Positions 1 through 64,000 of a stretch of 64,000 nucleotides of DNA are shown here, piece after piece (the first letter of the stretch is position 1; the number at the start of each line of letters is the position of its first letter). The DNA is from Gammaproteobacteria bacterium (GTDB taxonomy: Bacteria > Pseudomonadota > Gammaproteobacteria > Pseudomonadales > Pseudohongiellaceae), in the NCBI GenBank assembly GCA_030832825.1, contig JAURIJ010000007.1, positions 1 through 64,000 on the forward strand, read 5' to 3'. Under the pieces are notes generated by a model. The model saw only the letters and a program-made list of their open reading frames with translations. It was not told where the DNA came from and searched no databases. The position numbers were made by a program, and so were the translations under genes.

Positions 1-699
1 CACCGGCCCGAGAAGAAGAACGCCCTCACCCGCGCCATGTATCAGACGCTGGCTGAGGCCCTGCGCCGTGCCGACACCGACCCGGCCGTGCGCGTCATCC
101 TGCTGCACGGCGAGCCCGAATGCTTCACCAGTGGCAATGACGTGAATGACTTCCTGGAAGAAGACGAGCACACCACGGAGCGTCCTGCCGTGCAGTTTCT
201 CAAGGCCATCGCCCATGTGCGCAAACCCCTGGTGGCGGCGGTGAACGGGCTGGCGGTGGGCATCGGCACCACGCTGCTGCTGCACTGCGACCTGGTCTAC
301 GCCGCCGAGGACGCCTGGCTGCAGCTGCCCTTCACGCGTCTGGGGCTGTGCCCGGAAGCGGCGTCCAGCCTGCTGGTGCCACAACTGATGGGCCATCAGC
401 GCGCGGCGGAACTGTTGCTGCTGGGGGAGCGTTTCAGTGCAGGGAAGGCGCGGGAGTACGGTCTGGTGAACGAAGTGCTTCCGGCGGCGCAGGTGCTGCC
501 CCACGCACTCGCCAAGGCACAGGCGTTGGCGGCCCTGCCCCCCGAGGCGGTGCAGACGTCCAAGCACCTGCTCAAGCGCAGCCAGCAGGCCGGCATCGAC
601 GACATCATGGCGCTGGAATTGGTGAACTTCACACGATTGCTGCGCAGCCCTGAGGCCAGAGCCATCATGCAGGCGTTCCTGCAGCGTCGACGGGGGTGA
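1..699 (+). CDS. Enoyl-CoA hydratase/isomerase family protein (5' truncated by window edge)
   Basis: Frame stays open to base 1 (HRPEKKNALTRAMYQTL...); crotonase features such as 'NALTRAMY', 'CFTSGNDVNDF' and 'KPLVAAVNGLAVGIGTTLLLHCDLVYA'. Confidence 0.9.
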   Translation, partial: HRPEKKNALTRAMYQTLAEALRRADTDPAVRVILLHGEPECFTSGNDVNDFLEEDEHTTERPAVQFLKAIAHVRKPLVAAVNGLAVGIGTTLLLHCDLVYAAEDAWLQLPFTRLGLCPEAASSLLVPQLMGHQRAAELLLLGERFSAGKAREYGLVNEVLPAAQVLPHALAKAQALAALPPEAVQTSKHLLKRSQQAGIDDIMALELVNFTRLLRSPEARAIMQAFLQRRRG

Positions 700-718
700 G
701 TGAAAGAGAAGTTGAGCT

Positions 719-747
719 GGGTTCGCCTGCAAGCAGGCTCCAACAGG
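719..747 (-). repeat. REP-like palindromic element, intergenic
   Basis: Minus strand TGTTGGAGCCTGCTTGCAGGCGAACC; palindrome GCCTGC-AA-GCAGGC; nearly identical to 14138..14163. Confidence 0.6.
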
Positions 748-754
748 CCCGCTG

Positions 755-1516
755 CTAGAGACGCTCCAGCAGATAATCCCGCGCCAGATTGATCTTGCGC
801 GCCAGATAATCCGAGCCGCCACGATCCGGATGCATCTTCTGCATCAGACGGCGATGCGCCTGCACCACCTCGTCCCGCGTCGCCCCTTTATGCAGCCCCA
901 GGATCTCCAGCGCTTCCGTCTCGCTCATGGCCGACTCCGTCGCCGGGGGCGCCGCGTGCGCCTGCTGAGAGGAGAACGCCTGACCGCTGCGCCAGTCCGG
1001 GTACACCCGGTCCATATAGGCTTCCAGAATCTGCAACGAATCAGCGTCCTGCAGACACTCCTGCGCCAGCGCCAGCAATTGCTCCATGTTCAACGCCGAC
1101 AGGCGCCGTCCGCTGAAGCTGCCCTCCAGCACTTCGCCGTCCATGTCGCCGGTGGCGTGCTGCAGCTGCATGAGCAGAAAGCGCGTGCGAATGCTGGAAC
1201 TGTCGCTGGCCCCGGCGCTGCCGTAGGCGCTCTTCGCTGTGCGGCTGCGCAACATCTGCCACAGGGGCAGCAGGCGGATCAGCAGGTGCAGATTGCGCAG
1301 CAGGAAGGTGGCCGCCACCATCACGGGCGCGATGATGAACGTGGGCGAGAGACGCCCGAGCAGGATCAGCACCACGATCACGGTGAGCATGCTGGCGAGC
1401 ACCAGCAGCAGATTGAACTGACGCTGATTCAGCGAATACTTGATGGCGAGCTTGCGCAGTCCGATATAGCCCAGCACGGGAATCAGCAGGATCAGCAGAT
1501 AGCGCAGCAGAATCAT
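755..1516 (-). CDS. Membrane-anchored DnaJ-domain protein
   Basis: N-terminal TM segments; C-terminal J-domain 'EALEILGLHKGATRDEVVQAHRRLMQKMHPDRGGSDYLARKINLARDYLL' with HPD motif. Confidence 0.85.
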   Translation of the reverse strand: MILLRYLLILLIPVLGYIGLRKLAIKYSLNQRQFNLLLVLASMLTVIVVLILLGRLSPTFIIAPVMVAATFLLRNLHLLIRLLPLWQMLRSRTAKSAYGSAGASDSSSIRTRFLLMQLQHATGDMDGEVLEGSFSGRRLSALNMEQLLALAQECLQDADSLQILEAYMDRVYPDWRSGQAFSSQQAHAAPPATESAMSETEALEILGLHKGATRDEVVQAHRRLMQKMHPDRGGSDYLARKINLARDYLLERL

Positions 1517-1550
1517 TGTTCCAGTCTCCGGCAGCCGGCTGCGCGTGCTG

Positions 1551-2264
1551 TCATGGGCGCATCTGCTGGGTCAAGCGCTGCACGGCAGGGCTGGCCTTGG
1601 CACTGAACGGCGCCAGTGCCTGACGTCCGCCGCTGGCATAGACCGCCACCGCGCGCAGCAGCTCGCGCAACTGTGCCGCGCTGGCGCCATCAAAGGGCGA
1701 CCAGGCACCTCCCGACAGCTTCGCGATGCTCTGGAAGGTCTGCTGCGCACGCGCATCGGCGCCTTCCTGAAACACGAACACCGGCACGTTCAGCAGGCCC
1801 AGCTGCCCGGCCAGCTGACACAGCACATCGGCGTTCTCTTCCATCGCATCGCCGACATAGACCACGCAGTGAATGCGCTGGGCCTTGTTCTCGGCCAGCG
1901 CATGACGCAGCACGCGCTCGATCTGCGTGGTGCCGGCACGGCAGCCGATGCCGGTCATCAGGCCGAGCAGCGCGGCGGCATCCCGGCACCAGGGCGTCTT
2001 GTAGAATTCGGCGAAGCCGCGGAAATAGGTGAGCTGGATCTGCAGCCCACCCTGAGAACGTGCGGCCAGGAACATCTCGGCCTGCAGCTGGGTGGCCTGG
2101 TCCCAGGTCTGCTCGCGACTGCCGGTGGCATCCAAGGCAAACAGAAGGCGTCCAGCCCCTTCCCCTTTCGCCACGGCAGGCAGGCTCGCCACTTTCTGCA
2201 GGAATGCACTGACTTCGCTGCGGGCGGCAACGCGAGTGGGGAGGTCTTTCGGGGAATCGGACAT
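1551..2264 (-). CDS. VWA-like domain protein
   Basis: 'GRLLFALDATGSREQTWD' MIDAS-like motif; start at MSDSPKDL within the longer ORF. Confidence 0.7.
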   Translation of the reverse strand: MSDSPKDLPTRVAARSEVSAFLQKVASLPAVAKGEGAGRLLFALDATGSREQTWDQATQLQAEMFLAARSQGGLQIQLTYFRGFAEFYKTPWCRDAAALLGLMTGIGCRAGTTQIERVLRHALAENKAQRIHCVVYVGDAMEENADVLCQLAGQLGLLNVPVFVFQEGADARAQQTFQSIAKLSGGAWSPFDGASAAQLRELLRAVAVYASGGRQALAPFSAKASPAVQRLTQQMRP

Positions 2265-2312
2265 GGCAGCGGCCTCGCGGAACGACTCATGCAAGCCTGA
2301 AGCAGGAAACCC

Positions 2313-2397
2313 TGGTGCGGACGGAGAGACTCGAACTCTCACACCTTTCGGCGCTGGAACCTAAATCCAGTGTGTCTACCAATTCCACCACATCCGC
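2313..2397 (-). tRNA. tRNA-Leu (anticodon TAG), CCA encoded
   Basis: Minus strand GCGGATG...CTGGA-TTTAGGT-TCCAG...GTTCGAGTC...CGTCCGCACCA; acceptor and anticodon stems pair, and a long variable arm is present. Confidence 0.95.
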
Positions 2398-2410
2398 GGG
2401 CGGGTTTCGC

Positions 2411-3205
2411 TCAGGGTGCGGCGCGCGCACCACCTTGCAGGTTCTCGATGTTCTGTTGCAGGCGACCCAGCGTCTGATTGACCTGCAGACGGTAGGCATC
2501 GATGGATTCGACGGCTTCCTCCAGGTTGACCATGCGGTCCTGCAGGCCCACCAGGGTGCTGTCGCCGTTGTTGAGGCTGGCGCGGATGTTGGCCATGTCC
2601 TGCGCCACGTTCTGCACGCTGCGCAGGGTGGTGTTGATGCCGGCGAGGCTGGTGTTGATCTGTTCCAGGTCGGCCTTCACGCTGTTGACCTCGCCCAGCG
2701 TGGCCTGATTCTGCTCGGTATTGTTGGCGATCATCTGCGCCAGAGTCTCGGTGGTCTCGGTGTGGCCCTTGCTGGCCTCCTCGAGCACGGTCAGCTTGCC
2801 GGTCAACTCGTTCACCGAGTTGTTGGTGGCGTTGCGGGCGGCCCACAGCTTGTCGATCTCGGAGAAATTGAAGTCCAGACGCTCGATCACATTGGCCGTG
2901 GTTTCCTCGGCGGAATCCCCCACCAGGGCCAGGCGGCTCTCGAGGTCCTCGATGCGGCGATTGGTCTGCTCCATGGTGCGCAGGTTCTCGGCATAGGCCT
3001 GATAGCCCAGCCAGGCGCCCCCACCAATGGAGGCCGTGAGCAGGAACAGCATGATGCGCACCGGCCAGGTGCTCACCTTGATGACCTCGCCATAACTGGG
3101 AGTGGACTGGATGTCGGAGCCCTTGCGGGCAGACTGGCGCTCGACCACGTCTTCGGGCGCGAGCACCAGCGAGGGAATGTCTTTGAAATCGTCGTTGTCT
3201 TTCAT
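2411..3205 (-). CDS. Single-TM coiled-coil protein, function unknown
   Basis: Acidic N-terminus, TM 'VRIMLFLLTASIGGGAWLGYQAYA', then long heptad-rich region. Confidence 0.7.
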   Translation of the reverse strand: MKDNDDFKDIPSLVLAPEDVVERQSARKGSDIQSTPSYGEVIKVSTWPVRIMLFLLTASIGGGAWLGYQAYAENLRTMEQTNRRIEDLESRLALVGDSAEETTANVIERLDFNFSEIDKLWAARNATNNSVNELTGKLTVLEEASKGHTETTETLAQMIANNTEQNQATLGEVNSVKADLEQINTSLAGINTTLRSVQNVAQDMANIRASLNNGDSTLVGLQDRMVNLEEAVESIDAYRLQVNQTLGRLQQNIENLQGGARAAP

Positions 3206-3406
3206 GGCGGCATTATCCTGCAAGTGGCTTCGACGGGTCTACCGGAACCTTGACCCAAGGGGCGCTTTCCTTGAATTGGACGGCACACTGAATTAAGCTC
3301 GCCGACTCTTTCCCAGGCACGATCCAGCACCGAAAACTGCGGCAAATCTTAGCCGTGGATGCCGGAAAAGCAAGATTTTTCAATGCATAAACCAACCGAG
3401 GTCACC

Positions 3407-4000
3407 ATGAAACTTGAACTCCCCGCACTTCCCTATGCGACCAATGCGCTTGAGCCCCACATGTCTGCCCAGACCTTCAGCTTCCACCACGCCAAACATC
3501 ACAACGCCTATGTCGTGAAGGGCAACGAGCTGCTGGAAGGCGCCGGCATCGAAGCCGACACGCTCGAAGACCTGGTCAAGGCAGCGGCCAAGCTGGGCGG
3601 CGCCCTCTTCAACAACGTGGGCCAGTGCTACAACCACGAGTTCTTCTGGAAGAGCATGAAGCCGAACGGCGGTGGCGCTCCCACTGGCGCGATTGCCGCG
3701 AAGATCGAGGCCGACTTCGGCAGCTATGACAACTTCAAGAAGGAATTCGTGGCCGGCGGCGTGGGCCAGTTCGGCAGCGGCTGGGTGTGGCTGGTGGTGG
3801 ACGGCGGCAAGCTGAAGATCGCCAAGTCTGCCAATGCCGAGACGCCGCTGACCAGCGGTGCCACCCCGATCATCGTTTGCGATGTGTGGGAACACGCCTA
3901 CTACATCGACTTCCAGAACCGTCGCCCGGACTTCCTGGCCTGCTTCGTGGACAACCTGCTGAACTGGGACTTCGCCAACGCGAACCTGGCCAAGGCCTGA
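3407..4000 (+). CDS. sodB: Superoxide dismutase (Fe type)
   Basis: 'MKLELPALPYATNALEPHMSAQTFSFHHAKHHNAYV' and 'CDVWEHAYYIDFQNRRPDFL'. Confidence 0.95.
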   Translation: MKLELPALPYATNALEPHMSAQTFSFHHAKHHNAYVVKGNELLEGAGIEADTLEDLVKAAAKLGGALFNNVGQCYNHEFFWKSMKPNGGGAPTGAIAAKIEADFGSYDNFKKEFVAGGVGQFGSGWVWLVVDGGKLKIAKSANAETPLTSGATPIIVCDVWEHAYYIDFQNRRPDFLACFVDNLLNWDFANANLAKA

Positions 4001-4006
4001 TGAATG

Positions 4007-4037
4007 GGGGTCAGAGACACCTCGTGCCTCTGACCCC
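4007..4037. terminator. Hairpin between convergent sodB and DUF3817 gene
   Basis: GGGGTCAGAG-N11-CTCTGACCCC, perfect 10-bp stem; no strong U tract. Confidence 0.5.
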
Positions 4038-4048
4038 GGTTTCCCGAT

Positions 4049-4339
4049 TCACACCAGCCCGCGCCGCCTGAACCACACCTCCAGCGGCCACGTCACCAGC
4101 GGCGGAATAGCCGCCAGCACTGCCAGCGCGGTCGCCCACCAGGGCCAGCGCAGTCGAATCCCCGCCACGATCGCCGTGAAGAAATACACGATGAATGCTC
4201 CGCCATGCAGGCGGCCGAACAGCCACACCCCGAGATCGGTCACGGCCAGCACATGTTCCAGGAACATGCCGACGAGCAGGCCCGCCCAGGTGAAGGCTTC
4301 GAGGCGGGCGATGAGGATGAAGAAACGGGAAAGGCTCAT
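4049..4339 (-). CDS. DUF3817-like small membrane protein
   Basis: 'FILIARLEAFTWAGLLVGMFLEH...GRLHGGAFIVYF' pattern. Confidence 0.8.
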   Translation of the reverse strand: MSLSRFFILIARLEAFTWAGLLVGMFLEHVLAVTDLGVWLFGRLHGGAFIVYFFTAIVAGIRLRWPWWATALAVLAAIPPLVTWPLEVWFRRRGLV

Positions 4340-4342
4340 GCG

Positions 4343-5794
4343 TTACTCCAGACTCTCCTTCGCCTCCAGCCGCTTCTCCCAGTACTCGGCGTCCTTGATG
4401 CCCAGCGCATGCGGGTTGAACACCGGGTCCACGCCCAGCGCCTTCTGCGCCTCGTAGTCGTCCAGACAGGCGAAGGCCGGCTTGCGCAGCAGCAGAATGG
4501 CGGCGATGTTGAGCCAGGCCATCAGGCCCACGCCGATGTCGCCCAGGCCCCAGGCCAGTTCGGCCGTGCGCAGGGTGCCGTAGACCACGGCGCCGATCAC
4601 CGCGAACTTCAGCAGCAGGCTCAGCCACGGACGGGCCACAGAGCGGTTGATGTAACTGACATTGGTTTCAGCGATGTAGTAATAGGCCAGCACGGTGGTG
4701 AAGGCGAAGAAGAACAGCGCCAGGGCCACGAAGATGTTGCCGAAACCCGGCATCAGTGTCTCCATGGCCTGCTGCACGTAACCCGCGCCGGCACCCACCC
4801 CCGCCATGCCGGTGTAGAGGGCGCTGCCGTCGGGCCCTTCCACGTTGTAGAGCCCCAGGATCAGCAGCATGAAGCCCGTGGCCGAGCAGATGAAGAGCGT
4901 GTCCACGTACACGGAAAAGGCCTGCACCAGACCCTGCTTGGCGGGGTGGCTGACCGAGGCGGCCGAGGACGCGTGGGGAGCAGTGCCCTGCCCCGCCTCG
5001 TTGGAGTACACACCGCGGCGCACGCCCCACATGATCGCCAGGCCCAGGATGGCCCCGAAGGCGGAATCGAAGCCCAGCGCGCTGCTGAGGATCAGCCACA
5101 ACATGGCCGGCACTCGGTCGATGTTGATCAGGATGATGAACAGCGCCACGCCGATGTAGGCGATGGCCATGAAGGGCACCGCGGCCGAGGCGAAATTGGC
5201 GATGCGGGTGAGTCCGCCGAAGATGATGAAAGCGACCAGCAGGGCCAGACCGGCGGCCGTGATGCGGGTGTCGAGCCCGAAGGCGGTCTGCAGGCTGCCG
5301 GCGATGGCATTGGCCTGCACGCCCGGCAGCAGCAGGCCGCACGACAGAATGGTCACGAAGGCGAACACCCAGGCATAGCGCTTCATGCCCAGCCCTTTCT
5401 CGATGTAGAAGGCCGGCCCGCCTCGGTATTCGTCGTTGATCTTTTCCTTGTAGACCTGGCCGAGGGTGGATTCCACGAAGGCGGAGCTGGCGCCGAGGAA
5501 GGCGACCACCCACATCCAGAACAGGGCGCCCGGGCCGCCGAAGGTGATGGCGGTGGCGACGCCGGCGATGTTGCCGGTGCCCACGCGCCCGGCCAGGGTC
5601 ATGCTCAGCGCCTGGAAGGGTGAGATGCCTGTCTCCGACACCTTGCCCTGGAAGATCAGCCGGATCATCTCGCGGAAATGCCGCAGCTGCAGGAAGCGGG
5701 TGCGCACCGAGAAATACAGCCCCGCGCCCAGACACAGAAACACCAGGGCCGGGCTCCACACCACGGCATTCACAACAGTCACGAATTCATTCAT
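4343..5794 (-). CDS. Alanine/glycine:cation symporter (AGCS) family
   Basis: 'FQALSMTLAGRVGTGNIAGVATAITFGGPGALFWMW' and 'GVRRGVYSNEAGQGTAPHASSAA'. Confidence 0.95.
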   Translation of the reverse strand: MNEFVTVVNAVVWSPALVFLCLGAGLYFSVRTRFLQLRHFREMIRLIFQGKVSETGISPFQALSMTLAGRVGTGNIAGVATAITFGGPGALFWMWVVAFLGASSAFVESTLGQVYKEKINDEYRGGPAFYIEKGLGMKRYAWVFAFVTILSCGLLLPGVQANAIAGSLQTAFGLDTRITAAGLALLVAFIIFGGLTRIANFASAAVPFMAIAYIGVALFIILINIDRVPAMLWLILSSALGFDSAFGAILGLAIMWGVRRGVYSNEAGQGTAPHASSAASVSHPAKQGLVQAFSVYVDTLFICSATGFMLLILGLYNVEGPDGSALYTGMAGVGAGAGYVQQAMETLMPGFGNIFVALALFFFAFTTVLAYYYIAETNVSYINRSVARPWLSLLLKFAVIGAVVYGTLRTAELAWGLGDIGVGLMAWLNIAAILLLRKPAFACLDDYEAQKALGVDPVFNPHALGIKDAEYWEKRLEAKESLE

Positions 5795-5862
5795 GGGACA
5801 CATCCAGGCCAGGTCGCAAAGCCCGGAGAGTACCACAAGATGCGGGGGGAGCCAGCCCGGCG

Positions 5863-6792
5863 CTACTGCGCACTTTCCAGCCTGAACAGCAGCTGCTGCG
5901 CGTCCACCAGCACGAAGCGCACATTGCGATAGGCCACGGCGCCGTTGATGCGCAGCTCGGGCAGGGTCAGGCGACCCGTGGTGCTGTCGAAACTGCCCAT
6001 GCCGGCCACGGCCTGCTCCAGGTTGAACACCGAGGCGGCATCCAGCTGGATCTCGATGGCCGGAGTCTCACGCACCAGACGGAAGGCGCCCTGGATCAGC
6101 CCCAGCTCGCCCGCATTGATGCGGGCATGCAGCGTGGCCGTGGCGCCGTCGAACACGATGGGGTGACCGCTGGTGGTGCCCAGCACGCGCATGTTCAGGC
6201 TGACGAGATGGCGATTGAGCAGGGTGCCTCCGGCATAGTCGATCACGGGGAACGGGTCCTGCAGTTCCTGCAGCAGCCTCACCGCTGACAGGCCGGCAAT
6301 CCTGTCCACCACTTGCATGCCGTTGCCCAGCACGCGGCCGAACACGGCATACCCGCCATTGGTGGTGTTGAGCACGGGATTGTCCTGCAGATTGATGAAC
6401 CACTGACTGGTGGCGCTGTTGGGATCGCCGGCCAGCTTGGCCATCGCCAGCGTGCCGCGTCGATTGGGGGCGGCCGACTTGAATTCATTCAGGATGGGCG
6501 GGGTCGTGGTCAGGGGATAGAAGGTCTGCTGCGCCTCGTTGAAGTTCAGCCAGCCACCCTGGATGACAAAGCCCGGCACCAGGCGGTGCACCACTGTGCC
6601 GTTGTAGACGCCCTTGTTCAAGTAGGCCAGGAAATTGGCGACGGTGACGGGAGCGGTGTCATCCAGCAGCTCGATGTCGAAGTCGCCCAGCGCAGTGCTC
6701 ACGCGCACCACGGTGCCGGCCAGCACGGGCAGCGGGGCCAGGAGCAGCAGACACAGGAACAGACGGAACAAGGCAGAAACAGAGGCAGACAT
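5863..6792 (-). CDS. Peptidylprolyl isomerase, cyclophilin type, exported
   Basis: Signal peptide; 'TVANFLAYLNKGVYNGTVVHRLVPGFVIQGG', 'NRRGTLAMAKLAGDPNSATSQWFINLQDN'. Confidence 0.9.
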   Translation of the reverse strand: MSASVSALFRLFLCLLLLAPLPVLAGTVVRVSTALGDFDIELLDDTAPVTVANFLAYLNKGVYNGTVVHRLVPGFVIQGGWLNFNEAQQTFYPLTTTPPILNEFKSAAPNRRGTLAMAKLAGDPNSATSQWFINLQDNPVLNTTNGGYAVFGRVLGNGMQVVDRIAGLSAVRLLQELQDPFPVIDYAGGTLLNRHLVSLNMRVLGTTSGHPIVFDGATATLHARINAGELGLIQGAFRLVRETPAIEIQLDAASVFNLEQAVAGMGSFDSTTGRLTLPELRINGAVAYRNVRFVLVDAQQLLFRLESAQ

Positions 6793-6847
6793 GGCGCGGA
6801 TTCCCCGGACGTTTGGACGAAGGCGCATTCTGCGGGTGTTGACGGGC

Positions 6848-6877
6848 AAAAAAAACCCCGCCGGAGCGGGGTTTTTT
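6848..6877 (-). terminator. Rho-independent terminator downstream of groEL
   Basis: AAAAAACCCCGC-CGGA-GCGGGGTTTTTT, GC stem flanked by A/T tracts. Confidence 0.85.
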
Positions 6878-6883
6878 GAGGGG

Positions 6884-6903
6884 TGTGGGAGCAAGCTCCC
6901 ACA
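6884..6903. repeat. Short palindrome resembling a REP half-element
   Basis: TGTGGGAGC-AA-GCTCCCACA, 9-bp perfect arms. Confidence 0.45.
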
Positions 6904-6908
6904 AGGGC

Positions 6909-8573
<1,665 letters not shown>

Positions 8574-8614
8574 TCAGAATGAGGTGGAAACAAGCAGAGG
8601 GTCAGAGCGCCGAA

Positions 8615-8905
8615 TCAGGCCTCGATGACACCGTAGATTTCGTTTTCACTGAGGATGAGCAGTTCTTCTCCGTTGATCTTGATGGTGTTGCTGGCGTATT
8701 TGCCGAAGACCACGGTGTCACCCACCTTCACGTCCACCGGACGCTTGTCGCCGTTGTCCATGATCCGGCCTGGGCCAACCGCCAGGACTTCCCCCTGAGC
8801 GGGCTTTTCAGCTGCAGAACCGGGCAGCACGATCCCTCCGGCTGACTTGGTCTCCTCTTCCTTGCGTCGGACGACGACTCGGTCTTGCAATGGTCTGATT
8901 TTCAT
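8615..8905 (-). CDS. groES: Co-chaperonin GroES
   Basis: '[35 protein letters not shown]'. Confidence 0.99.
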
Positions 8906-8985
8906 TCGGTTTTGTCTCCTGAATCAGTGTCGTTGAATGCATGCACACACGCCCTGCGGCAGGGCGCTGCGCGGTGGTGCTCTAG

Positions 8986-9012
8986 AAATGGGGGGCTGAC
9001 AGAGCTTTTCAA
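8986..9012 (-). promoter_or_regulatory. sigma32 (RpoH)-type heat-shock promoter for groES-groEL
   Basis: Minus strand TTGAAA-N13-CCCCATTT, matching the cTTGAAA/CCCCATnT consensus and spacing. Confidence 0.8.
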
Positions 9013-9032
9013 TGGCAATGGGGAAAAAAACT

Positions 9033-9554
9033 TTACTTTTTTTCCGGATCGTCGGGCAGGGCCGTGCGCGGATCGGATTCGCGCCGGAACTCTCCGTCGA
9101 TGATGTCGCCCCCGGCGTCACGCCCGAAGGGGTCCGGGCGCTGGTCGAAGGGCCCTCCGGCACCAAAGCCGGACTGGGCGTGGAAACTGCTGCCGCTGAC
9201 GATGAAGTGGCTGGAGCGCAGGATGCGGCGGGCGATCGCGCCGCGAATGCCCGGGGTGAGCAGCAGCACCCCGGCGGTGTCGGTGATGAAGCCGGGCGCC
9301 AGCAACAGCGCACCGGCAAAGGCCACCAGCATGCCCTCGACGATTTCCTGGGCCGGCAGCTGCCCGGCCCGCAGCCGATCCTGAAAGCGCAGCAGCGTGT
9401 TCAGCCCCTGGCGCTTCAGCAGATTGATGCCGACGAAGGCGGTAAGCAGCACCAGGCCGATGGTGGGCAGCGCCCCGATGCGCTGGCTGACTTCCAGCAG
9501 GATCAGGATCTCCACGAAGGGCACCACGATGAAAGCCAGCAGCGGGAATCTCAT
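9033..9554 (-). CDS. fxsA: FxsA family membrane protein
   Basis: 'MRFPLLAFIVVPFVEILILLEVSQRIGALPTIGLVLLTAFVGINLLKRQG'; start overlaps ampG stop by 4 nt. Confidence 0.9.
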   Translation of the reverse strand: MRFPLLAFIVVPFVEILILLEVSQRIGALPTIGLVLLTAFVGINLLKRQGLNTLLRFQDRLRAGQLPAQEIVEGMLVAFAGALLLAPGFITDTAGVLLLTPGIRGAIARRILRSSHFIVSGSSFHAQSGFGAGGPFDQRPDPFGRDAGGDIIDGEFRRESDPRTALPDDPEKK

Positions 9555-11263
9555 GGCGCACCTGCCGTGACACGTGTCTGTCGCACCACCAGGAAGGCCA
9601 GATTGATGGCGAGCAGGCCGAGCAGGAAGGAATAGACGAAGAAACTCATGTAGCCGGCCCCCAGCGCGTGGGCCGAGACGCCGGCGACCTGCGCCCCGCC
9701 TGCCAGCGACTCGGCAGGCAGTCTGTCCAGCAGCGGCAGGAACACGGACGGCAGGCCACCCGCCTCGGCCGAGCGCGCCGCGCCTTCCACGATGCGCCCG
9801 CTCTGCGAGGCCACCAGCTTGCCCAGCAGCGCGTAGAGCGAGGAGAACAACGCGTACTGGGTGGCGGTGAAACCGGCCGAGGTGAGCGAGGACATGTAGG
9901 CGATCAGCGCCGTGCCGGCGAAGCCCGTGGCCAGATTGTCCACGCTGATCGCCACGTACAGCGCCCACAGTTCGGGCCCTTGCGTGGTGAGCCAGAGGAA
10001 GATCAGGTTCGAGAACGGGCTGGCGAACACGCCCAGCAGCATGGTCTTGAGCACGCCATGGCGCGCCACGCAGTAGCCGCCGAGCGCCACACCGCCGATC
10101 AAGGCCAGCACCCCGAAGATCTTGCGCACCTGGGCGATCTCGCTGAGCGTGAAGCCCAGATCCAGGTAGAACGGCCCCATCAGATTGAGCACGAAGTCCG
10201 ACAGACGATAGAGACAGATCAGCGCCAGGATCATGCCGCCCAGCCGCACGCCGAAGCGGGAAAAGAAATTGCCCAGCGGCTCGCCATAGGCGCGAGCCAG
10301 ATGTTCACCGGGGCGAGTCCGCACACCGGGCAGCGGGCGACAGACCACGGCCAGCAGGCCCAGGCCGGCCAGCACCGCGAGCACCTGCACGTAGACACCG
10401 GTGGGCGTGGAACGCCACAGCGCCTGCAGGGCGTCGGCGGTCTGCGCCGAGGCACCGACACCTCGCAGCACATCCTGCAGCAGCACGGCATTGCCCGACA
10501 GACCGGAGCCCATGAGCAGCGCCGCCAGCAGCACCAGGGCCAGGCGCAGCCCCCACTCCAGAGCTTCCACCAGTGGGCGGTGGGGCAAGGCGCTGGGCGT
10601 GGCCTGCGGCGGTCGCACCACGGATTCACGCGGCGCCAGCAGCACACCCGCCATGCCGACGCCCATCAGGGCCGCCATGACGGCATAGGAGAACTGCCAG
10701 CTGAAGGCCTCGGCCAGGAACAGCGGCACGGCACCGGCCACGATCATGGCGATGCGATAGCCCCACTGATAAGCCGCCGCCATGGCGCCGTGGCGCGACT
10801 CGTCGACCGCCTCGATGCGCCAGGCGTCGATCACGATGTCCTGACTGGCCCCGGCGAAGCCCACCATCGCCGCCAGGGCGCCGACCTTCCACAACTGCAG
10901 CTGCGGGTCGGAGCCGGCAATCGCCCACAGACCGAGCATCACCACGAGCTGGGTCAGCAGCATCCACGAACGGCGCGGCCCCAGCAGCGGCTCCAGCACG
11001 GGCAGACGCACGCGGTCGATGACAGGCGCCCAGACGAACTTCAGCGCATAGCTGAGGGTGGCCAGGGCGAAGATGGAAATGGACTGCAGGGAGAGCCCCG
11101 ACTGGCGCAGCCAGACGGAGAGCGTGTCGAAGATCAGCAGGAACGGCAGCCCGGCGGCGAAGCCCAGCAGCAGCATGACCAGCACCCGGCGCTCGCCATA
11201 GACCGCCAGTGCGCGCAAGGCATTGGCGGTGCGTTCGTTCAGGGTGGGCGTGGCGTCACGCAT
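9551..11263 (-). CDS. ampG: AmpG-type muropeptide MFS permease
   Basis: 'RRVLVMLLLGFAAGLPFLLIFDTLSVWLRQSGLSLQSISIFALATLSYALKFVWAPVIDR', 'ASQDIVIDAWRIEA'. Confidence 0.92.
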   Translation of the reverse strand: MRDATPTLNERTANALRALAVYGERRVLVMLLLGFAAGLPFLLIFDTLSVWLRQSGLSLQSISIFALATLSYALKFVWAPVIDRVRLPVLEPLLGPRRSWMLLTQLVVMLGLWAIAGSDPQLQLWKVGALAAMVGFAGASQDIVIDAWRIEAVDESRHGAMAAAYQWGYRIAMIVAGAVPLFLAEAFSWQFSYAVMAALMGVGMAGVLLAPRESVVRPPQATPSALPHRPLVEALEWGLRLALVLLAALLMGSGLSGNAVLLQDVLRGVGASAQTADALQALWRSTPTGVYVQVLAVLAGLGLLAVVCRPLPGVRTRPGEHLARAYGEPLGNFFSRFGVRLGGMILALICLYRLSDFVLNLMGPFYLDLGFTLSEIAQVRKIFGVLALIGGVALGGYCVARHGVLKTMLLGVFASPFSNLIFLWLTTQGPELWALYVAISVDNLATGFAGTALIAYMSSLTSAGFTATQYALFSSLYALLGKLVASQSGRIVEGAARSAEAGGLPSVFLPLLDRLPAESLAGGAQVAGVSAHALGAGYMSFFVYSFLLGLLAINLAFLVVRQTRVTAGAP

Positions 11264-11308
11264 CAGCGGAGGTCCTGCGGCGGCGGGCCCGCAGGCGCGC
11301 CTGGCGCG

Positions 11309-11791
11309 TCAATCGCGGAAATTGTTGAACTGCAGTGGCACTTCGAGCTTGGCGTCGCGCAGCATGGCGATCACTTCCTGCAGGTCGTCCCGCTTCTTGC
11401 CGGTGATGCGCAGCTTGTCGCCATTGATGGCTGTCTGCACCTTGAACTTGCCATCCTTCACCAGCTTGACGATCTTGCGGCTGATGTCGGCCTCCAGGCC
11501 CTGCTGGATGCTGAGCACCTGGAACACCTGCTTGCCGGATTTGGTCACATCGCCCGTCTTCAGCGCGCGGGCGTCGACATTGCGCTTGATCAGCTTGCCC
11601 TTGAGAATGTCCAGCATCTGCTCCAGCTGGAACTCGGAATCCGCCGTGAGCGTGATCTCCTTGTCCTTGAGCTCGAAGCTGGCGTCCACGCCCTTGAAGT
11701 CGAAACGTGTGGCAAGCTCGCGTCTGGACTGATCCAGGGCGTTGTTGACTTCGGGCATCTCTACTTCGGAAACGATGTCGAACGATGGCAT
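11309..11791 (-). CDS. yajQ: YajQ family nucleotide-binding protein
   Basis: '[43 protein letters not shown]'. Confidence 0.95.
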
Positions 11792-11898
11792 GGGCGATCC
11801 TCTTGCGGTGTGCGAGCACTGATTGAATGGCGGCCATACTACCACCGGGCAGGAAGATGGTGAATCATGGCGACCGTCCAGCGACAGGAGACAAGCCC

Positions 11899-12867
11899 TT
11901 GAACACACTGACGGATTCCCCCGGCGACGCGCTCTGGCATGTACTGGGCGCCGGCGCCATGGGCTGCCTCTGGGCCGCGCGTCTGTGGCAGCACCCGCCC
12001 AGGGAGCAGCGCGTCACGCTGTTGCTGCGCTCGCAGCAGGCGCTGGTGGACTATCGCGAACACGGTGGCCTGGCGCTGGAGGCACCCGTGGGCGGCGCCG
12101 TGGTGCAGGTGCCGGTGGCCGCCGCGCTGTCGTCCGCGCCCGGGCCGGCCCTGCGCAACCTGCTGGTGGCCACCAAGTCCCAGGACGTGGCCGCCGCGCT
12201 GGCCAGCGTGCAGCATCGGCTCGATACCGACACCCGCATCGTGCTGCTGCAGAACGGCGTGCGCGTGCAACGCGAGATCACCGCGCAATTTGGTCCGAAC
12301 CGTGTGTGGTGCCTGAGCACCAGCCATGGCGCCTGGCGGCGCGCGCCCTGGCATGTGGTGCATGCAGGCGCGGGTACCGCCTGGCTCGGTCAGCTGGCTG
12401 CCAGTGACGCGGCACAGACGCGCGCGCTGCTGGACCTGTTGCCTGCCCAGGCCATGCACATTGGCATGGATGCGCACATCGCCACGCGCCTGTGGCAGAA
12501 GTTCGCGGTCAACTGCGCCGTCAACTCGCTGACCGTCGTGCACGACTGCGCCAACGGCGAGTTGCTGCAACGCCCCGAGGCTCGCCCGACACTGGAGGCC
12601 CTGATCGACGAGATTGACCAGCTGCTGCGGGCCCTGCCCGAGGTGCCTGCCCTGCCCGATCTGCACGCCTCAGTGCACGACGTGCTCACCGCCACGGCAG
12701 CCAATGTCTCGTCCACTCTGCAGGATGTGCGCGCCGGACGCCCGACGGAGCTGGAGCACCTGAACGGCTATCTGCTGAGTCTGGCCGAGGCGCACGGGCT
12801 GGCAGCACCACTCAACGCACAGCTGTTGCAGGCGGTCGCGCAACGCACAGGCCTCGCCGGCCGCTGA
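11899..12867 (+). CDS. panE: Ketopantoate reductase family protein (ApbA/PanE)
   Basis: '[18 protein letters not shown]' Rossmann motif; '[23 protein letters not shown]'. TTG start preferred because AGGAG precedes it; the ORF extends to 11827. Confidence 0.8.
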
Positions 12868-12964
12868 ATTGCACGGCACTGGTCGATCCCTTACCATCGC
12901 CCTGCCTGCGCCCCGATGCAGAGCAGACCACCGCCCTCCCATCCGACTGAAGGAAAACAAGACT

Positions 12965-14680
12965 ATGACTCGTGACTGGCGCCTCTTCGGCCTGGGCTGG
13001 GCCCTCATACTGGCCGGCTCTCTGCTGGCCCACCTCATTCAGACCAGCGGCGACATTCGCATCCAGGACCTGCGCTTCACGGGGACCAATGGCCGCACTC
13101 TGAGTGCTTATCTCTACATTCCGCCCAATGCCACCGCCGCCACACCGGCGCCCGGCATCCTGGCCGTGCACGGTTACATCAATTCCCGCGAAGTGCAGTC
13201 GGGCTTCGCCATCGAGTTCGCGCGACGCGGCTATGTGGTGCTGGCGCTGGATCAGGCGGGCCACGGCTACTCTGATGCGCCGGCCTTCGCCGCCGGCTAT
13301 GGCGGCCCCGCGGCACTGCAATACCTGCGCAGCCTGGACATCGTCGACAAGGACAACATCGGCCTGGAAGGCCACTCCATGGGCGGCTGGACAATTCTCG
13401 CCGCTGCGGCGGCGCACCCGGAGGACTACCGCGCCATGGTGCTGGAAGGCTCCAGCGTGGGCGGGGGCCGCTCAACGCCGGGCACACCGCAGTGGCCGCG
13501 CAATGTCGCCGTGGTGTTCTCGCAGTTCGACGAGTTCGCCGCCTCCATGTGGCAGGTGCCGCGCGGCAGCGAGGTCGGCAACAGCGCAAATCTGCAGGCC
13601 CTGTTCGGCACCAGCACTGCTGTCGAGACCGGACGCCTGTATGGCGACATCGCGGCGGGCACGGCGCGCGTGCTGCATTCACCGCCCGTCACGCACCCCG
13701 GAGACCACATCTCCCACGCCGCCATCGGCCATGCCTTGGACTGGTTCGGGCAGACGCTGGAAGGTGGCACGCCGCGCCAGGCGTCCGACCAGATCTGGTT
13801 CTGGAAGGAGATCGGCACCCTCACCGCCTTGATCGGCTTCGTCGTGCTGCTGTGCGGCAGCTTCGCTGTGTTGCTGAACTGCGCGCCCTTCGCCACGTTG
13901 CGAGCCCTGCCGGCGCAGGCCGGCTGCAGCGCACGGGACAAGCGCTGGTGGCTGCTGGCCACGCTCAGCGCCGCGATTCCGGTGCTCACCTACTACCCCT
14001 TCATGCGCTGGGGCGGGCAATTGCTGGGCACCTCGGCTCTGCTGCCGCAGGGCATCAGCAATCAGGTGGCGTTCTGGGGCGTGATGAACGGGCTGATTCT
14101 GACGGGGCTGGGGCTTGCGTTCCGGGCCGCGCCCGAGGGTTCGCCGGCAAGCCGGCTCCCACCGCTCGTTTCCACCGCCTTGCTGGTGCTCGCCACGACA
14201 GGCATCGGCTACGCCTCCCTGCTGCTGGCAGACTTCCTGTTCCAGATTGATTTCCGTTTCTGGTTCGTTGGCTTCAAGCTGCTGAACCTTATCCAGTTCC
14301 AGATCATGCTGGCGTATCTGCTGCCCTTCACCCTCTTCTTCGCGCTGGCGCTGCGCGGGCTGCACGCGGGTCTGAGCGTGGCCGGTGACAGCGCCGCCCG
14401 CCAGTACGCCGGCAATCTGTTCGCGCTGATGGGGGGCTTCCTGGCATTCATGCTGCTGCAATACGGCAGTCTGTTCCTCACCGGCTTCCTGCTGACACCG
14501 GCCGAAGCACTGAACACCATCGTGATGATGCAGTTCGTGCCCCTGCTCACCATGGTGGCCGTGCTGAGCACCTTCACCTGGCGTCGCACCGGCTCCTGGC
14601 TGCCCGGCGCCCTGCTCAACGGCCTGGTGGTCAGCTGGTATGTCGTGGCCGGCCAGGCCACGCAGTTTGCCGTGAACTAG
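12965..14680 (+). CDS. Alpha/beta hydrolase fused to a C-terminal multi-TM domain
   Basis: 'ILAVHGYINSREVQSGFAIEFARRGYVVLALDQAGHGYS', nucleophile elbow 'GLEGHSMGGW', then several hydrophobic helices. Confidence 0.85.
   Translation: MTRDWRLFGLGWALILAGSLLAHLIQTSGDIRIQDLRFTGTNGRTLSAYLYIPPNATAATPAPGILAVHGYINSREVQSGFAIEFARRGYVVLALDQAGHGYSDAPAFAAGYGGPAALQYLRSLDIVDKDNIGLEGHSMGGWTILAAAAAHPEDYRAMVLEGSSVGGGRSTPGTPQWPRNVAVVFSQFDEFAASMWQVPRGSEVGNSANLQALFGTSTAVETGRLYGDIAAGTARVLHSPPVTHPGDHISHAAIGHALDWFGQTLEGGTPRQASDQIWFWKEIGTLTALIGFVVLLCGSFAVLLNCAPFATLRALPAQAGCSARDKRWWLLATLSAAIPVLTYYPFMRWGGQLLGTSALLPQGISNQVAFWGVMNGLILTGLGLAFRAAPEGSPASRLPPLVSTALLVLATTGIGYASLLLADFLFQIDFRFWFVGFKLLNLIQFQIMLAYLLPFTLFFALALRGLHAGLSVAGDSAARQYAGNLFALMGGFLAFMLLQYGSLFLTGFLLTPAEALNTIVMMQFVPLLTMVAVLSTFTWRRTGSWLPGALLNGLVVSWYVVAGQATQFAVN
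14138..14163 (-). repeat. REP-like element inside the hydrolase/TM CDS
   Basis: Minus strand GGTGGGAGCCGGCTTGCCGGCGAACC; palindrome GCCGGC-AA-GCCGGC; matches 719..747. Confidence 0.6.
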
Positions 14681-14691
14681 AAGGGATTCTC

Positions 14692-15678
14692 GTGCGCCAG
14701 CGTCACCCGCTCGTCCTCTTGTCTGCCCTGCTGGGGCTCACCCTGCTCAGCTTTCTGGTGTCCTTCAGCAGTGGCAGCGCCGACTTCGGCCTCGGCGCGG
14801 TGCTTGCGCAACTGGTCGGTCAGGAACCGGGGCTGCAGCAGCAGATCTTGTTCGAGCTGCGCATTCCCCGCAGTCTCGCGGCCTTCGTCACCGGCGCCCT
14901 GCTGGCGCTCTCGGGCGTGCTGATGCAGGTGCTGCTGCGCAATCCCCTGGCCGACCCTTACATCCTGGGCATTTCCGGCGGCGCGGCCGTGGCGGCGCTG
15001 GCGGCCATCCTGCTCGGCGCCAGCGCCGTGTGGATATCCAATGCCGCCTTCGCCGGCGCCCTGCTCTCCATCCTCATCGTCTTCGGCCTCGCTCACGGCG
15101 ATGCGACGTGGTCGTCCACGCGCCTGCTGCTGACCGGCGTGGTCGTGTCGGCCGGTTGGGGCGCGCTCATCAACATCCTTCTCACCACCAGCGCCAACAA
15201 CAGCGTCTACAGCATGCTGTTCTGGCTGATGGGCGATCTGAGCCAGAGCCGGGTGGGCTGGATCAGCGTCGGCATCCTGCTGGGCGGGCTGAGCCTGATG
15301 CTGTGGCGAGCGCGGGCCCTGAACGTGCTGGCGCGGGGCGACCTGCAGGCCGAGGCCCTGGGCGTTCAGGTGCAGCGCCTGAAGCTGCAGCTGTATGTCT
15401 GCACCTCGGTGCTGACGGCCTGCGCGGTCACCATCGCCGGCTCCATAGGCTTCGTCGGTCTGGTGATTCCCCACATGCTGCGTCTACTCGGTGCCCGCGA
15501 TCATCGCCTGCTGATTCCGGCCGCCGTGCTGTTGGGCGGCAGTTTCCTGATGCTGGCCGACAGTCTGGCGCGCAGCATCGTCGCGCCCTTGCAACTGCCG
15601 GTGGGCGTGGTCACGGCCATCATCGGCGTGCCCGTGTTCCTGCTGATCCTGCGGCATACCCGCAGTGTCCGGGAGTGA
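14692..15678 (+). CDS. FecCD/BtuC-type ABC transporter permease
   Basis: GTG start; 'RIPRSLAAFVTGALLALSGVLMQVLLRNPLADPYILGISGGAAVAAL', 'GFVGLVIPHMLRLL'. Confidence 0.93.
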   Translation: MRQRHPLVLLSALLGLTLLSFLVSFSSGSADFGLGAVLAQLVGQEPGLQQQILFELRIPRSLAAFVTGALLALSGVLMQVLLRNPLADPYILGISGGAAVAALAAILLGASAVWISNAAFAGALLSILIVFGLAHGDATWSSTRLLLTGVVVSAGWGALINILLTTSANNSVYSMLFWLMGDLSQSRVGWISVGILLGGLSLMLWRARALNVLARGDLQAEALGVQVQRLKLQLYVCTSVLTACAVTIAGSIGFVGLVIPHMLRLLGARDHRLLIPAAVLLGGSFLMLADSLARSIVAPLQLPVGVVTAIIGVPVFLLILRHTRSVRE

Positions 15679-15682
15679 CACG

Positions 15683-16462
15683 ATGAGCAATGCCACCGTG
15701 CTGCTGGAAACCCGCGCGCTGCGCCTGGAAGTCGCGGGCCGCGTGCTGTGCGATGCGCTGAGCCTGCAGCTGCAGGCCGGCGAATGCCTGGGCGTGCTCG
15801 GCCAGAACGGCACCGGCAAGACGACGCTGCTGCACACGCTGGCGCGACTGCGCCCGGCCAATGGCGGCGAGATCCTGCTGCAGGGGCGTTCGCTGCATGC
15901 CTGGTCCAGAAAGGCCCTCGCCACGCAGCTGGGCATGCTGTTCCAGAGCAGCAGCGACGAGATGCCGGCGAGCGTGGAGGAAACCGTGCTGCTGGGCCGT
16001 CACCCGCATTTGCCGGACTGGCAGTGGGAAGCAGCGCAGGACCACGCGCTGGCGCGCGCGGCGCTGGAGGATGTCGGGCTGCAGGCCATGGCACAGCGCG
16101 AGGTCGCCAGTCTCTCCGGCGGCGAACGTCAGCGCCTGGCCCTGGCGATGCTGCTGGCCCAGCAGCCACAGCTGTATCTGCTCGATGAGCCGGGCAATCA
16201 TCTGGATATCGCCTATCAGGTCAGCGCCCTGCAGCTGCTGTGCGCGCGGCTGCCGACACAGGGCGCTGCCGTGTGCATGGCCACGCACGACATCAATCTC
16301 GCGGCACGCTTCTGCACGCGCATCCTGTTGCTGCGCCCGCATGGCGAGCCGCTGCTGGGAAGCGCGCAGGAGATCCTCACGCCTGCCATTCTGAGCGAGG
16401 CCTACGGGTGTCGAATCGGGGTGGCCAGCGCGGGCACGCGCCGGGTGTTCTTTGCGGAGTGA
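15683..16462 (+). CDS. FepC/BtuD-type ABC transporter ATPase
   Basis: Walker A 'GQNGTGKTT', signature 'SLSGGERQRLALAMLLAQQPQLYLLDEPGNHLDI'. Confidence 0.93.
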   Translation: MSNATVLLETRALRLEVAGRVLCDALSLQLQAGECLGVLGQNGTGKTTLLHTLARLRPANGGEILLQGRSLHAWSRKALATQLGMLFQSSSDEMPASVEETVLLGRHPHLPDWQWEAAQDHALARAALEDVGLQAMAQREVASLSGGERQRLALAMLLAQQPQLYLLDEPGNHLDIAYQVSALQLLCARLPTQGAAVCMATHDINLAARFCTRILLLRPHGEPLLGSAQEILTPAILSEAYGCRIGVASAGTRRVFFAE

Positions 16463-16554
16463 GCGTCAGCGACGCCGGGGGAGTCTCGCAGCACGCACGC
16501 TGCACGACTGCCGCGACGCACAGTGGCGCCGGGGCAGTCGCAAGCGCATGAGCT

Positions 16555-18204
16555 TTACAGCGCCAGCAGACGGATGTCGCCGAGCAGACGCGCCAGCGTG
16601 GTGACGAACATGCCGCCATCCACGCCATTCACGGCGCGATGATCATAGGACAGCGCGATGGGCAACATCTGCCGCGGCACGAACTGACCATTGATGTAGA
16701 CCGGCTTGGTCTGAGTCTTGGAGACCCCAAGGATCGCCACTTCCGGCGCGTTGACGATGGGCGTGAAGCCCGTACCGCCAAGTGCGCCAAGGCTGGAGAT
16801 GGTGAAGCAGGCGCCCTGCATCTCTTCCTTGCTCAGACGACGGTTCTTGGCCTTGTCGCTCAGCGCCACCACTTCGCGCGCCAGATCCCACACCGATTTC
16901 TTGTCGACATCGCGAATCACCGGCACCATCAATCCGGCATCGGTGGCCACGGCCACGCCGATGTGGATGTAGTGTTTCTGAATCAGGTATTCCCCGGAGG
17001 AATGCAGCGACACGTTGAACTGCCTGTGCTCCTGCAGTGCGCGTGCACAGGCCTTGAGCAGGAACGGCAGGAAGGTGAGCTTGACGCCCTTCTTGTCGGC
17101 CTCGCCCTTGAGATCGGAGCGGAAGGCTTCCAGGTCGGTGATGTCGGCTTCGTTGAATTGGGTGACGTGAGGCACGTTGAGCCAGTTGCGCTGCATGTTG
17201 GCCGCCGTGACCTTGTGCAGCTTGCTCAGCGGCACCTGTTCCACGCTGCCGAACTGACTGAAGTCGATGTCGGGGATGGCCGGGATGCCTGCACCACCGG
17301 CACTGCTCGCCACCGGGGCAGGAGCCTGCAGCCGCGCCTTGACGAAGGCGTGCAGGTCTTCCTTCTGGATGCGGCCGCGTGAACCCGTGCCAGCCACCTG
17401 GGTCAGGTCGACACCCAGCTCGCGAGCGAGTTTGCGCACGGCCGGACCGGCGTAGACATCGGCCCCGCTGGCAGCAGCCGGTGCGGCTGCGGCCGGAGCC
17501 GGGGCACTGACCGGCGCGGGCGCAGGCGCGCTGGCCACGGCAGCGGCGGGCTGCGCGGCGGCAGGCGCCGGTACACTGGGGGCGGCAGGCGCGGCAGCAA
17601 GGGCTGCGACAGCGCCGGCAACCGCGAGTTCCAGAATCAGCGAGCCCTTGGACACCTTGTCGCCCACCTTGAGCTTCAGGGACTTGACCTCACCGCCCTT
17701 GGGAGAGGGCACTTCCATGGCAGCCTTGTCGGACTCGAGCGTGATCAGGGACTGCTCGGCCTTGATGACATCGCCCACCTTGACGTGAACCTCGATCACT
17801 TCCACATCGCTGTCGCCGCCGATATCCGGTACCACGATGGGCTCGATGGCGCCTGAAGCGGCCGGGGCGGGCGCTGCAGCAGGTGCCGGCGCGGCGTGGG
17901 CAGCCGGTGCAGCGGCCGGCGCCGGAGCGGGCTCGGCCTTGGCTGCTGCGGGGGCAGCAGCGGCACCCTCGATTTCCAGCAACAGAATCTCGTCCCCTTC
18001 GGACACCTGGTCACCCAGCTTGATCGACACACTCTTCACCACGCCGGACTTGGGCGAGGGAATCTCCATGGCGGCCTTGTCACTCTCCAGAACCATGAGG
18101 GAGTCGTTCTCCTTCACGCTCTGGCCTGGCTTGACCAGCAGTTCTATAACCTCGACGTCCTTGGAATCGCCCAGATTCGGTACTTTTATGCTTTCAACTG
18201 GCAC
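16555..18204 (-). CDS. aceF: Pyruvate dehydrogenase complex E2 (dihydrolipoyl acetyltransferase), two lipoyl domains
   Basis: Two 'ESDKAAME(I/V)PSPK(S/G)G' lipoyl sites, Ala/Pro linkers, catalytic 'ALSYDHRAVNGVDGGMF'. Confidence 0.96.
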   Translation of the reverse strand: MPVESIKVPNLGDSKDVEVIELLVKPGQSVKENDSLMVLESDKAAMEIPSPKSGVVKSVSIKLGDQVSEGDEILLLEIEGAAAAPAAAKAEPAPAPAAAPAAHAAPAPAAAPAPAASGAIEPIVVPDIGGDSDVEVIEVHVKVGDVIKAEQSLITLESDKAAMEVPSPKGGEVKSLKLKVGDKVSKGSLILELAVAGAVAALAAAPAAPSVPAPAAAQPAAAVASAPAPAPVSAPAPAAAAPAAASGADVYAGPAVRKLARELGVDLTQVAGTGSRGRIQKEDLHAFVKARLQAPAPVASSAGGAGIPAIPDIDFSQFGSVEQVPLSKLHKVTAANMQRNWLNVPHVTQFNEADITDLEAFRSDLKGEADKKGVKLTFLPFLLKACARALQEHRQFNVSLHSSGEYLIQKHYIHIGVAVATDAGLMVPVIRDVDKKSVWDLAREVVALSDKAKNRRLSKEEMQGACFTISSLGALGGTGFTPIVNAPEVAILGVSKTQTKPVYINGQFVPRQMLPIALSYDHRAVNGVDGGMFVTTLARLLGDIRLLAL

Positions 18205-18244
18205 GGAATGATGCTCCTGAATGTTCTTGTCTGTTGTGTGTCGA

Positions 18245-20938
<2,694 letters not shown>

Positions 20939-21019
20939 AGTCCACGACTCTCTTGTTGTTCCTGCCCTTGCAGGAGTTCTGATTGGCTGCACGCACTGCC
21001 AACCGGGGCCCGCGTACTT

Positions 21020-21034
21020 TGTAAATAATTTACA
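21020..21034. promoter_or_regulatory. Palindromic putative operator upstream of aceE (proximal)
   Basis: TGTAAAT-A-ATTTACA; same half-sites and length as 21092..21106. Confidence 0.5.
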
Positions 21035-21090
21035 CCATGGCCGGATTTTAATCGAAGCCAACGGCGTTTTTCAATGCTGCAAAGCGCTTC

Positions 21091-21107
21091 TTGTAGTTAA
21101 ACTACAA
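21091..21107. promoter_or_regulatory. Palindromic putative operator upstream of aceE (distal)
   Basis: TTGTAGTT-A-AACTACAA, perfect 8-bp arms. Confidence 0.55.
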
Positions 21108-21112
21108 AACCG

Positions 21113-22075
21113 TCACACCCCGACACTGGCGACCGCGAGGATGGCCAGCAGACTCACCCAGAGGAACTGGCTGCGCTGCAGCAGACTCAGCAGATCCTCG
21201 GCCTGCTGCACCGCGCGCACTGGGTTCAGGGCGAAATCGCCGGCATCGTCGGCCGCGACCAGCACGGTGTCGACGGCATCCCCCTGCTCACTTTCCTTGA
21301 CGAACAGCGTGCGCTTTGCCGTGTCCACGGCTGCTAAGGCACAGGCAAGCACCAGGTCGACGGCGCTCAACTCGGCATCCCGCCACAACTCGCGCAGGCG
21401 CGAGAACGCCGCAACGAAATCTCCCGTCAGGCAGAAGCTCAGCGCCAGCAGACGCGCCGGCACCCACTCCAGAATGAAGGACAGCCGCTGAATGAAGCGC
21501 CCTGCCTGGGACTCCCGCTCGCCGGCGCAGTGCAGCCGGTGGAGCACGGTCAAGTGATACAGCAGGGCGGCAGACGGCCCCAGCACGAGATACCAGAACA
21601 CCACGGCAAACAGGCGCTCGACGGCGCTGCCGATCAGGTAACGACAGAACTGCTCATGCACCGCCCGGCGGTCGGCAGCATTGTCCAGGACCAGGCCGGA
21701 CCAGCGTTCTTGCAGGAGCAGAAAGGCGGACTCATGGTTGCCTGAACGCCAGCGATCGAGATAGGCCGTGCTGAAGAGGCGCACACTCGACTGCTCGAAC
21801 ATGAGCAGCAGCAGACCGACGTGGACCACCAGGGTCACAACGCCCAGCAAGACTCCCTGCACCAGCAGCAGAAGGACGATCAACGCAGCGGGCAGCAGAC
21901 CCAGCAGCAGCACAGCGTAGAGTGGCCCCGGCTCCGGCTGCTCCGGCGCCATGGCCGGCACACGCTGACGCAGGCGCCGCTGCAGCAGCAGGAACCAGTC
22001 ATCGGCAAGAATCGCCTTGTCGCGCTGCCAATGGTGATTGATGAGCAGCGCCAGCAATATCACAAGAAAACTCAT
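21113..22075 (-). CDS. ampE: AmpE-like integral membrane protein
   Basis: 'MSFLVILLALLINHHWQ', 'RSGNHESAFLLLQERW', located directly downstream of ampD. Confidence 0.8.
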   Translation of the reverse strand: MSFLVILLALLINHHWQRDKAILADDWFLLLQRRLRQRVPAMAPEQPEPGPLYAVLLLGLLPAALIVLLLLVQGVLLGVVTLVVHVGLLLLMFEQSSVRLFSTAYLDRWRSGNHESAFLLLQERWSGLVLDNAADRRAVHEQFCRYLIGSAVERLFAVVFWYLVLGPSAALLYHLTVLHRLHCAGERESQAGRFIQRLSFILEWVPARLLALSFCLTGDFVAAFSRLRELWRDAELSAVDLVLACALAAVDTAKRTLFVKESEQGDAVDTVLVAADDAGDFALNPVRAVQQAEDLLSLLQRSQFLWVSLLAILAVASVGV

Positions 22076-22076
22076 G

Positions 22077-22649
22077 TCAGGACTCCCGGCGTCGGACGCG
22101 CTCCAGATAGTGCGCCCAGTCGAAGTGAGGGCCCGGGTCTGTCTTGCGTCCGGGAGCGATGTCGCTGTGCCCCACGATCGTCTGGGGCGACAGCGCGGGA
22201 AAGCGCTGGAAAAGGGTATGTGTCACCGTCACCAGTGCGTCGTATTGCGCCGGCGTGAACGCTTCGTGGTCGGTGCCTTCCAATTCGATACCAATCGAGA
22301 AGTCATTGCAATTCTCGCGTCCGCCATGACAGGACTGCCCGGCATGCCAGGCCTTGCGCGTGAAGGGCACGTACTGGGTGAGCCGTCCCTGCCTGTCGAT
22401 CAGCAGATGGGCCGAGACGCGCAGGTGGGCGATGCCGGCGAAATAGGGATGGGCCTGCGGATCCAGCGTGTTGCAGAACAATTCATCGACATGGCCACCG
22501 CCATACTCACCCGGCGGCAGGCTGATGTTGTGGATCACCAGCAGGATGATCCGCTCGCCCGGCGGGCGGTCGGAGCAGTTCGGCGAAGGCAGCTGACGCG
22601 CGTTTTCCAGGCAGTCGTCGGGACTCAAGAGCGATACTCGTCGTGGCAC
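22077..22649 (-). CDS. ampD: 1,6-anhydro-N-acetylmuramyl-L-alanine amidase AmpD (GTG start proposed)
   Basis: 'ENARQLPSPNCSDRPPGERIILLVIHNISLPPGEYGGGHVDELF', 'RKAWHAGQSCHGGRENCNDFSIGIELEGTD', 'IVGHSDIAPGRKTDPGPHFDW'. The ORF extends to 22802. Confidence 0.92.
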   Translation of the reverse strand: MPRRVSLLSPDDCLENARQLPSPNCSDRPPGERIILLVIHNISLPPGEYGGGHVDELFCNTLDPQAHPYFAGIAHLRVSAHLLIDRQGRLTQYVPFTRKAWHAGQSCHGGRENCNDFSIGIELEGTDHEAFTPAQYDALVTVTHTLFQRFPALSPQTIVGHSDIAPGRKTDPGPHFDWAHYLERVRRRES

Positions 22650-22795
22650 GGTGGCGCCGATTCTAGCTGGGCCGCCGGCAGCAATCCATCGCCACGCCAC
22701 GCGCCCGGGTGCGCTACCAATCCCCAGGGGGCTGGGCCATAATTCCGGCCAACGTGTGTCACCCGCCCCACCCTGCTCGCCCTCAGGAACCTCCG

Positions 22796-23626
22796 ATGTC
22801 ACTGCCCGATGATCTTTGCGCCACCGTCACCAACGCCATTCGCGAGGATGTCGGCAGCGGCGACATCACCGCCCTGCTCGTGCCCGAGGACACGCTGGCC
22901 AGCGCAAGGATCTTCGCCCGCGAACCCGCCATCCTCTGCGGCAACGCCTGGGTGAACGAGGTGATGCGGCAGATCGACCCGGACATCCGCTGCCAATGGC
23001 ATTGCGAGGAAGGCGATCGCATCGCGGCCAACGCTCCCCTGGTGACACTGCAGGGCCGCGCGCGCTCCCTGCTGACGGCCGAGCGCTGTGCGCTGAATTT
23101 CCTGCAGACACTGTCGGGCACCGCCACGATCTGTCGCCAGCATGCCGACCTGGTGGCCCATACCGGTGTGCGTCTGCTGGACACCCGCAAGACCATTCCG
23201 GGTCTGCGCACCGCCCAGAAACATGCCGTCACCGTGGGCGGCTGCCACAATCACCGCATGGGCCTGTACGACGCCTTCCTGATCAAGGAGAACCACATCA
23301 GCGCGTGCGGCTCCATCGCTGCAGCCGTCGCGGCGGCGCGCAGCCTCTTCGCCGACCGGCCGGTGGAAGTGGAAGTGGAGTCGCTGGAGGAACTCGACCA
23401 GGCTCTGGCGGCAGGTGCCGACACCATCATGCTGGACAATTTCACGCTGCCGCTGCTGCGCACGGCCGTGGAACGCACGGCGGGTCGCGCGCGCCTCGAA
23501 GCCTCGGGCGGCATCAATCGCGAGACGCTGGTTCCCGTGGCGGAGACCGGCGTCGATTTCATTTCGATCGGGGCACTCACCAAGGACTGTCGAGCCATCG
23601 ACCTGTCGATGCTGTTCCAGCGCTAG
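22796..23626 (+). CDS. nadC: Nicotinate-nucleotide pyrophosphorylase (carboxylating)
   Basis: '[16 protein letters not shown]', '[42 protein letters not shown]'. Confidence 0.97.
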
Positions 23627-23651
23627 GGTCACCATTCTGTCAGGAGGCACC

Positions 23652-24374
23652 ATGAAGCATGTTCGACACCTGGCCCCCAGGGCCGACCTCTCCCTTTGCC
23701 GGTCCCTGCTGCAGATACTGCTGCTCTGTCTTCTGCCCGCCGGCGGCGTCATGAGCCACCCGGGCCCGTTGGATCAGAACGGCGGCCACTACGACGGGCA
23801 GAGCTACCACTGCCACATGCCGGGCTGCGAGATGCCGGACTCCTTCTTCCGCTCCGGGCAGGACAGCTTCTTCTTCGATCCGCGCACGCGCGAGCAGTTC
23901 TTCAATGAGGTGGACTGGGACTATTCGCGCGATTACGACGGCGACTGCCAGACCACCCGCAATGAGATCCTGGTCATCACCAGCCGGGCGCCCGTCGGCT
24001 ACACCAACCCGCGCAACTGCGAGGTGCGCACGGGCGAATGGTTCGACGAATACACCGGCAAGACCTTCACCGTGGCGGCCCAGATCGACATCGACCATGT
24101 GATCCCGCTGCGCTATGCCCACAATCAGGGAGGCGACGCCTGGCCGCCGGAAAAGAAACTGATGTTCGCCAATGACCCGGCCAACATCGTGCTGACAGAG
24201 CGCAGCGAGATTCGCCGCAAGAACGATCGCGGTCCAAGCCGCTACCTGCCCCGAGACGAGTATCAGTGCGCTTACGTACGCCAGTGGGAGGCGATTGCAG
24301 AAAAATACGATCTGCGGCTGGCCAATGCGGACCGCAACCGGATCACGGTGATTCTTCGAGACTGTGAGGAGTAG
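23652..24374 (+). CDS. Exported HNH-family endonuclease with N-terminal YHYH-like segment
   Basis: N-terminal hydrophobic signal; 'DQNGGHYDGQSYHCH'; 'QIDIDHVIPLRYAHNQGGDAWPPEKKLMFANDPANIVLTERSEIRRKNDRGPSRYLP'. Confidence 0.8.
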   Translation: MKHVRHLAPRADLSLCRSLLQILLLCLLPAGGVMSHPGPLDQNGGHYDGQSYHCHMPGCEMPDSFFRSGQDSFFFDPRTREQFFNEVDWDYSRDYDGDCQTTRNEILVITSRAPVGYTNPRNCEVRTGEWFDEYTGKTFTVAAQIDIDHVIPLRYAHNQGGDAWPPEKKLMFANDPANIVLTERSEIRRKNDRGPSRYLPRDEYQCAYVRQWEAIAEKYDLRLANADRNRITVILRDCEE

Positions 24375-24429
24375 GTCGAGGAGATGCGGCGAGTGACCCG
24401 CGAGCACGGGTCACTGCCGGTCTTGCTGC

Positions 24430-24831
24430 TTACGGAGCGGGCTGGATGGCGATGTCTTCCATGGAACCGCCGGCATACTGCAGACGGGCATCACCGGCCG
24501 GGAAGCCGACGATCTGCAGCACGTAGGCAAAGACGTCTTCGTACTCGGTGTCCATCAGGGCGCCCGGCTTGTCAGCCGGCATGGCGCTCATGACCTGCTC
24601 GAACAGGTACATCAGCGGCTGGCCGCGCCAGGTCTGCAGCACGGTCTTGTAGTAATCGGCATTGTGGCAGGTGGAGCAGTTCTGTTCAAACAGAGGCTTG
24701 CCGGTCGCTGCCTGTTCGGCGGTGTAGACACCTTCCATCAGCGATGTCGGTTGAGCACCTGCATCGGCCATCACGCCGCTGGCGAGAACTGCAGTCAATA
24801 CGGTGGCTGTTGCGAGTCTGGCTTTCTTCAT
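24430..24831 (-). CDS. Exported monoheme c-type cytochrome
   Basis: Signal peptide; 'GKPLFEQNCSTCHNADYYKTVLQTWRG' (CxxCH) with distal Met. Confidence 0.85.
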   Translation of the reverse strand: MKKARLATATVLTAVLASGVMADAGAQPTSLMEGVYTAEQAATGKPLFEQNCSTCHNADYYKTVLQTWRGQPLMYLFEQVMSAMPADKPGALMDTEYEDVFAYVLQIVGFPAGDARLQYAGGSMEDIAIQPAP

Positions 24832-25004
24832 GTTCAAACACTCCGGCACATGGTGTGCAACTGGTTCACTGGTCTCACGGTTTCAATTCTGACAGCCAAG
24901 GCTGAACCTTGGCTGAACACCGCTGGCGACTTCCGGTTTCTTGAGAGCGCGCTACGTTAAACCACCGAAGTGCTTTTATCAAGCAAGCCGGAGGGCACGT
25001 TTTC

Positions 25005-25782
25005 TCACACGTCTCCCGTCTTGAAAGGCGCGCTGGCTGTGCCCTGCAGACGCGCGTTGTCGTCGAAGAACAGCACGATATTGCGGTAGCGGGACGTCAG
25101 CGCGATGGCATGCAACTCGTCGAGATCCCGCCCCAGATGCGCCTGCAGAGCAGCGAATTGTTCGCTCATTTGCGGGCTGACCGCCTCTATTTCGGCGACG
25201 CTCAAGGAAGACCCGATCACGCTGGAAAAATTCTCGGCCAGAGGACGATTAAGCGGCACTTGCTCATGGGGGGGGAATCTGCAGCTGCTCCACGGCCTGC
25301 ACGAATCGCTCGAAATCAGGCCCGGACTCCGGTCGACTCGCGTAGACATACACCGGAAAGTGCTCACCGAATTGCGCCAGCTGCGACAGGGGCACGCCCC
25401 GGCTGGTGATGGCCAGCGCCGGCACGGTGTAGAAACTGCTGTCGAGGAAGACCACAGCCACCGGCCACTGCTCGTACACAGGCTTGACGCCGTAAACCAG
25501 CGCGAGCACCTGCAACAGCACCACCAGACCGATGTCGGTGCGCAGTTCGCGCGCACTCTTGCGCGGATTGAAGAGGATGAGTGTGCACAGCGGCCCCAGC
25601 ACCTGATCGACGGCAGCCACCAGCTGAAGGCCCTGCCAGCCGCCTGACGCAGAGAAATAGGGTGCGGGGTAACAGACTAGCAGCAACACGCCCACAAACA
25701 GGGCGAACAGGCTCAGACTGAGGAGAAAATGCACGAACGCGGCGGTCAGACGCGTGTGCGGGCGCTGCAACGAAAACATCAT
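25005..25782 (-). pseudogene. Type IV pilin accessory protein (TfpX/TfpZ-like), reading frame split at a G8/C8 homopolymer
   Basis: N-terminal ORF 25264..25782 ends ...EQLQIPPP*; the continuing frame (25005..) begins ...PPHEQVPLNRPLAENFSSVIGSS. With seven C the reading is att ccc ccc cat gag caa, which is open. Confidence 0.7.
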
Positions 25783-25800
25783 CTCAGCACGCGATGCCCA

Positions 25801-26208
25801 TCAGCACAGACCGATGCCGACGCATGTACCGCCCGTGGTCCACTGGACGGGCACAGTGAGGGTGGGCGTCAGCGTGTAGGTGTGGCTGTCGACGTCGGCG
25901 GTGGCAGTGGCGATGATCACGCCGTCTGTGACGGTGGTGGACGCGAGCCAGCCGGTAGCGCCTGCCGTGGGGGGAATGCCATTGGTGCCGGCATCGGCGC
26001 CCGCGAGCGCACTGATGCGACCGCTTTGAATGGCAATGCCAAGCGCCGTCTTGTAGGGCGTGGTTGAGAGAATGACTTCGCTGAAGCGGGCGCGCTGGGT
26101 GTAGGTCTGATAGGCCGGCAGTGCGACGGCGGCGAGGATGCCGATGATGGCAATCACGATCATCAATTCTATGAGGGTGAAGCCTGCGTGGCGGGGGTGC
26201 TGATTCAT
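25801..26208 (-). CDS. Type IV pilin (second copy)
   Basis: '[37 protein letters not shown]'; C-terminal CVGIGLC. Confidence 0.92.
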
Positions 26209-26266
26209 CGTGCGTTCTCCCACGGGAGCCCGGAATCCGGCAAGTGTTGCAGTGAGTGTAAAACCA

Positions 26267-26306
26267 TTCACGCGCTGCCGACCGACATGGGCCGGCAGCG
26301 CGTGAA
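26267..26306 (-). terminator. Strong hairpin between the two pilin genes
   Basis: TTCACGCGCTGCCG-N12-CGGCAGCGCGTGAA, perfect 14-bp stem followed on the minus strand by TGGTTTTAC. Confidence 0.7.
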
Positions 26307-26312
26307 CACGTA

Positions 26313-26726
26313 TCAGCAGACGCCGGCTGCCAGGCAGGTGCCGGAAGTGGCCCACTGAATCGGAGCAGTCACGCCGTTCGGCGTCAGAATGTAGGTGAAG
26401 CCGCCCACGTCGGCAGAGCCAGTGGCTGTGATCACGCCATTGGCGACGGCAACGGAAGCCACTGCACCGGTCGCGCCAGCCTCAGCAGGAATGCCGTTGG
26501 TGCCAGAGTCGGCGTCAGCCAGCGCGGCAATTCGGCTGGTCTGGGCAGCCACTTCGAAGGCGCTCTTGTACGGCGTGGTGGCCAGCACGACTTCAGAGAA
26601 GGCGGCACGCTGGGTGTAGGTCTGGTAGGCAGGCAGCGCGACAGCGGCGAGGATGCCGATGATGGCAACCACGATCATCAGTTCGATCAGCGTGAAACCT
26701 TGTTGTACTTTCTTGGCCTGGATCAT
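26313..26726 (-). CDS. pilA: Type IV pilin (probable major subunit)
   Basis: '[42 protein letters not shown]'; C-terminal CLAAGVC. Confidence 0.93.
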
Positions 26727-27138
26727 GTTGTTCTCCTGTTAGGCGTTGTTTACGAGTTTAGAAGTCGTTTTCGGATTTCGACAAGTTTCCGCACTGGCCC
26801 ATCCGGGGCGCAGGGACTGGCGGGAGTGTTTCACAACCCGTGCCAGTTCTGCCCGACAGCTTATGAAAAACAAGTAACTAATTGAAATCAAATATGTTTT
26901 AAAAACGCACAGGTATTTGACGGGATGAGGCTGCCAAACGCGTCGCAAAGCAGACAATCCGCCTGCTGACATTTTTTGTCACAAAAGAACATGGAAGGGC
27001 GTTGACCACGCAAGTGCAGGAGCGCCCGAGCGCCGCCGGCCCCACCGGAGTCGCGGTGCCATCCTGTCGAGTGCCTGCGTGATCCTCTATACTCGCCACA
27101 CTAGTTCGGTCTCCGGCATCAAAACACAGCACCAACTC

Positions 27139-28836
27139 ATGACAATTTCCCTCAGCGGCCTTGCCAAGCGACTCGTGACCGACGGCCTGCTCTCCGAAGC
27201 CCAGGCCGAGGAATCCCTGCGCGCGGCACGGCGGGACAAGATCCCGTTTGTCACCCATCTGGTGAAGAACCAGGTGGCCGAGGGCCGCCACATCGCCATG
27301 GCGGCCTCCCAGGAATTCGGCTCGCCCCTGCTCGATCTCAATGCCTTCGACCTGGCGAACTGCCCGCGGGATCTGATCGACCCGAAGCTGCTGCGCAAGC
27401 ACCGCATGCTGCCGCTGCTGCGCCGTGCCAACCGCCTCTATCTGGCAGCGTCCGACCCGACCAACATCACGGCCTTCGACGAGATCAAGTTCCACACCGG
27501 GTTGTCCACCGACGTGATCCTGGTGGACGAAAGCCAGCTCTCGCCCGCCATCGACCAGTTGATCGATCTGATCGAGGGCAAGGATTCGCTGCACAGCCTG
27601 CTGGAGGATTCGGCGCTGGACGCCCTCGACATCGAGGCCCAGGCCGAGAATGCCACCGACGCTGAGGCCGGCGCCGTGGACGAAACCCCCATCGTGCGCT
27701 TCGTCAACAAGGTGCTGCTGGATGCCATCCGCAGTGGCGCCTCGGACATTCATGTCGAGCCTTATGAAAAGGCCTACCGCAACCGCGTGCGCAGCGACGG
27801 CATCCTGCGCGAGATCGCGCGGCCGCCGCTCGCGCTCGCCGCCCGCATCGCCTCGCGGCTCAAGATCATGGCTCAGATGGACATCGCCGAGCGCCGCCTG
27901 CCGCAGGACGGCCGCATCAAGATGAAGCTCTCGCGCACGCGCGCCGTGGATTTCCGCGTCAACACCCTGCCCACCCTGTGGGGCGAGAAACTGGTGCTGC
28001 GCATCCTCGACCCGGGCAGCGCCCAGATGGGCATCGACGCCCTGGGCTACGAGCCCGAGCAGAAGCAGATGTATCTGCACGCCCTGCAGCAAAGCCAGGG
28101 CATGATCCTGATGACGGGGCCCACGGGCAGCGGCAAGACGGTGTCGCTCTACACCGGCCTCAATATCCTGAACACCAGCGAGATCAACATCTCCACGGCG
28201 GAAGACCCGGTGGAGATCAATCTGGAGGGCATCAACCAGGTGGCCGTGAACCCGCGCATCGGCCTCAGCTTCGCCAGCGCGCTGCGCGCCTTCCTGCGCC
28301 AGGACCCGGACGTGATCATGGTGGGCGAGATCCGCGATCTGGAGACGGCCGAGATCGCCATCAAGGCGGCCCAGACCGGCCATCTCGTGCTCTCGACACT
28401 GCACACCAACAGCGCCGCCGAGACGCTGACACGCCTGCGCAACATGGGCGTGCCGTCCTACAACCTCGCGACGTCCGTCTCGCTGATCATCGCCCAGCGC
28501 CTGGCCCGACGCCTGTGCAATCACTGCAAGCGGCCGGTGACGCTGCCCGAATCCGCCCTGCTCGAGGCGGGCTTCGCCGCCGGCGCGCTGGCCGATCTGC
28601 AGCTGTTCGCGCCGCGCGGCTGCGAGGCTTGCCACGACGGCTACAAGGGCCGGGTGGGAATCTATGAAGTGGTTCCTGTCACGGACGCGCTGGCACGTAT
28701 TATCATGCAGGACGGCAATGCGCTTCAGATCGCGGACCAGGCCCGGCGCGAGGGCTTCGGCAGCCTGCGGGACGCCGCCCTGCGCAAGGTGGCGGCAGGA
28801 CTGACCAGTCTCGAGGAAGCCAATCGCGTCATCTGA
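27139..28836 (+). CDS. pilB: Type IV pilus assembly ATPase PilB
   Basis: Walker A 'MTGPTGSGKTVSLYTGLNILN', 'VGEIRDLETAEIAIKAAQTGHLVLSTLHTN', tetracysteine 'CNHC...CEAC'. Confidence 0.97.
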   Translation: MTISLSGLAKRLVTDGLLSEAQAEESLRAARRDKIPFVTHLVKNQVAEGRHIAMAASQEFGSPLLDLNAFDLANCPRDLIDPKLLRKHRMLPLLRRANRLYLAASDPTNITAFDEIKFHTGLSTDVILVDESQLSPAIDQLIDLIEGKDSLHSLLEDSALDALDIEAQAENATDAEAGAVDETPIVRFVNKVLLDAIRSGASDIHVEPYEKAYRNRVRSDGILREIARPPLALAARIASRLKIMAQMDIAERRLPQDGRIKMKLSRTRAVDFRVNTLPTLWGEKLVLRILDPGSAQMGIDALGYEPEQKQMYLHALQQSQGMILMTGPTGSGKTVSLYTGLNILNTSEINISTAEDPVEINLEGINQVAVNPRIGLSFASALRAFLRQDPDVIMVGEIRDLETAEIAIKAAQTGHLVLSTLHTNSAAETLTRLRNMGVPSYNLATSVSLIIAQRLARRLCNHCKRPVTLPESALLEAGFAAGALADLQLFAPRGCEACHDGYKGRVGIYEVVPVTDALARIIMQDGNALQIADQARREGFGSLRDAALRKVAAGLTSLEEANRVI

Positions 28837-28867
28837 AGCGCGCAGCACACAACACACGAGGAAGATC

Positions 28868-30091
28868 ATGGCGAATCCGGCAACGTCAAATCAGACGATC
28901 TATCTGTGGCAGGGCACGGACAAGAACGGCAAGAAGACCAAGGGCGAGATGCCCGGGGCCAGCCAGGCCCTGGTGAAGGCGCAGCTGCGCAAACAGGGCG
29001 TCATTGCCACCAAGGTCAAGCGCAAGCCCAAGGACCTGTTCGGACCGACGAAGCAGGCCATCACCCCGGGCGACATCGCCATCTTCAGCCGTCAGCTCGC
29101 CACCATGATGAAGGCGGGCATCCCGCTGGTGCAGTCCTTCGAGATCGTCGGCGAAAGCCTGGAGAATCCGTCCATGGCCGAACTGGTGCGCTCCGTGCGT
29201 GATGACGTCGCTGCCGGCAACAATTTCGCCGACTCCATCCGCAAGCATCCGCGCTACTTCGACGAGCTGTTCTGCAACCTGGTGGAATCCGGCGAGCAAT
29301 CGGGCGCGCTGGAGACCATGCTCGACCGCGTCGCCACCTACAAGGAAAAGACGGAAGTCCTGAAGGCCAAGATCAAGAAGGCCATGAACTACCCGATCGC
29401 CGTGGTCGTGGTGGCCATCGTCGTCACCGGCATCCTGCTGGTGAAAGTGGTGCCGCAGTTCGCCGAGACCTTCTCCAGCTTCGGCGCCGACCTGCCGGCA
29501 TTCACGCTGTTCGTGCTCGGGCTTTCCGATCTGGCCATAGCCCACTGGTGGAAAGTGGTGATCGCGCTGGTGGCCGGCGGTTATGCCTTCAAGGAGGCGC
29601 GCCTGCGCTCGAAGGAGTTCGCCAATGCCGTCGACCGCATCTCCCTTAAACTGCCGGTGATCGGTCCCATCGTCGAGAAATCCTGTTACGCGCGCTTCAC
29701 GCGCACGCTCTCCACCACCTTCGCCGCCGGGGTGCCGCTGGTGGATGCGCTGGATTCCGTCGCCGGCGCCACCGGCAACATCGTCTACTCCAGTGCCACC
29801 CGCCGCATCAAGGACGATGTCAGCGCCGGTCAGCAGCTCAACTTCGCCATCCGCACCACCGCGCTGTTTCCCGTGATGATCACCCAGATGGTGGGCATCG
29901 GCGAGGAGTCCGGCGCGCTCGACTCCATGCTCGACAAGTGCGCCACCTACTACGAGGCCGAAGTCGACAACGCCGTCGATGGCCTGACGGCGCTCATGGA
30001 GCCGATCATCATGTCGGTGCTGGGCACGCTGATCGGCGGTCTGATGATCGCGATGTACCTGCCCATCTTCCAGCTCGGCCAGGTGGTCTGA
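28868..30091 (+). CDS. pilC: Type IV pilus inner-membrane platform protein PilC
   Basis: 'FSRQLATMMKAGIPLVQSFEIVGESLENP', 'GEESGALDSMLDKCATYYEAEVDNAVDGLTALMEPIIM'. Confidence 0.97.
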   Translation: MANPATSNQTIYLWQGTDKNGKKTKGEMPGASQALVKAQLRKQGVIATKVKRKPKDLFGPTKQAITPGDIAIFSRQLATMMKAGIPLVQSFEIVGESLENPSMAELVRSVRDDVAAGNNFADSIRKHPRYFDELFCNLVESGEQSGALETMLDRVATYKEKTEVLKAKIKKAMNYPIAVVVVAIVVTGILLVKVVPQFAETFSSFGADLPAFTLFVLGLSDLAIAHWWKVVIALVAGGYAFKEARLRSKEFANAVDRISLKLPVIGPIVEKSCYARFTRTLSTTFAAGVPLVDALDSVAGATGNIVYSSATRRIKDDVSAGQQLNFAIRTTALFPVMITQMVGIGEESGALDSMLDKCATYYEAEVDNAVDGLTALMEPIIMSVLGTLIGGLMIAMYLPIFQLGQVV

Positions 30092-30119
30092 GCCGCGTCC
30101 CCACCCTGCGAGTGTATCC

Positions 30120-31016
30120 ATGACCCTGATTGAACTGATCCAGCAGCGGCCCGCTGTCCTCATTGCGCTGACAGCCGGCCTGGGCCTGCTCGTGGGCAGT
30201 TTCCTCAACGTGGTGATCTACCGCCTGCCGCTGATGCTGCAGCGCGAGTGGCGCCAGCAGTGCTGCGAGTTTCTGGAACTGGACGCGCAGAAGTTCAGCA
30301 AGGCCGACCCGGTGGCGCAGCACAAGGTCTTCACCCTGGCGAAACCCGACTCCCACTGCCCGCAGTGCAATGCGCCGGTGCGCGCCTGGCAGAACATCCC
30401 GATCCTGAGTTACGCCCTGCTCGGTGGCCGCTGTGCCAGCTGCAAGGCGTCGATCTCCGTGCGCTATCCGCTGGTGGAAGCAGCCACCGGCCTGCTCAGC
30501 GCCCTGGTGGCCTGGCACTTCGGTGCGAGCCTGCTGACACTCGCGCTGCTGGTGTTCATGTGGAGTCTGATCGCCCTGACCATGATCGACTTCGACCACC
30601 AGCTGCTGCCCGACAACATCACCCTGCCCCTGCTCTGGCTGGGCCTGCTGGTGAACACGCTGCTGCCAGCAGGGCTCGCGAGTCCCGGCGACGCCGTGCT
30701 GGGCGCCGGGCTGGGCTATCTGTCGCTGTGGTCGCTGTACTGGGCCTTCAAGCTGCTGACCGGCAAGGAGGGCATGGGCTATGGCGACTTCAAGCTGCTG
30801 GCCGCACTGGGCGCCTGGATGGGCTGGCAGAGCCTGCTGCTGATCGTGATCCTGTCCTCGCTGGTCGGCGCCATCGTGGGCATCAGCCTGCTGGTGCTGC
30901 GCGGTCGTGACCGCAACATCCCCATCCCCTTCGGGCCTTATCTGGCCGGAGCCGGCGCCATCGCCCTGCTCTGGGGCGAGACGCTGCAGCGGCTCTACCT
31001 GCAGTGGATGACCTGA
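30120..31016 (+). CDS. pilD: Prepilin peptidase PilD
   Basis: 'LLVGSFLNVVIYRLPLML', CPQC...CASC motif, 'MIDFDHQLLPDNITLPLLW', 'GKEGMGYGDFKLLAALGAWMGW'. Confidence 0.97.
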   Translation: MTLIELIQQRPAVLIALTAGLGLLVGSFLNVVIYRLPLMLQREWRQQCCEFLELDAQKFSKADPVAQHKVFTLAKPDSHCPQCNAPVRAWQNIPILSYALLGGRCASCKASISVRYPLVEAATGLLSALVAWHFGASLLTLALLVFMWSLIALTMIDFDHQLLPDNITLPLLWLGLLVNTLLPAGLASPGDAVLGAGLGYLSLWSLYWAFKLLTGKEGMGYGDFKLLAALGAWMGWQSLLLIVILSSLVGAIVGISLLVLRGRDRNIPIPFGPYLAGAGAIALLWGETLQRLYLQWMT

Positions 31017-31666
31017 GCGTGAGCGCGCCGCGCAACGGGCCGCTGATCGTCGGGCTGACGGGCGGCATCGGCAGTGGCAAGAGTGCGGCGGCAGACTGCT
31101 TCGAGCTGCTCGGTGTGCCGGTGATCGACGCCGACACGGCGGCGCGGGAGGTGGTGGCGCCAGGCAGCGATGCCTTGCGACGGATTGCAGACCACTTCGG
31201 TGCGCAGTGCCTGCTCCCCAGTGGCGAGCTGGATCGCGCGGCCCTGCGCCAGCGAGTCTTTGCCGAGCCGCAGGAGCGAGAATGGCTGGAAGCCCTGCTG
31301 CATCCCCTCATCCGGCAGCACATCGTGGCCGCGCTGGCGCAGGCCGCCGCCCGGCCGGGCGTGCCCTATATCATCCTGAGCAGCCCGCTGTTGCTGGAAA
31401 CCGGTCAGGATGCGCTGGTTGATCGCGTACTGCTCGTCGATGTCGACACCGCCCTGCAGCGCGAACGAGTGCTGCGCCGCGATGGCAGCGCAGCCACCAC
31501 CGTCGACGCCATGATCGCCACCCAGTGGCGCCGGGAACAGCGCCGCGCGGGCGCCGACGACGTGATCCTCAACGACGGCAGTCTGCAAGACCTGCAGACC
31601 GCCGTGCACAGGCTCGATGCGGCCTACCGGCAGCTGCCGCCAACCACGAGGGATGAACACCCGTGA
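31004..31666 (+). CDS. coaE: Dephospho-CoA kinase (GTG start; start uncertain)
   Basis: '[40 protein letters not shown]'. Confidence 0.95.
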
Positions 31667-31857
31667 ATACACGCACTCTGGAAGTCAATTGCCCCACCTG
31701 CATGAAGCGGGTGCCCTGGACGCAAGAGAGCCCCTGGCGGCCGTTCTGCTCGCAACGCTGCAAGCTGATCGACTTCGGCGACTGGGCCAGCGAGCGGCAC
31801 AGCATTCCGGGGGAAAGCCTGCCGCAGGAAGAGGACGAGGACGCCGAGCCGCGTTGA
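31663..31857 (+). CDS. yacG: DNA gyrase inhibitor YacG
   Basis: '[44 protein letters not shown]', zinc Cys4 motif. Confidence 0.95.
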
Positions 31858-31865
31858 GAAGCGGC

Positions 31866-32358
31866 TCAGGGATTGAAGGCGGGCAGTGGCACCCAGTGAA
31901 TACGGCCTGATTTGTCGCCCAGTTCGTTCTGCAGCAACACCATCACCAGCTCGCCATCGCGCGACAGCCGGATCGTGTTCACGGTCTCTCCTTCCGCCAG
32001 CCCAAGCGCGTAGCTGCTGTGCAACAGATGCGTGCGTTCATTGCCTTGCGGATGGGAATAGGAAAGGCGGTTGTTAGTGGGCCAGATGCAGACATCGGTG
32101 CAGCCACTGGCACCCCGCACTAAGGGTGCCCTCGCCGAATCTTATGCCTTGGTCTGGAGGGTTGAACTTTAACGATTACTTGGCGTGCAAGAGCTGCCGG
32201 AGCATCGGATCGAACTCTACAGGGTGCGGCACACACTGGAATGCCCGCCGAAGTCAAACACATTGTCGGCGACATCGATGAAGGACGAAGTGGTTACCGC
32301 CCAGCGCAAGGGCCCCCACTACCAGACTCTGAAACGCCTTGATCAAGCTGCTTGCCAT
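31866..32358 (-). pseudogene. Decayed small secreted-protein gene (multiple frame breaks)
   Basis: Minus-strand fragments in different frames: MASSLIKAFQSLVVGALALGG (after AAGGA RBS), SFIDVADNVFDFGGHSSVCRTL, VEFDPMLRQLLHAK, then CIWPTNNRLSYSHPQGNERTHLLHSSYALGLAEGETVNTIRLSRDGELVMVLLQNELGDKSGRIHWVPLPAFNP. Confidence 0.45.
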
Positions 32359-32506
32359 GAGTTGTCCTTGCCGATGGATGCGAGGTGAGCGGGATTGTGC
32401 TCTCAAGTCCAATAAATTCAAGCGATTACATGAGCAATGGGTGAATCGGCTCACACTCTGCAGCGCCTGGCACTTCAAGCGTAGCACTGCTGCGACTTTC
32501 TGCGGT

Positions 32507-33469
32507 TCAGGAGTCCTCACCCCAGAAGGCGGAGATGGCGGCAACGCCCAGGGCCCCGTGGCGTCGCGCCGTGTCGAGATCGGCGGCCGTCAGCCCCCCC
32601 AGCGCATAGACGGGAATGCCCACTGCACGGACACAGGCCTCGAACACCTCCCAACCCAGAGCAGGCTGGCCGGGGTGCGAACGCGTGGGCAGCACAGGAG
32701 ACAGCAGCGCGTAATCTGCCCCCAGCGCCTCCGCCCGCTGCAGCTCTTCCAGCGAGTGGCACGACGCGCCGAGCAGCTGGGAGTCGTCAAGTATGCGTGC
32801 CTCCAGAGCCTGCAGTCGTCGGCTGTTCAGGTGAATGCCGGCGGCGGGAACGGTGTGCAGCAGATCGCCATCGGCGTTGAGCACCAAGCGCGCGCCATGC
32901 TCGCGGGCCACTGACAGACAGCGGCGCGCCAGTGCATGGAACCGGGCGGCCGGCAGCTCGGGTGCCCGCAATTGCACCAGGCGATGGCCGCGGGTCAGCA
33001 ACTGCGTGAAACGCTCGAGAAATTCCTCGGGGGACGCGGCCGCTCCAGTGATGGGCAGCAGCGGCGGCAGCTGCAGGCGGCGGATGATGGCGCGATTGGC
33101 CTGCGGAAACTCCGCAGGCTCCAGCTCGTCAGGCGCCACCCAGCGCAGGGGCTGACCTTCCAGCCCCGTCGGCGTGCCGCTGAAGCGGGTGACACGCCAG
33201 ACATCGAGCAGCACCTGGCGGTCGGCATAGTCATGGCGGATACGACACAGGGGCATGCACTGCAGCGGCGTGATGCCCAGTTCCTCCTGCAGCTCGCGCG
33301 CCAGCGCAGTCTGCACGGACTCGCCAGGCTCGCACTTGCCGCCGGGAAATTCCCAAAGCCCGCCCTGATGTGCCCGCGCAGGCCGCAGGGCCACCAGGAC
33401 GCGCCCGGCAGCATCCTCGATCACGCCGACGGCGACATGCAGACGCGCTGGCACCGGCTCGCTCCGCAC
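32507..33469 (-). CDS. Nudix (MutT) hydrolase fused to a ThiE-like domain
   Basis: Nudix box 'GGKCEPGESVQTALARELQEELGI'; C-terminal TIM-barrel-like 'RLVQLRAPEL...GADYALLSPVLPTRSHPGQPALGWEVFEACVRAVGIPVYALGGL'. Confidence 0.9.
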   Translation of the reverse strand: MRSEPVPARLHVAVGVIEDAAGRVLVALRPARAHQGGLWEFPGGKCEPGESVQTALARELQEELGITPLQCMPLCRIRHDYADRQVLLDVWRVTRFSGTPTGLEGQPLRWVAPDELEPAEFPQANRAIIRRLQLPPLLPITGAAASPEEFLERFTQLLTRGHRLVQLRAPELPAARFHALARRCLSVAREHGARLVLNADGDLLHTVPAAGIHLNSRRLQALEARILDDSQLLGASCHSLEELQRAEALGADYALLSPVLPTRSHPGQPALGWEVFEACVRAVGIPVYALGGLTAADLDTARRHGALGVAAISAFWGEDS

Positions 33470-34690
33470 TCAGCTGCGATAGCTGGCGTTGATGCGGACG
33501 TAGTCTTCCGACAGGTCCGAGGTCCAAACGATCTCGCGGGCATTGCCGCGGTTCAGGTTGACCGTGATGTCAATGGCCTGCTTGTTCATCTCGGCCTGAC
33601 CCTGGGCCTCCGTGTAGCTGGTGGCCAGCGTCCCGTTCTGCACGATGCAGACGGTCCCCAGATGAATGGTGATGCGGCCGACATCCAGCCCCTGCACGCC
33701 GGCACGCCCGATGGCGGCCAGGATGCGTCCCCAGTTTGGGTCGGACGCGGACAGCGCGGTCTTCACCAGCGGCGACTCCGCGATCGCATAGGCCACTTTC
33801 AGGCACTCCTGCACATCGCCCCCGCCCTGCACGTCGACGGTGACGAATTTCTTCGCCCCTTCGGCATCGCGGATGATGTCCTTGGCCAGCTCGCGCACCA
33901 ATGCTTGCAACGCATCCTCGAAGGCCTCGCAGATGGCCTGGTTGCTGCGCTCGATGCGCACACCGCTCTTGCCGCTGGCGGTCAGGACACAGCAGTCATT
34001 GGTGGAGGTATCGCCATCCACTGTGATGCGATTGAACGACTGGTCCACCACCGAGGCCAGCAGGGACTGCAGCAGACTCTGTTCGATGAGCGCGTCAGTG
34101 AACACGAAGCTCAGCAGCGTCGCCATGTTGGGCTTGATCATGCCGGCGCCCTTGGCGATGCCGGTGATCACCACCGACTGTCCTGCGCAATCCACCCGCA
34201 CGGAACGCGCCTTGGGTCGAGTGTCCGTGGTCATGATGCCACGCGCAGCCTGCAGCCAGTCGTCACCCAACACGCCAAGGGCCGCAGGCACACCGGCTTC
34301 CACCTTCGCCACGGGCAGGTTCTCGCCGATGACGCCCGTGGAGAAAGGCAGTACCTGCTCAGGGGCCACGCCGGCCTGCTGCGCGACAAAGCCGCAGCAG
34401 GCAGCCGCGTCGTCCAGGCCTTTCTGACCGGTGCCGGCATTGGCATTGCCGGTGTTGACCAGCAGATAGCGCACCGCTCCACCGCTGCTCGCCAGATGGC
34501 GGCGTGCCAGTTGCACAGGCGCCGCGCAGAAGGCGTTTTGCGTGAACACCCCCGCCACCGTCGAGCCCGGTGCGAGCTCCATCAGCACCAGGTCCAGTCG
34601 GTTCTTGTAGCGGATTCCGCTCATGACCGACGCCACTTTTACCCCTGCCACAGAGAGCAGGTCCTCCGCCTTGATCTGCGTATTGCTCAT
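33470..34690 (-). CDS. argJ: Bifunctional glutamate N-acetyltransferase/ornithine acetyltransferase
   Basis: 'GATMIKPNMATLLSFVFTD'-type segment (GAGMIKPNMATLLSFVFTDA), 'VDGDTSTNDCCVLTASG', 'DPNWGRILAAIGRAG'. Confidence 0.96.
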   Translation of the reverse strand: MSNTQIKAEDLLSVAGVKVASVMSGIRYKNRLDLVLMELAPGSTVAGVFTQNAFCAAPVQLARRHLASSGGAVRYLLVNTGNANAGTGQKGLDDAAACCGFVAQQAGVAPEQVLPFSTGVIGENLPVAKVEAGVPAALGVLGDDWLQAARGIMTTDTRPKARSVRVDCAGQSVVITGIAKGAGMIKPNMATLLSFVFTDALIEQSLLQSLLASVVDQSFNRITVDGDTSTNDCCVLTASGKSGVRIERSNQAICEAFEDALQALVRELAKDIIRDAEGAKKFVTVDVQGGGDVQECLKVAYAIAESPLVKTALSASDPNWGRILAAIGRAGVQGLDVGRITIHLGTVCIVQNGTLATSYTEAQGQAEMNKQAIDITVNLNRGNAREIVWTSDLSEDYVRINASYRS

Positions 34691-34695
34691 GACAC

Positions 34696-37503
34696 TCAAC
34701 TCAGTTTCCCGTGACATTGTTTGAATTTCTTGCCCGACCCGCAGTAGCAGGGGTCGTTGCGGCCCACTTTCTTTTCGTCGCGCACGAAGGGCGTTATGCT
34801 CTCCTGTGCGCCGCCCAGACGGGCGTCGTTTTGTTGCGTCGCAGCTTCCGCAGAGGCTGCCGCTGCCGCCGCCGCAGCTTCCTGCGCCAGCGTTGCCGCC
34901 TGGGCGTGCTGGAACAGCATGCGCTCGCGGGCACGCTCGGCCTCGCGCTGCCGCTCGATGGCGTCGATCTCTTCCGTGGTGCGGATCTGCACATGGCTGA
35001 GGAAGCGGATCACCTCATGCTGCAGATTCGACAGCAGCTCCTGGAACAGCCCGAAGGCCTCGCGCTTGTACTCCTGCTTCGGATTCTTGCCCGCATACCC
35101 CCGCAGGAAGATGCCCTGACGCAGCTGATCCATGGCCGCCAGATGCTCCTTCCAGAGATTGTCGAGAATCTGCAGCACGATCTGCTTCTCCAGCAGACGG
35201 ATCTTCTCGCCCACCAGCGCCGACTTTTTCTCGTAGTCCTCGTTCAGCACCGCCACGATCTTATCGCGCAGGGTTTCCTCGAACAGTTTCTCGTCTTCAT
35301 CCAGCCATTGTTGAATGGGCAGTTTGCGCGCGAACTGGGCTTCGATTGCGGCTTCCAGCCCAGCGATGTCCCAATGGTCGGGGACGCTCTGCGGCGGGAT
35401 GTGCGACGCGACCACCTGGGATGCCACGTGCTGACGCATGTTGCCGATCAGCGCCGAGACATTCTCGCTGGCCATCAGCTCATTGCGCTGCCGGTAAACG
35501 ATGGTGCGCTGATCGTTGGCCACGTTGTCGTATTCCAGCAGCTGCTTGCGGATGTCGAAGTTGCGCCCTTCCACCTTGCGCTGCGCCTTCTCGATGGACT
35601 TGGTGACCATGCCGTGCTCGATGGCTTCGCCACGCTCCATGCCCAGGGCCTGCATGAAATTCTTCACACGCTCGGAGGCGAAGATGCGCATCAGGTTGTC
35701 TTCCAGTGACAGGTAGAAACGCGAATAGCCCGGGTCGCCCTGACGTCCGGAGCGGCCGCGCAGCTGATTGTCGATGCGGCGCGACTCGTGCCGTTCCGTG
35801 CCGATGATGTGCAGACCGCCCGCCTCCACCACCTGCCTGTGGCGCTGCTCCCAATCGGCCTTGATCTGCTCGATCTGTTCGGGCGTGGGGTTCTCCAGCG
35901 CCGCGACTTCATGTTCCCACTTGCCGCCCAGGACGATGTCCGTGCCGCGACCGGCCATGTTGGTGGCAATGGTGACCACACCGGGACGCCCTGCCTCGGC
36001 GATGATGCTGGCCTCTTTCTGGTGGAACTTGGCGTTGAGCACCTCGTGGGGAATCTTCTCCTTCTGCAGATGCCGCGAGAGCAACTCCGAGGTGTCGATG
36101 GAGGCGGTGCCCACAAGCACTGGAGCCCCCTTGGAACTGAACTCCTTGATGTCGTTCACGATGGCTTCGAACTTCTCTTCAATGGTGAGGAAGATCAGAT
36201 CATTCTTGTCGATTCGCACCATGGGACGATTGCTGGGGATCACCACCACATCCAGATTGTAGATCTGCTTGAATTCGTAAGCCTCGGTGTCGGCGGTGCC
36301 GGTCATGCCGGCGAGCTTGCGGTACAAACGGAAGTAATTCTGGAATGTGGTCGAAGCGAGTGTCTGACTCTCGCTCTGGATCTGCATTCCTTCCTTGGCT
36401 TCGATGGCCTGATGCAGGCCTTCGGAGAGACGACGCCCTTCCATCGTGCGGCCCGTATGTTCGTCGATCAGCACAATGCGGTTGTTCTGGATGATGTATT
36501 CCACATCCTTGTGAAACAGGTAATGCGCCTTCAGGGCGGAATGGATGTGGTGCAGCAGGCCGAGGTTCTTGGCGGCATAGAGACTTTCGCCTTCGTTGAG
36601 CATCTTCTTCTGCGCTAGCAGTTCCTCCAGGAAGACATGGCCCGCCTCGGTCAGTTCCACCTGGCGGGTCTTCTCGTCCACGATGAAGTGGCCGGTTTCC
36701 ACGAAGTCGGTGTCGCGATCCAGGCTGAAGCCGGTCTTCTCGGGCTTGGGTGCACCCCTCTCCAGTTTGGGGATCAGGGCGTTGATGGCCATGTAGAGCT
36801 TGGAGCTGTCTTCGGCCGCGCCGGAGATGATCAGCGGCGTGCGGGCCTCGTCGATCAGGATCGAGTCGACTTCGTCCACCACGGCGAAGTTGAGCGTCTT
36901 CTGCAGCTTGTCCTCCAGACGGAAGGCCATGTTGTCGCGAAGATAGTCGAAACCGAACTCGTTGTTGGTGCCGTAGGTGATGGAGGACTCGTAGGCAGCA
37001 CGTTTCTGCTCGTGGGTCTGACCGCTGATGATCACGCCCACGGTCAAGCCGAGGAACTCATACAGCGGACGCATCCAGTTGGCATCGCGTTCGGCCAGAT
37101 AGTCGTTCACCGTCACGATGTGCACGCCCTGCCCGGTCAAGCCGTTCAGGTAGGCCGGCAGGGTGGCGACGAGCGTCTTGCCCTCACCGGTCTTCATTTC
37201 CGCGATGTTGCCTTCGTGCAGCACGATGCCGCCGATCAACTGCACGTCGAAGTGGCGCATTCCCATGACGCGCTTGCCTGCTTCACGTACCACGGCGAAG
37301 GCTTCCGGCAGGAGCTGGTCCAGGGTCTGGCCGCCCTCGAAGCGCTGGCGGAACTCGGCCGTCTTGCCTTGCAGTTCGGCATCCGAGAGGGCGGCATAGG
37401 CCCCCTCATAGCCATTGATCTTCGTCGCGATGCGCTTTAGTCGCTTGAGCTGACGGGAATTGCTGCTGCCAAAGATGGCCTTGATCAGTGTAGTGAAACT
37501 CAT
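34696..37503 (-). CDS. secA: Preprotein translocase ATPase SecA
   Basis: '[20 protein letters not shown]', '[20 protein letters not shown]', C-terminal zinc motif '[17 protein letters not shown]'. Confidence 0.99.
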
Positions 37504-37623
37504 GATGTCGTGTTGTCTCGAAAAAGGATTGGCCGGCTGGGCGCGCGCTGCAGCCATTGCCACAGGCCCTCGCACGCAAGTCCGGGCGGGTGTTGTCTGG
37601 GAAACCGGTGCGGCGGCGGGGAG

Positions 37624-38553
37624 TCAGCGGATGGTGCGATGGATGTAGGACGCCGGGTCGACGACGCGTCCGTGCTTGTAGACCTCGAAATGCACGTGGG
37701 GCCCGGTGGAGCGCCCCGTGCTGCCAACCTGGGCGATGGTCTGCCCCTTGGTAATGATGTCACCCACTCCAACCAGCAGCTTTTCCGCATGCCCGTAGCG
37801 GGTGACGTAGCCATTGCCATGATTGATGTCGAGGGCAAGCCCGTAGCCAACGCGATCGCCTGCCTCAGTGACCACGCCAGCGGCCACGGCAATGATGTCG
37901 GCCCCTGCGGAGGAGGTGGCGAAGTCGATGCCGGAATGCCAGGCCAGCTGGCCGGTGAAGGGATCGGTACGCCGCCCGAAAGGAGACGATACCCAGCCCT
38001 GCAGCACAGGACGGCCGGTGACAGCGGCATCATCGGCGAACTGGCGCTCGGCCAACAGGCCTTCGAGAATTTCCAGTTGCTGGGCGCGATCCGCAATCTG
38101 CGCTTCAAGCTCACTGATGGCGTCGATGAAGGCCGGCGGCGCGTAGGGCACCGTGTCCTCGGGCAGCGGACCACCGACACCAGGCACGGCATTGAAATCG
38201 AACTCCCCGGCATCCAGCTGCGCGACGGCGGTGATGCGCTCGCCCAATGCCTCCATGCGAAGGAGTCGCGCCTGCAGGCTTGCCAGGCGCACGGTAAGCG
38301 CCTCGAGTTGAGCCTGGGACTCCTGCTTCAGCCGCGCCAGCGCATCGGCATTGCTCTGCAGCTCTTCATTGAGTTCAAGGGCGGTTTCGAGGGCATATTC
38401 CTGTGGCTCGTGGGACACGGCCAGCTGATAACCGAAATAACCGAAGGCTACGGGAGCACCCAGAATGCAGACCGAAAGCAGGCCCTTCAGCCAACCGCTG
38501 AGGACCAGTGTGCGAGTGTGACCATGGCGTTGGTCAACGAGGATGACTTTCAT
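37624..38553 (-). CDS. M23 family metallopeptidase, membrane-anchored coiled coil
   Basis: 'PFTGQLAWHSGIDFATSSAGADIIAVAAGVVTEAG', 'GRSTGPHVHFEVYKHGRVVDPASYI'. Confidence 0.93.
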   Translation of the reverse strand: MKVILVDQRHGHTRTLVLSGWLKGLLSVCILGAPVAFGYFGYQLAVSHEPQEYALETALELNEELQSNADALARLKQESQAQLEALTVRLASLQARLLRMEALGERITAVAQLDAGEFDFNAVPGVGGPLPEDTVPYAPPAFIDAISELEAQIADRAQQLEILEGLLAERQFADDAAVTGRPVLQGWVSSPFGRRTDPFTGQLAWHSGIDFATSSAGADIIAVAAGVVTEAGDRVGYGLALDINHGNGYVTRYGHAEKLLVGVGDIITKGQTIAQVGSTGRSTGPHVHFEVYKHGRVVDPASYIHRTIR

Positions 38554-38558
38554 TGTCG

Positions 38559-38591
38559 AGGTGTTCTCTTGAGTCTGCTGTCAGAACACCT
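38559..38591. promoter_or_regulatory. Inverted repeat directly upstream of the M23 peptidase start
   Basis: AGGTGTTCT-N15-AGAACACCT, 9-bp perfect arms. Confidence 0.4.
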
Positions 38592-38673
38592 GAGCTTGCG
38601 CGACAGCCTGCACGTCCAATTTGTAACCACGGAAAACAGTGCCTTACAAATCCAAAACGAATAAAGAAACCTA

Positions 38674-39585
38674 TCAGGCTGCCAACACAGGTTTCGTATA
38701 GGAAATGGGTACGTGCGAGTCAGAATCGAAACTGACGATTTCCCAGGCGTCTTGGTTGACTTCGAGCGATCTTAATAATGCATTATTCAGAGCGTGTCCA
38801 GACTTATATCCCTTGAACTCGCCAATCAGGCTGTAGCCGATCATGTAGAGGTCGCCGATCGCATCCAGGATCTTGTGCTTCACGAATTCGTCTTCGTAGC
38901 GCAGACCGTCCTCGTTCAGCACCTTGTAGTCCCCCACCGCGATCGCGTTGTCCATGCTCGCGCCCAGGGCGAGATTGCGGTTGCGCAGCTCTTCGAACTC
39001 ATGCATGAAACCGAAAGTGCGGGCACGACTGACTTCCTTCACGAAGGACGTGCTGGAAAAATCCACACTCGCCGTCTTAGTGTACTTGCGATACACGGGG
39101 TGATCGTAGAGCAGCGTGTAGCTGACCTTGAATCCGTCGAACGGCTCCAGACTCACGGACTTGTCGCCATCGGACAGAAACAGCGGCTTCTTGATGCGGA
39201 TGAACTTCTTCAGAGCACTCTGCTCCTCGATGCCGGCCGACTGGATCAGGAACACGAAGGGACCTGCACTGCCATCCATGATGGGCACTTCGGGAGCACT
39301 GACATCGATATACGCATTGTCGATGCCCAGGCCGGACATGGCCGACATCAGGTGTTCGATGGTGGAGATTCTGACGTTGCCCTTGACCAGGGTGGTCGAC
39401 AGGGTGGTGTCACCCACGTACGACGCCTTGGCAGGAATCTGCACCATCGGGTCGAGATCGGTACGGGTGAAGACGATGCCGGTATCCACGGGGGCGGGAC
39501 GCAGGGTCAGGTAGACCTTCTCGCCGTTGTGCAAGCCAACGCCGGTGGCGCGAATGACATTCTTGAGGGTTCTTTGATTCAGCAT
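38674..39585 (-). CDS. lpxC: UDP-3-O-acyl-N-acetylglucosamine deacetylase
   Basis: '[32 protein letters not shown]', '[34 protein letters not shown]'. Confidence 0.98.
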
Positions 39586-39682
39586 GTGGTGGTGGTATCC
39601 CGAATGAGTGTGTCGCCTGCGTGAACGCCGGGGGCGACGAAGGCCGGATGGTAACAAAGATCACCAGATAACCCAACAAACG

Positions 39683-39709
39683 CGAGCGCCGGCTTGTGAC
39701 CGGCGCTCG
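39683..39709 (-). terminator. Hairpin downstream of ftsZ
   Basis: CGAGCGCCGG-N7-CCGGCGCTCG, perfect 10-bp stem; minus strand continues CGTTTGTTGGGTT. Confidence 0.6.
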
Positions 39710-39722
39710 GAGTCCTGCATGT

Positions 39723-40895
39723 TCAATCGGCCTGACGACGCAGGAAGGCCGGAATGTCCAGATAGTCCATGTCGGTGTCGGAACCCACGGCGCGGGCCAG
39801 CCCGCTCTGCGGCATGGTGTGAGCGGTGGCCGAACGCGTGCGCGCGGCTGCCGGGCGGTCGAACTGGCGGTAGTCGGTCACGACAGCCGTGGCCTTCTGC
39901 GGCACTTCCACGGGACGAGGGGCCGCCTGAACCATTGGACGGGCACCTAGACCGGTGGCCACCACGGTCACCCGGATTTCGTCGCCCATGTCAGGATCGA
40001 TCACAGTGCCCACCACCACCGTGGCGTCATCGGAAGCGAACCCCTCAATGGTATCGCCCACTTCGGTGAACTCGCCAAGAGAGAGATTCTCGCCGGCGGT
40101 GATGTTGACCAGGATGCCGCGTGCTCCATGCAGATTCACATCCTCGAGCAGGGGGCTGCGGATCGCGGCCTCGGCGGCCTCGCGCGCACGGCTCTCACCG
40201 GATGCGTAGCCAGTGCCCATCATGGCCATGCCCATCTCGGACATGACAGTGCGCACATCGGCGAAGTCCACGTTGATCATGCCGGGACGCATGATCAGGT
40301 CGGCGATGCCCTTGACCGCGCCGAGCAGCACGTCATTGGCAGACTTGAAAGCGTCCAGCAGGGAGGCCGACTTGCCCAGCACTTCCAGCAGCTTCTCGTT
40401 GGGGATGGTGATCAGGGAGTCCACGTGCTCGGAAAGTTCGCGGATGCCCTCTTCCGCAATCTTCATGCGCTTCTTGCCTTCGAAGGGGAACGGCTTGGTC
40501 ACCACGGCCACGGTCAGGATGCCAAGTTCCTTGGCCACTTCGGCGAAGATCGGCGCGGCGCCCGTGCCGGTGCCACCACCCATGCCGGCGGTGATGAAGA
40601 CCATGTCCGCACCGGACAGTATCTCGGCGATCTCGTCTCGATCTTCCAGCGCTGCCTGTCGGCCGATCTCCGGATTGGCGCCGGCGCCCAGGCCTTTGGT
40701 GACACAGCTGCCCATCTGCAGGAGGGTTTTCGCACGCAGATTGTTGAGGGCCTGCGCGTCGGTATTGGCGCAGACGAACTCAACTCCGTCGATATGACTG
40801 GCAATCATGTGACGCACGGCATTGCCGCCGCCACCCCCGACACCGATGACCTTGATGACCGCGTTCTGGGGCAAGCTATCGACTAATTCAAACAT
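39723..40895 (-). CDS. ftsZ: Cell division GTPase FtsZ
   Basis: '[31 protein letters not shown]', C-terminal '[14 protein letters not shown]'. Confidence 0.99.
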
Positions 40896-40968
40896 AAGGC
40901 CTCCTGAGCATTTTTAAATTTTATAAACACATGCACGCGTTTTTTAACCCACAATCAAAAAAGCAAAC

Positions 40969-42204
40969 CTACAGATTCTTCTTCAGCCAGGCCGAGAAAC
41001 GCTCCATCAGGCGGGGCTGGACCTCCTTGGGAGGCGTCTGGAAATCCCTGTCCTGCTGCTGTTTCAGTCCGTAGAGCAGCAGGCCCACCCCGGTGGAATA
41101 GATCGGGTTGCGGACGATGTCGGAGAGCCCCTTCACATCCTGCGGAAATCCGATGCGCACCGGCGCGTGGAAAATCTCTTCGGCAAGTTCCACCACGCCT
41201 TCCATCTTGCTGGTGCCGCCAGTCAGCACGATGCCTGCGGCCAGCATGTTCTCGTAGCCACTGCGCTGCAGTTCGGCACGGATGAGCGTGAAGAGCTCGT
41301 CATAACGTGGCTCAACCACTTCGGCGAGGGCCTGACGGGACAGCTCGCGCGGCGGACGGTCACCGACACTCGGCACCTTGATGGTTTCGCCGGAGCTCGC
41401 CAGCTGAGTCAACGCACAGGCGTACTTGATCTTGATCTCGTCGGCATTCTCGGTGGGCGTGCGCAGAGCCATGGCGATGTCGTTGGTGACCTGGTCACCC
41501 GCGATGGGAATCACGCCCGTGTGACGAATGGCGCCTTCGGTGAACACCGCGATGTCGGACGTGCCTCCGCCGATGTCCACCAGGCAGACGCCCAGTTCCT
41601 TTTCATCCTCGGTGAGCACGGCATAGCTGGAGGCGAGTTGCTCAAGAATGATCTCCTCGGTGTGCAGCCCGCAGCGCTTGATGCACTTCTCGATGTTCTG
41701 CACAGCGTTGATGGCGCAGGTGACCAGATGCACCTTGGCTTCCAGACGCACGCCAGACATGCCCAGCGGTTCCTTCACGCCTTCCTGGGCATCAATGATG
41801 TATTCCTGCGGCAGGATGTGCAGCACTTTCTGATCGGCCGGAATCGCGACAGCCTGGGCGGCGTCAATGACGCGCTCGATGTCGGCGCGGGTGACTTCGC
41901 CGTCGCGGATGGCAACGATGCCGTGGGAATTCATGCTGCGAATGTGACTGCCGGCGATGCCTGCGTAGACAGAATGTATCTGGCACCCTGCCATCAACTC
42001 GGCTTCCTCGATGGCGCGCTGGATGGACTCGACCGTGGACTCGATGTTGACGACAGTGCCCTTCTTCAGACCGCGAGAACGGTGGCTTCCAATGCCCACG
42101 ATATCGAGGGTGCCATCGGCCTTGATGTCACCGACAATCGCGACCACCTTGGAGGTGCCGATGTCGAGACCGACGATCAGATTGCTACGCGAGGACTCGC
42201 TCAT
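40969..42204 (-). CDS. ftsA: Cell division protein FtsA
   Basis: 'IVGLDIGTSKVVAIVGDI', 'CLVDIGGGTSDIAVFTEGAIRHT', C-terminal amphipathic 'MERFSAWLKKNL'. Confidence 0.98.
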   Translation of the reverse strand: MSESSRSNLIVGLDIGTSKVVAIVGDIKADGTLDIVGIGSHRSRGLKKGTVVNIESTVESIQRAIEEAELMAGCQIHSVYAGIAGSHIRSMNSHGIVAIRDGEVTRADIERVIDAAQAVAIPADQKVLHILPQEYIIDAQEGVKEPLGMSGVRLEAKVHLVTCAINAVQNIEKCIKRCGLHTEEIILEQLASSYAVLTEDEKELGVCLVDIGGGTSDIAVFTEGAIRHTGVIPIAGDQVTNDIAMALRTPTENADEIKIKYACALTQLASSGETIKVPSVGDRPPRELSRQALAEVVEPRYDELFTLIRAELQRSGYENMLAAGIVLTGGTSKMEGVVELAEEIFHAPVRIGFPQDVKGLSDIVRNPIYSTGVGLLLYGLKQQQDRDFQTPPKEVQPRLMERFSAWLKKNL

Positions 42205-42271
42205 TGTCTGCTTGCTCCCGCGCGATTTTCGCTTGCAAAGGTACCGCGTGCGCGACTGATCAGTGTGAATT

Positions 42272-43096
42272 TCATTTCAACGCAACTCCGTCAGGCATGG
42301 CAGGTTTCTTCCTGATTGCGATGCCGTGATTGTACCGTAGATCAACTGTTTCAATAAGAGGAAAATCATTAAAAAGATAACGTTCGTACAAGGTCACGAA
42401 GCGTTGCATGCGCTCGAGAACATTGTTGCTTCCGAGCGTCATGCGGACATCGTTGTTGAGCACCAGATTCCAGCTGCCACGTTCGTTGAAGGAGAGCTCA
42501 CGAATGCGCAGACCACTGTCGAGCAACATCTGCGAAAACACCTGATACTGCTCCATCACCCGACGCTCAGTGCCACTTGGACCATTTAACAGCGGCAGCG
42601 CGAGATCACGCTCAAGAGTGTAAGGCTCGAAGGATTCGCCGTACTGATTCAGCAGGCTCGATTCGCGCCAGCGGGCAATCGCCACCTCCTCGCTGATGTG
42701 CACAGAAAGCGTGTCCGGCCACACTCGCGTGATGGTGGCCTGCTCGATCCAGGGGTCGGCCTCGAGCTGCGTCTTGATCGCCTGAACATCGATGCCGAAG
42801 TAGCCAGCATCCAAGTGCGCGGCGAGCACGGCACGCACACGATTCTCGTCAACGCGCTGCAACGTGTTTTCCATCTGAACCACCCGTACGGGACGACTGA
42901 CATACGTCGAAATCTGCGGGGCGTTCTGCACCAGCAGCACACCCGTCACCAGCAGCAGCACGACCAGCAGCACCCCGGTGCGATCGCGCCGAGCAGGTGC
43001 AGCCTCCGCCGGCTTGCCGCGATTCAGCGGCACGGCGCCGCGCGGGATGTCGCGCATGCCGCCGTGGGCAGAAAATCCTGTGTGTTCGCGTGCCAT
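42272..43096 (-). CDS. ftsQ: Cell division protein FtsQ
   Basis: Single TM then POTRA 'GYFGIDVQAIKTQLEADPWIEQATITRVWPDTLSVHISEEVAIARW'. Confidence 0.95.
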   Translation of the reverse strand: MAREHTGFSAHGGMRDIPRGAVPLNRGKPAEAAPARRDRTGVLLVVLLLVTGVLLVQNAPQISTYVSRPVRVVQMENTLQRVDENRVRAVLAAHLDAGYFGIDVQAIKTQLEADPWIEQATITRVWPDTLSVHISEEVAIARWRESSLLNQYGESFEPYTLERDLALPLLNGPSGTERRVMEQYQVFSQMLLDSGLRIRELSFNERGSWNLVLNNDVRMTLGSNNVLERMQRFVTLYERYLFNDFPLIETVDLRYNHGIAIRKKPAMPDGVALK

Positions 43097-43112
43097 CGTC
43101 GGATTCACCTTC

Positions 43113-44054
43113 TCAGTGGGGGACACTCTGGGTGGTGCGGGCAGCCAGCACCTGCAACAGCAACTGGCCGAAATCAAGTCCACTCGCTGCCGCAGCCATG
43201 GGCACCAGACTGTGGTCCGTCATGCCCGGTACCGTGTTCACTTCAAGCAGCCAGAACTGACCTTGCACATCGCGCATCACGTCGACCCTCCCCCAGCCTT
43301 CGCAGCCCAGCGCATTGAATGCCTCCAGACACAGTGTCTGCAGCGCGGCGGTGTCCTCCGCATTCAGCGGCGCAGGGCAAAGGTACTGCGTGTCGCTGGC
43401 AATGTACTTGGCGTCATAGTCATAGAATGTGTGTGTGGTCCGCAGTTCGATGGCGGGCAGCACCTCACCATCCAGCACGGCCACGGTGTATTCGGAGCCT
43501 TTGATGTAGCGCTCTGCCATGACCTCGGAATCGAACGCGGCGGCGCGCTGCCAGGCCTCCTGCAGTTCCTGCGCCGTATCGACGATCGACATGCCGATAC
43601 TCGACCCTTCGCGCACGGGCTTCACCACTGCTCGACCCAGGGCGGCGATCACGCTAGCCCAGTCGGATGTGGCCGACAGCATTCGGAAGTCGGGCGTGCT
43701 CAGGCCGAGTCGCTGCCACAGGTACTTGGTGCGCACCTTGTCCATGGCGAGCGCCGAGGCCAGCACGCCACTGCCCGTGCAGGGAATGCCCATGAAGGCG
43801 AGCAGCCCCTGCAACTGGCCGTCTTCGCCACCACGTCCGTGCAGTACGTTGAACACCCGGTCAATCTGCAGGTGCTGCAACTGCCCGAGCAGATCGTCGG
43901 CGGCGTCGATGCCCACTGCATCCACGCCCAATTCCAGCAAGGCAGCCAGCACGGCGCGCCCGCTCTTCAGGGACACCTCACGCTCAGCGGCGGTGCCTCC
44001 CATGATCACGCCCACGCGTCCCAGTTCCTGCATTGACTCTGTCTCTCTGCTCAT
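43113..44054 (-). CDS. ddl: D-alanine--D-alanine ligase
   Basis: 'VGVIMGGTAAEREVSLKSGRAVLAALLELG', 'VFNVLHGRGGEDGQLQGLL', 'LEVNTVPGMTDHSLVP'. Confidence 0.97.
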   Translation of the reverse strand: MSRETESMQELGRVGVIMGGTAAEREVSLKSGRAVLAALLELGVDAVGIDAADDLLGQLQHLQIDRVFNVLHGRGGEDGQLQGLLAFMGIPCTGSGVLASALAMDKVRTKYLWQRLGLSTPDFRMLSATSDWASVIAALGRAVVKPVREGSSIGMSIVDTAQELQEAWQRAAAFDSEVMAERYIKGSEYTVAVLDGEVLPAIELRTTHTFYDYDAKYIASDTQYLCPAPLNAEDTAALQTLCLEAFNALGCEGWGRVDVMRDVQGQFWLLEVNTVPGMTDHSLVPMAAAASGLDFGQLLLQVLAARTTQSVPH

Positions 44055-44084
44055 CTTCTTTCCGTTCACACTCTTGTCAGTGAC

Positions 44085-45524
44085 TCACGCCAGGATCAGA
44101 CCCTGCTGACTCAGTTGCTTGGCCAGCAGGCCCACGCTGCCGGCGCCCTGGGTGATGACGATGTCGCCATCACGCAGCACCTCGGTCAGCACCTTGCGCA
44201 CATCGTCATCGTCCTGCACGTAGACGGGATCAATCCTGCCGCGGACGCGAATGCTGCGGCACAGGCTGCGGGAGTCGGCGCCCGGAATGGCATCCTCACC
44301 GGCGGAATACACTTCGAGCATCAGCAGCACATCCACGTTGGAAAGCACCTTCACGAAGTCCTCGTAGAGGTCCTTGGTGCGGGTGTAACGATGCGGCTGA
44401 TAGATCATCACGAGGCGCGCCTCGGGCCAGCCATCACGCAATGCCGCAATGGTGGCGGCGACTTCACGCGGGTGATGACCGTAATCGTCGAGCAACATGG
44501 CCGTGCCGCCACGCACGGGGAAATACCCCTGGATGTCGAAGCGACGCCCGACACCCTGGAACTTGCTCAGGCCGGCGCAGATATGTTCGTCGCTGATGCC
44601 TTCATCGCTGGCGATGGCGACGGCGGCGGCGGCATTCAACGCGTTGTGGCGACCGGGAATGCTGAGATTCACCTTGAGTGCGCCCTCGCGTTCCGGCCGT
44701 GCGATCTCGAACTGGGTGAACTGGCGCTGCTGCGAGAGATTGAAGATGCGATAGTCGGCGCGTTCGGAGAAACCATAGGTGAGTGTGGGTCGAGAGATCT
44801 GTGGCAGTATCTCCTCCACCACCGGATCGTCGACGCACAGAACGGCGAGTCCGTAGAACGGCAGATTGTGCAGGAACTCCACGAAATATTTCTTCAGCTT
44901 GTTGAAGTCGCCGTCGTAGGTGCTCATGTGGTCGGCGTCGATATTGGTCACGGCCGTCACCATGGGTTGCAGATGCAGAAAAGAGGCATCGCTCTCGTCC
45001 GCTTCCGCCACCAGGTAACGGCTCTCTCCCAGCCGCGCATTGGCGCCGGCACTGTTGAGCAGACCGCCGATCACGAAGGTCGGATCGAGCCCGGCTTCCG
45101 CGAAGATTGACGCCACCAGACTGGTGGTGGTGGTCTTGCCGTGGGTGCCGGCAATGGCGATGCCATGACGATAACGCATCAGTTCGGCCAGCATCTCGGC
45201 GCGGGCAATGATGGGACGCCCGGCCGCGCGCGCGGCGCTGAGTTCCGGATTGGCAGGATTGACGGCGCTGGAATAGACCACCACATCGGCAGTGGCCACG
45301 TTCTCGGCACGATGACCGATGTACACCGTCGCCCCCAGACCTTCGAGTCGAGCAGTGACACCCGACGCCTTCAGGTCGGAGCCGGTGATGCGATACCCCT
45401 GATTCAGCAGCACCTCGGCGATGCCGCACATGCCGGCACCACCGATGCCAACGAAATGAATGGTCTTGATGCGGCGCATTTCCGGCACACTGTGCTGACG
45501 CGGCATTGGTGTCATGAACTTCAT
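44085..45524 (-). CDS. murC: UDP-N-acetylmuramate--L-alanine ligase
   Basis: '[30 protein letters not shown]', '[34 protein letters not shown]'. Confidence 0.98.
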
Positions 45525-46651
45525 GGTGATGGCGCCCCACAGGCCTTGATGCATTGTTCGGTCACCAGATCGCAGGCTTCGGGGCGTGCCAGTGCACGGG
45601 CGCCGATTGCCATCGCCAGCAGGCTGGCGCGATCTCGGGAAAATTTGTCGAGCAGGCCGGCCAGATCCTGCGCGTTCAGATCACGCTGCTGAATCAGGAC
45701 GGCCGCACCCGCATTGCTGAGCCACTGCGCGTTGTGCGTCTGGTGGTCATCCACGGCATGCGGGAATGGAATGAAGATCGCGGGCTTGCCCGCGGCGGCA
45801 ATCTCGCACACCGTGGTGGCACCCGCGCGACAGATCACCAGATCGGCCCAGTCATAGGCGGCCGCCATGTCGTCGATGAACGGCAGCACCTGGCAGGCAT
45901 CGCCCAGTGTCAGCCCGGCCTGCGCATAAGCCTCGCGCGCCTGCTCGAGATTGTTGCGGCCCACTTGGTGGCGCAGCAGCGGGCGTTGCTCGGCCGCGAG
46001 CAATTGCAGCGCCTGCGGCAACAGGCGATTGATGGCCACCGCGCCAAGACTGCCGCCCAGCACCAGAACGCGCAGGCGATCATCGGCAACAGGGACCCGC
46101 TCCTGCGGCAGGGGCAGTGCACGAATCTCGGCACGTACCGGATTGCCCGTGCTGATGGCGCCGGTCTGCGGTGCGAAGGTGCCGGGGAATGCCTCCATCA
46201 CCCGCGTGGCGATGCGCGCCAGCACACGATTGCTGAATCCGGCAATGGCATTCTGCTCGTGAATCAGCAGCGGCTTGCCGGCGAGTCGCGCCGCCACTCC
46301 GCCCGGCCCGGTGACATAGCCGCCCATGCCCAGCACACAGCACGGCTGCACACGGCGCAGCACCAGCAGCGATTGCAGCAGGGCGCGCCCCAGCATGAAG
46401 GGGGCAGTGAGCACACTCAACCGGCTCTTGCCACGCAGACCGCGCGCATGAATGCGATGCAGGACGATGTCGGTGTTGCGCAGCACCTCGACCTCAAGGC
46501 CCGTTGGCGTGCCGAGCCACTCCGTGCGATAACCCTGGCTCTGCAGATTGCGCGCGATGCTCAAGGCAGGAAAGATGTGACCACCGGTACCGGCCGCCAT
46601 GATGAGCACCGTGCCCTTGGTCGCACCGGCTGCGAAAGAAGCGGAGCTCAT
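45521..46651 (-). CDS. murG: Lipid II glycosyltransferase MurG
   Basis: '[37 protein letters not shown]', '[40 protein letters not shown]'. Confidence 0.98.
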
Positions 46652-47829
46652 CGCGTGCCTCGCTTCGCCATCGGCGCCGTTGACTGGGTCAGCTCATACT
46701 GAATGCGCACGAGAATCGCGACCATGAAGCAGCTCACCAGCAGACTGTTGCCCCCATAACTGAGGAAGGGCAGCGTCAGCCCCTTGGTGGGCAGCAGACC
46801 GATGTTGACGCCGACGTTGATCAGCGTCTGACAGGCGAACAGCATCGCGATGCCGTAAGCGACGTAGGCTGGGAACAGATCGCCCCGCGCCTCCACGCGC
46901 TTGCCGATCATGAAGGCCTGGGCGATCAGCGCAATGAACAGGCCGATCACCACACTCACACCAATCAGTCCGAATTCCTCGGCCACAATCGCCAGCACGA
47001 AATCGGTATGCGCTTCCGGCAGGAAATAGAGTTTCTGGATGCTGTTGCCAAGCCCTTCACCGAACCAGCCACCGCGACCGAAGGCGATCAGCGCCTGGGT
47101 CAGTTGATAGCCCTCGCCGTAGACATACTCTTCCGCCCAGGGATTCATGAAGGACTCGAAGCGATCCAGTACGTACGGCTTCATGATCGCGAGGGCGGCC
47201 ACGGCCCCGAGACACAGCGCCAGCACCAGCGCAAAGCGGTGCAACCTGGCCCCTGCGAGAAAGATCATGCTGAAGCTGGTGCCGATCATGATCACCATGG
47301 CGCCATGATCGGGCTCGAAATGCAGCAGCACGATGGCGGCCGCCAGCAGGGCCATCGGCTTGAGGAACCCCGTCCAGGAGCCGATCACTTCCTCGCGGCG
47401 CCGTTCCAGATAGGCGGCGAAGTAGAACACCATGAAGAGCTTGGCCATCTCCGAAGGCTGCAGATTGTAGAAGCCGAGATTGATCCAGCGGGAACTGCCA
47501 TTGACCTCGTGCCCGATGCCAGGCACCAGCACCAGCCCGAGCAGGACGTAGGACGCCACCAGCAGCAGCGGCGAGATGCCGTACCAGAAGCGCACCGGCA
47601 CCAGCAGTGTGCCCAGACCGATGGCGATGGCGAGCACGGTGAAGAACACCTGGCGCTTCAGGAAAAAGAAAGGATCCCCGTAGAGACCATTGGCAATCTC
47701 CACCGACGCCGAAGTCATCATCAGCAGGCCGATGCTCATCAGGAGCAAGGTGACCACCACGAGCACATTCAGCTGATGCCGTGCCACCACCGGGCGGAAG
47801 ATTGCTGGAGTCGCCGCATGCGTGTTCAT
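46648..47829 (-). CDS. ftsW: SEDS glycosyltransferase FtsW
   Basis: 'PGIGHEVNGSSRWINLGFYNLQPSEMAKLFMVFYFAAYL', 'LPTKGLTLPFLSYGGNSLLV'. Confidence 0.97.
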   Translation of the reverse strand: MNTHAATPAIFRPVVARHQLNVLVVVTLLLMSIGLLMMTSASVEIANGLYGDPFFFLKRQVFFTVLAIAIGLGTLLVPVRFWYGISPLLLVASYVLLGLVLVPGIGHEVNGSSRWINLGFYNLQPSEMAKLFMVFYFAAYLERRREEVIGSWTGFLKPMALLAAAIVLLHFEPDHGAMVIMIGTSFSMIFLAGARLHRFALVLALCLGAVAALAIMKPYVLDRFESFMNPWAEEYVYGEGYQLTQALIAFGRGGWFGEGLGNSIQKLYFLPEAHTDFVLAIVAEEFGLIGVSVVIGLFIALIAQAFMIGKRVEARGDLFPAYVAYGIAMLFACQTLINVGVNIGLLPTKGLTLPFLSYGGNSLLVSCFMVAILVRIQYELTQSTAPMAKRGTR

Positions 47830-49178
47830 GCCAGCTCCTCCACGACCTGAGTGAAGACTCTGCCGCGATGCGCAAAATCGGTGAACATGTCGAGACTCGC
47901 ACAGGCGGGCGAGAGCAGCACGGTGTCGCCCGCCTGCGCCTGCTTTGCCGCGATCTGCACCGCCGCTTCCATGCTGCCGGCGAACACCACCTGCACACTG
48001 TGTCGAATCACCTCGGCAATGCGTGCGGCATCGCGGCCAATCAGGACAGCCAGTCGCACGAAGCGTGACAGTGCAGGCAGCATGGGCGCGAAGTCCGCTT
48101 CCTTGTCGATGCCTCCCGCGATCAGCACGAGCCTGCCGCTGCACAGCTCGCCCAGACTTTCGATGGCGACCAGCGATGCACCGACATTGGTGCCCTTGGA
48201 ATCATTGTAGTAATTCACGCCGTGCAGCTCGCGCACCCACTGACAACGATGCGGCAGGCCGGCGAAATGTCGCAGGGCCTCAAGCATTGCAGGCAGCGGC
48301 AGTCCGGCCGCCTCGCCCATGGCCAGGGCAGCCAGCGCATTGGCGACATTGTGGCGGCCGGCGATCTTCATCTCGTGCACGCCCAGCAAGGCCTCGTCGC
48401 CACGGGCAAGCCAGGGTCGGCCGTCACGCAGCAACACGCCCCAGGCATTGGCCTGCGGTGCATCGAGTCCGAACGTGTGTCGCTCCTTGACGGGGTGCTG
48501 CGGCACGCTGGCCGGCTCGTCGCGATTGACAATCGCGTGTTCGCAACCGAGGAAGATGCGCTGCTTCGCGGCACTGTAGTCCTGCATGCTGGCGTAGCGA
48601 TCCATGTGATCGTCACTGAGATTGAGAATGCAGGCGGCCTTCGCACCCAGATGAGCAGTGGTCTCGAGTTGGAAACTGGACAGCTCCAGCACATACAGTT
48701 CGTGTGACCCGGCAAGCAGCAAGTCCAGCGCGGGAGCCGCCTCGGCACCGTCGAGATTGCCGCCGATGCCGACCTTGCGCCCTGCCGCACGCGCCATGGC
48801 TCCCAGCAGCGAGACCACCGTGCTCTTGCCGTTGGAGCCAGTCACGGCCAGCAAGGGCGCAGTGACGGCACGGCTGAACAGGTCGATGTCACCGGTGATG
48901 GCGACACCGGCGCCGATGGCCGCGCGAATGGCAGGCGTCTCCAGACTCACGCCCGGGCTGACAATCAACTCCTCTGCCTGCTGCAGTCGCTGTGCCGGGA
49001 ACTCGCCCAGCACCAGTTCCGCGGCAGGAAATTCACGACGAAAATCGGCGAGGCCGGGCGGGTTGAGCCGGCTGTCCACCACGGCGAAATCCATGTCGAG
49101 AGAGTGCAGATAGCGCGCGACGGACAAACCAGTCTTGCCCAGTCCCACGATGATTCTTCTGCTGCCTTGGTGATTCAC
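47826..49178 (-). CDS. murD: UDP-N-acetylmuramoyl-L-alanine--D-glutamate ligase
   Basis: 'IIVGLGKTGLSVARYL', 'LLAVTGSNGKSTVVSLLGAM', 'YYNDSKGTNVGASLVAIESL'. Confidence 0.98.
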   Translation of the reverse strand: MNHQGSRRIIVGLGKTGLSVARYLHSLDMDFAVVDSRLNPPGLADFRREFPAAELVLGEFPAQRLQQAEELIVSPGVSLETPAIRAAIGAGVAITGDIDLFSRAVTAPLLAVTGSNGKSTVVSLLGAMARAAGRKVGIGGNLDGAEAAPALDLLLAGSHELYVLELSSFQLETTAHLGAKAACILNLSDDHMDRYASMQDYSAAKQRIFLGCEHAIVNRDEPASVPQHPVKERHTFGLDAPQANAWGVLLRDGRPWLARGDEALLGVHEMKIAGRHNVANALAALAMGEAAGLPLPAMLEALRHFAGLPHRCQWVRELHGVNYYNDSKGTNVGASLVAIESLGELCSGRLVLIAGGIDKEADFAPMLPALSRFVRLAVLIGRDAARIAEVIRHSVQVVFAGSMEAAVQIAAKQAQAGDTVLLSPACASLDMFTDFAHRGRVFTQVVEELA

Positions 49179-49203
49179 GATGCTCTGTTCGCCTGTTCCG
49201 GGT

Positions 49204-50286
49204 TCAACGCAGTTTCAGGGTGGCCAGCCCGAAGAGGACGAGCATCACGGTGATGATCCAGAAGCGGACGATCACACGTGGCTCGGGCCAGCCTTTCAAC
49301 TCAAAATGGTGGTGCAGCGGTGCCATGCGGAAGATGCGCTTGCCGGTCAGCTTGAACGAACCGACCTGCAGGATCACCGACACCGTTTCCATCACGAACA
49401 CACCGCCCATGATGAAGAGCACGATCTCGTGGCGTGCGATCACCGCCACCACACCGAGGGCAGCACCCAGTGCCAGGGCGCCCACATCCCCCATGAAGAC
49501 CTGGGCGGGATAGGTGTTGAACCAGAGAAAGCCGAGTCCGGCACCGACGAGCGTGCCGCAGAAGATCACCAACTCGCCCGCGCCGGCCACGTAGGGAATG
49601 CGCAGATACTCGGAGAACTCCACGTGTCCGGCGAGATAGGCAATCATGCCCAGCGCGCCGCCCACCATCACGGTCGGCAGAATCGCCAGACCATCCAGAC
49701 CATCCGTCAGGTTGACCGCATTGCTGCTGCCCACAATGACGAAATAGGTGATGAGGACGAACAGGATGCCGGCATTGATCGAGACATCCTTGAAGAAGGG
49801 CACGATGTAATGGGTTTCGGCGGGGCCGATCGCGGTGTAGTACAACAGCAGCGCCGCGCCGAAGCCGGCAACGGACTGCCAGAAATACTTCCAGCGCGCG
49901 GGCAGCCCCTTCGGGTTCTTCTCGAAGACCTTGCGGTAGTCGTCCACCCAGCCGATGGCGCCGAACAGCAAGGTGACCGCGAGCGTGATCCACACATAGT
50001 GATTGTTCAGATCCGACCACAGCAGCGTGCTGCACAGCATGCTGACCAGGATCAGTGCGCCGCCCATGGTGGGCGTGCCAGCCTTGCTGAAGTGACTGGA
50101 AGGACCATCATCCCGCACGACCTGCCCGATCTGCAGACTGTTGAGCCGACGAATCATCCAGGGCCCGATGATCAGCGAGATCATCAGGGCAGTCAGAATG
50201 CTGAATATCCCCCTGACCGTGATGTACTGAATGACAGCGAAGCCGCTGTCGATCTGAGTCAGATAATTGGCAAGCCAGACGAGCAT
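49204..50286 (-). CDS. mraY: Phospho-N-acetylmuramoyl-pentapeptide transferase
   Basis: '[24 protein letters not shown]', '[27 protein letters not shown]', '[25 protein letters not shown]'. Confidence 0.99.
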
Positions 50287-51647
50287 TATGGGGTGTCTCC
50301 CGCGATGAGTTTCTCTACTGCACGTTCCATCCCGGCACTGCGGGACCCTTTTATTAGCACGCTGCACTGCGCGTCGGTGTTGACCAGGGCATGGGCGATG
50401 AGACTGTCGATGGACGCGAAGTGCAACGCACCCTCCCCGAAGCCGCTGACGGCCAGTCGGCTCAGCGGGCCAGTGGCCCACAAGGTGTCGATACCACAGG
50501 AGCGAGCGTAGTCGCCCACATAGCGATGCCCGCTTTCGGCGTCGCTCCCGAGCTCGCCCATGTCACCCATGATCAGGATGCGGCGGCCGGGAAAACCACG
50601 AAGCACATCAATCGCGGCACGAAAGGACGAGGGACTGGCGTTGTAGGTGTCGTCCACCAGCGCAGCCCCATTGGCCGCCTCGCGCAGACACAGACGACCG
50701 GCGACCGGTCTGACCAGGGCCAGTCCAACGCGCACATCCTCGAGTGTTGCCCCTGCCGCCATGGCAGCGGCACTGGCGGCCAGCGCATTGGCGACGTTGT
50801 GCAGGCCCAGCAGATGCAGCGTGATGCCGCAGTCGCCGGCCGGGGTATGCAGCGTGAACTGCGTGCCTTCACGACCATCGATCAGGATCGCGCTGGCCTG
50901 ATAGTCGGCCGACGTATCATGCAGACTGAAGCACAGTGCACGGCGTTGGCCGGCGCGCGCGCGCCAGACGGCAAAATGCGGGTCATCGGCATTGAGCACG
51001 GCCGTGCCGTCCGCCGGCAGACCATCGATGATCTCGCCCTTGGTCTGCACCACGCCGGCCAGAGAGCCGAAACCTTCCAGATGGGTGGCAGCGGCATTGG
51101 TGAGCACCGCCACGTGCGGCTGTGCCAGCCGCACCGTCCAGGCGATTTCGCCCAGACCACTCGCCCCCAGTTCGATGACCGCGCATTCATGCGTCTCATC
51201 CAGTTCGAGCAGGGTCAGCGGCACACCGATGTGATTGTTGAAATTGCCGCGCGTCACCAGCGTTCTGTGCGACACACTCAGAATCCGGCCGATCATTTCC
51301 TTCACGCTGGTCTTGCCCTGGCTTCCGGTGATGGCGACGACTCGAGCGGAGGAACGCTGGCGGTTGAGCAGCGCCAGTTCCGCGAGCGCAGCCGTGGTAT
51401 CGGCCACCAGCAGGCAGGGTGAGCGAACGGCCTGCGGCGAGCTGACGATGGCAGCGCCAGCCCCGTTCTCGAAGGCCTGATCGACAAAGTCATTGCCATC
51501 GAAACTTGCGCCACGCAGGGCGATGTAAAGATCGCCGGGGCGCAGCGTGCGCGTGTCGGTACTGACGCGAGAGAAGTTCACATCGACGCCATGCCGCGTG
51601 GCGGGAACCACGGCCTGCAAGGCGCCAAGTGAGAGTGTGCCGATCAT
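50286..51647 (-). CDS. murF: UDP-MurNAc-tripeptide--D-Ala-D-Ala ligase
   Basis: '[22 protein letters not shown]', '[34 protein letters not shown]', '[17 protein letters not shown]'. Confidence 0.97.
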
Positions 51648-53188
51648 CGTGCAACCCCTGCAGCGCTGCGCAGCTGCAAGGCCGCCCTGGCCTGGGCGAC
51701 ATCGCTGAACATCAACTTCTGGCCCTTGATGTCCTGATAGGTTTCGTGACCCTTGCCAGCGATCATGACCACGTCGCCCGGCGCCGCACGGGCCACTGCG
51801 AGAGCAATCGCACGTGCGCGGTCGCGCTCAACGATCAGCTTGCCGGTATCTGTGACACCGAGCACGATCTGCCGCACGATGGCATCGGCATCCTCCAGGC
51901 GCGGATTGTCGTCCGTCACCACGAGCATGTCGGCATGGCGTTCGGCGATCTCGGCCATGAGCGGTCGCTTGCCCTGATCACGATTGCCACCACAGCCGAA
52001 GACGCACCAGATGCGGCCATGAAAGTGCTCGCGCAGTGCCTGCAGGGACACCTGCAGCGCATCGGGTGTGTGCGCATAGTCCACCACCGCCGTGATGTCG
52101 GCAGGCTGCGCCACGATCTGCATGCGGCCGGAGACAGGCTGCAACTGGGCGATGCGCTCCAGCAGCGCCGACAGCGAAAAATGCGGACGCACGGATTCGG
52201 TCGCGATCAGCGTGGCGAGAACGGCCAGCACATTGCTGAAGTTGAAGCGCCCGAGCAGTGATCCGGCAATTTCACCTTCACCGAACGGCGTGCGCACCCG
52301 TGCACGGTAACCGCGGGGTGTCAGCTGCAGGCTCAGGGCATGAATGTCGGCATGGGAATTGGCCACACTGAAGGTGTAGCTGCGCACCGAGGGCGACAGC
52401 GTATTGAGAATCCGGCAGGCGTAGGGATCATCCATGTTGACCACCGCGCTGCTGAGCCCGGCCATCATGAAGAGACGACGCTTGGTTTCCGCGTAATCCT
52501 CCATGCTGCCGTGGTAATCCAGATGATCGCGGGTCAGATTGGTGAAGACGGCCACATCGAAGCGCACGCCACTCACGCGATGCTGATGCAGCCCCTGGGA
52601 AGACACTTCCATCGCCACGCTGTCGGCGCCGCGCGAACGCAGATCGGCCAGTGCCGCCTGCAGGAAGACAGGGTCGGGAGTCGTGTGCGTGGACTCTTCG
52701 AGCGCCGGCAAAAAACCGTTCCCGAGAGTCCCGATCACGCCGCAGGAGCGCCCCATGCCCCCGAGCACCTGCGCGATGAACTGGGTGCAGCTGGTCTTGC
52801 CGTTGGTGCCGGTGACGCCGATCATCGTCATGGCCGCGCTGGGTTCGTCGAAGAAGCGGCCGGCAATCGCGCTGACACGGGCAGCCAGATCGTCCACGCA
52901 CAGCACTGGCACACCACGGCGCAGACTCACGCCCTGCCAGCGGGCGTCGGCCTGAGCAAGAATGGCGGCCGCCCCTTTGTCGATGGCGGCATCGACGAAA
53001 TCCCGCCCGTCATGATTGCGACCGAAGCAGGCGAAGAAGAGGTCACCTGGCGCCACTGTGCGACTGTCGAGTGTCACGCCACTGACGCGCACATCGCACT
53101 CTGGCGGCAGTCCCGCCGGCAGCGTCACGAGACCACTGAGCAATTGTTCAAGACTGGTTGTGTACACAATCTTTTCCGCTGTGTTCAT
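51644..53188 (-). CDS. murE: UDP-MurNAc-L-Ala-D-Glu--mDAP ligase
   Basis: 'MIGVTGTNGKTSCTQFIAQVLGGMG', 'VAMEVSSQGLHQHRVSGVRFDVAVFTNLTRDHLDYHGSMEDY', 'TDDNPRLEDADAI' (DNPR, mDAP type). Confidence 0.97.
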   Translation of the reverse strand: MNTAEKIVYTTSLEQLLSGLVTLPAGLPPECDVRVSGVTLDSRTVAPGDLFFACFGRNHDGRDFVDAAIDKGAAAILAQADARWQGVSLRRGVPVLCVDDLAARVSAIAGRFFDEPSAAMTMIGVTGTNGKTSCTQFIAQVLGGMGRSCGVIGTLGNGFLPALEESTHTTPDPVFLQAALADLRSRGADSVAMEVSSQGLHQHRVSGVRFDVAVFTNLTRDHLDYHGSMEDYAETKRRLFMMAGLSSAVVNMDDPYACRILNTLSPSVRSYTFSVANSHADIHALSLQLTPRGYRARVRTPFGEGEIAGSLLGRFNFSNVLAVLATLIATESVRPHFSLSALLERIAQLQPVSGRMQIVAQPADITAVVDYAHTPDALQVSLQALREHFHGRIWCVFGCGGNRDQGKRPLMAEIAERHADMLVVTDDNPRLEDADAIVRQIVLGVTDTGKLIVERDRARAIALAVARAAPGDVVMIAGKGHETYQDIKGQKLMFSDVAQARAALQLRSAAGVAR

Positions 53189-53201
53189 CGTCAGGCATCC
53201 G

Positions 53202-54941
53202 TCACAGGGCGCTCAGGGTCATGATTTCTGCGTTTTCCATGTCATCGGGCGGCACATTCATGATGCGCATGGCGCCGGCAACAATGCGCGAGAACAGGGG
53301 CGCAGCCACCTGACTGCCATAGTGCTCGCTGCCGCCCGGCTCGTTCATGATGATGACGACGACGATGCGTGGATCATTGGCCGGGGCATAGCCTGCAAAC
53401 AGCGAGTTGTAGGCATTCTTCTCGTAACCGGAGGCCCCCACGATGTGTGCGGTGCCCGTCTTGCCGGCCACGGTGTAGAGCGGCACGTTCGCCGCTGTAG
53501 CGCCGCCGCCGCGCTCCTTGTCCACCACCGTTTCCAGGGCATTCATGACGGCATGAGCCACAGTCTCGCTGATCACCTGTTCGCGGGGCTGGGACGCCAG
53601 CGTCGCGTCGTCAAGCTTGAGCAGAGACACCGGCTTGCGCACACCGCCGTCGGCCAGCGTGGAGTAGGCGCTGGCGATCTGCAGTGCGGATGCGGAGAGG
53701 CCGTAACCATAGGACAAGGTCGCGGTTTCGATGTCCGACCAGCGGCGATGCGCCGGCAGGACACCACTGCGCTCGCCGGGGAATCCGGTGCCGGTTTCCA
53801 CACCGAAGCCCACGCGCGCGAGCACGTCGCGCAGCGCATCCGGGCCGATGGACAAGGCCAGCAGGCTGGCGCCCACATTGCTGGACTTGGTGATGATGCC
53901 CTCGACGGTGAGGACACCATGATTGATGTCTCGCGTGGTGGCGTCGGTCACCCAGTCGCGTCCGACGCGGATGCGGCCAGGACTCGTGTCAACCAGCGTC
54001 TCCGGGGTGTAACGCCCGGACTCAAGCGCAGCCGCCACAGTGAAGGCCTTGATCGTGGACCCCGGCTCCACCAGATCGGTCACCGCACGATTGCGCAGGG
54101 CACTGAAGTCCGTGATGGCGCCGCGGTTGTTGGGGTTGTAGGACGGTTGGTTCACCATTGCCAGGACTTCTCCGGTCTTGATGTCCATCACCACCACCGA
54201 CGCAGAGCGCGCGCCGCGCAGCAGGTACTCCGACTTGAGCTCCTTGTAGGCGTGATTCTGGATGCGGAAGTCGATGCTCAGCGCCATGTCCTTGCCGGCC
54301 TGCGCGGGCTGCAGCGTGTCGAGCTCGCGGATGATGCGTCCGCGACGATCCTTCATGACCTGCTGACGACCGGGAATGCCCTGCAGCCAGTTGTCGAAGG
54401 CCAGCTCCATGCCTTCCTGCCCTGCGTCATCGACATTGGTGAAGCCCACCAGATGAGCGGCAATCTCGCCCTGGGGGTAGTAGCGCTGATACTCGGTCCG
54501 CGCGTAGACACCTGCGATCTTCATGTCGAGAATGCGATCGGCTTCCGCCGGCGGAATGCGTCGCTTGACGTAGAGAAATTCCTTCTCGGCATTGGCGGCA
54601 ATGCTGGAGGCCAGTTGCTGAGAATCCAGCTCCAGCGCGAACGCCAGCACTTCGATGTCACGCAATTCCTGGGAGAGTTCGCGCGGATTCACCCAGATGG
54701 ATTTCACCGGCGTGCTGACCGCCAGCGGCTCACCGTTGCGATCCATGATGATGCCGCGATTGGCGGACAGCGGCTCGACACGCACGGTGCGAGCATCACC
54801 CTGCCCCTGCAGGAAGTCCTGCTGCAGCACATGCAGGTTGGCGAGCTTCCAGATCACGGCCATGACGCAAAGCACGAGCGCCGCGAGAATCAGGTAGAGG
54901 CGCCAGGTCAGCGGTTTTTGTTGGGCTTCGTCTCTAGTCAT
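53202..54941 (-). CDS. ftsI: Penicillin-binding protein 3 (septal transpeptidase)
   Basis: 'VEPGSTIKAFTVAAALE' (SxxK), 'KSSNVGAS' (SxN), 'VAGKTGTAHIVG' (KTG). Confidence 0.98.
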   Translation of the reverse strand: MTRDEAQQKPLTWRLYLILAALVLCVMAVIWKLANLHVLQQDFLQGQGDARTVRVEPLSANRGIIMDRNGEPLAVSTPVKSIWVNPRELSQELRDIEVLAFALELDSQQLASSIAANAEKEFLYVKRRIPPAEADRILDMKIAGVYARTEYQRYYPQGEIAAHLVGFTNVDDAGQEGMELAFDNWLQGIPGRQQVMKDRRGRIIRELDTLQPAQAGKDMALSIDFRIQNHAYKELKSEYLLRGARSASVVVMDIKTGEVLAMVNQPSYNPNNRGAITDFSALRNRAVTDLVEPGSTIKAFTVAAALESGRYTPETLVDTSPGRIRVGRDWVTDATTRDINHGVLTVEGIITKSSNVGASLLALSIGPDALRDVLARVGFGVETGTGFPGERSGVLPAHRRWSDIETATLSYGYGLSASALQIASAYSTLADGGVRKPVSLLKLDDATLASQPREQVISETVAHAVMNALETVVDKERGGGATAANVPLYTVAGKTGTAHIVGASGYEKNAYNSLFAGYAPANDPRIVVVIIMNEPGGSEHYGSQVAAPLFSRIVAGAMRIMNVPPDDMENAEIMTLSAL

Positions 54942-55281
54942 AGCGCACCATTACAACGTCGGAAATCTCGGGGACAGTCATCTGCAACTCGTCGATGGCC
55001 TTGCGCTCGATGCGACTGTCCAGGCTGAAGGTGCTCTGCTCGATCAGCAGCTGACCCCACTGCACCTGCAGCTCGTTGCGTTGATTGCGCAGCATCTGCA
55101 GTTCGTTGAGCATGGAGCGGTTCTTGAAGGTGGTGTAGATGACGGCGATACCGGAAGCCAGCATGGTCAGCAACAGCAGACAGATCAGCAGCATGCGCGG
55201 CGAGAACAGGCCCAGCCACTGATAAATGGTCTTGGAAGTGAACGCCCTTGCGATGCTGGAGGTGCCGAGAGACTTGTTCAT
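54934..55281 (-). CDS. ftsL: Cell division protein FtsL
   Basis: Short single-TM/leucine-zipper protein between rsmH and ftsI; 'AVIYTTFKNRSMLNELQMLRNQRNELQVQWGQLLIEQSTFSLDSRIERKA'. Confidence 0.93.
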   Translation of the reverse strand: MNKSLGTSSIARAFTSKTIYQWLGLFSPRMLLICLLLLTMLASGIAVIYTTFKNRSMLNELQMLRNQRNELQVQWGQLLIEQSTFSLDSRIERKAIDELQMTVPEISDVVMVRYD

Positions 55282-55324
55282 ATGTGCTCACTTGAATCGG
55301 GCATCTTGTTCTGGGGTTGCGCGC

Positions 55325-55357
55325 TTACAGGGTTCTTACAGGGTTCTTACAGGGTTC
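55325..55357 (-). repeat. Perfect 3 x 11-bp tandem repeat in the rsmH-ftsL gap
   Basis: TTACAGGGTTC x3 (minus strand GAACCCTGTAA x3). Confidence 0.9.
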
Positions 55358-55359
55358 GT

Positions 55360-56298
55360 TCAGGCCAGTTTCTCTGCCACCCTCATGATGGCGCTGCGCG
55401 ACCGTGGATTGGCCGCCACCTCTCTCGCATCGGCTTTCACCGCCTTGCCCAGCTTGCGCAGCCTCGGGTTCAGATCGGCAAACTGTATCGGCACTCCGGC
55501 AGGGTAATCGTCACCGCGCGCCTGCTCATTGATGAACTGTTTGACGATGCGATCCTCGAGCGAGTGGAAGCTGATCACCACCAGCCGCCCTCCCGGCTGC
55601 AGCAGGTCCAGCGCCTGCGCCAGCACACTCTGCAGATCATCCAGCTCGCGATTCACATGAATCCGGATGGCCTGGAAGGCGCGCGTGGCAGGGTGCTTGT
55701 GCTTCTCCCACGCCGGGTTGGCCTGCTTGATGATCTCGGCCAGCTCCAGGGTGCCCGTGATCGGAGCCATCTGGCGCCTCGCCACGATCGCCTTCGCCAT
55801 GCGGCGCGAGAAGCGCTCTTCGCCGTAGCGGTAGATCACATCCGCGATCTCCTGCTCTTGGGCCTCTGCAATCCACTGCGCCGCGCTGATGCCTTCCTGC
55901 GGATTCATTCGCATGTCCAGCGGGCCATCGTTCACGAAACTGAAACCGCGCTGCGCGTCATCCAGCTGCGGCGAAGAGACGCCGAGATCCAGCAATACCC
56001 CGCTCACCTTGCCCGCCAGACCGCGCTGCTCGACCACCTCATGCAGATCCGCGAAGGAGCGTTGCACGATCTCGAAGCGACTGTCTGCAGCAAAGCGCTC
56101 CCGCGCCACCTGCACCGCTGCCGGGTCCTTGTCGAAGGCCAGCAGACGACCTTGCTCGTTCAAGCCCAGCAGAATCCTCTGCGAATGCCCCCCACGACCG
56201 AAGGTGCCATCGACGTAGACACCATCTGCTGCGGACAGCAGCGCCTCGACCGCAGGCTCCAGCAGAACCGTTTCGTGTTGCAGTGCGCCTGACATCAT
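55360..56298 (-). CDS. rsmH: 16S rRNA (cytosine1402-N4)-methyltransferase
   Basis: '[36 protein letters not shown]', '[22 protein letters not shown]', '[19 protein letters not shown]'. Confidence 0.98.
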
Positions 56299-56362
56299 TC
56301 AAACCGTCCTCAAGCGCCTTCCGACTGTCACCACGAAAGCGGAACGCCACATCCAGAATCCA

Positions 56363-56818
56363 TCAGAGCGAGAGCGACTGCAGCTCTGTCGGCAGCTCGC
56401 CACCCGAACTCGCCTGCGACAGCCAAAGCTGCGTCTGCTCGGCCCAGTTCTCTTCGCTCCACAATTCCAGCTTCTTGCCCTGCCCCACCAACGCAACGTG
56501 CTTGTCCAGCTCGGCGTGATTGCGCAGCACCTGAGACAACAGGATGCGACCACTGCCATCCAGCTCAAGGTCCGTGGCATAGCCGATCATCATGCGCTGG
56601 AACTTGCGGGTATCCGCGTTGAAGCTGGAGAGGGCCTCGATCTTCTTCTGGATCTCTTCCCAGACATCGATGGGGTACAGCAGCAGGCACTTGGCCATGG
56701 GGTCGATCGTCGCCACCAGGCGGCCGGCGAATTGCGTCACCAATTGATCGCGATAGCGCGCTGGCATGGCCAGACGCCCCTTCGGATCCAGATTGATGAC
56801 ATTGACGCCTCGAAACAC
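56363..56818 (-). CDS. mraZ: Transcriptional regulator MraZ
   Basis: 'MFRGVNVINLDPKGRLAMPARYRDQL', 'ATDLELDGSGRILLSQVLRNHAEL'. Confidence 0.97.
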   Translation of the reverse strand: MFRGVNVINLDPKGRLAMPARYRDQLVTQFAGRLVATIDPMAKCLLLYPIDVWEEIQKKIEALSSFNADTRKFQRMMIGYATDLELDGSGRILLSQVLRNHAELDKHVALVGQGKKLELWSEENWAEQTQLWLSQASSGGELPTELQSLSL

Positions 56819-56867
56819 CGCGAACCCTCGCCCCGTTTTTCTGTCTCCGATGGGATCAGACCCTCTC

Positions 56868-56907
56868 GGAATCCCACTTTTCTACAGAATTACCCACTTT
56901 TCTCCAC
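56868..56907 (-). promoter_or_regulatory. MraZ-box-like direct repeat array, 4 x 10 bp
   Basis: Minus strand GTGGAGAAAA GTGGGTAATT CTGTAGAAAA GTGGGATTCC. Confidence 0.65.
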
Positions 56908-56944
56908 GTCCTGCCACTATAGGCAGGACAAGAAACTGAAGCAA
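56908..56944 (-). promoter_or_regulatory. sigma70-type mraZ (dcw) promoter with -10 inside a perfect hairpin loop
   Basis: Minus strand TTGCTT-N17-TATAGT; hairpin GTCCTGCC-TATAGT-GGCAGGAC. Confidence 0.6.
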
Positions 56945-57056
56945 GATTTATTTGCTCTTTTTGCGGGGGTGACGAAGGGAAAATGCTTAGGGAAATCCGG
57001 AAGTTACGTCGAGGCGGAGGTCGATAAAGGAGAATTGGCGCAATATCAAAACACTA

Positions 57057-57081
57057 AATAAAACACTTAAAGTGCTTTATT
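57057..57081. terminator. AT-rich hairpin downstream of rnpB
   Basis: AATAAAACACTT-A-AAGTGCTTTATT, 11/12 paired. Confidence 0.45.
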
Positions 57082-57130
57082 AGGTTTGCATGCGTCAGAA
57101 GGGAGGTAATCGATTGAAACTGAAGAAAAA

Positions 57131-57521
<391 letters not shown>

Positions 57522-57646
57522 CAGGTTAAGCGAGCATACAGCTTTATACAAGCAGATTGTGCCTGCGCTGCGCGCGGCCTGGCGCCGGACATGCGTGGCC
57601 TCCCTGTGGCACACTGCCACCTGTCACACAGTGCAGAGTCTTCATC

Positions 57647-60010
57647 ATGCAGGATCATCGCCCACATGCACGTCGACGGCCGACCATTGCGCTGCTGGTC
57701 GTGCTGCTGACGCTGATGTTGATGGCGGGCGCGGCCCTGCTCAACAGGGATTTCGTGCTGCAGCACGCGCTTCAGGCATTGTTGCGGAATTACGGAGTGA
57801 CGCTGCAGGCGGTGACGGGACTGCAGTGGGACACTCGCTCGGCGCAGATCCAGTCGCTGCAAGTGATGCTGCCAGGTGCCACGACGCCCACACGCATCGA
57901 GAACCTGCGCGTGAACTACGCTCTGCCGGAACTGCTGCGAGGTCGCGTGCAGCGCATCCAGATTGACCGAGTCGATCTGCATCTGGCCGCCAGCACACAA
58001 TCCACCTCGATGCCGCCTGCCGAGAGCATCGCGGCAACACTCGCCGTGCTGCAGGCCCTGCCCGCCTTTTCCGCCGACATCGCCACACTCCACATCGCGC
58101 CCTGGGCACTGGCAAGCAGCCTGAGCGCCCGCACGGATGAGCGTGAGTTCCAAGCGCAATGGCGTGCAGCGGACTTGCTGCTGGACTGGCGCAGCAACTG
58201 GCACGACGAGGCCTTCGTTTCAAGCCACTTCATTCCAGAAACAAGCCTCCTCGAACGCGGCCCCCGCCCTGCTGCACACACGGCGAGTCTGCAGCTGCAG
58301 CACGGGTCTCGGCAGGTGCTGCGCGCCGACCTGACAATCCACGCCACAGACAGCGGCCTCTTGCTTGATGGCAGCGCTCAGATGTCTCTGGCGCCCTTGC
58401 ACGAGGCGCTGCAGGCAAGCGGCATCGTCAGCGAATTCACCGCAGGTCTGGCAGGTGAGGCAGACTTGCGTGTCCAGGCCACGCTGCCGCAAGACACCGA
58501 CCTGCCGGTGCCACTGGCGCTGACAGTGCAGGCCACGCACGGCACATGGAACCGGCAGGGAGCCAGTGTCGACTGGCGCCTCGACGCACTGAACCTTGAG
58601 GGCGAGTGCCAGCCGCAGGGAGATTGCCGCTTTTCGCAGAGTCTGGCTGGCGTGCTGAAGGCGTCGTCTGGCCAGCCTCTGGCTGCGACACTGCCTGAGC
58701 TGGCGCTGCCCGGCGGGGTGATGGCGACCCAGATCCAGGTGGAAACTCGCGGCACCCTGGCGTGGGCGACCGGCCACTGGGTGCTCGACAGCCCTGAGAT
58801 TCTCTTGCATCTGCCGCAACTGCGCGTGGAGGATCGGGAATTCGGAGCGAAGGTGACTCTCACGGCGCTGCAGGCCAGCGGGGAGTCCTCGCCTCTGCGC
58901 CTGGCGCAGTTGGAAACCGCTGTGCGCCTGGACGATGTGCAGGGCCTCACCCTTCCCTATGCCATGCCGCCCCCCACCCTCAGCGCCACCTTGCGCTGGG
59001 ACGGCTCACGGCTGACGAGCCACAGCACTCTGGCGCTTGCTGAGCGGCTGGCACTGCAAGGAGAACTGGCGTTCGACACCACGGAAGGCCAGGGGAGAGC
59101 TCAGGTGCAACTGCCCGCTACCCGGTTCGACGCGGACAACGCTCGACTCAGCACCCTGCTGCAGGCGTCGGGGCTGCCTGGCGACATCCTGGCGGGCAGT
59201 GTCGCCGCGCAGTCGCAGCTGAGCCTCTCCCGCAATGCGACCGGCAGTCTCCAGGTATCGGGGCCGCTTGAAATCCAGCTGGACGGACTCGGCGGCTTCG
59301 TGGGCGATACCGCGATCGCTGGTCTGAGCACCCGGTTTCGGGGCGAGCTCGACGGCAACCGCCTGCGCAGCGATGGCCTGGCAGCGCTCTCGATCGACAG
59401 TGTTGATCCCGGCATCTCCCTGCAGAACGTCAAGACCGACATCGCACTCGACATGGAGGCAGGACGCCTGCAACTCGCCGGCCTCTCCCTCGATGTGTTC
59501 GGTGGCCGCGTCCTGTCAGCCGGCGGCGATCTGGCCCTCGATGGCAGCGACGGAATGCTCGAGCTGCAACTGGAGCGGATCGATGTGGAGCGCATTCTGG
59601 CGCTGGGGGCCTACGAGGGAGTCCAGGCCAGCGGTCTGCTCTCCGGCACGCTGCCGGTGCGCCTGGATGCCACAGGCATCAGCGTCGCAGCCGGGGCACT
59701 CCACGCGGAGACACCCGGTGGCAGCATCCGTTATACCGGCGGCACCGGCACGGGCAATTCAGCAGTGGACTTCGTGAACACGACGCTGAACAACTACCGC
59801 TACGACGTGCTGGACGCCAGCGTGAACTACCTTCCTGAAGGGGAACTGTCGCTGGCCATCCAGATGCAGGGCGTCAATCCGGACAACAATCCCGAGCAGC
59901 GCATCAATTTGAATCTGAACATCAGCGACAACATCCCCGCCCTGCTGCGCAGCCTGCAGGCGGGGCGCTCCGTCACGGAGGCTGTGGAGGCGTACTTGCA
60001 GGCACGCTGA
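57647..60010 (+). CDS. ydbH: YdbH family (AsmA-like) intermembrane transport protein
   Basis: Long beta-rich protein with N-terminal TM; C-terminal 'LSVDVFGGRVLS...QLERIDVERIL...GLLSGTLPV'-type region; followed by ynbE-ydbL. Confidence 0.85.
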   Translation: MQDHRPHARRRPTIALLVVLLTLMLMAGAALLNRDFVLQHALQALLRNYGVTLQAVTGLQWDTRSAQIQSLQVMLPGATTPTRIENLRVNYALPELLRGRVQRIQIDRVDLHLAASTQSTSMPPAESIAATLAVLQALPAFSADIATLHIAPWALASSLSARTDEREFQAQWRAADLLLDWRSNWHDEAFVSSHFIPETSLLERGPRPAAHTASLQLQHGSRQVLRADLTIHATDSGLLLDGSAQMSLAPLHEALQASGIVSEFTAGLAGEADLRVQATLPQDTDLPVPLALTVQATHGTWNRQGASVDWRLDALNLEGECQPQGDCRFSQSLAGVLKASSGQPLAATLPELALPGGVMATQIQVETRGTLAWATGHWVLDSPEILLHLPQLRVEDREFGAKVTLTALQASGESSPLRLAQLETAVRLDDVQGLTLPYAMPPPTLSATLRWDGSRLTSHSTLALAERLALQGELAFDTTEGQGRAQVQLPATRFDADNARLSTLLQASGLPGDILAGSVAAQSQLSLSRNATGSLQVSGPLEIQLDGLGGFVGDTAIAGLSTRFRGELDGNRLRSDGLAALSIDSVDPGISLQNVKTDIALDMEAGRLQLAGLSLDVFGGRVLSAGGDLALDGSDGMLELQLERIDVERILALGAYEGVQASGLLSGTLPVRLDATGISVAAGALHAETPGGSIRYTGGTGTGNSAVDFVNTTLNNYRYDVLDASVNYLPEGELSLAIQMQGVNPDNNPEQRINLNLNISDNIPALLRSLQAGRSVTEAVEAYLQAR

Positions 60011-60119
60011 CGCGGAGTTCGGGGTCGCGTTCCCTGCGCACAAGGGCTTAAGCTGCGGTTCAGCCGGCTCTGCTATAGTGCAGCCATGAATTGATCAACA
60101 GCCTTGACGGAATGCCCCC

Positions 60120-60311
60120 ATGACATCGCGACCCCTGATTCTGCTACTGACAGGTCTGACGCTCCTGCAAGCCTGCACCCCGACCGTGCAGGTGGCCATG
60201 CCGTCGGAACCCATCACCATCAACCTCAACGTCCGCATCGAGCACGAGATTCGCGTGAAGGTCGAGCAGGAACTCGATGATATCTTTAGTGCCGACAGCG
60301 GCTTGTTCTGA
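60120..60311 (+). CDS. ynbE: YnbE-like lipoprotein
   Basis: Lipobox 'LTLLQAC', then 'PITINLNVRIEHEIRVKVEQELDDIF'. Confidence 0.88.
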   Translation: MTSRPLILLLTGLTLLQACTPTVQVAMPSEPITINLNVRIEHEIRVKVEQELDDIFSADSGLF

Positions 60312-60323
60312 CAGGAGACTCTC

Positions 60324-60665
60324 ATGAATCGATTCACTCGCATCCTCTCGTTTGCCGTGCTGGCCCTGCTGTTTCTCAGTCAGGGGGCACTGGCGGCCAC
60401 GCTTGAAGAAGCAAAGGCGGCGGGGCAGATCGGCGAGAAGCAGGACGGCTACATCGGCCAGGTGCAGAGCAACGTGCCGGCGGATGTCGCGGCGCTGGTG
60501 GAAAGCGTCAACGCCCAGCGTCGCGCGCGTTACGAGCAGATTGCGGCCAGCAATGGCATTGCGGTGTCGGAAGTCGCCAAGCTGGCTTTCGAGCGGGCCT
60601 TCGAGGCCACACATTCGGGCCACTTCGTGGAAACTGCCCCAGGCCAGTGGACGCGCAAGCCCTGA
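60324..60665 (+). CDS. ydbL: YdbL family periplasmic protein (DUF1318)
   Basis: Signal peptide; 'LEEAKAAGQIGEKQDGYIGQV...VNAQRRARYEQIAASNGI'. Confidence 0.9.
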   Translation: MNRFTRILSFAVLALLFLSQGALAATLEEAKAAGQIGEKQDGYIGQVQSNVPADVAALVESVNAQRRARYEQIAASNGIAVSEVAKLAFERAFEATHSGHFVETAPGQWTRKP

Positions 60666-60669
60666 GCCT

Positions 60670-61551
60670 TCAGGTCGAAGACGGCTCATCCCCGGCGCTG
60701 GCGGCACCTTCCAGCGCCAGCGCGTAGAGCAGATTCTTCTTCACTCCGGTCAGGCGGGACGCCAGCGCGGTCGCCTGCTTGACGGACAACTCTTCCAGCA
60801 GCACAGCCAGCACGCGACGCGCCTCGGGTGGCACCTGCTCGTCCTGCACCGGCTCCGCTCCCCGCAGCAGAATCACGAACTCGCCGCGCTGCTGATTCTC
60901 ATCGGCGCGCAGCCATTGCTGCAGAGCGCCCAGGGTATCGCCGTGAATGGTCTCGAAGGTCTTGGTCAGCTCACGCGCAATGACGGCCATCCGCTCACTG
61001 CCAAAGCCCCGCGCCATGTCATCCACGCAGTCCAGGATGCGATGAGGCGACTCGTAGAATACGAGGGTGCGAGGCTCCCGCTGCAGCGACTCGAACAGCT
61101 TCAGCCGCGCCGCCTGCTTCGCAGGCGGGAATCCCTCGAAGGTGAAGCGGTCACTCGGAATGCCGGCCGCCGACAGTGCTGCAAAGGCAGCGCAGACCCC
61201 GGGCACGGGCACCACTTTCACACCCTGCGCACGCACTGCGCTGACCAGCCGATACCCGGGGTCGGAAATCAGGGGAGTGCCCGCATCGGATATGAGCGCT
61301 ATCGACTGGCCATCCAGCAGGGTGCGCAGCAGTTGCTCCACCCGAGCGTCATCGCTGAAATCATGGTAGGACGCCATGCGCGTCTGGATGCCGAAGTGCT
61401 GCAGAAGACGGGCGCTGTGACGCGTGTCTTCCGCCGCTATCAGGGCGACTGACTTGAGTGTCTCGATGGCGCGCGCGGTGATGTCGCCAAGATTGCCGAT
61501 TGGCGTGGCCACGATGTAAAGCACGCCGGCAGGCGCGTGAATTGCAGTCAT
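60670..61551 (-). CDS. rsmI: 16S rRNA (cytidine1402-2'-O)-methyltransferase
   Basis: 'LYIVATPIGNLGDITARAIETLKSVALIAAEDTRHSARLLQHFGI', 'ALISDAGTPLISDPGYRLV'. Confidence 0.97.
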   Translation of the reverse strand: MTAIHAPAGVLYIVATPIGNLGDITARAIETLKSVALIAAEDTRHSARLLQHFGIQTRMASYHDFSDDARVEQLLRTLLDGQSIALISDAGTPLISDPGYRLVSAVRAQGVKVVPVPGVCAAFAALSAAGIPSDRFTFEGFPPAKQAARLKLFESLQREPRTLVFYESPHRILDCVDDMARGFGSERMAVIARELTKTFETIHGDTLGALQQWLRADENQQRGEFVILLRGAEPVQDEQVPPEARRVLAVLLEELSVKQATALASRLTGVKKNLLYALALEGAASAGDEPSST

Positions 61552-61696
61552 GAATTCTCTTTGCGGGCAAACCCGGAGGAGCGAACGGGGCTGGCAGTAT
61601 ACACAGCCCGGCTGCGAGGCAGATACCGTCGCAGATTGCCGCTCCCGAGCAACTGTAATAAGCTTCGGCCGACTTGTCCCCCGCTGCCCATCACCT

Positions 61697-63541
61697 ATGA
61701 ATTCCAAGTCTTCGCTTCCACGCGCACGACACGCCCTGCTGAGCCTGCTGGTGCCGGCGCTGTTGTCCTGCGGCAGTTCCGCTCCCCAGGCACCGGTTGC
61801 CCCAGTGCAGGAAGTGGAGCAGACCCCGCAGCTCAGCGCGGTGGACGGCATTCTGGTGCAGGCACGGCGCAGCGCCTCGCCCCTGGCCGAATCTCTCTAT
61901 CTGGATGCCGCACGCCTGCAGCTGGACGCCGGGTTCACGGATGACGCCGCACAGCTTCTGGAGGCTCTGGAGGACGACGCCGACCTGCCCAGCAATCTGC
62001 GCCTGCGCCATGCGCTGCTGGCGGCAGAAGTCGCCCTGATCCGAGGCGATGCCACAGCTGCACTGCACCGTCTCGACAGCGCACCTTCCGCCGATGCGGC
62101 GAACCAGAGCGAGGACGCACAAATTGCCCTGCTCTCACTGCGCGCCCGTGCACTGGAGCTTGCCGACGAGCCCATGAGTGCGCTGCGCGAGAGAATACAA
62201 CTGGCCCCCATGCTCAACGGCGAAGCCCAGAGAGCGAATCACAACGCGATCTGGGCCACCCTCGCAGGGGCCGACCTCGAGCAATTGAATGCAGGCAGCA
62301 GCACGGATTCCTACGAGCTGCGCGGCTGGCTGGAGCTGCAGCGCCTGAGCAATGGCATGCAGCACAACATTCAGGACCAGCTCGATGCCATCGACCAGTG
62401 GCGCAACATCTGGGCGCAGCATTCCGCCGCAAGCAATCTGCCGGACGCCCTGGCGATGCTCTACGAACTGTGGGAGACCCGGCCTGCGGAGATCGCGCTG
62501 GTGCTGCCCATTCAGGAGCCGCTGGGCAAGGCCATCAGTGAAGGTTTCATGAGTGCGTACTACGAGGATCTCGCCAGAGGTCGCGACGTGCCACGTGTCC
62601 GCATTTACGACACCAGTTTCAGAACCGACGTGCTGGTGTTCTACGATCAGGCCGTGGACGACGGCATCAAGCTCATCATCGGCCCGGTACTCAAGGACGC
62701 GGTCAGACGCATGCAGCGCTCCGGCAGGCCCATGCCGGTCACCACGCTCGCCCTGAACTACGGCGACCCGGGCACGCCCTATCTGCAGGATCTCTATCAG
62801 TTCGGCCTGGCACCGGAAGACGAGATCCAACAGGCGGCACAAACGGCCTGGGCGGCCGGCCACCGCAATGCAGCAGTGCTGACACCGGCGGGCGAAGACT
62901 ATCTGCGCATCCAGGACACCTTCGTTTCCTACTGGAACTCGCTGGGCGGACGCGTCGTGTCCATCGACAATTTCACCGAGGCGCGGGACTACTCGCCAGT
63001 TGTGAAGCGGATTTTCAGCATTGATGCCAGCGAGGCAAGGGCGGAGCAGATCCGCAGCCTGATTCCGCGCAGCATCATCGAATTCGTGCCGCGCAGGCGC
63101 CAGGATGTGGACTTCATTTTCCTGCTGGCGAACCCGGCCGAAGGGCGACAGATCATGCCGACGCTGTCCATCAATTACGCGGGCGACGTACCTGTCTACG
63201 CCATGCCGTCGATCTACGATGGCGGCAGCAATGCGGCGGCAAATCAGGATCTGAACGGCATCATCTTCAACGACGCCCCTTGGATTCTCGGACAGTCCGA
63301 CCCTCTGAAGAGTGCCGCGGACAGCACCTGGGCCAGCGCATCCGGCCCGGTGCAGCGTCTGCGCGCCATGGGCGTCGACGCCTATCGACTGCATTTGCGC
63401 ATGCCGCAGATGCATGCATTTCCCGGCACACGAATCGAAGGCGCCACCGGCACACTGAGCATGCAGGCCGATGGCAGTGTGCGCAGGGAACTGCGCAACG
63501 CCGTGGTCATCAATGGTGCCGCCAGCCTGCTGAACGAGTGA
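61697..63541 (+). CDS. lpoA: LpoA-type penicillin-binding protein activator
   Basis: Lipobox 'LLVPALLSCGSS'; 'IALVLPIQEPLGKAISEGFMSAYY', 'LTPAGEDYLRIQDTFVSYWNSLGG', 'YAMPSIYDGGSNAAANQDLNGIIFNDAPWIL'. Confidence 0.92.
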   Translation: MNSKSSLPRARHALLSLLVPALLSCGSSAPQAPVAPVQEVEQTPQLSAVDGILVQARRSASPLAESLYLDAARLQLDAGFTDDAAQLLEALEDDADLPSNLRLRHALLAAEVALIRGDATAALHRLDSAPSADAANQSEDAQIALLSLRARALELADEPMSALRERIQLAPMLNGEAQRANHNAIWATLAGADLEQLNAGSSTDSYELRGWLELQRLSNGMQHNIQDQLDAIDQWRNIWAQHSAASNLPDALAMLYELWETRPAEIALVLPIQEPLGKAISEGFMSAYYEDLARGRDVPRVRIYDTSFRTDVLVFYDQAVDDGIKLIIGPVLKDAVRRMQRSGRPMPVTTLALNYGDPGTPYLQDLYQFGLAPEDEIQQAAQTAWAAGHRNAAVLTPAGEDYLRIQDTFVSYWNSLGGRVVSIDNFTEARDYSPVVKRIFSIDASEARAEQIRSLIPRSIIEFVPRRRQDVDFIFLLANPAEGRQIMPTLSINYAGDVPVYAMPSIYDGGSNAAANQDLNGIIFNDAPWILGQSDPLKSAADSTWASASGPVQRLRAMGVDAYRLHLRMPQMHAFPGTRIEGATGTLSMQADGSVRRELRNAVVINGAASLLNE

Positions 63542-63585
63542 TTCCTGCCTATACTCCTGGTAGACCACCACCAGAATTTACAACC

Positions 63586-63981
63586 ATGACAAGCCCCGGC
63601 GAAGTCGGCAAGCGCGCCTTCGGCATGCAGCTTGAAGTGCATGCTGCGCACTTCCTCTGCGCGCAGGGAATGTCCCTGCTGCAACGCAATTTCCAGTGCA
63701 AGCTCGGCGAGATCGACCTCATCATGCGCGAGGGGAACACGTTGGTATTCGTCGAAGTGCGCTTTCGGCGCAGCAACAGCCATGGCCACGCCTGCGCCAC
63801 GGTCGACTGGCGCAAGCAACGCAAGCTGCAACGCGCGGCACAGGTGTTTCTGCTGCGCTCCGGCCTGCGTGATCAACTGCCCTGTCGTTTCGACGTGCTC
63901 GGCATCACCCGTGACCCGCTCTCAGGGGCGCTGAGGTTTGATTGGATACCCGCCGCTTTCACCCTGGATGTCCAGCGCTGA
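63586..63981 (+). CDS. yraN: YraN (UPF0102) endonuclease-like protein
   Basis: 'LLQRNFQCKLGEIDLIMREGNTLVFVEVRFRRSNSHG'; located next to lpoA. Confidence 0.93.
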   Translation: MTSPGEVGKRAFGMQLEVHAAHFLCAQGMSLLQRNFQCKLGEIDLIMREGNTLVFVEVRFRRSNSHGHACATVDWRKQRKLQRAAQVFLLRSGLRDQLPCRFDVLGITRDPLSGALRFDWIPAAFTLDVQR

Positions 63982-64000
63982 CCGAGACACGGCGCCGGCA

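Follow-up and report, generated by a model that had tools for sequence, protein, structure and literature searches.

A run of eight C interrupts a TfpX/TfpZ-like type IV pilin accessory gene in an uncultured Pseudomonadales lineage

A pilin-accessory cassette with a broken frame

The stretch of DNA that was analysed (64 kb; the window) carries two tandem type IV pilin genes, followed by a tfpX/tfpZ-like gene whose reading frame is interrupted (Table 1). A divergent pilB-pilC-pilD set lies beyond the two pilins, and the order pilB / pilin1-pilin2-tfpX-cytochrome c / endonuclease / nadC / ampD / ampE / aceE is common to the congeners with which the window was compared. In the window, as in every congener that has tfpX and whose contig reaches that far, pilin2 is found upstream of tfpX.

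Table 1. Features of the pilin-accessory cassette, with positions in the window.
Feature	Position	Strand	Remarks
pilin1, type IV pilin	26313..26726	-	Pfam N_methyl and Pilin
Strong hairpin between pilin1 and pilin2	26262..26310	-	From folding: -39.2 kcal/mol, z -4.2
pilin2, type IV pilin immediately before tfpX	25801..26208	-	Pfam N_methyl and Pilin; kept in congeners
tfpX/tfpZ-like gene, first part	25264..25782	-	172-aa ORF ending in QIPPP and a stop; NF041437 E 1.1e-27
C8 tract at the frame break	25268..25275	-	Plus-strand G, exactly eight bases
Out-of-frame remainder of the tfpX-like gene	25005..25268	-	87 codons and a stop; conserved with congeners

The stop of the 172-aa frame comes directly after the run of eight C. 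The remainder of the gene lies in the adjacent frame, one base off, where it begins with HEQVPLNRPL and reads HEQVPLNRPLAENFSS...FKTGDV up to its stop. The original prediction, made from the letters of the window, had described a run of eight C that splits a TfpX/TfpZ-like ORF (ending in IPPP) beside pilin genes from a well-formed C-terminal segment in the next frame. Its coordinates and frames, the family to which it assigned the gene and its placing of the break within the homopolymer were all borne out, and the continuous protein of ~258 aa that it expected after repair agrees with the 257 aa of the congener proteins.

Against the NCBIfam model NF041437 (TfpX/TfpZ family type IV pilin accessory protein) the first part scored 97 bits and the intact congener copies 130-144 bits; these scores, like those of most matches in the order, fall below the curated cut-off of 200 bits. 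Since intact congeners also score low, the low score is a property of this genus's branch and not only of the break. As in the TfpX/TfpY/TfpZ (FimB-like) proteins described previously (NF041437; PMC11841053), the gene stands directly downstream of a pilin gene and a hairpin follows the first pilin, while the window's cassette differs in having two tandem pilins before the gene, in the sub-cut-off scores of both window and congeners, and in the interruption of its copy. The locus is best explained as a cassette of the order pilin1-hairpin-pilin2-tfpX, in which the last gene encodes a type IV pilin accessory protein of the TfpX/TfpZ/TfpY(FimB)-like kind.

Folding revealed the hairpin after pilin1, whereas a promoter and terminator scan returned nothing. 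The hairpin has no full T-run. Hairpin-like inverted repeats occur after pilin1 in congeners at the same position and with different sequence, and an attenuating terminator has been described for pilin-accessory cassettes of Pseudomonas and others (PMC11841053). The hairpin is likely to be an attenuator.

The break site in related genomes

The window was compared with 13 congeners, all of them other species than its own. The frame is open through the break site in 11 of the 13; of the other two, one (G008) has lesions of its own and one (G004) has no copy. All readable congener copies have the motif I/V-P-P-H-E-Q at this site, encoded by CCG, CCC, CCT or CCA for proline and CAC or CAT for histidine. 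The longest C-run at the site is 2 to 5 bases in congeners, and none of the 12 congener copies has a tract resembling C8, which indicates that the long run arose in the window's lineage, probably by synonymous changes. Both prolines of the conserved IPPHEQ motif may have come to be encoded by CCC through chance, which, with a histidine codon starting with C next to them, would have produced a long C-run. A slippage indel in this run would then have shifted the frame, leaving the eight C observed today.

In the wider order, the TfpX/TfpZ family was found in 44 of 246 genomes, and among the main matches only the window's copy has a short frame; an extra fragment of 72 aa occurs in one genome (G197) besides these main matches. 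No C/G run of at least seven was present in 30 gene copies from the order. At the level of the class, 70 of 370 genomes have the family, with frames of at least 192 aa except for the window's copy and a few extra fragments.

Loss of tfpX recurs in the genus. In G008 (L054 4490-5680) the gene has lost an internal segment, changes frame and contains a TAG stop, and the tandem pilins appear partly fused or collapsed, the start of pilin1 running into pilin2 in another frame; these lesions could reflect either real decay or misassembly. In G004 (L110 4455-6190) there is a single divergent pilin (51% identity), and both pilin2 and tfpX are missing from the interval that separates pilB from the cytochrome c gene, which suggests that the pilin-accessory cassette was exchanged or lost as a unit. 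A further contig, L043 (CAMCRC010000004.1), is titled as a Klebsiella pneumoniae metagenome-assembled genome (MAG); this title looks wrong, as gene order and a protein identity of mostly 66-94% place it in the window's uncultured Pseudomonadales genus.

The break had been proposed as a candidate for slipped-strand phase variation, in which reversible changes in tract length switch the full-length accessory protein on and off. A homopolymer does lie within a pilus gene beside pilins, with a clean remainder behind it, and poly-C/G tracts are known to switch pilC in Neisseria (PMC5953494). That system resembles ours in that a pilus assembly gene carries a C/G homopolymer within its frame; it differs in that the pilC tract is 9-20 bases long, whereas the window's tract is shorter, is not kept in relatives, has no known length variation and lies in the gene of a different protein. 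Switching leads one to expect a long, often-slipping tract that is kept in relatives at differing lengths and is usually one of several such loci. At eight bases the tract is shorter than the minimum of nine applied to C/G tracts in Neisseria, in which siaD, with a tract of seven, switches at <1e-5 (PMC5953494), and it is not kept with varying length among relatives, as judged from the 12 congener copies, all of other species, and from the 30 copies of the order. The literature searched for phase variation and frameshifts held no report of tract-mediated switching in FimB/TfpX-type genes. The homopolymer break beside pilin genes stood, but ON/OFF switching is unsupported: the tract is private and short and belongs to no set of tracts in surface genes, mutS is present in the genome, and the gene carries private substitutions (see below). 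We regard phase variation as unlikely here, and slightly more so its specific form of a newly arisen, low-rate switch in a TfpX-type accessory gene of a free-living freshwater bacterium.

Homopolymer runs, constraint and the origin of the break

Of all C/G runs in the window, the C8 tract is the longest. Under a third-order Markov model about 0.45 C/G runs of at least eight are expected per 64 kb, so that a run of this length is unremarkable alone; its coincidence with the only frame break is remarkable. When the window was compared by tblastn with ORFs from three congeners, no real frame break other than that of tfpX appeared among the matches listed. Other multi-frame matches, considered as possible breaks, proved to be paralogues (the tandem pilins and a pair at 50-53 kb) or antisense shadow ORFs.

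These counts bear on the possibility that the break is a consensus or assembly error, with a shorter true tract and an intact gene in the organism. The genome (2.7 Mb, about 91% complete) is fragmented into 72 contigs and is very probably a MAG, and the break falls in the window's longest C/G run, where length errors are likeliest. A pattern search of the genome found 12 C/G runs of eight or nine. Five are located within long frames, those of anmK, lepA, rnd, surA and a histidine kinase gene, and the family domains of these proteins match in an unchanged frame, either spanning the run or following it. That the other in-gene C8 runs are in frame shows an assembly without habitual miscalls of such runs, and this, with the lack of any other break among the listed window matches, argues that indel errors are rare, though a single one may have occurred. 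No surface-gene pattern was seen among the genome's other C/G runs, and the placing of the in-gene runs in housekeeping genes also speaks against phase variation.

To compare constraint on the two parts of the gene, dN/dS was calculated between the window and its nearest congener, G005; the values were 0.082 (first part) and 0.128 (remainder). Three intact pairs gave 0.038-0.137 for the first part and 0.125-0.144 for the remainder, and the closely related pair G007-G002 gave 0.185 and 0.367. The remainder of the window's gene is therefore in the range of intact pairs and has no measurable decay, which means that the break is recent, polymorphic or artefactual. Purifying selection on the remainder, as on intact copies, is also what an assembly error would predict.

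A different picture came from columns that are invariant in the other congeners. The window's tfpX has private substitutions in 6 of 92 such columns (W37C, L60Q, A101P, R106W and Q128R in the first part, and Y7N in the remainder), as against 6 of 1,323 for eight genes that lie close by in this genome (Fisher p 4e-5, or 7e-4 when the large aceE is left out), a test that was chosen after the alignment had been seen and whose signal lies in which sites are hit. For tfpX of the sister species G005 the count was 1 of 83 columns, and for that of the distant congener G010, which is divergent in most genes compared, 7 of 93. Polarised counts revealed no overall excess of nonsynonymous changes, with 9 on the window's branch versus 12 on that of G005. 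The substitutions at invariant sites provide moderate evidence that constraint on the window's tfpX may have been relaxed; as the downstream piece is undecayed and nonsynonymous changes are no more numerous, any such relaxation must be recent. An assembly error leaves the six substitutions unexplained, and phase variation is likewise at odds with them. We consider such an error to be rather improbable, though less so than switching. The original prediction had held a fixed mutation and a sequencing error to be equally possible; both remain among the readings, but the evidence favours a mutation, fixed or segregating.

The sequence at the break also raises the question of recoding. CCC-C is a +1 slip site, and ribosomal or transcriptional slippage on the C-run, in which CCC-C proline codons precede UGA, could yield some full-length protein; the stop directly after the run fits such a scheme. 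However, congeners read the gene without a shift, and there is neither a conserved signal nor a stable downstream structure (z +1.7), which makes recoding very improbable.

Taken together, the probable explanation is that slippage recently shifted the frame in this lineage and so truncated the pilin accessory protein. It is favoured by the open frame in 11 of 13 congeners, the private tract, the uniqueness of the break among the listed matches of the window and the six substitutions at invariant sites, as well as by the recurrent loss in the genus, the short TfpX of Pseudomonas Pa5196 and a dispensable FimB homologue in N. meningitidis (both below). It is weakened by the undecayed state of the remainder and because a C8 tract in one MAG could be a consensus error. 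Loss of function would most likely be recent, whether it is fixed or segregates still, and would have struck a gene on which constraint may already have been relaxed.

Predicted effect of the truncation

Structure prediction for the intact congener protein from L043 (mean pLDDT 65, moderate) gave three long helices, a mixed sheet and a helix and, beyond the IPPHEQ motif, additional helices together with a three-stranded antiparallel sheet. Three membrane helices followed by a periplasmic mixed sheet, a helix and a three-stranded antiparallel sheet are shared with TfpX/TfpY/TfpZ proteins, and the same architecture has been reported for TfpY-like proteins (PMC11841053). When the intact model was used in a fold search, no match was meaningful (best E 0.25), and the model of the window's 172-aa protein was too poor to interpret (mean pLDDT 53). 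Judged from the congener model, the window's protein, which ends at the motif, is predicted to lose the C-terminal helices and the three-stranded sheet. Translation would halt after IPPP and yield only the 172-aa protein, which would keep the three membrane helices but not the whole of the periplasmic domain. Reinitiation that gives a separate C-terminal piece was also considered: a GTG follows the stop, but there is no visible ribosome-binding site, so this is unlikely, and such a piece would be without the membrane segment responsible for its periplasmic location.

A natural short form is known from Pseudomonas Pa5196, whose TfpX has 170 aa, is without the same sheet and may be dispensable (PMC11841053). 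The end lengths are nearly the same and the same C-terminal sheet is missing; unlike in Pa5196, the shortening in the window is due to a homopolymer frameshift and the remainder is still in place. This likeness in length and lost part raises the possibility that the 172-aa form is itself a selected functional variant, as the Pa5196 protein may be. Its first part also has private substitutions at invariant sites, though, and the undecayed remainder implies little time for a short form to have settled, for which reasons we think a selected variant highly unlikely.

Under the preferred frameshift loss, pilus assembly would be reduced or unaffected, not switched. A FimB homologue is not required for pili in N. 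meningitidis (PMC2784325), and by analogy with this protein and with the Pa5196 TfpX a pilus defect in the window's organism is likely to be mild or absent.

A homopolymer frame break next to surface genes is, on its own, no evidence of phase variation. The locus indicates how codons chosen by chance in a conserved Pro-Pro-His motif may give rise to a slippery run that breaks a gene. The truncated product would join the Pa5196 protein as a second short TfpX-like protein of natural origin, and as such bears on which region these little-understood helpers of pilus assembly may be able to do without.
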